Source: Fidelibacterota bacterium
GTDB taxonomy: Bacteria > Fidelibacterota > UBA8477 > JABMPR01
Direction of reading: 5' to 3'
DNA length: 33,181 nucleotides
Assembly (NCBI GenBank): GCA_021736185.1
Contig: JAIPGJ010000018.1
Span: 1-33,181, forward strand
Below are positions 1 through 33,181 of the stretch, piece after piece. The position numbers were made by a program, and so were the translations under genes. The notes beneath the pieces are model-generated. The model had not been told where the DNA came from. It was given only the letters and a program-made list of their open reading frames with translations, and made no database searches. The stretch's first letter is position 1. Every line of letters begins with the position of its first letter.

Positions 1-2354
1 GGGGGAATCACACAGGCTGAATCACCTGAATGGATACCGGCTTCCTCAATGTGTTGAAGAATACCTCCGATGTACACGTCCTCGCCATCACACAAAGCAT
101 CAACGTCAAATTCAAACGCGTCCTCCAGAAAGGCATCAATCAGGACGGGATGATCTCCGCTGACCAGAGCAGCCTGGGCTACATATTTATTCAGGGATTC
201 CTCAGTATAGACAATCTCCATACCACGACCACCTAAAACATAGGAGGGTCGCACCAGAACTGGATAACCAATCTCAGTTGCTACGAGAGAGGCTTCTTCA
301 ATGGTGAAGGCTGTTCCATAAGCAGGGGCAGGGATCTTTAACTTCTCAAGGATAGCACCAAATTTTTTGCGGTCTTCGGCCAGATCAATGGCCGCTGGAT
401 TGGTCCCAATAATATTTACCCCGGCATCCTGAAGCCGGTTGGCAATATTGAGGGGCGTTTGACCTCCAAATTGAACCAGCACGCCATCTGGTTGCTCCAG
501 GTCAACAATATTCATAACATTTTCAAAGGTCAGTGGTTCAAAATACAGGCGATCCGAGATATCAAAATCTGTGGAAACCGTTTCCGGGTTACAATTTACC
601 ATGATGGTTTTATAACCCATCTCATTCAAACCAAAGACAGCTTGCACACAACAATAATCGAATTCAAGACCCTGTCCGATCCGATTGGGACCCCCACCAA
701 GGATCATTACCTTTTTTCCGACAAGGGCTGTCACTTCATTTTCAGTCTCATAGCAGGAATACACATAGGAAGTTCTGGCTGGAAACTCAGCGGCGCAGGT
801 ATCAACTTCCTTAAAGGTGGGTATGATGCCTTCAGAAATTCTAAAGGCCCGTATCTCAGATTCTGTTTTGTCCAAACGCCTGGCCAACTGGATATCTGAA
901 TAGCCGCGTTGTTTATAATTTCGAATATCATCAGGTTCAAATTTGGGCGCAGGATCAAGTGCCAGTTCTTGAATCTGGAATAGAAACCAGGGATCGATTT
1001 GAGTGATTTTATGCAGGGTGTCAAGATCGACACCATCTTGAAAAGCCTTCCATATTTTCACCAGACGAAAGGCCGTGGCGAAGCGCATTTTCTTCAAGTC
1101 CAGATCACGACCCGCAACCTTTTTGGGCTCCAGTCCCACCAATCCAACTTCCAGGGAGCGAAAGGCTTTTTGTAAGCTCTCCTTAAAGGTGCGTCCAATG
1201 GCCATGACTTCACCCACAGATTGCATCTGGACACCTAAAATTCCATCGGCAGAAGGAAATTTTTCAAAATCAAAGCGAGGTACTTTGGTAACGATATAAT
1301 CGATACTGGGTTCGAAAGCAGCCAGGGTTTTCCCCGTAATCTCATTGGGTAGTTCATCCAGCAGGTAACCTACTGCCAGTTTGGCCGCGATCTTGGCAAT
1401 GGGAAAGCCAGTTGCCTTGGAGGCAAGCGCTGATGAGCGACTCACCCTGGGATTCATTTCAATCACGATCATACGCCCGGTGATGGGATCCACAGCAAAT
1501 TGGACATTTGATCCGCCGGTCTCCACACCAATGGCTCGCAAACATTCGATGGACCAATTGCGCATCTTCTGATATTCTTTATCGGTGAGGGTCATGGCTG
1601 GTGCTACCGTGACAGAGTCGCCAGTATGAACTCCCATGGGGTCAATATTTTCGATGGAACAGATAATAATGGCGTTGTCATTTTTATCCCGGACGACTTC
1701 CATTTCAAATTCTTTCCAACCCAGCAGGGACTCCTCAATTAGAACCTCTCCAATGGGGCTGGCAGAAAGACCCTTATCAACCATTTCACGAAATTCTTCA
1801 TTATTATAGGCCGTAGCACCCCCGGTACCACCCATGGTAAATGAGGGACGGATGATGGCTGGGAACCCAGTATTTTTCACCATTTCTAGAGCGGATTCAA
1901 CACTATGGGCGAATCCTCCTTTGGCGGTATCAATGCCCACGCTGTCCATGACGGCTTTGAATTTTTCTCTATCCTCTGCTTTATTGATGGCTTCCACATC
2001 AGCGCCAATAAGCTGGACATTAAATTTCTTTAGAATCCCTAATTCATCCAGTTTGATGGCCAGGTCCAGAGCCGTTTGCCCCCCAACAGTTGGTAGAATG
2101 GCATCAGGTCGTTCTTTTGCAATGATAGCGGTGACAATGGAGGGGGTCAGTGGTTCCAGATAGGTGGCATCGGCCAGTTCCCGATCGGTCATGATGGTGG
2201 CCGGGTTGGAATTGACGAGAATGATCCGGAATCCCTCTTCCCGCAGTGCTCGACAGGCTTGTGTCCCTGAATAATCAAACTCACAGGCTTGCCCAATGAC
2301 AATGGGTCCTGCACCCAGGATAAGAATGGATTTAATATCAGTTCTTTTTGGCAT
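1..2354 (-). CDS. carB: carbamoyl-phosphate synthase large subunit, 3' end cut by window
   Basis: The large subunit makes carbamoyl phosphate from bicarbonate, ATP and ammonia channelled from CarA, feeding pyrimidine and arginine synthesis in the cytoplasm. The frame starts at 2354 with [19 protein letters not shown], the family's usual N-terminus, and stays open to base 1. I checked several stretches: [16 protein letters not shown] near residue 447 and [17 protein letters not shown] close to the edge both match CarB. About 784 of the usual ~1,070 residues are present: the first ATP-grasp domain, the oligomerisation domain and most of the second ATP-grasp. The allosteric C-terminus lies beyond the window. 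The start codon lies inside the end of carA (17-nt overlap), so the two subunits are probably translationally coupled. Confidence 0.97.
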
Positions 2355-3438
2355 GGATATCCATCATTCCAATAAATTCTTTAAATAAATAGCGGGAGTC
2401 ATGTGGTCCCGGACTGGCTTCAGGGTGATACTGCACTGAAAAAGCAGGGCTGTTTTTGCAGCGTACCCCTTCCAGAGTACCATCATTCAAATTGATATGA
2501 GTTATTTCCAGATGATCCGGAAGGCTGGAGGGTTCCACGGCAAAACCATGGTTCTGGCTGGTAATTTCTACCCTACCATTCAGCTGATTCTTGACTGGGT
2601 GATTCGCCCCGCGATGACCAAATTTTAATTTGTATGTGCTGGCCCCCAGAGCCAAGGATAGGATTTGATGACCTAAACAGATACCAAATATTGGTTTCTT
2701 ATCCAGAAGTGATTTTACAGTTTCAATGGCATAATCTACTGGCTCTGGATCCCCGGGACCATTGGACAGGAAAACGCCATCAGGCTTTAAATCCAGAATG
2801 TCTTGAGCAGAGCTTGTTGCCGGGACAATGATCACTTCACAATCATTTTCTGCGAGCTGTCTGATGATGTTGTATTTGATTCCTAAATCGAGCGCCACGA
2901 CGCGATAAGCATGGGAGGACTTTTCACTCGGCCAGATCCATTTATGCTGGCAACTCACTTCTTTAACCAGGTCCTGCCCGGTCATAGCAGGTACGGATTG
3001 CAGCTTGTTTTTTAACGAAGCCAGGTCCAGATCATCACTGCTGATGATCGCATTCATGGCGCCGTCATCACGAATGATGCGTGTGAGGGAGCGGGTGTCA
3101 ATCCCTTGTATTCCGACTATGCCTGCTTGACTCAGGTAGTCTTGAAGACTTTGATGAGCACGATAGTTGGAGTGGACTGGACTGGCTTCCCTGACAATAA
3201 ATCCTTTTGCCTGGATATTATTGCTTTCGATATCTTCAAGATTTACACCATAATTTCCAATCTGGGGGGCGGTCATAGTAATAATCTGTCCGCAGTAGGA
3301 TGGGTCTGTAAGAATTTCCTGGTAGCCTGTCATGCTGGTATTAAAACAGACTTCACCACCGGTGGTACCGATAGCGCCCAAAGAAAATCCTTTAAAGTGG
3401 TGTCCGTTTTCCAGCAAGAGGATGGCGGGCTTTTTCAT
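2338..3438 (-). CDS. carA: carbamoyl-phosphate synthase small (glutaminase) subunit
   Basis: CarA hydrolyses glutamine and passes ammonia to CarB. The 366-residue length is normal. The N-terminal CPSase small-subunit domain (about 1-150) begins [19 protein letters not shown] and includes [12 protein letters not shown] near 37-48. The C-terminal class I amidotransferase domain (about 178-360) carries [10 protein letters not shown] at 225, the nucleophile Cys254 in [13 protein letters not shown] at 298 and the catalytic His338 and Glu340 in [13 protein letters not shown]. All catalytic residues are present, so it should be active. It is the first gene of the leftward carAB pair. A weak AGG lies just upstream of the ATG. 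I could not find a convincing promoter, PyrR site or arginine operator in the roughly 190-bp divergent region before the rightward acetyltransferase gene. Confidence 0.98.
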
Positions 3439-3620
3439 TAAAACCTAATCTCACTTTTTATCCTCGATCTGCAACCCAAAAAATGAGTTATTCAGATAAT
3501 TCGAGAAAATAATTTACGGAGTTTTTACTTTTCGCCTAAAAAATTGAGGGTGTGACATTTTTAATTCGCTGGACGGAGGGGAAACTCAAGTTAATATCAA
3601 ATGCATCTGAATGATGATGT

Positions 3621-3625
3621 GGAGG
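3621..3625 (+). promoter_or_regulatory. ribosome binding site deciding the GNAT start
   Basis: GGAGG sits 6 nt before the ATG at 3632. This makes 3632 a better start than the in-frame ATGs at 3611, 3614 and so on, which precede or overlap this site. Confidence 0.7.
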
Positions 3626-3631
3626 CAGGTC

Positions 3632-4189
3632 ATGAAAGTGTATCTCGAAACCCAACGAATGATACTGAGAGAATTTACAGAAGCAGATGTGGACTTGCTT
3701 GTCGATCTGGATTCTGACCCAGAGGTCACTCGTTTCATCAATGGTGGTAAGCCCACTCCTCATGATTATATCTCTAAAATTGTGATGCCAAAGATTCTGG
3801 AATATTATAAAAATGATAATGGCTTGGGTATCTGGGCATGTCTGGATAAAAATGATCAGGCATTCATGGGTTGGTTATTGCTGAGGCCTAGTCACTCTGA
3901 TCCTAGCGAGACTGAGCTGGGTTACCGCTTCAAACAAAAATATTGGGGTAAGGGAGTCGCCACAGAAGGTTCAGCAGCCCTGGTGAAGAAGGGTTTTGAA
4001 GAACTTCATGTTGCTGTCATCATGGCGACGGCGGACCCTGCGAATGATGCCTCCAGGAGGGTCATGGAGAAAGTTGGTCTGCGCTTTGAAAAAGAACTGA
4101 CGGAACCAGATGGTTTTGTCGTCCTGAAATACCGACTTGATCGTAAGGATTATTTCAAGCAAAAAGCCATGGAAAATTCAGCTAATTGA
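3632..4189 (+). CDS. GNAT N-acetyltransferase, RimJ/RimL type
   Basis: This 185-residue protein begins MKVYLETQRMILREFTEAD, the classic opening of acetyltransferases of the RimJ/RimL (Acetyltransf_3) family that move an acetyl group from acetyl-CoA to an amine. Later landmarks are ELGYRFKQKYWGKGVATEG (about 101-119), which holds the acetyl-CoA pyrophosphate-binding loop, and NDASRRVMEKVGLRFEKE (about 142-159), the usual terminal helix and strand. The start at 3632 is chosen because of the GGAGG 6 nt upstream. The substrate cannot be told: relatives modify ribosomal proteins, antibiotics or small amines. It is divergent from carA and followed after 25 nt by a PF11756 gene, with which it may share a transcript. 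Confidence 0.88.
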   Translation: MKVYLETQRMILREFTEADVDLLVDLDSDPEVTRFINGGKPTPHDYISKIVMPKILEYYKNDNGLGIWACLDKNDQAFMGWLLLRPSHSDPSETELGYRFKQKYWGKGVATEGSAALVKKGFEELHVAVIMATADPANDASRRVMEKVGLRFEKELTEPDGFVVLKYRLDRKDYFKQKAMENSAN

Positions 4190-4214
4190 TGATACCACTG
4201 ATTGAAAAATAATT

Positions 4215-4607
4215 ATGTCTATATTTACAAATAGAATTGAGCGTGAAGCTAAAACCGTCGAGGTGATGATTGGGCTCTATTGCAAAAATCACCACGGACT
4301 GTCTGTCACGGATTGCCCGACTTGCTCAGAGCTGCAAAATTATGCCATTGACAGACTCCACCATTGCCCCTTTCATGAAGGTAAAACCTCATGTAAAAAC
4401 TGCCCGATCCATTGCTATAAACCTGGCATCAAGGATGATATTAAGCAAGTGATGCGCTATTCCGGTCCGCGGATGATGCTCCGGCACCCCATCTTAACCC
4501 TGTTTCATTTTAGTGATAATCGACGCAAAGAACCGCTGTCCATGCTGACTCAACCACCTCCTGTTGAACCGGATGAAGTTGAGGATTGTAGCGGTCCAAT
4601 TAACTGA
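4215..4607 (+). CDS. PF11756 (nitrous oxide-stimulated promoter) family, Cys-rich
   Basis: A small 130-residue cytoplasmic protein with a dense set of cysteines: Cys23 (LYCKNHH), Cys34 and Cys37 (CPTC), Cys51 (HHCPFHEGK), Cys60 and Cys63 (CKNC) and Cys67 (HCYKPG). The segment YAIDRLHHCPF followed by CKNCPIHCYKP and VMRYSGPRMMLRHP is the signature I associate with PF11756. The family name refers to an expression observation and no biochemical role is established to my knowledge. The ordered Cys and His residues suggest binding of zinc or an iron-sulfur cluster; this is inference. The last 25 or so residues are proline- and acid-rich and look disordered. No strong ribosome binding site precedes the ATG, which fits read-through from the acetyltransferase gene 25 nt upstream. 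Confidence 0.8.
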   Translation: MSIFTNRIEREAKTVEVMIGLYCKNHHGLSVTDCPTCSELQNYAIDRLHHCPFHEGKTSCKNCPIHCYKPGIKDDIKQVMRYSGPRMMLRHPILTLFHFSDNRRKEPLSMLTQPPPVEPDEVEDCSGPIN

Positions 4608-4718
4608 GTAACAGCCTCAACAAAACCAGGGGGGTTAGCCATCTATCGACGCCTGCGGTTATGATAGGCAAGCCCAGAGAAAATAATCTACTCAATTTCA
4701 AATTTTAAATCAGAAATG

Positions 4719-4800
<82 letters not shown>

Positions 4801-4829
4801 ACAAATTGTGTTTCACCCCTTTCGAGCCA

Positions 4830-4842
4830 CCGCCACTGGCGG
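4830..4842. repeat. GC palindrome in tRNA-like relic
   Basis: CCGCC-ACT-GGCGG forms a perfect 5-bp stem with a 3-nt loop. It interrupts the similarity to the 3' acceptor strand of tRNA-Thr. Confidence 0.65.
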
Positions 4843-4922
4843 GGTTCAGCCTCCAGTCTACTTCTCACAACTTCGCCTTGGCGGGCAGGGAGACACAACG
4901 ACTGCTCTACCAACTGCTTGTC

Positions 4923-4948
4923 CCGTCGTAGCCGGTAGGCGCAGACGG
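4923..4948. repeat. GC palindrome inserted in D-arm of tRNA-like relic
   Basis: CCGTC and GACGG (5 bp) enclose GCC-GGTA-GGC (3 bp) with symmetric 3-nt internal loops. The unit lies precisely in the insertion that splits the copied D arm. Confidence 0.65.
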
Positions 4949-4950
4949 AA

Positions 4951-4970
4951 GCTAGGGTGGCATTAAAAAA
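4951..4970. repeat. 20-bp direct repeat, copy 2
   Basis: This is an exact copy of 4781-4800, 170 bp away, at the outer edge of the tRNA-like relic. A related 14-base match (TGCTCTACCAACTG) occurs at 4766-4779 and 4903-4916. Confidence 0.9.
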
Positions 4971-5101
4971 GCGCGTGAATATATATTTCCTTCAATCGCT
5001 TGGCAAGCAATGCTGAGATCAAACTCATTCCCCAATTCGTGAGCAAGTTGGTATTTTAAAAAGACTGACATCTCTGCTTCAGACCATTACTTTAATAGAC
5101 T

Positions 5102-5602
5102 ATGGAAATTTTAACCTTACTTTTGATTATCACCATCACCACGATCTCGGCTGTGACGATCTGGTTGAATCTACCCGGTAGTTTCCTCATGCTCATTTTT
5201 ATCTTCATTTGGGCCTGGATAGGTAATTTCATGCTGATTTCGGTTCCGGAGATAATTATTCTTCTGGGTCTCATGCTCTTGCTCGAGGTCCTTGAACTGT
5301 TTCTCAGCGGCCTGGCAGCCAAATATAGTGGCGCTGAAAAACGAACGGCTTTCCTGGCAGTTATCGGTGGAGTTCTGGGAACATTCGTTTTGGGTAGTAT
5401 GTTCTTTATTGTAGGTGCTGTACTCGGCTTATTTCTGGGATCCTATTTAGGAGCTTATTGGGGTGAGCACCAGGCGGGCAAATCTCCAGCAGAGGCGCGA
5501 CGGGCAGCGCTGGGTGCCCTCATGGGAAGTATTGCAGGGAAAGTGATCAAGAGCGCCACCATGGTGATTATTGGAGTATGGATGATCAGGGAGATTTTAT
5601 GA
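5102..5602 (+). CDS. DUF456 family integral membrane protein
   Basis: This 166-residue protein is almost wholly hydrophobic, with about five or six membrane segments (roughly 2-22, 25-45, 50-72, 84-103, 104-124 and 147-164). The glycine-rich central part (GGVLGTFVLGSMFFIVGAVL) followed by EHQAGKSPAEARRAALGAL is typical of DUF456 (PF04306), small inner-membrane proteins of unknown function in which glycine-zipper helices are interrupted by a short charged loop. The ATG at 5102 fits the first membrane helix directly; no clear ribosome binding site is seen. Its stop overlaps the start of the DUF4159 gene as ATGA (5599-5602), so the two are translationally coupled. It is the first gene of the five-gene run to 12801. 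Confidence 0.85.
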   Translation: MEILTLLLIITITTISAVTIWLNLPGSFLMLIFIFIWAWIGNFMLISVPEIIILLGLMLLLEVLELFLSGLAAKYSGAEKRTAFLAVIGGVLGTFVLGSMFFIVGAVLGLFLGSYLGAYWGEHQAGKSPAEARRAALGALMGSIAGKVIKSATMVIIGVWMIREIL

Positions 5603-6258
5603 TTCATAAAAGAGGACTAAGTTGGGCCTTATTTGCCCTGCTGGGAACAGGCTCTCTAGTGGCTCAGGATATTCATGTTACCCGCCTCCATTATGATGGA
5701 GGGGGCGATTGGTATGCCAATCCAAGCTCTCTGCCCAATCTCATTGCTTTTATAAACACAGAAACCAATATCCGGGTGGACCCAGAGGAATACAGAGTCA
5801 AAATCACTGACACAGATCTTTACAATCACCCCTTCCTCTATATGACCGGTCATGGGAATGTAAGTTTCAGTAAAGAAGAAGTGCAGAAGCTACGTGATTA
5901 TCTTGCCTCAGGTGGTTTTCTTCATGCTGATGATAATTATGGAATGGATCAGTCTTTTCGCCGTGAAATGAAAAAGGTATTCCCAAAAAAGGAATGGGTC
6001 GATTTACCCCATGATCACCCGATTTTCAGTTCATATTTTTCCATGATAAATGGATTGCCAAAGATTCATGAACACGATGGAAAAGCCCCTCAAGCGCTAG
6101 CCCTCTTCCATCATGGTCGCGTGGTGGTTCTTTACACCTACGAAAGTGACCTGGGGGATGGTTGGGAGGATCCCGAAGTCCATCAAGATGGGGAGAAAAA
6201 GCACCGTGATGCCCTGGAGATGGGTACGAACATTCTAATATATGCCTTCACTCATTAA
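5599..6258 (+). CDS. secreted DUF4159-domain protein
   Basis: This 219-residue protein has a Sec signal peptide (MIHKRGLSWALFALLGTGSLVAQ, cleaved near residue 23). The mature part opens with IHVTRLHYDGGGDWYANPSS, the characteristic start of DUF4159 (PF13709), and continues with FLYMTGHG and RDYLASGGFLHADDN near 105-119. DUF4159 is thought to adopt a class I amidotransferase-like fold but lacks its Cys-His-Glu triad; here HADDN stands where a nucleophile elbow would be. The start at 5599 is chosen because of GGGAG nearby and the ATGA overlap with the DUF456 gene; an in-frame ATG at 5578 would put seven extra residues before the signal peptide. Genes of this family often accompany DUF4175 proteins and MoxR/VWA clusters; here DUF4175 follows after 3 nt. 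Its function is unknown. Confidence 0.87.
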   Translation: MIHKRGLSWALFALLGTGSLVAQDIHVTRLHYDGGGDWYANPSSLPNLIAFINTETNIRVDPEEYRVKITDTDLYNHPFLYMTGHGNVSFSKEEVQKLRDYLASGGFLHADDNYGMDQSFRREMKKVFPKKEWVDLPHDHPIFSSYFSMINGLPKIHEHDGKAPQALALFHHGRVVVLYTYESDLGDGWEDPEVHQDGEKKHRDALEMGTNILIYAFTH

Positions 6259-6261
6259 GCA

Positions 6262-9200
6262 ATGACCCAACGAATCAATCCTGAACCAGCCCGCGTGGAC
6301 TCTCGCAGTCCGGAGCTCTTGAAACTGGCCCAACATGCCCGCAGTGAAGCTCGTGGAAAAGGCGCACTCCTTGGCGTTGCCGGATTTTCCACGATTATTA
6401 TCCTGGTCAGTCTTTTTATCTGGTTGGAAAGCTTTCGTTACTTCAATCCAGAATCAAAAGTGCTTTTACTAAGTATCCTGGGTGGACTGGGATTACTGGC
6501 CTTCGTTGGAATATTAGGGGTATTTTGGCTCTTAAAGAAACAACAAATACAGTCCACAAAACCAGAAAATCTGGCGTTGCGGATTGGTGAAAAACTCCCT
6601 GAAATTGGTGACCGGATTCTTAATGCAGTTCAATTAAGTAAGACGGTGGCTCCTGAGGGTATTTCCCGAAGCCTGCATGAAGCAGCAGTGGAATCTGGAA
6701 TAAATGTCATTGAACAGGTCCCATCAAGCCTCTTATTCCCAAGCGAAATTTTAAAACACTATTTGAAAAGAGTTGGAATTGGAGTTGGCGTCCTGCTGTT
6801 GCTGTACCTGGTCAATTTTCAAAGGACCAATGCAGCCATCGCTCGCTTGAGTCAACCCGAGGTCGCTTATGAATATCCCCTGCCCATTGAACTACAATTG
6901 AGCGTGCCGAGTAACCAGGTCTTGGCTGGAGATAGTTTGCTCCTCACAGGTCATGTTTCAGGACGTTCCCTGGACCAGGTTGAGGTGATCATACGGACGC
7001 GTAAAGATTCCAGCATTTTTCCTGTTCGTGTGTTAGACCAAAGCTTTAGCATGCCCATGAATCATTTGCTCAATAGTTTTACCGCCGTTGCCAGAGTTGC
7101 CAATACCCGGCCGTGGGAACCCTGGAAAATGATTGAATCAGCTGCTCTGGATGTCCAGGTCATCAACCGTCCCCTGGTCCAGGATTTAGCGGTTCGCATT
7201 CGACCTCCTGGCTATACCAGGCTGCCTACAGAAATTCTGACACGCAATATTATGGATATTAGCGGATTCAAGGGCTCGCGTATTATTATTGAAGGTCTTG
7301 CATCGAAAGAAATTGCCTCCGCTGTGCTCCATTTTAAGCAGGCTAAATCCATCCCCATCACCATGGAGGGACCTCGATTCAAGGTCTCATTTACACTCCA
7401 GCGACCCGATGAGATGTGGATTGAGTTGGTCGATCATGAGGATGTCCATAATCTGGATCCCCTGGTTTATCCCATTTATGTAGCCCATGATCTTCCACCG
7501 ATTATCCGGGTGCTCATTCCCGGCCAGGATGTGGTTTTGGGTGAAAACATGATCCTGCCTACTCGCTTGAAACTTGATGATGATTTTGGCTTTTCCAGGC
7601 TTGAGCTTAATTATCAGATACAACACCCTGACTATCTCATGGAAGATACCACCATCTACCAGGTGAAAATCGATTTGCCCAGCTCCGAATTGAGTTCTCT
7701 GGAATTCAATCATACCTGGGATATGAGTAAGCTGAGCATCATGCCAGAGGATGCCATTCAGTATTGGTTTAAGGTTTGGGACAACAATAGTATAGATGGC
7801 CCTCAACAGGCCTCAACTCAAAAGTGGTTGGCCAGACTACCCTCTTTGGATGAGATGTTTGAAGAAATTGCCCAGGGCAATGAAAAGGTCAAACAGGAAC
7901 AGGAAGATGTTCTTGAAATAGTCAAGGAAATCAAGGAAAAAGTGAGTGAGCTGGCTCTTGAAGTGCAAAAAGATCCCAATCTGTCCTGGGAACAGCAGCA
8001 GGAAGCCAGTGAGGCCATGGAGCAGGTCAAAGACCTTAAAGAGCAACTGGAGAACATCAGTAAGCAATTAGATCAAATGATGTCTTCGGCTGAGGAGCAA
8101 AACCTTTTCAGTGAAGAGACCCTGGATAAATATGCAGAGCTTCAACAGTTGATGGAACAGCTCATCACACCTGAACTCAGGGAAGCCATGGAACGTCTCC
8201 AGGAGGTCATGGATAAAGACAATCCCAGAGAGATGGAAGCCGCTCTTGAAGATTTTCAAGCAGCCATGGAAAATTTCCAAAAAAGTGTTGAGCGGACCCT
8301 GGAAATTTTTAAACAGATTGAGATTGAACAAAAAATTGATGAGCTGGCAACGCGCCTCAACGACCTGGCCGAAAGGCAGGAAGCATTAAACGCTGACATG
8401 AAGGAAGGCGATACAGCTGATGCTGCCACCCAGGAAGAGAAAATTGCCAGTGATTTTGATAAAGCCCAGCAACTGGCAGAGACCCTGGAAGATCTTCTCA
8501 ACCAATCTGAGGATCTCTCTTCAGAATCTGTTCAAGCATTGCAGGAGCAGATGCAGCAGGAACAAATAAGTCAGAATCTGGAAGAGGCAGCCCAGCTTAT
8601 GGCAGCCGGTGACATGTCCAAGGCGACACCTCCCTCAGAACAGGCCGAAAAGTCCTTGAAAAAGATGGCGGCTCAATCAAGTCAGATGCAATCAAATCTC
8701 CAGCAGCAAATGATGGCTGAAGTGATGTCCGAATTTCGGTCTGCCCTGCTTAAAACCTTAAGAATCTCACAGGCTCAAGAGGCATTGGAGGGGCCAACGG
8801 CCCAAACCTCGCGCCAGAGTTCGCTACTCCGGGATTATGCTGATTCTCAGATGGGACTCATGCAAGGCTTGCAGCAATTATCATCAGAACTCCAGGAATT
8901 GGGGAATAAGACTTTTGCTGTTTCTCCTGCCATGGGTCGCTCCATGGGCTCGGTTCAAGCGAATATGCAGGAAGCCATCAAAGAACTGGAAGCAAGAAAT
9001 CCAGGTAAATCCTCCCAGTTACAGGCAGCTGCCCGGGAAAGTTTAAATCGTCTGGCCAGACAACTGGCTAATTCCATGGAATCTCTCCAGGAGTCTGGAG
9101 AAGCCAGTGGCTTTAGTGAGTACATGCAGCAATTACAGCAAATGGCAGGGCAGCAACAGGGGCTGAACCAGCAGACCATGATGCAGCTGGGGGCTGGCAG

Positions 9201-9642
9201 TCCTTCCATGATGCAACAACTGGCACGCCAGCAAATGCAACTCAGGGAAGCTCTCAAACAGATAGAGAATGGGATGGGATCAGATTCCCGCATGCTGGGA
9301 GACCTGGGAAAAATTGGTGAGGAAATGGAAGATGTTGCCAAAAAGCTGCAGGGCAAGCGTCCTTCACAAAAAGTTCATGAACAGCAGGAACGCATATTAA
9401 CCAGACTTCTCGATGCCCAGCGTTCTGCCACCAAGAAGGATTTCAGTAAAAAGAGGAAATCGGAGACCGCCGATTCGAATCCATTCTGGAAGGGAAGTGA
9501 AGTGTTGCCCGAGGGATTGGGTGAAGCTCGAAATCAGTTGTATGAAGAATTGATATTCAGTTTGAAGCAGGATTACACACGTGAAGAGCAGGCCTTGATC
9601 CGTGAATATTTCAACCGACTGGAGGCGGAACTCAATGAATAG
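6262..9642 (+). CDS. DUF4175-type long membrane-anchored coiled-coil protein
   Basis: This 1,126-residue protein has three predicted membrane helices near the N-terminus (about 35-56, 67-91 and 170-185). A region of about 350 residues with beta-rich, Ig-like character follows (for example VQDLAVRIRPPGYTRLP and PPIIRVLIPGQDVVLGEN). From about residue 530 to 1060 it is a long, charged, Gln/Met/Glu-rich predicted coiled coil, and it ends in a basic segment and ALIREYFNRLEAELNE. This layout matches DUF4175 (PF13779) proteins, large envelope proteins of unknown role. The bulk is probably periplasmic. No good ribosome binding site precedes the ATG, which lies 3 nt after the DUF4159 stop, so translation is probably coupled. 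The next gene starts within its last codons. The coiled coil suggests a scaffold or oligomer; this is inference. Confidence 0.8.
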   Translation: MTQRINPEPARVDSRSPELLKLAQHARSEARGKGALLGVAGFSTIIILVSLFIWLESFRYFNPESKVLLLSILGGLGLLAFVGILGVFWLLKKQQIQSTKPENLALRIGEKLPEIGDRILNAVQLSKTVAPEGISRSLHEAAVESGINVIEQVPSSLLFPSEILKHYLKRVGIGVGVLLLLYLVNFQRTNAAIARLSQPEVAYEYPLPIELQLSVPSNQVLAGDSLLLTGHVSGRSLDQVEVIIRTRKDSSIFPVRVLDQSFSMPMNHLLNSFTAVARVANTRPWEPWKMIESAALDVQVINRPLVQDLAVRIRPPGYTRLPTEILTRNIMDISGFKGSRIIIEGLASKEIASAVLHFKQAKSIPITMEGPRFKVSFTLQRPDEMWIELVDHEDVHNLDPLVYPIYVAHDLPPIIRVLIPGQDVVLGENMILPTRLKLDDDFGFSRLELNYQIQHPDYLMEDTTIYQVKIDLPSSELSSLEFNHTWDMSKLSIMPEDAIQYWFKVWDNNSIDGPQQASTQKWLARLPSLDEMFEEIAQGNEKVKQEQEDVLEIVKEIKEKVSELALEVQKDPNLSWEQQQEASEAMEQVKDLKEQLENISKQLDQMMSSAEEQNLFSEETLDKYAELQQLMEQLITPELREAMERLQEVMDKDNPREMEAALEDFQAAMENFQKSVERTLEIFKQIEIEQKIDELATRLNDLAERQEALNADMKEGDTADAATQEEKIASDFDKAQQLAETLEDLLNQSEDLSSESVQALQEQMQQEQISQNLEEAAQLMAAGDMSKATPPSEQAEKSLKKMAAQSSQMQSNLQQQMMAEVMSEFRSALLKTLRISQAQEALEGPTAQTSRQSSLLRDYADSQMGLMQGLQQLSSELQELGNKTFAVSPAMGRSMGSVQANMQEAIKELEARNPGKSSQLQAAARESLNRLARQLANSMESLQESGEASGFSEYMQQLQQMAGQQQGLNQQTMMQLGAGSPSMMQQLARQQMQLREALKQIENGMGSDSRMLGDLGKIGEEMEDVAKKLQGKRPSQKVHEQQERILTRLLDAQRSATKKDFSKKRKSETADSNPFWKGSEVLPEGLGEARNQLYEELIFSLKQDYTREEQALIREYFNRLEAELNE
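9621..9625 (+). promoter_or_regulatory. ribosome binding site for the TPR gene
   Basis: GGAGG lies 9 nt before the ATG at 9635, inside the last codons of the DUF4175 gene. It supports 9635 rather than 9602 as the TPR gene start. Confidence 0.65.
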
Positions 9643-11545
9643 AAGTCTCATCATCATTGGACTTTTGCTTATCCTCCTATCCATTCCTCACCTGGGATAT
9701 AACACGGCCAATGCCCAGGACTTTCGGAATAGATCTGCCTCAGAGGATCAACGATTGGAGCAGCGGGCTTCCACCTTAGTCCGTCTGGGAAGAACTGCAG
9801 AAGCGGTGGATCTTTATCTCGAAATTCTGTACAAAAACCCCGGCAACAGCAATATCTATTTTCGAGTAAGTAATCTCTTGCCTGGTCAGGAAAATGCCCC
9901 GGTTTTGTTACAGATACTCGAAGATATTCTTAAGACTCAATCACAGAATACGCGGCTTTTGGCTGAGAAAGGTCGCTTGCTCTATTTACTTGACCGGAAG
10001 CAGGAAGCCATCCAGGACTGGGAGAGCATCCTGCAAAAGGATCGCAAGGATCGATTCATATACCCAACCCTGACCAATGCCATGCTCCAGGCAGGAGCCA
10101 TGGACGAAGCCATTCAATTGTTGAATGAAGGTAGAACCGCTTTAAAGGATTCCCATGCCTTTGCCCTTGACCTGGCACGTATCTATGCAGCCAAACATAA
10201 TTATAATCTGGCCAGCAAAGAGTACCTGTCACATCTTGACCAAAATCCAGGTATGTTGGACTATATCAGTAATCAACTTATTGGTCTCCTGGAGAACGAG
10301 ACTGCCTATGAGTCGATCACTCTCAATCTGCAGAAAATCATGGCACTCCCAGGGGACCATCAGGCCTTGGTATTGGCCCAGGCAAAAATCTTATTGCATG
10401 AAAAACATTATCCTGAATGCGCCAGAACCATTCTAGCCTCGGATGTCCGACGTTCCATGAAGGACGTCATGACCATTGCTGATGATCTGCTGGCTGAACG
10501 CGCCTGGACTCCTGCAGCTGATTTATATCTATATATATCTGCTAATAGTAAGGACAGACAGCAAATTGGCGATGCGCTTCTAAAATTAGCATCCACTTAT
10601 GAATATCGGCTCAATCGGGAGGAAGCCTACAAATCCTTAAGTGGCTACTTCCCAGGCAATCAATTTCTTGATTTGGATGTTCGCATACTCAGGGGTGAAG
10701 ATGCTTCGCTGGAGCGGACGCTGAAGCTTTATGATAGTTTGCAGACGCTGCTTCCGCGGACGAATGAAGCCTTTCTGGCCTCGTTTCATATTGCCGAGAT
10801 TCAATTGATGGTCAGTGGCGATGTGGATCGAGCGATTCGTGGATTCCAGAATATTTTTGACAATGCACCCCGTAATGACATCAAACTTTCAGGCGGAACA
10901 CGGCTGGTGGATGCCTGGCTGGCCAAGGGTGACACCTCGGCCGCCCTGCAAAGCCTGGCCAAGGTTGTGGACAAATTGAATATGGATGAGGATGCCCCCC
11001 GGATTGTGAGTTCCCGAATTAAAATACGCATCCATCAAGGCGATATTCCTCGTCTTAAAAAGGAGTTGCTGAACCTGAGTGGGGCAGCTTCACCAGCAGA
11101 CCCAATATTTAATGACGGCCTGGAGCTCATGGCAGTTCTGAACGGTAATGGACCTGATGATGACCCGAATTTGCAGCAGTATCTAAAAGCAGAAAGATTG
11201 GTGGGTCAGCATAAACTCGCTGAGGCGATCAGGGTCCTGCAGGATATTCGTGGAGACTCAGAATCAATCGCTGATGAAGCTGGAGTAAGAGCGATTCAAA
11301 TTCTTCTGGCTCTGGGTGATGATCAATTGGCAGTTGAAACCATGGATGATTTTTTAAGAACCTACCCGGATTCTCCATGGAGAGCAAATGTTCTAGTCTG
11401 GCGGGGAGAACAATTCCAGTTTACTCAAAATGAACCTCAATCTGCGATTCCCTATTATGAGGAAGTGATTGTCAATCATCCCGAATATCTGGGTATTCAG
11501 GAATTAAGGGTTCGTTTAAGAAGTCTCATCGGGGGTGGCTCATGA
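9635..11545 (+). CDS. secreted tetratricopeptide-repeat protein
   Basis: This 636-residue protein has a signal peptide (MNRSLIIIGLLLILLSIPHL, then NTANAQ, cleavage near residue 28). The mature part is alpha-helical and full of TPR-like pairs, for example LVRLGRTAEAVDLYLEILYK, LLDRKQEAIQDWESILQKD, AGAMDEAIQLLNEG and, near the end, ESAIPYYEEVIVNHPEY-like motifs typical of the YbgF/BamD type of outer TPR. The start at 9635 has a GGAGG upstream and overlaps the DUF4175 gene by 8 nt; an upstream in-frame ATG at 9602 would spoil the signal peptide. Its stop overlaps the next start as ATGA. TPR proteins normally serve as docking scaffolds, so a role in assembling an envelope complex with its operon partners is reasonable but inferred. 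Confidence 0.85.
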   Translation: MNRSLIIIGLLLILLSIPHLGYNTANAQDFRNRSASEDQRLEQRASTLVRLGRTAEAVDLYLEILYKNPGNSNIYFRVSNLLPGQENAPVLLQILEDILKTQSQNTRLLAEKGRLLYLLDRKQEAIQDWESILQKDRKDRFIYPTLTNAMLQAGAMDEAIQLLNEGRTALKDSHAFALDLARIYAAKHNYNLASKEYLSHLDQNPGMLDYISNQLIGLLENETAYESITLNLQKIMALPGDHQALVLAQAKILLHEKHYPECARTILASDVRRSMKDVMTIADDLLAERAWTPAADLYLYISANSKDRQQIGDALLKLASTYEYRLNREEAYKSLSGYFPGNQFLDLDVRILRGEDASLERTLKLYDSLQTLLPRTNEAFLASFHIAEIQLMVSGDVDRAIRGFQNIFDNAPRNDIKLSGGTRLVDAWLAKGDTSAALQSLAKVVDKLNMDEDAPRIVSSRIKIRIHQGDIPRLKKELLNLSGAASPADPIFNDGLELMAVLNGNGPDDDPNLQQYLKAERLVGQHKLAEAIRVLQDIRGDSESIADEAGVRAIQILLALGDDQLAVETMDDFLRTYPDSPWRANVLVWRGEQFQFTQNEPQSAIPYYEEVIVNHPEYLGIQELRVRLRSLIGGGS

Positions 11546-12801
11546 TACGAATAAAACAGCTTATCATCTTCCTGTTGCTGGTAGGTTCGGTTTCCTCGCA
11601 GAAGATTCTGATCCCAATGGATGAGAACCAAACGGACCATCTTAAGGCCTATGGTGTGGCCTATTGGGTTCTGGAGCGCGATATTGATATCGAATGGTTG
11701 CTGAATTATCGGGGCGGCAGTTTTCTCGTTGATAATTATTCTGAGATTGTAAGAGAATTGCGGCTAAGGGATGTGAAATTTGAAACCGTCCCCGCTGGTG
11801 CTGAGCTCAATATATATGCCACGATAGAAAACAATAACATGGATATTGTGCTGCTGGAGAAGGCTCCCAAGGTTGCGGTCTATTCACCACCAGGGAAACA
11901 ACCCTGGGATGATGCAGTTACCCTGGCACTGGCATATGCTGAAGTTGAATATGAGATTATCTGGGATGCTAAAGTCCTGGATGGAAAATTAAGTGATTAT
12001 GACTGGCTGCACCTGCACCATGAAGATTTTACCGGCCAGTATGGCAAGTTTTATCGCAATTACCGGAATGCTGCCTGGTATCAGAAACAACAGAGTGATT
12101 ATGAGGCATTTGCCGCTTTGAGGGGCTATCCCAGTGTGTCTGAGGAGAAAAAAGCAGTTGCCAGAAGGATTCGGGACTATGTTTTAAATGGTGGTTTTCT
12201 GTTTGCCATGTGTAGTGCCACGGATGCCCTTGATATCGCTTTGGCGGCTGAGGGTGTAGACATCGTTGCAACGCCTTATGATCATGATCCCGCTGATCCT
12301 CAAGCCCAGTCCAAGCTGCAATTCGGAAAAACCATGGCTTTTGAGAACTTCCAATTGATTACTGATCCCATGGTTTATGAGTACAGCAATATTGATGAAC
12401 CACCCAGTGATCGACCACGTACCCGTGGGGCAGAAGCTGATTATTTCACCCTGTTTGAGTTCTCGGCAAAATGGGATCCGGTTCCAACCATGCTGACTCA
12501 GAATCATGTTGGTGTGATCAAAGGATTTATGGGACAGACCACTGGCTTTCGCAGATCAACCATTAAAAAACATGTGGTCGTTATGGGGGATGTTCCAGGG
12601 CAGGAGCAGGTCAAATACATTCATGGAGCGTTTGGCAAGGGTACCTTCACCTTTTTAGGCGGTCATGATCCTGAAGACTATCAACACTATGTCGGGGATC
12701 CACCGACCCAGTTGTCCCTGCATCGGAACTCACCGGGATATCGCCTTATTCTTAATAACATTCTTTTTCCAGCGGCCAAGAAAAAGGAACGTAAAACCTA
12801 A
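11542..12801 (+). CDS. secreted GATase-like protein (often mislabelled asparagine synthetase B)
   Basis: This 419-residue protein has a signal peptide (about 1-19, ending GSVSSQ). The mature part has ILIPMDENQTDHLKAYGVAYW, then PKVAVYSPPGKQPWDDAVTLA near 109-129, YDWLHLHHEDFTGQYGKF near 153-170 and RDYVLNGGFLFAMCSATDAL near 211-230. From memory this set belongs to a conserved Bacteroidetes-group family that databases often call asparagine synthetase B; none of the AsnB amidotransferase or ATP pyrophosphatase motifs are present, so I reject that name. The alternating strands and the GGFLFAMC turn suggest a class I glutamine amidotransferase or ThuA-like fold, with Cys224 a candidate nucleophile. 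GGGGGTGG lies upstream and the ATGA overlap couples it to the TPR gene. Its function is unknown. Confidence 0.75.
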   Translation: MIRIKQLIIFLLLVGSVSSQKILIPMDENQTDHLKAYGVAYWVLERDIDIEWLLNYRGGSFLVDNYSEIVRELRLRDVKFETVPAGAELNIYATIENNNMDIVLLEKAPKVAVYSPPGKQPWDDAVTLALAYAEVEYEIIWDAKVLDGKLSDYDWLHLHHEDFTGQYGKFYRNYRNAAWYQKQQSDYEAFAALRGYPSVSEEKKAVARRIRDYVLNGGFLFAMCSATDALDIALAAEGVDIVATPYDHDPADPQAQSKLQFGKTMAFENFQLITDPMVYEYSNIDEPPSDRPRTRGAEADYFTLFEFSAKWDPVPTMLTQNHVGVIKGFMGQTTGFRRSTIKKHVVVMGDVPGQEQVKYIHGAFGKGTFTFLGGHDPEDYQHYVGDPPTQLSLHRNSPGYRLILNNILFPAAKKKERKT

Positions 12802-12914
12802 ATTCGCCATTCAATTCAAAGGAGCGATCTCCAATCTCAGTCATTTAAAGACGAATACCTATTTCACAAGTAATCACATTCTACTTTGTATTTTTAGCAC
12901 GGAGTGTACTTTTC

Positions 12915-13580
12915 ATGCCAAACATGAAAACGATTATCGGATTTATCATTGTATGCGCATGCTTAAGTGTTCAGGCACAGGACTCAAGCTATAGCTATGC
13001 TGGCTGGGGAAAACCAGGTTCTTCCCAGGCACTTCCCATGGAATTATTAAAGGGTAAACAGTATACCCAGGTTACCCTTAAAGGCGAAAAACCGGTGCTG
13101 GTCAAACGTTTTGATGAAAACCATACGCTTGTCGAACATGTGGAGAACGCGTATGATGAATACGGGAATCATCACTCCAGTAAACGCTTCGATGCCAGGG
13201 GACATCTAAGGGAGGAAAATATCTTCCAAAATGATCCCACTGAAATGGAACTCTTTCGGACAATATTTGGCAATACTTTTGTCCCCGCCAACTCCAACTT
13301 CATGATCCGCAGGGAATACAATGAATTCGAAAGAGAAACAGGCTATTTCATCATTGGTGTGAGGGGGCAATCCCTATGCTCTCGTGTAACCATTTACCGC
13401 GATGATCGACGAAAAGATCGTGAAATCCTCCGGGACGATCTTGATGGCAAAGTACTTACGGAACGACGGTATAAATATGTTGATGCTGAAAATCGCACCG
13501 TGCTGGAAGAATTTGATGGCACAGGCAAAATGGTACAGCGCGTCGTTCTTTTTGATCACCACGATATTATCCAGGAATAA
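12915..13580 (+). CDS. secreted protein of unknown function
   Basis: A 221-residue protein with a signal peptide (MKTIIGFIIVCACLSVQAQ, starting at the second Met). I do not recognise a family. The mature part is rich in charged and aromatic residues with short repeats of the type FDARGHLREENIF, YNEFERETGYF and FDGTGKMVQRVVLFD, which recall YD/RHS-like or MORN-like beta-hairpins (for example YDEYGNHHSSKRFD), though too few to call. Starts at 12915 and 12924 are both possible; GGAG at 12901 lies 10 nt before the first. The preceding 113-bp gap separates it from the DUF4175 operon. The RMDN-like gene follows after 16 nt with a strong ribosome binding site, so the two are probably co-transcribed. 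Confidence 0.7.
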   Translation: MPNMKTIIGFIIVCACLSVQAQDSSYSYAGWGKPGSSQALPMELLKGKQYTQVTLKGEKPVLVKRFDENHTLVEHVENAYDEYGNHHSSKRFDARGHLREENIFQNDPTEMELFRTIFGNTFVPANSNFMIRREYNEFERETGYFIIGVRGQSLCSRVTIYRDDRRKDREILRDDLDGKVLTERRYKYVDAENRTVLEEFDGTGKMVQRVVLFDHHDIIQE

Positions 13581-13585
13581 TGAGC

Positions 13586-13592
13586 AAGGAGG
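13586..13592 (+). promoter_or_regulatory. ribosome binding site for the RMDN-like gene
   Basis: AAGGAGG lies 4 nt before the ATG at 13597. It fixes the start well inside a longer open frame that begins within the previous gene. Confidence 0.75.
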
Positions 13593-13596
13593 CAAG

Positions 13597-14385
13597 ATGA
13601 AAAGACGTGTGTTCATGATGTTGATCCTGAGCTTGGCTGTGATTGGCTATGCCCAGGACGCTGTAGTAGACACCAATGCAATTGTTGTAGATCCAGTTGC
13701 TGACCTGCTTATGCAGGCTGAAGTTGCCCACGATGCCGATGATTACGAAACAACCATGAAACTCCTCCAGGAAGCTGAGAAGCTCGATGGTCAAAATGAT
13801 GAAGTCTTGTGGAAGATCAGTCGCGGCTATTTTGATTTCGCTGATCGCAAACCCAACGATGTTGAATATAAAAAGAAGTATATATATGATGGTAGAGCCT
13901 ATGCTGAAAAAGCACTTGCCATCAATGATAAGAGTGCTGGTGGACATAAATGGTACGCTATCCATCATGGTCAGATTGGTGAGGCCGAAGGGACCGAGCA
14001 AAAAATTAAGAACTCATACGGTATGAGAGACCACACTTTGCTGGCGATCAAGTTTGATCCTACAGATTCTGGAAATTACCACGTCATGGGACGGTGGCAC
14101 TACGCCCTGGCAGATTTATCATGGATTGAACGTCAAATTGCCAGTCTGATTTATGCCACTCCACCTGAAGCATCCTTTGAGGAAGCCCTGAAATTTTTCA
14201 AAAAGGCTAACACTCTTGATAAAGAGGATATCCGGAACATGCTCTACATCGGATACTGTTATGATGAGCTGGGCGATGAAAAATCTGCAGCCCAGTGGTT
14301 CAATACGGCAATCAACGCCAAAGCTAGCAGTGAGAGCGATCGCGGATTACAGGCCGAGGCCAAAGAAGCCCTGGACGATTTATAA
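13597..14385 (+). CDS. secreted TPR protein resembling RMDN (regulator of microtubule dynamics)
   Basis: This 262-residue protein has a signal peptide (MKRRVFMMLILSLAVIGYAQ). The mature part begins with a TPR-like pair (LLMQAEVAHDADDYETTMKL) and WKISRGYFDFAD. It then has HKWYAIHHGQIGEAEGT, IKNSYGMRDHTLLAIKFDP, YHVMGRWHYALADLSWIERQ and YATPPEASFEEALKFFKKA in that order. This succession is the hallmark, as I recall it, of the RMDN/FAM82 family of mitochondrial and cytosolic animal proteins, which also has bacterial members. Bacterial versions are uncharacterised; a scaffold in the periplasm is the simplest reading given the signal peptide. The start is set by AAGGAGG 4 nt upstream. A strong intrinsic terminator follows at 14400. 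Confidence 0.8.
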   Translation: MKRRVFMMLILSLAVIGYAQDAVVDTNAIVVDPVADLLMQAEVAHDADDYETTMKLLQEAEKLDGQNDEVLWKISRGYFDFADRKPNDVEYKKKYIYDGRAYAEKALAINDKSAGGHKWYAIHHGQIGEAEGTEQKIKNSYGMRDHTLLAIKFDPTDSGNYHVMGRWHYALADLSWIERQIASLIYATPPEASFEEALKFFKKANTLDKEDIRNMLYIGYCYDELGDEKSAAQWFNTAINAKASSESDRGLQAEAKEALDDL

Positions 14386-14399
14386 AGATATTGATGAAG

Positions 14400-14429
14400 A
14401 GGGCACTCCTGGGAGTGCCCTTCTTTTTT
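14400..14429 (+). terminator. intrinsic terminator after the RMDN-like gene
   Basis: A perfect 10-bp inverted repeat, AGGGCACTCC and GGAGTGCCCT (14400-14409 and 14412-14421), is followed by TCTTTTTT. It lies 15 nt after the stop codon and ends the 12915-14385 transcript. Confidence 0.9.
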
Positions 14430-14450
14430 AAATTAATAAAAGGAAGTCCA

Positions 14451-15380
14451 ATGATTACCCCAGATCCTATTCAACCCGGTGCAACCATTGCGCTGATTTC
14501 ACCAGCTTCTGCACCAAAGCCTGAAAAGCTTGATCGGGGGATTGCCTATCTTCGCTCCAGGGGTTTTCAGGTCAAGGAAGGTGCTCATCTGCGAGGCAAA
14601 CATAAATATCTCTCAGGCTATGGTCCCGAACAGTTGGCAGATATTCACTGGGCTTTTGAAGATGATGACGTGGATTTGATCATGTGTAGCCGGGGTGGAT
14701 ATGGTACTCCGCGATTCCTGGATGATCTGGATTACGAACTGATTGCCCAACATCCCAAGTTTTTTATTGGCTATTCGGATATTACGGCCCTGCAATGCGC
14801 TTTGGCTGTAGAAACCGGACTGGTCACCATATCTGGTGTGATGGCTGCTGTTGAGATGGCCTCAGAAGACGGTATCGATCCCTATACGGAAAAGGTGTTT
14901 TGGGATTTAATCAGTAAACCCATGTCAGGCCAGGTGCTTAAAAATCCCAGTGATATGCCCCATGCAATTTTATCAAATGGACTGGGAGAAGGACCCCTGG
15001 TGGGTGGCTGTCTGTCACTTTTCAATAATCTTATGGGCACCCCTTATTTCCCCGATGTTGCTGGTGGCATTATGGTCCTCGAGGATATTGGAGAAAATGT
15101 TCAACATCTGGATCGCATGCTCTCTCAGTTTAAGATGGCCGGCTTTTTCCACGGGGAAGAGCGGATTAATGGACTCATGTTGGGTCAGTTTATCGACACC
15201 TGGGAAATGAGTGATGAGGATGATTTTCTCCTGGAGGAATTGGTGCATGACATTATTGGCGATGTTGAATTCCCCATTGTTTCCAATGTTGCCTATGGTC
15301 ATGGGATGCGAAAAATGACACTGCCCCTGGGAGCAAGAGTGAAGCTGAATGGAGCAAATGGGAGCTTGACGCTGATATGA
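14451..15380 (+). CDS. ldcA: LD-carboxypeptidase (peptidase S66)
   Basis: This enzyme removes the terminal D-alanine from murein tetrapeptides in the cytoplasm during cell-wall recycling. The 309-residue protein has PGATIALISPASAPKPEKL at the N-terminus, CSRGGYGTPRFLDDLD at 79-94, the nucleophile Ser109 in GYSDIT, GPLVGGCLSLFNNLMGTPY at 181-199, Glu211 in VLEDIGE and His284 in VAYGHG. These match the Ser-Glu-His triad and spacing of the family. The start at 14451 has AGGAAG just upstream; an upstream in-frame ATG at 14391 would place the terminator hairpin inside the coding region. The stop overlaps the YgjV-like gene as ATGA. MccF-type immunity peptidases share the fold, but LdcA is the likelier role. 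Confidence 0.93.
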   Translation: MITPDPIQPGATIALISPASAPKPEKLDRGIAYLRSRGFQVKEGAHLRGKHKYLSGYGPEQLADIHWAFEDDDVDLIMCSRGGYGTPRFLDDLDYELIAQHPKFFIGYSDITALQCALAVETGLVTISGVMAAVEMASEDGIDPYTEKVFWDLISKPMSGQVLKNPSDMPHAILSNGLGEGPLVGGCLSLFNNLMGTPYFPDVAGGIMVLEDIGENVQHLDRMLSQFKMAGFFHGEERINGLMLGQFIDTWEMSDEDDFLLEELVHDIIGDVEFPIVSNVAYGHGMRKMTLPLGARVKLNGANGSLTLI

Positions 15381-16006
15381 TTTTAGACTGGACTGAATGG
15401 CTGGGATATATTGCTTCCGTGATTGTTGCGGCTTCGCTCACCATGACAAATATTCGCCGTCTGAGGTGGTTAAATATGATTGGTGCCATTGCTTTTACTA
15501 TTTATGGTGCCATTCTACAGCTATATCCTATCCTGGTAGTAAATGGCTTTATCGTCGGTGTAAATATATTTTACCTCGTTCGCATTGCCCTGACGAAGGA
15601 GCATTTTCACCTGATTCCCATTTCATGGGATACCAGCATTTTTTTACCGCGCTTTATCGAGTTTTATATCCTGGATATTCGGAAACATTTTCCTGACATC
15701 ATTATCGAGGATCTGCGACAATACCGATCCGTTTTCATTACACGAAATGTGGTTCCTGTTGGCCTTTTTATCTATGAACGACTTGAAAACGGCATTATCC
15801 AGATCCACCTGGATTACGAAATACCCATGTATCGGGATTATGAGAGTGCCCGCTATTTTTTCCATGAATTTCGAGAGATGGTTCAGGAAAAGGGATTCCA
15901 TACCTATGTTGCGTATTGCCATGTACCCGTTCATCAACGCTATTTAAAAAGAATGAAATTCAAGGAAGATTCCAGCGAACCCGGTCGATTTGTTCGCAAA
16001 ATGTAA
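15377..16006 (+). CDS. YgjV-like membrane domain fused to a GNAT-like domain
   Basis: This 209-residue protein has two parts. Residues 1 to about 75 form three membrane helices (WLGYIASVIVAASLTMTNI, LNMIGAIAFTIYGAIL and PILVVNGFIVGVNIFYLV), typical of the YgjV inner-membrane family (PF10688). Residues 90-209 are soluble, with FLPRFIEFYILDIRKHFPD and VPVHQRYLKRMKFKE. This part looks like the end of an acetyltransferase fold (Tyr-rich helix and final strand), but I see no clear acetyl-CoA loop. I have seen the N-terminal half alone in other bacteria; the fusion may be a lineage form. It overlaps the ldcA stop by 4 nt, so it is probably co-expressed with cell-wall recycling. Its function is unknown. 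Confidence 0.7.
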   Translation: MILDWTEWLGYIASVIVAASLTMTNIRRLRWLNMIGAIAFTIYGAILQLYPILVVNGFIVGVNIFYLVRIALTKEHFHLIPISWDTSIFLPRFIEFYILDIRKHFPDIIIEDLRQYRSVFITRNVVPVGLFIYERLENGIIQIHLDYEIPMYRDYESARYFFHEFREMVQEKGFHTYVAYCHVPVHQRYLKRMKFKEDSSEPGRFVRKM

Positions 16007-16036
16007 TGTTAACTATTATGCTCAGGAAAACTGTCC

Positions 16037-16693
16037 ATGTTGCGTAGAATCCTTAGTCTTGCCGTGTTGTTAAACACTTTGGTCCTTGCTCAAAACTTAC
16101 AGCTGCATTATGAGGCTTCTGCGGATAGAGAGTATCTGGTTTCCACTCTGGAAATGTTTAAACCAGATCAGTATGGTTCCACCTTCTGGTTTGTGGATAT
16201 GGAATATGCAGCTCCCGATGTGAGAAGTGTTTCACTTGCCTACTGGGAAATAGCCAGAGCGTTTACACTGCCCATAAAAAATCTTTCGGCTACGCTTCAG
16301 TATAATGATGGTGTGGCGAATTTTGGATCCCTGGGCCAGGTTTGGCTGGCCGGCGTCAATTATTATCTCGACCTGGGTTTTGTGGCACTTCCTATTGATC
16401 TTCTGTATCGAGCGGCTCAGGGGGCTGAGTCGCCGGATTTTCAGATCACTGCAACCTGGTTTGTGCCTCTCATGGATGGCAATATTGAATTATCCGGATT
16501 TTTTGATTTCTGGTCCCAGGATGAGTTTGGGTCAGATGAAAAAGAATTCGTGCTCCTGGGGGAACCCCAGATCTGGTATAATGCCAGTGAGCACCTCTCC
16601 ATCGGATCTGAAGTCGAGATCAGTAACCATTTCGTTTTTGGCGCAGAGGGTCTTCAAGTGCTTCCCACTTTAGGCTTGCGCTGGACTTTTTAA
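16037..16693 (+). CDS. DUF5020-type outer-membrane protein (Tsx-like barrel)
   Basis: A 218-residue protein with a signal peptide (MLRRILSLAVLLNTLVLAQ). The mature part begins NLQLHYEASADREYLVSTLE, followed by MFKPDQYGSTFWFVDMEY, which I recognise as the DUF5020 (PF16412) signature. DUF5020 resembles nucleoside-specific Tsx channels. Alternating hydrophobic and polar residues through the length, aromatic girdles (YWEIARAFTLP, ATLQYNDG, WLAGVNYYLDLG, FQITATWFVPL) and a terminal Phe (LGLRWTF) fit an outer-membrane beta-barrel of about ten or twelve strands recognised by the BAM complex. AGGAAA lies about 8 nt before the ATG. The pore substrate is unknown; nucleoside uptake is only suggested by the Tsx-like fold. 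Confidence 0.82.
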   Translation: MLRRILSLAVLLNTLVLAQNLQLHYEASADREYLVSTLEMFKPDQYGSTFWFVDMEYAAPDVRSVSLAYWEIARAFTLPIKNLSATLQYNDGVANFGSLGQVWLAGVNYYLDLGFVALPIDLLYRAAQGAESPDFQITATWFVPLMDGNIELSGFFDFWSQDEFGSDEKEFVLLGEPQIWYNASEHLSIGSEVEISNHFVFGAEGLQVLPTLGLRWTF

Positions 16694-16732
16694 TCAGGAT
16701 TATTTTTTAATTAATTGTTAAGCAGTAGAAGA

Positions 16733-16885
16733 GGCTGTCTCAGAGCAAGAGATCGTCCCCTTTTTGTTATTAACCACAGATATGCCCCCAACTCAACTTA
16801 GTCCCGATCGACTCTATACCCTTATACCTCTATACCTTCATACTCTCAACATTAAAAGAAAAAGCCGCACCTTTTGGGGACAGCC
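16733..16885. mobile_element. possible MITE or IS-end relic
   Basis: GGCTGTC (16733-16739) and its inverse GACAGCC (16879-16885) bound a 153-bp segment in the convergent gap between DUF5020 and the amidohydrolase. The surroundings (GAGGCTGTCTCAGA on the left; CCTTTTGGGGACAGCC on the right) resemble the GGCTGTCYC termini of several IS groups. There is no transposase and no clear target-site duplication, so this is at best a decayed relic. Confidence 0.3.
16813..16844. repeat. imperfect 8-bp tandem repeat
   Basis: Four consecutive octamers read TCTATACC, CTTATACC, TCTATACC and TTCATACT. The first and third are identical and the others differ by one to three bases. No coding or clear regulatory role is visible. 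Confidence 0.6.
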
Positions 16886-16911
16886 TTTTAAAAATATAAC
16901 CAGGTTTTGGT

Positions 16912-18081
16912 CTAGGAGACGGGTCTAAGCCGTTCGTTTGTGAACAAAATGATATGATACGGATCTGATATACTGGTTGTAGAGGAGATGGAAAATATCT
17001 TGGCATCTTTTCCAATTTCAATACTCCCAATTCGATCTACCAGTCCTAAAGCTTTGGCTCCATTGAGGGTCGCCATCTTGATAATCTCATGAGGTTTAAA
17101 ACCATATTCAGCAGATGCTGATCTCATCTCAGCCCGGATGTCCATATGTTCGGCAAAGGTGCCTAGACAAATATTGAAGCCCTTGTCTTGAATCAATTGT
17201 CCTGGAGCAGTCCCCAGTTCCCATTGACGATTAAAACGAGGGTGCAGGCACATATGGAAAATTTCAGATCGTCCCTTGAGAAGGTCCAATTCATCCTCTT
17301 CCAGCATGATGACCTGACTCAAAATGGTTTCTTTTGCAGCAAAGGCATTATTAAGAAAATATCTGAGGGGCGAGGTGCGTGGCGCTTGCCAGCGGTAGTC
17401 CATATCTTCCTTGCCAAGGAGATACTGATAAATCCGGCCCTGTCCCTTCATAAAAAAGATGTCCTCATCCTTCATGAATGAAAGGGGAAGTGCAGTTCTC
17501 TCCTCTGTGCTGGATATTTTTCTGAAAACTTCCGGCCCAAGATTAAACAGAAATTCACCAGCATAATGGAATCGAGTCAGGTCGGTATTATTAAATTTAC
17601 CACGACCATTCCAAATTTCGAAGGCATTGCTATCACGAAAACCCTGGAGCACTTGAAAGACAACAGAATAAAGTCCCGAATGCTCGAGGTGGATACTTAT
17701 TTCAGGGTGCCGGGTACGAATTCCTATGGCAGCAGTGCCATAGTCATAACCCCGCTTAATGGCACTGAGCAGTTCGCTTTCGGCTTCCAGTTTGGAGCTG
17801 ACCCGCGATGCATTTTTTCCAGAATGTAGCCAGTTTAAAAAGGAGCCTCTCAGTGTAGATTGAGGGTCCGCCATGGAATAGTCTGGATGGAAAAGCGCGT
17901 TTACCAGGGAGGGACAAATAACGGAGTGTCCAAGATCTTGCACCTGTTTTCTGTCACCTGAAAATTCCGACTGTTTCCCAACAGCCGTGATTTTACCCTC
18001 GGCCAGAGTTAGGTATCCATCTTTAATAGGTTCGCTAACAATAGGAAGCACCCATTCGGAAAAATATGTACGTTTAACCAT
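16912..18081 (-). CDS. amidohydrolase-superfamily protein, probably catalytically inactive
   Basis: This 389-residue protein has the overall layout of the deaminase-type amidohydrolases (MtaD/SsnA/aminofutalosine deaminase): a small beta-domain at the start (GYLTLAEGKITAVGKQSEF), a barrel, and the family C-terminus (PHEIIKMATLNGAKALGLVDRIG, then SIEIGKDAKIF). The metal-binding sites are altered. The expected NAHxH after strand 1 is NALFHPDYS, so the first His is Leu. The stretch that should hold the next His reads LSQVIMLEEDELDLL. The HCPRSN-like motif is MCLHPRFN. The final GTDS-like Asp motif is ICLGTFAEH, with Phe instead of Asp. The frame is intact over its whole length, so this is a maintained protein rather than a decayed gene. 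Its role is unknown. It is divergent from the chorismate mutase gene. Confidence 0.8.
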   Translation of the reverse strand: MVKRTYFSEWVLPIVSEPIKDGYLTLAEGKITAVGKQSEFSGDRKQVQDLGHSVICPSLVNALFHPDYSMADPQSTLRGSFLNWLHSGKNASRVSSKLEAESELLSAIKRGYDYGTAAIGIRTRHPEISIHLEHSGLYSVVFQVLQGFRDSNAFEIWNGRGKFNNTDLTRFHYAGEFLFNLGPEVFRKISSTEERTALPLSFMKDEDIFFMKGQGRIYQYLLGKEDMDYRWQAPRTSPLRYFLNNAFAAKETILSQVIMLEEDELDLLKGRSEIFHMCLHPRFNRQWELGTAPGQLIQDKGFNICLGTFAEHMDIRAEMRSASAEYGFKPHEIIKMATLNGAKALGLVDRIGSIEIGKDAKIFSISSTTSISDPYHIILFTNERLRPVS

Positions 18082-18102
18082 GCTACAATGTAATTAGGAT
18101 TT

Positions 18103-18435
18103 ATGGATTACGTATCAGGAATTGAAAATGAGTCTCGGCTGAAGGCCTTTTCGTCTATATTAGCGCGTATGACAGATAAAATATCAGAACACCGGAAAAA
18201 TATAGATGACCTGGATACACGGATTTTACAATTAATCCAGGAAAGGGTTGATGAAGCTATAAGTATCAGACACCTGAAAAATCAGCAGGGTTTACCTCTA
18301 TTTACTCCAGAAAGAGAAGCGGATTTGATCAAGCGCCTCATCCAAAAATCAGCAGGTCACCTTCCCCCGGAAGTCATTGAAGATATCTGGAAGACCATCA
18401 TCAGAGGGGGAAAGCGAACCGGAGACAGTCAATAA
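18103..18435 (+). CDS. chorismate mutase, AroQ type
   Basis: This enzyme converts chorismate to prephenate for phenylalanine and tyrosine synthesis. It is a short, all-helical domain: EHRKNIDDLDTRILQLIQER (about 29-48), then RHLKNQQGLPLFTPEREADL (about 56-75) and a final helix PPEVIEDIWKTII. The family's active-site residues are present as Arg31, Arg48, Lys59, Arg71 and Glu72. There is no attached prephenate dehydratase or DAHP synthase domain. Two starts are possible: 18103 (AGGA 3 nt upstream, 110 residues) and the ATG at 18169 (88 residues, exactly the domain, but without a ribosome binding site). The first 22 residues look like an added tail. A TGCTACAAT sequence at 18081 could be an extended -10. 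Confidence 0.87.
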   Translation: MDYVSGIENESRLKAFSSILARMTDKISEHRKNIDDLDTRILQLIQERVDEAISIRHLKNQQGLPLFTPEREADLIKRLIQKSAGHLPPEVIEDIWKTIIRGGKRTGDSQ

Positions 18436-18437
18436 TT

Positions 18438-18467
18438 TTGACAATGCTTGCGTAAGTTCGCTATTGT
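18438..18467 (+). promoter_or_regulatory. sigma70-like promoter for mdh
   Basis: TTGACA at 18438-18443, an 18-nt spacer and TATTGT at 18462-18467 lie about 70 nt before the mdh start. The -35 is perfect and the -10 matches 4 of 6. An alternating TA run at 18503-18514 lies between the promoter and the ribosome binding site. Confidence 0.5.
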
Positions 18468-18536
18468 GGCATGGGAATTGAACATTTTTTAACTATCAAC
18501 ATTATATATATATAACCCGTTATAAGGAGTCCAAAA

Positions 18537-19472
18537 ATGAGTAGAAAAAAAATATCATTGATCGGTGGGGGACAGATTGGTCAGATCTTGGCGCTTATCG
18601 CTACCCAAAAAGAATTAGGTGATGTGGTTCTTTTAGATATCCCTGACTTTGAGGGACCGGTGAAAGGGAAAGCCCTGGATTTGATGGAAATGCGTCCGCT
18701 GGAAGGTTATGATGTGAATGTTAAAGGAACTAGTGATTATGCTGACATCGCTGATTCAGACGTCATCATTATTACAGCAGGTGTTCCTCGCAAACCAGGT
18801 ATGTCTCGCGATGATTTACTGGGTATTAATCTCAAGATCATTTCAAATGTTGCTGAGAATGTTAAAAAATATGCCCCCAAGGCATTTGTGATTGTCGTTT
18901 CCAACCCGCTGGATGCCATTGTTTATGCCTTCTACAAGGTTTCTGGTTTTTCAAAAAACAAAATTATCGGTATGGCCGGAGCTCTGGATTCCTCGCGTTT
19001 TAAGGCCTTTATCGCCATGGAAACCGGATACTCAACTCAAGATGTCTCCTGCCTCGTCCTGGGTGGACATGGTGACACCATGGTTCCCCTTACCCGCCTG
19101 GCCACGGTCGGTGGCGTACCAGTCAGCGAATTGTTGGATGCAGAAACCTTAGACGCTATTGAGAAAAGAACCAGAATGGCTGGTGGTGAGATTGTCAAGC
19201 TCCTGGGAAATGGTTCCGCATTTTTCAGCCCGGCCCAGTCCGCCATAGAAATGGCTGAAGCCTACCTCATGGACAAAAAACGTATTATCCCCAGTGCTGC
19301 ATTGTGCGAGGGCGAATACGGCATTGATGGCTTATTCATTGGTGTCCCCTGTGTTATTGGTGCAGGCGGAATTGAAAAGATTATCGAAGTAAAATTGAAT
19401 GATGATGAAAAATCAGCACTCAAAGTTACAGCTGAACATGTTTCCAGTGTGGTTGCTGAAACCAAACTCTAG
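18537..19472 (+). CDS. mdh: malate dehydrogenase, LDH-like type
   Basis: This enzyme oxidises malate to oxaloacetate with NAD in the TCA cycle. The 311-residue length is normal for the LDH-like MDH group. The Rossmann loop GGGQIG is at 10-15, and Asp34 in LLDIPDF sets NAD preference. Arg85 in GVPRKPGMSR is the malate-selecting arginine (Gln in lactate dehydrogenases), with Arg91 next to it. Asn123 (VVSNPLD), Asp151 and Arg154 (LDSSRF) and the catalytic His178 in GGHGDTMVP are all present. AAGGAG is 7 nt before the ATG. It has its own promoter and a strong hairpin after it, so it is probably a single-gene unit, well expressed. Confidence 0.97.
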   Translation: MSRKKISLIGGGQIGQILALIATQKELGDVVLLDIPDFEGPVKGKALDLMEMRPLEGYDVNVKGTSDYADIADSDVIIITAGVPRKPGMSRDDLLGINLKIISNVAENVKKYAPKAFVIVVSNPLDAIVYAFYKVSGFSKNKIIGMAGALDSSRFKAFIAMETGYSTQDVSCLVLGGHGDTMVPLTRLATVGGVPVSELLDAETLDAIEKRTRMAGGEIVKLLGNGSAFFSPAQSAIEMAEAYLMDKKRIIPSAALCEGEYGIDGLFIGVPCVIGAGGIEKIIEVKLNDDEKSALKVTAEHVSSVVAETKL

Positions 19473-19487
19473 ACAGTTGATTACTTC

Positions 19488-19519
19488 GGAAAGGGGAGTG
19501 CCGTGGCACTCCCTTTTCC
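19488..19519 (+). terminator. hairpin terminator after mdh
   Basis: A 15-bp stem with one G-T pair: GGAAAGGGGAGTGCC (19488-19502) pairs with GGCACTCCCTTTTCC (19505-19519) around a 2-nt loop. A run of T is inside the 3' arm rather than after it. It lies 15 nt after the mdh stop. Confidence 0.75.
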
Positions 19520-19521
19520 AT

Positions 19522-20712
19522 TTGTATAGGTGGGTGTCCTTTAGCTTTCTCGCCTTGCTCTCTGTGGCATGCGATACGGATCTGATCCCTGATATCGACA
19601 AGGAGCTCAGTCCAGAGGCCCAGGCTCTGGTTGACAGCGCATTCGCTCCCTATGTTGCAGCGGATACCTTAGTGGATCACCATGTCCATTTCCTGGGTCT
19701 TGGAAATACATCAAGTGGTATCGAGGTAAATCCCGATACTCGTTCCTTTTTCCATCCTATTAAATTGACCCGGTTTAATTATTTCATGGATGCCGGCAGC
19801 ATTACGAATGAAGCGCTGGCAGACGAACAATATCTGCAATATCTCATGGCGCAAATTGAAAGAATTCCGGCAAATATTCAAATTCTGGCTTTGGCCCTGG
19901 ACCGCTATTATGATGAAAATGGAGCTGTGGATCCAGAAAATTACGAAATTTATATTCCCAATGAATATGTGGTGAGCCTCAGTCAGCTCTACCCAGATAG
20001 AATCGTTCCAGCCATATCGGTTCACCCCTATCAGCAGGATGCGGTGGAAGCACTTGAAAAGTGGGCATCCAGGGGAGTGCGAGTGGTGAAATGGGTTCCT
20101 AATGCACAGGGAATTGATCCATCCTCACCTCTCTGTGATCCCTTCTATGCTGCCATGAGCAGTCTTGATATGGTGCTTTTAAGCCATGCTGGGACCGAGC
20201 AGGCACTGGACTCTCAGGGGCGTCAGCACCTGGGCAATCCTCTCTTATTGCGTCGGGCTCTTGACTCCGGAGTGAAAGTCATTGTCGCCCATTGTGCGAC
20301 GGCTGGCACCTCGGTGGATCTGGATGATCCCACACTTCCTGAGATTGATAATTTCTTACTTTTTATGCGTCTATTTGATAATCCTGAATATGAGGGGACC
20401 CTTTTTGCAGATATTTCTGGCATGACCCTGGTCAATCAGGTTGGAAATTCATTAAAGGAAATATTAGCGCGACAGGATCTGCACACCCGACTTCTGTATG
20501 GAAGCGACTATCCGTTACCGGCTGTAGACATATTGAATCAGAACTACGCCCTTGGTTTGATGGGTTACCTCAATGAAGATATTATCGGGGAATTAGACGA
20601 AATTCAGGCGGTGAATCCCTTACTCTATAGCTTTGTTCTTATGCGATTTTTGCAACATCCTGAGAGTGGTGCACACTTTTCAGAAGATCTATTCAGGAAT
20701 AAGCTCCCGTAG
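19522..20712 (+). CDS. lipoprotein amidohydrolase (amidohydrolase family 2)
   Basis: This TIM-barrel hydrolase has a lipoprotein signal ending FSFLALLSVAC (lipobox, Cys at residue 17 from the proposed start), so it is probably attached to a membrane on the outer side. The active-site landmarks are all there: DHHVHFLGLG (HxH), VKWVPNAQGIDP, LLSHAGTEQA (His), VIVAHCAT (His) and LLYGSDYPLP (Asp). These fit the PF04909 amidohydrolases, which include decarboxylases and lactonases. The substrate is unknown. The start is uncertain: I propose TTG at 19522 because it gives a short signal with an arginine; GTG at 19534 is an alternative. The ATG at 19399 is in frame but would read through the mdh terminator hairpin, so I reject it. 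Confidence 0.8.
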   Translation: MYRWVSFSFLALLSVACDTDLIPDIDKELSPEAQALVDSAFAPYVAADTLVDHHVHFLGLGNTSSGIEVNPDTRSFFHPIKLTRFNYFMDAGSITNEALADEQYLQYLMAQIERIPANIQILALALDRYYDENGAVDPENYEIYIPNEYVVSLSQLYPDRIVPAISVHPYQQDAVEALEKWASRGVRVVKWVPNAQGIDPSSPLCDPFYAAMSSLDMVLLSHAGTEQALDSQGRQHLGNPLLLRRALDSGVKVIVAHCATAGTSVDLDDPTLPEIDNFLLFMRLFDNPEYEGTLFADISGMTLVNQVGNSLKEILARQDLHTRLLYGSDYPLPAVDILNQNYALGLMGYLNEDIIGELDEIQAVNPLLYSFVLMRFLQHPESGAHFSEDLFRNKLP

Positions 20713-20713
20713 A

Positions 20714-21112
20714 TTACTTGCCCACCACTTTCACGCGAATTTTCCGCTGGCGTGGTCCATCAAATTCACAAAAATAGATACCCTGCCATGTCCCCAGCTG
20801 TAAATGACCTTCTTCCACAATCACTTGAATTGAGTTGCCCATGAGGGATGCTTTCATGTGGGCCGCGGTGTTGCCCTCAGAGTGCGCGTAATCGGGGTGT
20901 TCCCATGGAACCATTCGCTCCAGGATACCGAGTAAATCCCGGGTCACATCGGGATCAGCATTTTCGTTGATGGTAATGCCGGCAGTTGTGTGGGAAACAA
21001 AGACCGTGAGCACACCTGATTTTATACGACTCTCAGCCAGGGCTTGTACAACCAGTGGCGTAATATTGACAAATTGGCTGTGCTTTTCAGTCGATAAGGA
21101 CTTGGTGATCAT
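20714..21112 (-). CDS. yjbQ: YjbQ family (UPF0047) protein
   Basis: A compact 132-residue cytoplasmic protein. SHTTAGITINENADPDV (about 40-56), HSEGNTAAHMKASLMG (about 77-92) and GTWQGIYFCEFDGPRQRKI (about 107-125) are the three conserved blocks of UPF0047/YjbQ. The family is annotated as secondary thiamine-phosphate synthase on the basis of activity in E. coli; the physiological role is not settled to my knowledge. The conserved His and Asp/Glu residues suggest a metal site. Its 3' end lies 1 nt after the stop of the oppositely transcribed amidohydrolase gene (convergent), leaving almost no room for a terminator. Confidence 0.92.
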   Translation of the reverse strand: MITKSLSTEKHSQFVNITPLVVQALAESRIKSGVLTVFVSHTTAGITINENADPDVTRDLLGILERMVPWEHPDYAHSEGNTAAHMKASLMGNSIQVIVEEGHLQLGTWQGIYFCEFDGPRQRKIRVKVVGK

Positions 21113-21132
21113 GGTATTACTCCCAACAGTTC

Positions 21133-21978
21133 TCAGCTGTTTTCTTTGAATTCAAATATCATTATGCCAGCAAAAAAGGGACCTTCCTCGGGGAAATAGT
21201 ACTTAAGAAAATCCAGTTTGACTGTTTCTCCAGCACTTTGTGAGGCGTGAACGAGATATTTTCCGTCAATAATCATGCCCTCGTGTCCCATGACGATCCC
21301 CATTTTAAAGTATTTGGGTTTGACAAAAGCAACACCAACGATGCTGGGTAATTTGGCCAGGAGTTCCGGGGTGATAGCTTGATTGGATATGTAATACGCA
21401 GTCAGGGTGCGGTTCCAGTCAAGAGCCAGAAATTCCTCTCCGTCATCCTTTTGATTCAAGGTAATGGTTACTGAATCTAGGGATGATCTGGGCAGCAGTG
21501 TCTGGGTAATATCTACGGTGTTCGGGTTCATGGTGATCCGATCAAGTGTGTAATGCCATCTCGATTGATAATCAGGATGTTTAACCCCGCTTGAATCAGG
21601 TTTATAATGAAGTTGGATCATGTTGGCACGCGCCTCCTCCCAACTTGAGCTCCTGGCTGCAGCCAGAGACGTGAGGTTATGCCCTGTGCAGTCAGAAACA
21701 TCATAGCGGATGATCGGGTCAAGATCCGGTTCGGCTTCTTCCCCTAATTTAAAGATTTCATAGGGTGTCCCTACACGCCACAAAGCGATGTATTTCAGAC
21801 GAGTCTGGAAATCAGGGAAACGTGCTTGAAATTGGGGAAGTATCTTGCCCATCTGTTCCTGCGTCAAGGTCCAGGGAGCGGGTAAACTGGTCAGCCAGTC
21901 ATCATCTGTAAGTGCTTCCTGACAACTCATCAGGTTAGAAAATAAAATTATTGTCAGTAAGGATTTGATGAGTCGCAT
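21133..21978 (-). CDS. DUF1460 (NlpC-like amidase) lipoprotein
   Basis: A 281-residue protein with a lipoprotein signal (MRLIKSLLTIILFSNLMSC, Cys19), so it is probably anchored to the outer membrane. In the mature part, VGTPYEIFKLGEE leads into YDVSDCTGHNLTSLAAARS, the catalytic-Cys block of DUF1460 (PF07313). Later GIVMGHEGMIIDG and LVHASQSAGET supply the conserved His region. Structural work on this family, as I recall, showed an NlpC/P60-like fold cutting N-acetylmuramoyl-L-alanine or muropeptides. It probably digests murein fragments in the periplasm. The 5' end overlaps the upstream GNAT gene by 25 nt and the next gene (yjbQ) follows by 20 nt, so the three form a leftward operon. Confidence 0.85.
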   Translation of the reverse strand: MRLIKSLLTIILFSNLMSCQEALTDDDWLTSLPAPWTLTQEQMGKILPQFQARFPDFQTRLKYIALWRVGTPYEIFKLGEEAEPDLDPIIRYDVSDCTGHNLTSLAAARSSSWEEARANMIQLHYKPDSSGVKHPDYQSRWHYTLDRITMNPNTVDITQTLLPRSSLDSVTITLNQKDDGEEFLALDWNRTLTAYYISNQAITPELLAKLPSIVGVAFVKPKYFKMGIVMGHEGMIIDGKYLVHASQSAGETVKLDFLKYYFPEEGPFFAGIMIFEFKENS

Positions 21979-22505
21979 GAGTCTTTCTCCTGTTTGGGTG
22001 CATCCATACCGAAGAGCATCAGTTCTTCGGCTGCATGGGGTAAAGTTATCATTTTTTTGTAATGCATGCCTAATTTTCTCAGCAAGTTTAGCGAGCGCTG
22101 ATTCTCCCGTGTGGTAATAGCTTCAATATGCTCCAGCTTATGTATTTTAAAACCATATCTTAATACTGCTTTAGAGGCTTCATAGGCATAACCCTTTCCC
22201 TCATGTTGCTCCAGAAGGGAATAGCCTATATCTGCATAATCCATGCCTTCACGATGGGTCAGACCACAATTGCCCAACCTGACCTGGTCTTCCAGCCTTT
22301 CCATGATATAAAAGCCAAAACCCAAAGCCTCATAGCTCGGTATGACACGGGTTTTCAGGTAATCTCTGGCTTTTTCAAGCGTGTCTACATTCTGATTGCC
22401 AAAATACTTGATCCATTTCGGACCATTTAGAAGCTCTAAAATAAAATCATGGTCATTAAGAGTCATTCTGCGGAGCAAAAGACGCTGGGTCTTTAAAATT
22501 TTCAT
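21954..22505 (-). CDS. GNAT N-acetyltransferase, RimJ/RimL type
   Basis: A 183-residue protein opening MKILKTQRLLLRRMTLNDHD, with IMERLEDQVRLGNCGLTHRE (about 68-87), YSLLEQHEGKGYAYEASKA (about 94-112; acetyl-CoA loop at the Gly-rich turn) and ENQRSLNLLRKLGMHYKKM (about 133-151). These are the standard landmarks of the Acetyltransf_3 group. The substrate is unknown. It is clearly a different protein from the 3632 acetyltransferase, though of the same type. Its 3' end overlaps the DUF1460 lipoprotein start by 25 nt, so the two should be co-translated. It is separated from the PorD-like gene upstream by about 50 nt. Confidence 0.88.
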   Translation of the reverse strand: MKILKTQRLLLRRMTLNDHDFILELLNGPKWIKYFGNQNVDTLEKARDYLKTRVIPSYEALGFGFYIMERLEDQVRLGNCGLTHREGMDYADIGYSLLEQHEGKGYAYEASKAVLRYGFKIHKLEHIEAITTRENQRSLNLLRKLGMHYKKMITLPHAAEELMLFGMDAPKQEKDSCDSSNPY

Positions 22506-22554
22506 CGATGGAAGTGAACAAAAAAGGGTTTAGAAGTATGATCCCACACGCGGT

Positions 22555-23385
22555 TTACCAGTCAATCAAGATCTGATCATAGAGATCACGATGATCCTCG
22601 TCAACTTTTTTTAGTCTTTGCAAATAAGAAAGCTCACCCACCTCATGGAGGAAGGTAGCCAATTCTTGATGTTTGGCGTTTAGAAAATTCTGAGTGAGTA
22701 TGCGTGAATCCTGCTGCTTGATGCTGGACTCAAGATTTCTCATCAATTGAACCAGGGTTTCACGCGCTTCTTTTTTATTCCCGGAATCCCACTGATCAAT
22801 GGATTCGTAGTATTCGAATTTCATTTTTCTAAAATTCTGACTGCGACTCAATTTCTCTATATCGTCCAATCGATCTTTCCAGCCGAGGGAGAATGAATCC
22901 GTGGAGCCAGCCCGTGCCACTTGTCTGGCCTCGGTGTAAAGTTGGCTGCCGCCAAATTCATTCCAGGTATCGAGATCTCCGCCCAGAATAGTCAACACCC
23001 AGTAGTCTAAAAAGGAAGTGAGGGAATGGAATGTTCTGGAGCGCATGAGAGCGTCGCCCTGATTAAATGTAAATTGCCAGCTTTTATCAAAATATTTCTG
23101 ATCATCCCCATTGCCCCAGAATGCCTTACCCGTGTATATTTTTTGGGAACCTGATTCAATATAGCTGTCCAGATAAATCGTGGCCTGAATATGGAAGTCA
23201 CCAGGCAGGTCTTCAAAAGTCCATTGTGTGTTTTCGATATAGTAAGCGATATCAGAATCAAGTTGTGAAACCGCCTGACGGGGAACGTCGTCGAGATTTT
23301 TCGTATCCAGTTTAATTTCTGCAAAAATTCCCTGTGCAGAAAGCGTTACGGTCCATAAAAGGAACAAGCTTAAATATTTATTCAT
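22555..23385 (-). CDS. PorD-like (DUF4835) secreted protein
   Basis: A 276-residue protein starting at ATG 23385 with a signal peptide (MNKYLSLFLLWTVTLSAQG). An in-frame TTG at 23427 would add 14 residues before the signal and is less likely. The mature part has RQAVSQLDSDIAYYIENTQW (about 36-55), RSRTFHSLTSFLDYWVLTIL (about 115-134) with GGDLDTWNEFGGSQLYTEAR after it, and FRKMKFEYYESIDQWDSGN. These match what I know of DUF4835 (PF16119), which has been linked to the type IX secretion component PorD in Bacteroidota. No other T9SS gene is in the window. It may be an ancestral envelope protein in lineages without a full T9SS. It is divergent from the TPR histidine kinase. Confidence 0.78.
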   Translation of the reverse strand: MNKYLSLFLLWTVTLSAQGIFAEIKLDTKNLDDVPRQAVSQLDSDIAYYIENTQWTFEDLPGDFHIQATIYLDSYIESGSQKIYTGKAFWGNGDDQKYFDKSWQFTFNQGDALMRSRTFHSLTSFLDYWVLTILGGDLDTWNEFGGSQLYTEARQVARAGSTDSFSLGWKDRLDDIEKLSRSQNFRKMKFEYYESIDQWDSGNKKEARETLVQLMRNLESSIKQQDSRILTQNFLNAKHQELATFLHEVGELSYLQRLKKVDEDHRDLYDQILIDW

Positions 23386-23474
23386 ATGTTTGTAAATATA
23401 AAAACCAGACTTTTGTTTCCAAATCAATTGAAAGATTAAGATTATTTACTATTACAGAATAAAAGAGCAACAAA

Positions 23475-23503
23475 TTGACACACCATGATAAAATTGCTAG
23501 ATT
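23475..23503 (+). promoter_or_regulatory. sigma70-like promoter for the histidine kinase gene
   Basis: TTGACA (23475-23480), a 17-nt spacer and TAGATT (23498-23503) lie about 70 nt before the kinase start. The -35 is perfect and the -10 matches 4 of 6. The region is AT-rich. Confidence 0.5.
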
Positions 23504-23574
23504 GGAGCTTACTTTATTTATATTAAGGTTTAATTTGAAGCCTGAATTTGTAACAAGTATTTAGTGGAGTGACC

Positions 23575-25758
23575 TTGATTTTCAAAGTACCCGTCCGATT
23601 ACTTTCTGTCTGTGTCTTCATATTTCTGGTCTCTGGGCTTTTTGCCCAAGAATCTGCCGAAATAGACAGCCTTAAAAAAATACTGCGCAGTACCACAGAA
23701 GGTGAGACTGTTGACTTGATGAATCAACTTGCTGAGGCACATGCCGGCAAAGAGTGGGACAAGAGTCAACGTTATGCAAATCTCGCTTTGGACTTAGCGA
23801 CCTCGCTTCAAGACCAATATGGTCAGGCTGTTGCTCATACTAATCTAGCGCTCTATTATATCCAGCAGGCCAATTACCGGGAAGCCCTCGATCATGCAAC
23901 GCTGGCGCTGAATACTTTCGAATCTCTCTCTGATGACTATCAAATTGCCGTAACCCTCCGAACCATTGGTCGTACATACAGCTTGCTCAATCAAAGTGAC
24001 CAAAGTCTTGATTACTTTTTGAGATCGTTGATGATATTCGAAGATATCGAGAAAGAGGAAGAAGTTGCCGAAACCGTTTTAATGATTGGTGACGTTTTCT
24101 CACAATGGGGTCAGACAGAAAAGGCTCTCAGATTTTTCGAACGGTCCCTCAGCATCCATGAAGCACTGGGCGATCATAAAGGCGTCTTGTTGAGTGAAAA
24201 CAAACTGGCCCAATCGCTCATGACCCTTCGCCGGTTTGATGAGGCGAAGGAACATTTGGAGCGCGGCGTTGAAATTGCCGAGAAAAATGATGCCTACAAG
24301 CTACTGGCTAACCTTTATACAAGTCTAGGTGAATTGCATTACCATCAATTACAACTTGCTGCGGCCCAGAATTATTTTCTGGAAGCGCTGGAGATGAAAC
24401 GAATCATTGGAGACCCAGGCGATATTGCCGTGGCTCTAAGTGATGTGGCCAGAGTATATCAGGAGTCCGGTGAAACTGACAGGGCTATCTCTTACTATGA
24501 GGAAGGTCAGCAGCTTGCTGAATCCGCAGGGCAAAATGCCATCTCAGCCGAGATATATCTGCAGATGGGTGAACTCTACATGCAGGAGGCGGATCAGACT
24601 AAAGCGATTGAGGCCTTCTTGGCAGGGCTGAACATCGCCCAAAAGATTCAAGATTACCTCACCATCGAAAGAGCAGATCATCTCCTTACCGCAGCGTATT
24701 CCAGGTTTGGCCAAGCGGATAAGGCCCTTGTCTATCAACAGAATCTTCAGCTTACTCGGGATGAAATAAACCGGCAACAGAGTAATCGGCGAGTTGCTGA
24801 GCTTGAAATTCGCTATGAGTTGGATAAACGCGATAGAGAACTGGATGAGCTGAAGGGTGAAGCCTTCATTAAGGAAATTGAATACCAGAGAACCTTTACG
24901 GTGATGTGGGTTATTTTTGGGTTTTCAAGTGCTATTTTGATCCTGATTCTGGCCTTTGTTTTCTATCGAGCCCGCTTTATTAGGAGAACTGAGCAGGAAA
25001 AAATGGAGCAGGCCCTGAGAATCAAGGCTGATTTTACAGCCATGCTGGTTCACGATCTCAAGAGTCCGTTAACCTCCGTTTTTGGCTTTGCAGAATTACT
25101 AAAAATGGGTGAGAAACCCTATGATCGTATCAAAGAAATTGCCACAACTATTCGCAAAACCAGTCAAAAGATGCTTCAACTTGTGAATGAAATGCTTGAT
25201 CTCTCCAAATTTGAAGCCGGGAAGATGGTGCTCAATAAAACGAACACTCCGCTGAAGCCCATTATCAGAACATCTATCGAAATGTTGAGCCCTGTCGCTG
25301 ACCAAAATGAAACCGAAGTCAGCTTTGCAGGAGTAGATGGACTACCTTCCTGTTACTGCGATCCACTTAAAATTGAACAAGTGATCACCAATTTTATTGG
25401 GAACGCCATTGAACACACCCCCAAGGGGACAAAAATTAAAGTTGCCCTCCAGGAGATAAAAAAGAATGGGGAACCCTTCCTCTATTTCTCAGTTACTGAC
25501 GACGGCCCTGGAGTTGATAAAGACCAACAGGATAAAATTTTCGATAAATATGCCCAATTAAGTTCACGGAAAACTGCCAAGGGTCTGGGATCAGGTCTGG
25601 GATTAGCAGTGTCGCAAATGACTATTGAACAACATGGTGGACAAGTGGGCTATAAAGATGCTGAGCCCGTTGGCAGTATTTTTTATTTTACACTTCCCAT
25701 TAAAAATCAAGAGATACCTAAAGTTCAGCCATCGAAATCTGTATCGGCTCAAGCCTGA
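23575..25758 (+). CDS. TPR sensor histidine kinase
   Basis: This is a sensor kinase of about 727 residues; numbering below counts from the GTG at 23569. A signal peptide (VCVFIFLVSGLFAQ, to about 27) is followed by a periplasmic sensor made of six to eight TPR units (about 50-400; for example YREALDHATLAL, TEKALRFFERSLSIHEALG and TDRAISYYEEG). A short coiled coil (about 405-435), one membrane helix (443-465) and the kinase core come next. The phosphorylated His495 is in VHDLKSPLTSVFGF, the N box is NFIGNAIEHTPKG (608-620), DDGPGVD is at 644-650 and the ATP-lid glycines are in GLGSGLGLAVSQ (672-682). No receiver domain is attached and no response regulator lies nearby. TTG at 23575 has GGAG 5 nt upstream, which I prefer; GTG 23569 is the alternative. 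Confidence 0.9.
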   Translation: MIFKVPVRLLSVCVFIFLVSGLFAQESAEIDSLKKILRSTTEGETVDLMNQLAEAHAGKEWDKSQRYANLALDLATSLQDQYGQAVAHTNLALYYIQQANYREALDHATLALNTFESLSDDYQIAVTLRTIGRTYSLLNQSDQSLDYFLRSLMIFEDIEKEEEVAETVLMIGDVFSQWGQTEKALRFFERSLSIHEALGDHKGVLLSENKLAQSLMTLRRFDEAKEHLERGVEIAEKNDAYKLLANLYTSLGELHYHQLQLAAAQNYFLEALEMKRIIGDPGDIAVALSDVARVYQESGETDRAISYYEEGQQLAESAGQNAISAEIYLQMGELYMQEADQTKAIEAFLAGLNIAQKIQDYLTIERADHLLTAAYSRFGQADKALVYQQNLQLTRDEINRQQSNRRVAELEIRYELDKRDRELDELKGEAFIKEIEYQRTFTVMWVIFGFSSAILILILAFVFYRARFIRRTEQEKMEQALRIKADFTAMLVHDLKSPLTSVFGFAELLKMGEKPYDRIKEIATTIRKTSQKMLQLVNEMLDLSKFEAGKMVLNKTNTPLKPIIRTSIEMLSPVADQNETEVSFAGVDGLPSCYCDPLKIEQVITNFIGNAIEHTPKGTKIKVALQEIKKNGEPFLYFSVTDDGPGVDKDQQDKIFDKYAQLSSRKTAKGLGSGLGLAVSQMTIEQHGGQVGYKDAEPVGSIFYFTLPIKNQEIPKVQPSKSVSAQA

Positions 25759-25781
25759 GCTGAACCCTAACGTTTAATTGC

Positions 25782-26492
25782 ATGTCTGATTCTCCTGTTG
25801 AGTTTGGACCCCTCCGGCATAAATCCCGGGAATATGGCTTTAGCCCAAAAGGCTTAGCGCTGGAGGTTTTTGAACCATCTGCAGAACTGCCTGAGATTTT
25901 AGTGATGGGATCAATCCATGGAGATGAATCCCTCTCAACCGTTCTGCTATCAGAATGTCTACGCTCGATTCAGCCCTCTGAGTTGAAATCCGCAGTCATT
26001 CTTGCGGCTAACCCAGACGGAGTATTGGCAGGGACTCGTTGCAATTCCAGGGGTGTGGATCTGAATCGAAATTTTCCTACTGAAAATTGGTCTGCTGAGC
26101 CCGTGTATTATCGCAATCGACCTGGCAGCCCTCAGAATATTGCTCTGAGTCCTGGAGTAACGGCAGGCTCAGAAGCGGAAACCAAAGCGCTAATCAGCTT
26201 AATCAAAACCCTGAAACCCAGTCTTGTGGTATCGATTCATGGCTTTCTAGCCTGTATTGATGACCCGGATGCGTCACCTATTGCTGAGAATATCGCTGGG
26301 CGGAGCGGGATGGAATTAGTGCCAGATGTGGGTTACTCCACACCTGGATCTTTTGGTTCCTGGTGCAAGGAACAAAATATCCCCATTATTACCTATGAAC
26401 TCCCGTCTATGGGAATGACCGAACTGAAGCGTATCCACATTCCCATATTCAAAGATTTGATCACCGGTCATTACCATTCCCTGTTGAAATGA
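25782..26492 (+). CDS. mpaA: M14 zinc peptidase, MpaA-like murein peptide amidase
   Basis: This is a 236-residue zinc carboxypeptidase of the M14 fold. Zinc ligands are His46 and Glu49 in GSIHGDES and His153 in VSIHGF. Arg96 in DLNRNFPTENW binds the substrate carboxylate and Glu206 in ITYELPS is the general base. Its small size, lack of a signal peptide and the phrase GTRCNSRGVDLNRNFP fit MpaA, which splits the gamma-D-Glu to diaminopimelate bond of murein tripeptide in the cytoplasm. The next gene, 7 nt on, is a glutamate-racemase-like protein, and LdcA lies at 14451. This supports a murein recycling role. Other M14 members could be confused, so the symbol is tentative. Confidence 0.78.
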   Translation: MSDSPVEFGPLRHKSREYGFSPKGLALEVFEPSAELPEILVMGSIHGDESLSTVLLSECLRSIQPSELKSAVILAANPDGVLAGTRCNSRGVDLNRNFPTENWSAEPVYYRNRPGSPQNIALSPGVTAGSEAETKALISLIKTLKPSLVVSIHGFLACIDDPDASPIAENIAGRSGMELVPDVGYSTPGSFGSWCKEQNIPIITYELPSMGMTELKRIHIPIFKDLITGHYHSLLK

Positions 26493-26499
26493 TTTCTTG

Positions 26500-27378
26500 A
26501 TGCGCTGGATGATTACAGATTCAGGTTTAGGCGGCTTGTCCGTATGTGCAGGCTTGGAACAAGCACTCTCCAACAACAAGCAGGGAAGAGGCATTGAGTT
26601 GCTTTACATTAATGCGACACCCGATGATCGTATTGGCTACAATTCGCTAAAAACTCAACAGGAACGGATTCATCTGTTTGACCGCTTTTTGAAGGCGGCC
26701 TATTCGCGATACACACCCGATGAAATTGTCATCGCCTGCAACACACTGAGTGTCATCTATGAGGCAACTGATTTTGCCAGGCAAGCTAAATTGCAGGTGA
26801 AAGGTATTGTAGATGCAGGAGTATCCTTGTGCAATTCAAGTTTCGCAGAACATCCTGATTATCATCTGATCATCTTTGCTACAGAGACCACCACCGAAGC
26901 GGGTACTTATCCTCGTCTTATCTCAGCAGATCCATCTGTAGTCGTGGCCCAGGAATGTCCTGAACTGGCCCACGCCATTTCAAATGATGCAAGTGGAGAG
27001 GCCTGCAAAAAATTGTTGAAAATATATGTCAAAGAAGCAATGGATCACTTTCATCACAAGCCTCAACACGTTTTTGCTTTTCTGGGATGCACTCATTATG
27101 GGTATCAGGCGGAGATCTTTAAATCACTGATTGAGAAGCAGGGTTGCCAGTGCCAAATATTGAACCCTAATGATCTGCTGGTGGAGCAACTCGTTTCAAC
27201 GATCCCCAGCAGTACTTCAGTTGATGAGACACCTCTTAGCATAAGATTTGTGAGTCGATATGCCATCCCACAGGCTGAGATTGATTCAATGGAAAGTTAT
27301 CTTGAAGATACAGCACCGCTGACGCTGGCTGCCCTCCACGGCCAGATTGTCGTTCCTGATTTATTTAGCAGCATTTAA
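26500..27378 (+). CDS. Asp/Glu racemase family protein, glutamate racemase-like
   Basis: A 292-residue protein with two characteristic cysteines: VIACNTLSVIYE (about 77-88) and FLGCTHYGYQ (about 193-202). These are the two proton-transfer residues of cofactor-independent glutamate racemase (MurI), which supplies D-glutamate for peptidoglycan. The N-terminus MRWMITDSGLGGLSVC matches the D-S-G-x-GG motif. In place of the usual PYG, this protein reads RIGYNSLKTQQERI, so it is divergent and may act on another acid. The start is ATG 26500 (a TTG at 26497 is adjacent). It follows the MpaA-like gene by 7 nt, in line with reuse of murein peptides. Confidence 0.77.
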   Translation: MRWMITDSGLGGLSVCAGLEQALSNNKQGRGIELLYINATPDDRIGYNSLKTQQERIHLFDRFLKAAYSRYTPDEIVIACNTLSVIYEATDFARQAKLQVKGIVDAGVSLCNSSFAEHPDYHLIIFATETTTEAGTYPRLISADPSVVVAQECPELAHAISNDASGEACKKLLKIYVKEAMDHFHHKPQHVFAFLGCTHYGYQAEIFKSLIEKQGCQCQILNPNDLLVEQLVSTIPSSTSVDETPLSIRFVSRYAIPQAEIDSMESYLEDTAPLTLAALHGQIVVPDLFSSI

Positions 27379-27414
27379 CTCTCCCTCCCAAAATGACTCC
27401 TGGCGTATATCACG

Positions 27415-27434
27415 ATGATATGAGGACATATCAT
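27415..27434. repeat. 20-bp palindrome (operator-like)
   Basis: ATGATATG (27415-27422) and CATATCAT (27427-27434) form a perfect 8-bp inverted repeat around AGGA. It lies about 35 nt after the racemase-like gene and about 190 nt before the VNG-repeat lipoprotein. It has no T-run, so a protein-binding site is as likely as a terminator. Confidence 0.45.
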
Positions 27435-27627
27435 TATGATGACCATCAGACCTGTTTTTACCCCTCACACCGTATAAATAAATATAATTAAGTACAATAA
27501 AAACATCATTATAAGCATTACGCTATAGAATATGGCATAGCGCTTGGATATACAAAATTACCATGTTGAAAGATTTATATAATGCAGTTTGGGAAAGCTT
27601 GGGAAAATGAACCGGGAGATAAGACTT

Positions 27628-28326
27628 ATGAAACACACAGCATTAGTGGCTTTGGCAACGCTTATCATGGCCTGCGGTGGCATGTCGGATACACACATTA
27701 ATAAGGATATTAACGTCCCTGATGGAGCACATGCCAAGGGAAGCTTCCGCTCAGTAAATGGCTCAGTTACCGTTGGCAATGAAGCCATCGTGGAAGGTAG
27801 CTGTACCACAGTGAATGGTGCTATCGCCATTGGCGAGAACAGTGAAGTTGGAGAGCTGTCTTGTGTGAATGGAAGCATCAGTGTGGACCGAAATTCAACA
27901 GCCCGTGAGATCGCTTGTGTTAATGGTTCCATTAGCCTGGGTGCAGAGGCGAAAATTGATGGTGATGTCTCTACAGTCAACGGAGAAATCCGCTGTAAGA
28001 GTTTTGTTAATATTGCTGGTGATCTGGAGACGGTGAATGGTGATATAAAAGTGACCGAAACCAGGATCGTTGGTAACGTGGGTACTGTAAATGGAGATGT
28101 GACCCTGCTCGAGAAGAGCATTGTCGACGGGGATATTATCATCGATCGTGATCATAAAAAACCCAATAACAAAGAATACAAAAAATTAGTCATTACTATT
28201 GACGGTAAGTCGAAGGTAAAGGGCAATATTGAAGTTAGAGGCGATGAACCGAATGTAATGGTGATCCTCGCAGGTGGCGGCGAAGTCCTGGGAGAAATCA
28301 TCAATGCTGAGGTCGTCCGCAAATAA
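27628..28326 (+). CDS. lipoprotein with seven VNG beta-solenoid repeats
   Basis: A 232-residue lipoprotein: MKHTALVALATLIMAC, lipobox Cys16, then GGMSDTHINKDINV. The body is a regular repeat in which VNG recurs at residues 43, 62, 80, 98, 117, 136 and 154, each 18 or 19 residues apart, with the pattern (T/C/S)VNG(S/A/E/D)(I/V). Each turn offers alternating hydrophobic strands (IAIGENSEVGEL, ISVDRNSTAREI), as expected of a small beta-solenoid like bactofilins or DUF4097-type repeats. The last third (170-232) is different: KKLVITIDGKSKVKGNIEVRG. The start at 27628 is fixed by GGGAG 9 nt before it; the upstream in-frame ATG at 27589 is less likely. Outer-membrane location is suggested by the lipobox. 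Its function is unknown. Confidence 0.75.
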   Translation: MKHTALVALATLIMACGGMSDTHINKDINVPDGAHAKGSFRSVNGSVTVGNEAIVEGSCTTVNGAIAIGENSEVGELSCVNGSISVDRNSTAREIACVNGSISLGAEAKIDGDVSTVNGEIRCKSFVNIAGDLETVNGDIKVTETRIVGNVGTVNGDVTLLEKSIVDGDIIIDRDHKKPNNKEYKKLVITIDGKSKVKGNIEVRGDEPNVMVILAGGGEVLGEIINAEVVRK

Positions 28327-28349
28327 CAGAACCCCAAAGTGGGTGTCAT

Positions 28350-28379
28350 ACAATGAAGGGCTTTCGGGCCCTTTGTTGT
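28350..28379 (+). terminator. hairpin after the VNG lipoprotein
   Basis: AAGGGC and GCCCTT enclose TTTCGG, extended by ACAA and TTGT after a two-base mismatch. It lies 23 nt after the stop codon. There is no long T-run, so it may act as an RNA-stabilising hairpin rather than a strong terminator. Confidence 0.5.
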
Positions 28380-28420
28380 ATCAACTAATAATTACCGGAG
28401 CTCTCGCGCGTCGAACAACC

Positions 28421-28452
28421 AGGTACAAAGCTGATTTTATCGCTTTGTACCT
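28421..28452. repeat. perfect 11-bp inverted repeat in the 28327-28549 gap
   Basis: AGGTACAAAGC (28421-28431) and GCTTTGTACCT (28442-28452) pair fully, and the 10-nt loop TGATTTTATC can add three more pairs (GAT with ATC). No T-run follows on either strand, so it is not a typical terminator. It lies about 45 nt before the predicted promoter of the next gene. Confidence 0.7.
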
Positions 28453-28497
28453 CCCTATAGTCCATCCCCCCTCATTCTCAGCCTGAATCATTCCCGT

Positions 28498-28525
28498 TTG
28501 CCACAGCCTGGATTTATGCTATCCT
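28498..28525 (+). promoter_or_regulatory. extended -10 promoter for the class IV aminotransferase operon
   Basis: TTGCCA (28498-28503), a 16-nt spacer and TATCCT (28520-28525) preceded by TGC, an extended -10. GGAG at 28535 and the ATG at 28550 follow. Confidence 0.45.
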
Positions 28526-28549
28526 ACACGCTATGGAGACTTTGACACA

Positions 28550-29389
28550 ATGCTAATTTACTCTAATGGTATCTGGGTTGAGGCTGAACATGCGGTGGTG
28601 CCATTTAACGACCTGGGATTTCTGTATGGAGACAGTCTCTTTGAGACCGTTCGGGTCAATCATGGAAAGCCTTTCCGCCTGGAAAAGCATCTGGAGCGGA
28701 TGCAAAGCGGTATGGATACCATCCATATGGCAGGTGGCACCTTACTGGCAGAAATACCGGAAATTTTGGAATCATATATTTCCAAAAACCAGGTGGACAG
28801 TGTCCTGGCCCGTATCATCATCACTCGCGGAATAAGTAAAGGGTCACCCTGGAAATCAGAATCAACTCCAGCCATGTATGTAAGTTCTCGTCCCATCGCC
28901 GCACCAGAACAGTGGCCGGTAAAAGTCATCTTTCTGGAAGAAAAAAAATACCCCATCCTGCGTTTTCACCCCGCCATCAAATCAGGCAACTATTTGGGCA
29001 ATATGTTGGCAAAAAAAGATGCTGAGGAAGCGGGCGCTTTTGAACCGGTGTTTGTGAATCGAGATGGTTATGTGACGGAATGCGCTATCCGAAATGTCTT
29101 CTTTATTAAGGATAATATTTTACTGACGCCGTCCCTTGAATTGGGTGTGCTGCCAGGAGTTATCAGGGATACCATCATGGAGTTGGCAGAAAAACGCCAA
29201 CTTAAAGTTCAGGAATCTCTCATTAAAAAGGACGATGTGGAGGCCATGGATGAAGCCTTTATCTCCAGTACCGGTGTGGGCGTTCTCCCCGTAACCTGGG
29301 AGGGCTTCCAGTCAAACTACACCCACAGTCAGATCCTCAGAGAGGATTTACATAAGCTTTTTGAATCAGGAGAATCCAATGTCACATAA
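28550..29389 (+). CDS. class IV PLP aminotransferase (BCAT / ADC lyase group)
   Basis: A 279-residue pyridoxal-phosphate enzyme. DLGFLYGDSLFETVRVNHGK (about 21-40) is the phosphate and substrate region shared by branched-chain aminotransferase, D-amino acid aminotransferase and 4-amino-4-deoxychorismate lyase. The cofactor lysine is Lys144 in FHPAIKSGNYLGNM. Glu177 in VTECAIRNVFF binds the PLP ring nitrogen, and ISSTGVGVLPVTW closes the site. Its size and the FETVR phrase favour a PabC-like lyase or D-amino acid aminotransferase, but the sequence alone does not decide. The ATG at 28550 has GGAG about 11 nt upstream. The methyltransferase start lies inside its last codons (11-nt overlap), so the pair is coupled. 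Confidence 0.87.
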   Translation: MLIYSNGIWVEAEHAVVPFNDLGFLYGDSLFETVRVNHGKPFRLEKHLERMQSGMDTIHMAGGTLLAEIPEILESYISKNQVDSVLARIIITRGISKGSPWKSESTPAMYVSSRPIAAPEQWPVKVIFLEEKKYPILRFHPAIKSGNYLGNMLAKKDAEEAGAFEPVFVNRDGYVTECAIRNVFFIKDNILLTPSLELGVLPGVIRDTIMELAEKRQLKVQESLIKKDDVEAMDEAFISSTGVGVLPVTWEGFQSNYTHSQILREDLHKLFESGESNVT

Positions 29390-29951
29390 AAAATTTGACC
29401 CCAGTCGCGCAGAGAGACTGCTTGCACCTGAACGTTACCATGAATTGAAACCAGATATTTTGCTCCAAAGATTAGGCGTTCGGCCTGGAAGCACTATTCT
29501 TGATCTGGGCTGCGGCAATGGCTTTTTTACCTTGCCTGCAGCAGCAGCCATGGGTGACGGAATGGTGATTGCTGCCGACATGTCCGATGACATGCTGAGT
29601 CTGCTGAAACAGCGCCTCACGCCAGACAATATTCAGATTCTGAAGGTAGAAGAAGTAAAAATGGATATCGATGCCGGATCCGTCGATGCCGCTGTACTCA
29701 TTGCTCTTTATCATGAATTCAAATCACCACTGGACAATCTTGCGGAAATCAAACGTGTCCTGAAAGCCCATGGCAAACTCCTTATCCTGGACTGGGATCC
29801 ACAGTCTGAAAAAGAGCGCGGACCAGCAAAAGTTCATCGTGTTAGGAAAGAAAAGGCACTTGATGACCTGAAAGCATCTGGTTTCAAAGTGGAGTCCCAT
29901 GAGAACTATACACCTGATATGTGGATGATCATCGCTCACTCAAAAAATTAG
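29379..29951 (+). CDS. class I SAM-dependent methyltransferase
   Basis: A 190-residue soluble methyltransferase: ILDLGCGNGFFTLPAAAAMG (motif I, AdoMet-binding), VIAADMSDDMLSLLKQRL (acidic end of strand 2), VDAAVLIALYHEFKSPLDNL (motif IV region) and HGKLLILDWDPQSEKERG (motif VI). It belongs to the broad UbiE/Methyltransf_11 group. The substrate is not visible. The start at 29379 has GGAG close upstream, inside the aminotransferase gene; an earlier in-frame ATG at 29361 would add six residues. The CpcT-like gene follows after 24 nt. Confidence 0.87.
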   Translation: MSHKKFDPSRAERLLAPERYHELKPDILLQRLGVRPGSTILDLGCGNGFFTLPAAAAMGDGMVIAADMSDDMLSLLKQRLTPDNIQILKVEEVKMDIDAGSVDAAVLIALYHEFKSPLDNLAEIKRVLKAHGKLLILDWDPQSEKERGPAKVHRVRKEKALDDLKASGFKVESHENYTPDMWMIIAHSKN

Positions 29952-29962
29952 TCACTTCGCTT

Positions 29963-29970
29963 AAGGGGGG
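29963..29970 (+). promoter_or_regulatory. ribosome binding site for the CpcT-like gene
   Basis: AAGGGGGG lies 5 nt before the ATG at 29976. The GTG at 29970 overlaps this site, so 29976 is the better start. Confidence 0.6.
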
Positions 29971-29975
29971 TGAGG

Positions 29976-30551
29976 ATGAAAAAATTAAATCTCTATTACA
30001 TCGTCAGTATCATCACCCTGGCATTTATGATGTTTATTCTCTTTCGCACTTTACAGGTCACCGGTTGGTTCGAAGCACATCACGGCAAGAGTCCTGCTGA
30101 ACGGGTGCAACAACTTTATACCGGGGATTATCGTCTCAAATCACTTGAAGATGATCTGCCCCAGCGAAAAGTAACAGTGGAAGCCAACCAGCAAGCTGGT
30201 GATACTGATCAGTTCATCATTCTCTTGGATTCATTGCCGAGCTATCTCGTCAAGATCAGTGATTTTGAGGATGAACAAATACTGGTTGAACTTTATCGTT
30301 TTGATTCATCAGCTACTCCATGGCGCATGGAGGGGTGTGAATTGCTTTTAACAGAAGACGATGCAGAAAATTTCAGAGGAAGTACAATCGGTGATTTTTG
30401 TGGGCTCAAGGAGCAGTCCTCTGAGTATCTTGCACTGGATCTATTACTTAGCGGTCCCATCGTGTCACTGGAAGTTCAGACACGGTTGCTCCATCAGGCA
30501 GACAGCCTGGATGAGAAGAAATATTTGTTAGAGAGGATAGATTCATGGTAG
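29976..30551 (+). CDS. membrane-anchored protein, distant CpcT/CpeT-like
   Basis: A 191-residue protein with one N-terminal membrane helix (LNLYYIVSIITLAFMMFILF, about 3-22) and no cleavage site, so it is probably anchored in the inner membrane. The rest has QQLYTGDYRLKSLE, VELYRFDSSATPWRMEGCEL and FRGSTIGDFCGL. The EGC and GSTIGDFC features recall the conserved EGC and GTxGxxC of the CpcT/CpeT chromophore lyase family. Cyanobacterial members attach bilins; bacteria without phycobilisomes have relatives of unknown function. Here the family link is weak and the two Cys (EGC, FCGL) may form a disulfide. It overlaps the tgt start by 7 nt, so it should be co-translated with tgt. Confidence 0.5.
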   Translation: MKKLNLYYIVSIITLAFMMFILFRTLQVTGWFEAHHGKSPAERVQQLYTGDYRLKSLEDDLPQRKVTVEANQQAGDTDQFIILLDSLPSYLVKISDFEDEQILVELYRFDSSATPWRMEGCELLLTEDDAENFRGSTIGDFCGLKEQSSEYLALDLLLSGPIVSLEVQTRLLHQADSLDEKKYLLERIDSW

Positions 30552-31684
30552 AGAGTAAAAAGGACATACAATTCAAACTGACACGCACTGATCCATCAGG
30601 TGCTCGCCGCGGTCATTTTTTTACCGAGCATGGCAAGGTTGAGACCCCCACGTTTATGCCTGTGGGAACCGCTGGCTTCATCCGCTCCACACCCATGCGT
30701 GATGTGGCTGAATCAGGGGCACAAGTCGTGCTGGCCAATACCTATCACCTTTCCCTGGGAGAAAGACTTCAAACGGTGAAGCGGGCAGGCGGTTTGCATC
30801 GCTTTATGGGTTGGGAGGGGACTATCCTGACTGATTCCGGTGGCTTTCAGGTGTTCTCAATGGAAGGGAGTGAGATTAGCGAGAAGGGTGTCACTTTCCA
30901 ATTTGAGGAAGATGGAGAGAAGTTGTTCCTGGGACCAGAAGAGTCCATGGCCATCCAACGGGATCTTGGTTCTGATATTGTCATGGCTTTTGATGAATGT
31001 GTTGATTACCAAGCCCCCCAGGAATATGTCCAGAAATCAGTTGAACGAACCACACGCTGGGCCGAGAGAAGTCGTGAGTATCCGCTCCTGGACCACCAAT
31101 TCATGTTTGGGATTGTCCAGGGAGGCATTTATCAGTCATTAAGGCGACAAAGCGCCACAGAAATAACCAATATTCCTTTTGATGGCTTTGCCATTGGAGG
31201 TGTCAGTGTTGGAGAGGGTCTTAAATTACTTAAGGAGGTCGTGGGATATACTACGCCCTTATTGCCTCCCATGAAACCACGCTACCTGATGGGTGTGGGT
31301 TTGCCTGAGGATATCCTCGCATCGGTAGAGCGGGGGATTGATATGTTCGATTGCGTGATACCGACGCGTTACGCCAGGCAGGGAACCCTGTTTACCAGAA
31401 TGGGCAAGTTACGCATCATGGACAAGGCCTTCAGGAAGGATAAATATCCCCTGGATACGGCCTGTCGTTGCTATACCTGTCAGACCTACTCAAGGATGGT
31501 ATTGAGGTATATTTTCTTCACCAAGGATCCTCTGGCCGAAACCCTGGCAACCATTCACAATCTGACCTTCTACCAGGATCTCATGGCGGATATCCGTCGG
31601 GCAATCGAGAAGGGCAACTACGAGAATTTTCAACGCGATTGGCTCAACAGTTATTTTCGCAAGGATAGTCCGCGTAAAAAATAG
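30545..31684 (+). CDS. tgt: queuine/preQ1 tRNA-ribosyltransferase
   Basis: This enzyme exchanges guanine-34 of Asp, Asn, His and Tyr tRNAs for preQ1, an early step in queuosine formation. The 379-residue length is normal. LTDSGGFQVFSM (Asp97, base recognition and catalysis), GIVQGGIYQSLR (189-200), GFAIGGVSVGE (214-224) and FDCVIPTRYARQGT with the nucleophile Asp269 are in order. The zinc site has Cys307, Cys309 and Cys312 (CRCYTC) and His338 (TIHNL), complete. The ATG at 30545 overlaps the CpcT-like gene. The 162-residue linker protein follows after 92 nt. Confidence 0.97.
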   Translation: MVESKKDIQFKLTRTDPSGARRGHFFTEHGKVETPTFMPVGTAGFIRSTPMRDVAESGAQVVLANTYHLSLGERLQTVKRAGGLHRFMGWEGTILTDSGGFQVFSMEGSEISEKGVTFQFEEDGEKLFLGPEESMAIQRDLGSDIVMAFDECVDYQAPQEYVQKSVERTTRWAERSREYPLLDHQFMFGIVQGGIYQSLRRQSATEITNIPFDGFAIGGVSVGEGLKLLKEVVGYTTPLLPPMKPRYLMGVGLPEDILASVERGIDMFDCVIPTRYARQGTLFTRMGKLRIMDKAFRKDKYPLDTACRCYTCQTYSRMVLRYIFFTKDPLAETLATIHNLTFYQDLMADIRRAIEKGNYENFQRDWLNSYFRKDSPRKK

Positions 31685-31776
31685 GGACATCAGATTTCAC
31701 TGTATGAAAGGGAACTTGCTTTCACAGGGGTGGTCTTTTAAATTCCGATTCAATTTTTGTTAAAGCCGGAGGAATA

Positions 31777-32265
31777 ATGGGCGACATTGATTTTGCAAAT
31801 CCTGATAGCAGAAAGTCTTACCTGAAAGACAATCTTGGTCATCTCATGAATGGGATCGACTCAAATTATGGCCAGGTCCTCATGGATGAATTAATGCGCC
31901 GAATGGAAGCGACAGTAAGCGAATTTAATGAAGAAGTAAAAGCCATGTTGGATCAGCTGCAGGGCAAAAAACCTGTACCTCGGGACAATATCCTGGCCTC
32001 AAGTCCACGACCTGAGCCCAAGGCTCCTCCTGTAATAAATGCTTCCCCGGTTCCTCCAACCACAGATTTGAAACCGGCTCCCCCCATGGATAAACCTGCA
32101 GCGGCTCGGGAAAAACCCCAGTTCAGTGCTGATTTAGATGATTCTCTTGCAGACCTGGAAGAACCAGATTTTTCCGCACCGGTGAAGGAAGTGGAAATTG
32201 AAGTCGATCTTGATGACGAAGCACTTTCAGATTTCGAGAAAAAACTAAGATCCCTGAGTCGTTAA
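31777..32265 (+). CDS. small protein with helical head, Pro-rich linker and acidic tail
   Basis: A 162-residue protein of no family I know. Residues 1-65 are helical and contain SRKSYLKDNLGHLMNGIDSN and LMDELMRRMEATVSEFNEEV, like a coiled-coil or dimerisation head. Residues 66-110 are rich in Pro, Ala and Lys (PRPEPKAPPVINASPVPP). The rest is acidic (SADLDDSLADLEEP, VEIEVDLDDEALSDF) and ends with a short basic segment KKLRSLSR. There is no signal peptide or membrane helix. This layout resembles adaptor proteins with a flexible tether, but nothing specific can be said. GGAGG is 5 nt before the ATG. An excellent intrinsic terminator follows. It may be translated alone: the gap from tgt has no clear promoter. 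Confidence 0.7.
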   Translation: MGDIDFANPDSRKSYLKDNLGHLMNGIDSNYGQVLMDELMRRMEATVSEFNEEVKAMLDQLQGKKPVPRDNILASSPRPEPKAPPVINASPVPPTTDLKPAPPMDKPAAAREKPQFSADLDDSLADLEEPDFSAPVKEVEIEVDLDDEALSDFEKKLRSLSR

Positions 32266-32291
32266 AACTTTCGAGAAAATGATTTTCCATG

Positions 32292-32322
32292 AAGCGGCGA
32301 CAGAGATCGTCGCTTTTTTTTT
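32292..32322 (+). terminator. intrinsic terminator after the linker protein
   Basis: AAGCGGCGA (32292-32300) and TCGTCGCTT (32307-32315) pair over 9 bp with one G-T pair around CAGAGA, followed by a run of T to 32322. It lies 27 nt after the stop codon. Confidence 0.92.
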
Positions 32323-32462
32323 ATACGTTTATCCAGCGCAAAAGGGGATATTCCAAGGATCACTGCCAATCATCTCCAGCTCTCTGGAATTATGTTTTGC
32401 ACAAGATGGGAATGAGGTCAGATTTCTGGTTTGGAATCCGAAACTGGCGACAGCTCAGCGTT

Positions 32463-33181
32463 TTATTTGAAATGCAGGAGCTGAGGCTGGTGGTCTGAAG
32501 CTATGGTTCTCTCAATATGTTGAACAGGGCTTGATTCTAGAGCTTCAATGCCGGCGCCGATGAATATATAATCTATCCGCCGCACAGGCTTGTCTGCAGG
32601 GAAGGTGAGTGATGGTTCCAGATTTACTTCCTTAAGTCCATCTCTTAAAACATTCGTTATTCCCAGATAGTTCTCCGAATTATCCTCAAAATTAAAATCA
32701 CCGGCTAGAATTATACGATCATATTCTGGTAATGCATTGATAATACGGGCGACTTGCTCATGTTGCTCCTCCGCGCTTAAGCCCAAATGGGTGCCCATAA
32801 TGGTGATGGTATCTCCCAGCAGGTCAACGCGGCTTATGAACACACTCCGGCCCTCCAGGAGGTTATCCGCAGATAGATCAACGATATGAAAATCGACAAT
32901 GGGATATCTGGATAACAAGGCATTGCCGTATTGCCCACCATCATAATCAATGGATCGACCAAACAGGGCGTGAAGGCCCAGTAATTTTCCCAGACTATCT
33001 GCCTGTTGGACGGCAAAGGAGCGGGCTGTGCCTGCATCAACTTCGTTAAGAATCACGAAATCAGGATTGCCCGCCTGGATCACTCCGGCGGTACGCGGGA
33101 GATCAAGGATACGGTCTATACCGACACCATGCCAGATATTGTAGGTCATGATAGAGTAGCTTTCAGGGTTTGCCGAGCAGC
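32463..33181 (-). CDS. endonuclease/exonuclease/phosphatase family lipoprotein, 5' end cut by window
   Basis: The frame stays open to the right edge: upstream of the internal Met (33149) it reads CSANPESYSI, and a Cys here could be the lipidated Cys of a lipoprotein whose signal lies outside. The visible 239 residues carry the metal-dependent EEP landmarks: MTYNIWHGVG, LNEVDAG (Glu), GTHLGLS (His), LAGDFNF (Asp and Asn), RRIDYIF (Asp) and SDHQP (Asp and His). The family covers nucleases, phosphatases and sphingomyelinases, so the substrate is open; in this length class an outer-membrane phosphodiesterase is plausible. It is convergent with the linker-protein gene, with a terminator in between. 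Treating 33149 as the start would drop the beginning of the protein. Confidence 0.85.
   Translation of the reverse strand, partial: CSANPESYSIMTYNIWHGVGIDRILDLPRTAGVIQAGNPDFVILNEVDAGTARSFAVQQADSLGKLLGLHALFGRSIDYDGGQYGNALLSRYPIVDFHIVDLSADNLLEGRSVFISRVDLLGDTITIMGTHLGLSAEEQHEQVARIINALPEYDRIILAGDFNFEDNSENYLGITNVLRDGLKEVNLEPSLTFPADKPVRRIDYIFIGAGIEALESSPVQHIERTIASDHQPQLLHFK

Follow-up and report, generated by a model that had tools for sequence, protein, structure and literature searches.

The window, the whole 33,181-nt stretch of DNA that was analysed, comes from a member of Candidatus Neomarinimicrobiota, within an order of marine bacteria, and its reverse strand carries a gene for an amidohydrolase-fold protein, P0001 (16912..18081, stop codon included). 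The open reading frame, as translated from the window, begins with ATG and runs for 389 codons without an internal stop; the preliminary description of an intact, full-length frame was correct. On the forward strand lies a divergent gene for an AroQ-type chorismate mutase (18103..18435; PF01817), a neighbour found in the genus only, followed by a gene for malate dehydrogenase (18537..19472, forward strand; PF00056/PF02866). The start codons of P0001 and the mutase (18081-18103) are only about 21 bp apart, meaning that either the promoters overlap coding sequence or the mutase starts further in. In all 11 loci of the order examined, which span two families, malate dehydrogenase is the facing neighbour of the P0001-type gene; in most of the genus the mutase gene separates the two, and the downstream neighbours vary between families. 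Malate dehydrogenase is the only potential partner gene with a fixed place beside it; this adjacency may be plain inheritance, and the operon context is at most a weak hint of function. Malate dehydrogenase is adjoined by an amidohydrolase gene of another family (19399-20712, forward strand; Amidohydro_2, PF04909), whose product has a lipoprotein-like N-terminus and HVH, HAG and GSD metal-type motifs; this gene is absent from some members of the genus. A further gene (15377-16003, forward strand) encodes a 209-aa protein that is conserved across the order (41-89% identity) and has zero Pfam matches at 1e-5; its N-terminus resembles a membrane protein and its C-terminus an acyltransferase.

What kind of protein is P0001? 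It matches the Amidohydrolase superfamily profile PF01979 at 48.8 bits, above the cut-off of 25. Its score with the NCBIfam profile for aminofutalosine deaminase, NF006269, is 44.9 bits (cut-off 320), and its other NCBIfam matches (TRZ/ATZ hydrolases and 5'-deoxyadenosine deaminase) are weak and far under cut-off. A search of a plasmid collection gave zero matches. An AlphaFold2 model made with 30 family members has a mean pLDDT of 92.0, a pTM of 0.91 and eight barrel strands in order; for a metal-retaining relative, the pLDDT is 90.0 and the pTM 0.90. The predicted fold is a (beta/alpha)8 barrel with a flanking beta-sandwich. When the P0001 model was compared with the PDB using Foldseek, the top matches were all amidohydrolases (E down to 9e-25), and the highest TM-scores among the matches listed (TMq 0.81) belonged to the H. 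pylori aminofutalosine deaminase (7lkj/7lkk) and Nitratiruptor Nis_0429 (4m51).

In mononuclear aminohydrolases, the metal is held by an HxH motif on strand 1, a His on strand 5 and an Asp on strand 8, and catalysis depends on a Glu after the strand-5 His, which acts as a proton shuttle, plus a His on strand 6. The ligands and the catalytic Glu were assigned to strands 1, 5, 6 and 8 from established aminohydrolase knowledge and from relatives aligned to Zn-bound homologues; substitutions were read from an alignment of the order's own sequences (the derived clade) with same-phylum relatives (27-34% identity) and outgroups from other phyla. The motifs quoted in the preliminary description are all present in P0001: VNALFHPD (60-67), ILSQVIML (253-260), CLHPRFN (278-284) and CLGTF (305-309). 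At the end of strand 1 (residues 60-67; 17881..17904, reverse strand), relatives have HTHLE and the derived clade LFHPD: the first His of HxH is replaced by L63, H65 is kept, and the parental Glu is now D67, with H65 and D67 invariant in all 20 derived-clade sequences. At the end of strand 5, where relatives have HLAES or HMAM, the ligand His is replaced by P199 (17485..17487, reverse strand), and the catalytic Glu three residues further on is gone clade-wide. The strand-6 His is Gln in 16 of the 20 orthologues (Q256 in P0001; 17314..17316, reverse strand) and is retained in the other four. At the end of strand 7 (residues 278-285, CLHPRFNR; 17227..17250, reverse strand), CPR of the relatives corresponds to HPRF, with an invariant H280 in place of Cys and F283 and R285 as new invariant residues. 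At the end of strand 8 (residues 309-312, FAEH; 17146..17157, reverse strand), GTD or GTE corresponds to GTF: the ligand Asp/Glu is replaced by an invariant F309, and H312 is newly invariant. The C-to-H change at 280 and the D-to-H change at 312 are clade-specific and fixed. With L63, H65, P199 and F309 at the four ligand positions, P0001 keeps one metal ligand in four. The earlier statement that most metal-binding residues are lost holds in this sense, but it overlooked the loss of the strand-5 His, and the second His of HxH is retained. Of all the changes, the loss at strand 5 is the strongest single sign.

Are these substitutions peculiar to one genome? Of the order's 23 genomes, 20, from two families, contain a full-length orthologue with no stop or frameshift and 47-88% identity; the three genomes without an orthologue include the two least complete (63% and 72%). 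All 20 lack the first His (L63, with Met in two), the strand-5 His (P199) and the strand-8 Asp (F309). The possibility that orthologues keep the full His/Asp set, raised at the outset, is contradicted by these shared losses. All 20 orthologues are complete and have these losses in common, so the substitutions are not a local mutation. An error of sequencing or assembly, like a mutation confined to this genome, has nothing in its favour; since 20 species-level genomes from two families carry the same substitutions, it can be ruled out, and its probability is close to nil.

Within the genus, pairwise dN/dS is 0.03-0.08 (median 0.042; 35 pairs with estimable dS, most of the remaining pairs being saturated at synonymous sites), rather than near one, the other result that the preliminary description had said would count against it. 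The gene is thus under purifying selection. Differences at codon positions 1, 2 and 3 are 0.16, 0.09 and 0.53, with the third exceeding the second about six-fold. The codons at the replaced sites vary: six Leu codons are found at 63 and two Phe codons at 309, and CCC, CCT, CCA and CCG are all present at 199 across the order. The use of four Pro codons at 199 and both Phe codons at 309 indicates that the amino acids are maintained even as their codons diverge. Across the genus, the proteins are 72-88% identical, inside the range of neighbouring conserved genes. An intact gene that is decaying, as a chance survivor of the loss of the futalosine pathway, would be in keeping with the missing canonical residues and with an order that lacks MqnA and MqnD. 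However, a dN/dS of about 0.04 and an identity typical of neighbouring genes exclude decay, as does the absence of any disrupted copy among the orthologues, making this explanation highly improbable.

With a single ligand left (the first His, the strand-5 His and the strand-8 Asp are all missing), P0001 should be unable to hold the canonical metal, and both the metal and metal-dependent deamination would have been lost. Some amidohydrolases do without the strand-8 Asp; for example, the triazine hydrolase TrzN is active without it. The Foldseek results place P0001 close in fold to such enzymes, raising the idea that ordinary aminohydrolase chemistry tolerates the changes. This is very unlikely given that the first His, the strand-5 His, the strand-8 Asp and the catalytic Glu are jointly missing, and mostly the strand-6 His too. 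Since three of the four metal-holding residues are lost, P0001 would no longer be the deaminase of the vitamin K pathway; its residues indicate that it has very probably left the ancestral deaminase role and been kept for another job. An intact, conserved homologue that is without the catalytic residues of its family is what the term pseudoenzyme denotes, and P0001 would qualify as one by sequence.

The mouth of the barrel offers a view of what that job might be. Clade-invariant charged residues are enriched there (11/26 vs 8/78 elsewhere; p=0.0007), as are residues that are fixed in the clade and seldom seen in relatives (17/45; p=0.005), both in a post hoc test at three loop lengths; invariant residues of all types show no significant enrichment at the mouth (p=0.13). 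The set at the mouth includes D67, R122, T123, H131, E176, F177, P199, H280, F283, R285, W287, F309 and H312, and four His are invariant in the clade (65, 131, 280 and 312). Because charged and newly fixed invariant residues gather at the mouth, the substrate-binding site appears to have been rebuilt rather than to be drifting. The residues are mostly basic and aromatic, which suggests an anionic ligand.

The main uncertainty is whether P0001 is a pseudoenzyme or has a relocated active site. In the second case, it would be an active enzyme that catalyses another reaction, using either a relocated metal site or metal-free acid-base chemistry by H65, D67, H280 and H312, with E176. These four residues are invariant in 20/20 members, two of them through the fixed, clade-specific changes at 280 and 312; strands 7, 8 and 1, which carry them, are adjacent in the barrel; the newly fixed residues gather at the mouth; and the four invariant His could make another metal site. 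On the other hand, L63, P199 and F309 place hydrophobic residues at the position of the metal and the hydrolytic water, and the conserved basic residues suit binding equally with catalysis. An active enzyme of this kind is unlikely. The narrower proposal, that the four residues on strands 1, 7 and 8 make up a novel centre, metal-based or acid-base, for a reaction new to the amidohydrolase superfamily, is somewhat more doubtful still.

Where did P0001 come from? Maximum-likelihood trees support the derived clade at 100/100 and group all Neomarinimicrobiota homologues into a single clade (100/99), leaving unsettled the branching order among the same-phylum genome G024, family f8, the derived clade and the remaining families. 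Among the outgroups, one gene (L089) follows genes for MqnE and MqnC, both over curated cut-offs; a second (L090) follows MqnC; and two more (L157 and L135) are followed by MqnA/D-like proteins, recognised by eye only and with zero NCBIfam matches. Within the phylum, the G024 homologue retains HLAES, the strand-6 His and GTD, in a 65% complete MAG in which the protein is cut by the contig edge and the strand-1 motif lies outside the view. Downstream of it are genes for a UbiA-like prenyltransferase with MqnP matches, a UbiX-like protein and a UbiE/MenG methyltransferase, and the genome has an MqnA/MqnD-type gene. The outgroup operons and this one incomplete MAG point to an ancestral function in the futalosine pathway. 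In the order of P0001 itself, PF02621 (MqnA/MqnD) is found in 0/23 genomes and MenD is over its curated cut-off in 23/23; the futalosine pathway in which an aminofutalosine deaminase would act is missing by this measure. Beyond this order, a futalosine-type menaquinone locus is seen in a same-phylum genome (L161, 1-2913), whereas the majority of the phylum members examined lack both MqnA/MqnD and an above-cut-off MenD. The distribution of quinone pathways in Neomarinimicrobiota thus looks patchy.

The metal-retaining homologues of other families in the phylum (the A3/L031-L057 set, and 6717-7928, reverse strand, in L071) would constitute, from their residues, a second, intermediate class. They are the nearest relatives of P0001, with similar length, and MqnA/MqnD was likewise not found in those of their genomes that were examined. 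Unlike P0001, they keep HxH, the strand-5 His, the strand-6 His and the strand-8 acidic ligand, mostly as GTE rather than GTD; the catalytic Glu is gone. The gene neighbourhood also differs. Outside the order, the relatives' genes are flanked differently, several of them by a gene of baeRF family 10; such a gene (for example, 5346-6485, reverse strand, in L071) adjoins the metal-retaining amidohydrolase gene in several families of the phylum (L070-L073 and L076). The idea that these relatives are the true aminofutalosine deaminases of their genomes is not supported, because MqnA/MqnD is absent where examined and several adjoin baeRF family 10 rather than mqn genes. A canonical paralogue of the same subfamily, which could be a heteromer partner, was not found in the order of P0001, where the next-best matches, remote amidohydrolases, score no higher than about 28 bits. 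Because the metal residues persist in relatives that have no mqn genes, while the catalytic Glu does not, loss of the catalytic apparatus looks stepwise. We infer the order of the steps from residue states, and do not take it as proven, because branching inside the phylum is unsettled.

Taken with the shared losses and the low dN/dS, the original reading of P0001 as a selected pseudoenzyme or one with new chemistry is supported, and the first half of that reading is favoured: P0001 is probably a selected pseudo-deaminase that acts by binding, as a regulatory or structural subunit. Its ancestor would have been an aminofutalosine-deaminase-like enzyme of the futalosine menaquinone pathway, kept in Neomarinimicrobiota as an orphan after that pathway was absent or replaced. 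The proton-shuttle Glu would have been lost first; in a later step, in this bacterial order, three of the four metal ligands would have followed. The (beta/alpha)8 fold would have been retained throughout and its mouth re-equipped with mostly basic and aromatic invariant residues. The present role of P0001 may be to bind a small anionic metabolite, a protein partner or both, an anionic metabolite or a protein partner being the most likely ligand.

How does P0001 compare with known systems? Aminofutalosine deaminase of the MqnX type shares its fold, and the neighbours of P0001 in the tree lie in mqn operons, including the G024 member with its catalytic set in an mqn-type locus. P0001 differs from that enzyme in its residues, in its low profile score and in belonging to an order with MenD and without MqnA/MqnD. 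The pseudoenzymes known among amidohydrolases come mostly from the dihydroorotase/hydantoinase branch. For example, pseudo-dihydroorotase (pDHO/PyrX of Pseudomonas, and the pDHO domain of C. thermophilum) has lost its zinc ligands and is inactive, and it is required for the activity and assembly of ATCase (PMC7053772). P0001 may be likened to it as a conserved amidohydrolase fold minus metal ligands, by analogy and not by family membership. It differs in belonging to another amidohydrolase branch and in that the ATCase gene does not adjoin it: no pyrB-like gene is found among its annotated close flanking genes. A second example is the dihydropyrimidinase-like CRMP family, which keeps the fold and a cavity resembling an active site; CRMP-4 retains two of six metal-binding residues, and the conserved function of the family differs from that of dihydropyrimidinase (PMC4051505). 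Again the likeness, a retained fold with most metal-binding residues gone, would be one of analogy with proteins outside the family of P0001, and CRMPs differ in being animal neuronal proteins of the hydantoinase branch, with the loss in another subfamily. A limited literature search found no pseudoenzyme from the deaminase branch of amidohydrolases and none named for this subfamily, and no paper on Marinimicrobia and futalosine. P0001 would be a new instance of the amidohydrolase pseudoenzymes, alongside pseudo-dihydroorotase and CRMP, in the deaminase branch.

What are the implications of this family? First, it is a warning for automatic annotation, which would label the P0001 gene an active amidohydrolase. 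Second, apparent intermediate stages coexist in one phylum: a homologue with its catalytic set in a pathway locus, homologues that retain the metal residues without the Glu, and a clade that has lost the metal site. Because these stages coexist, the path from an enzyme to a non-enzyme, or to new chemistry, can be tested directly.
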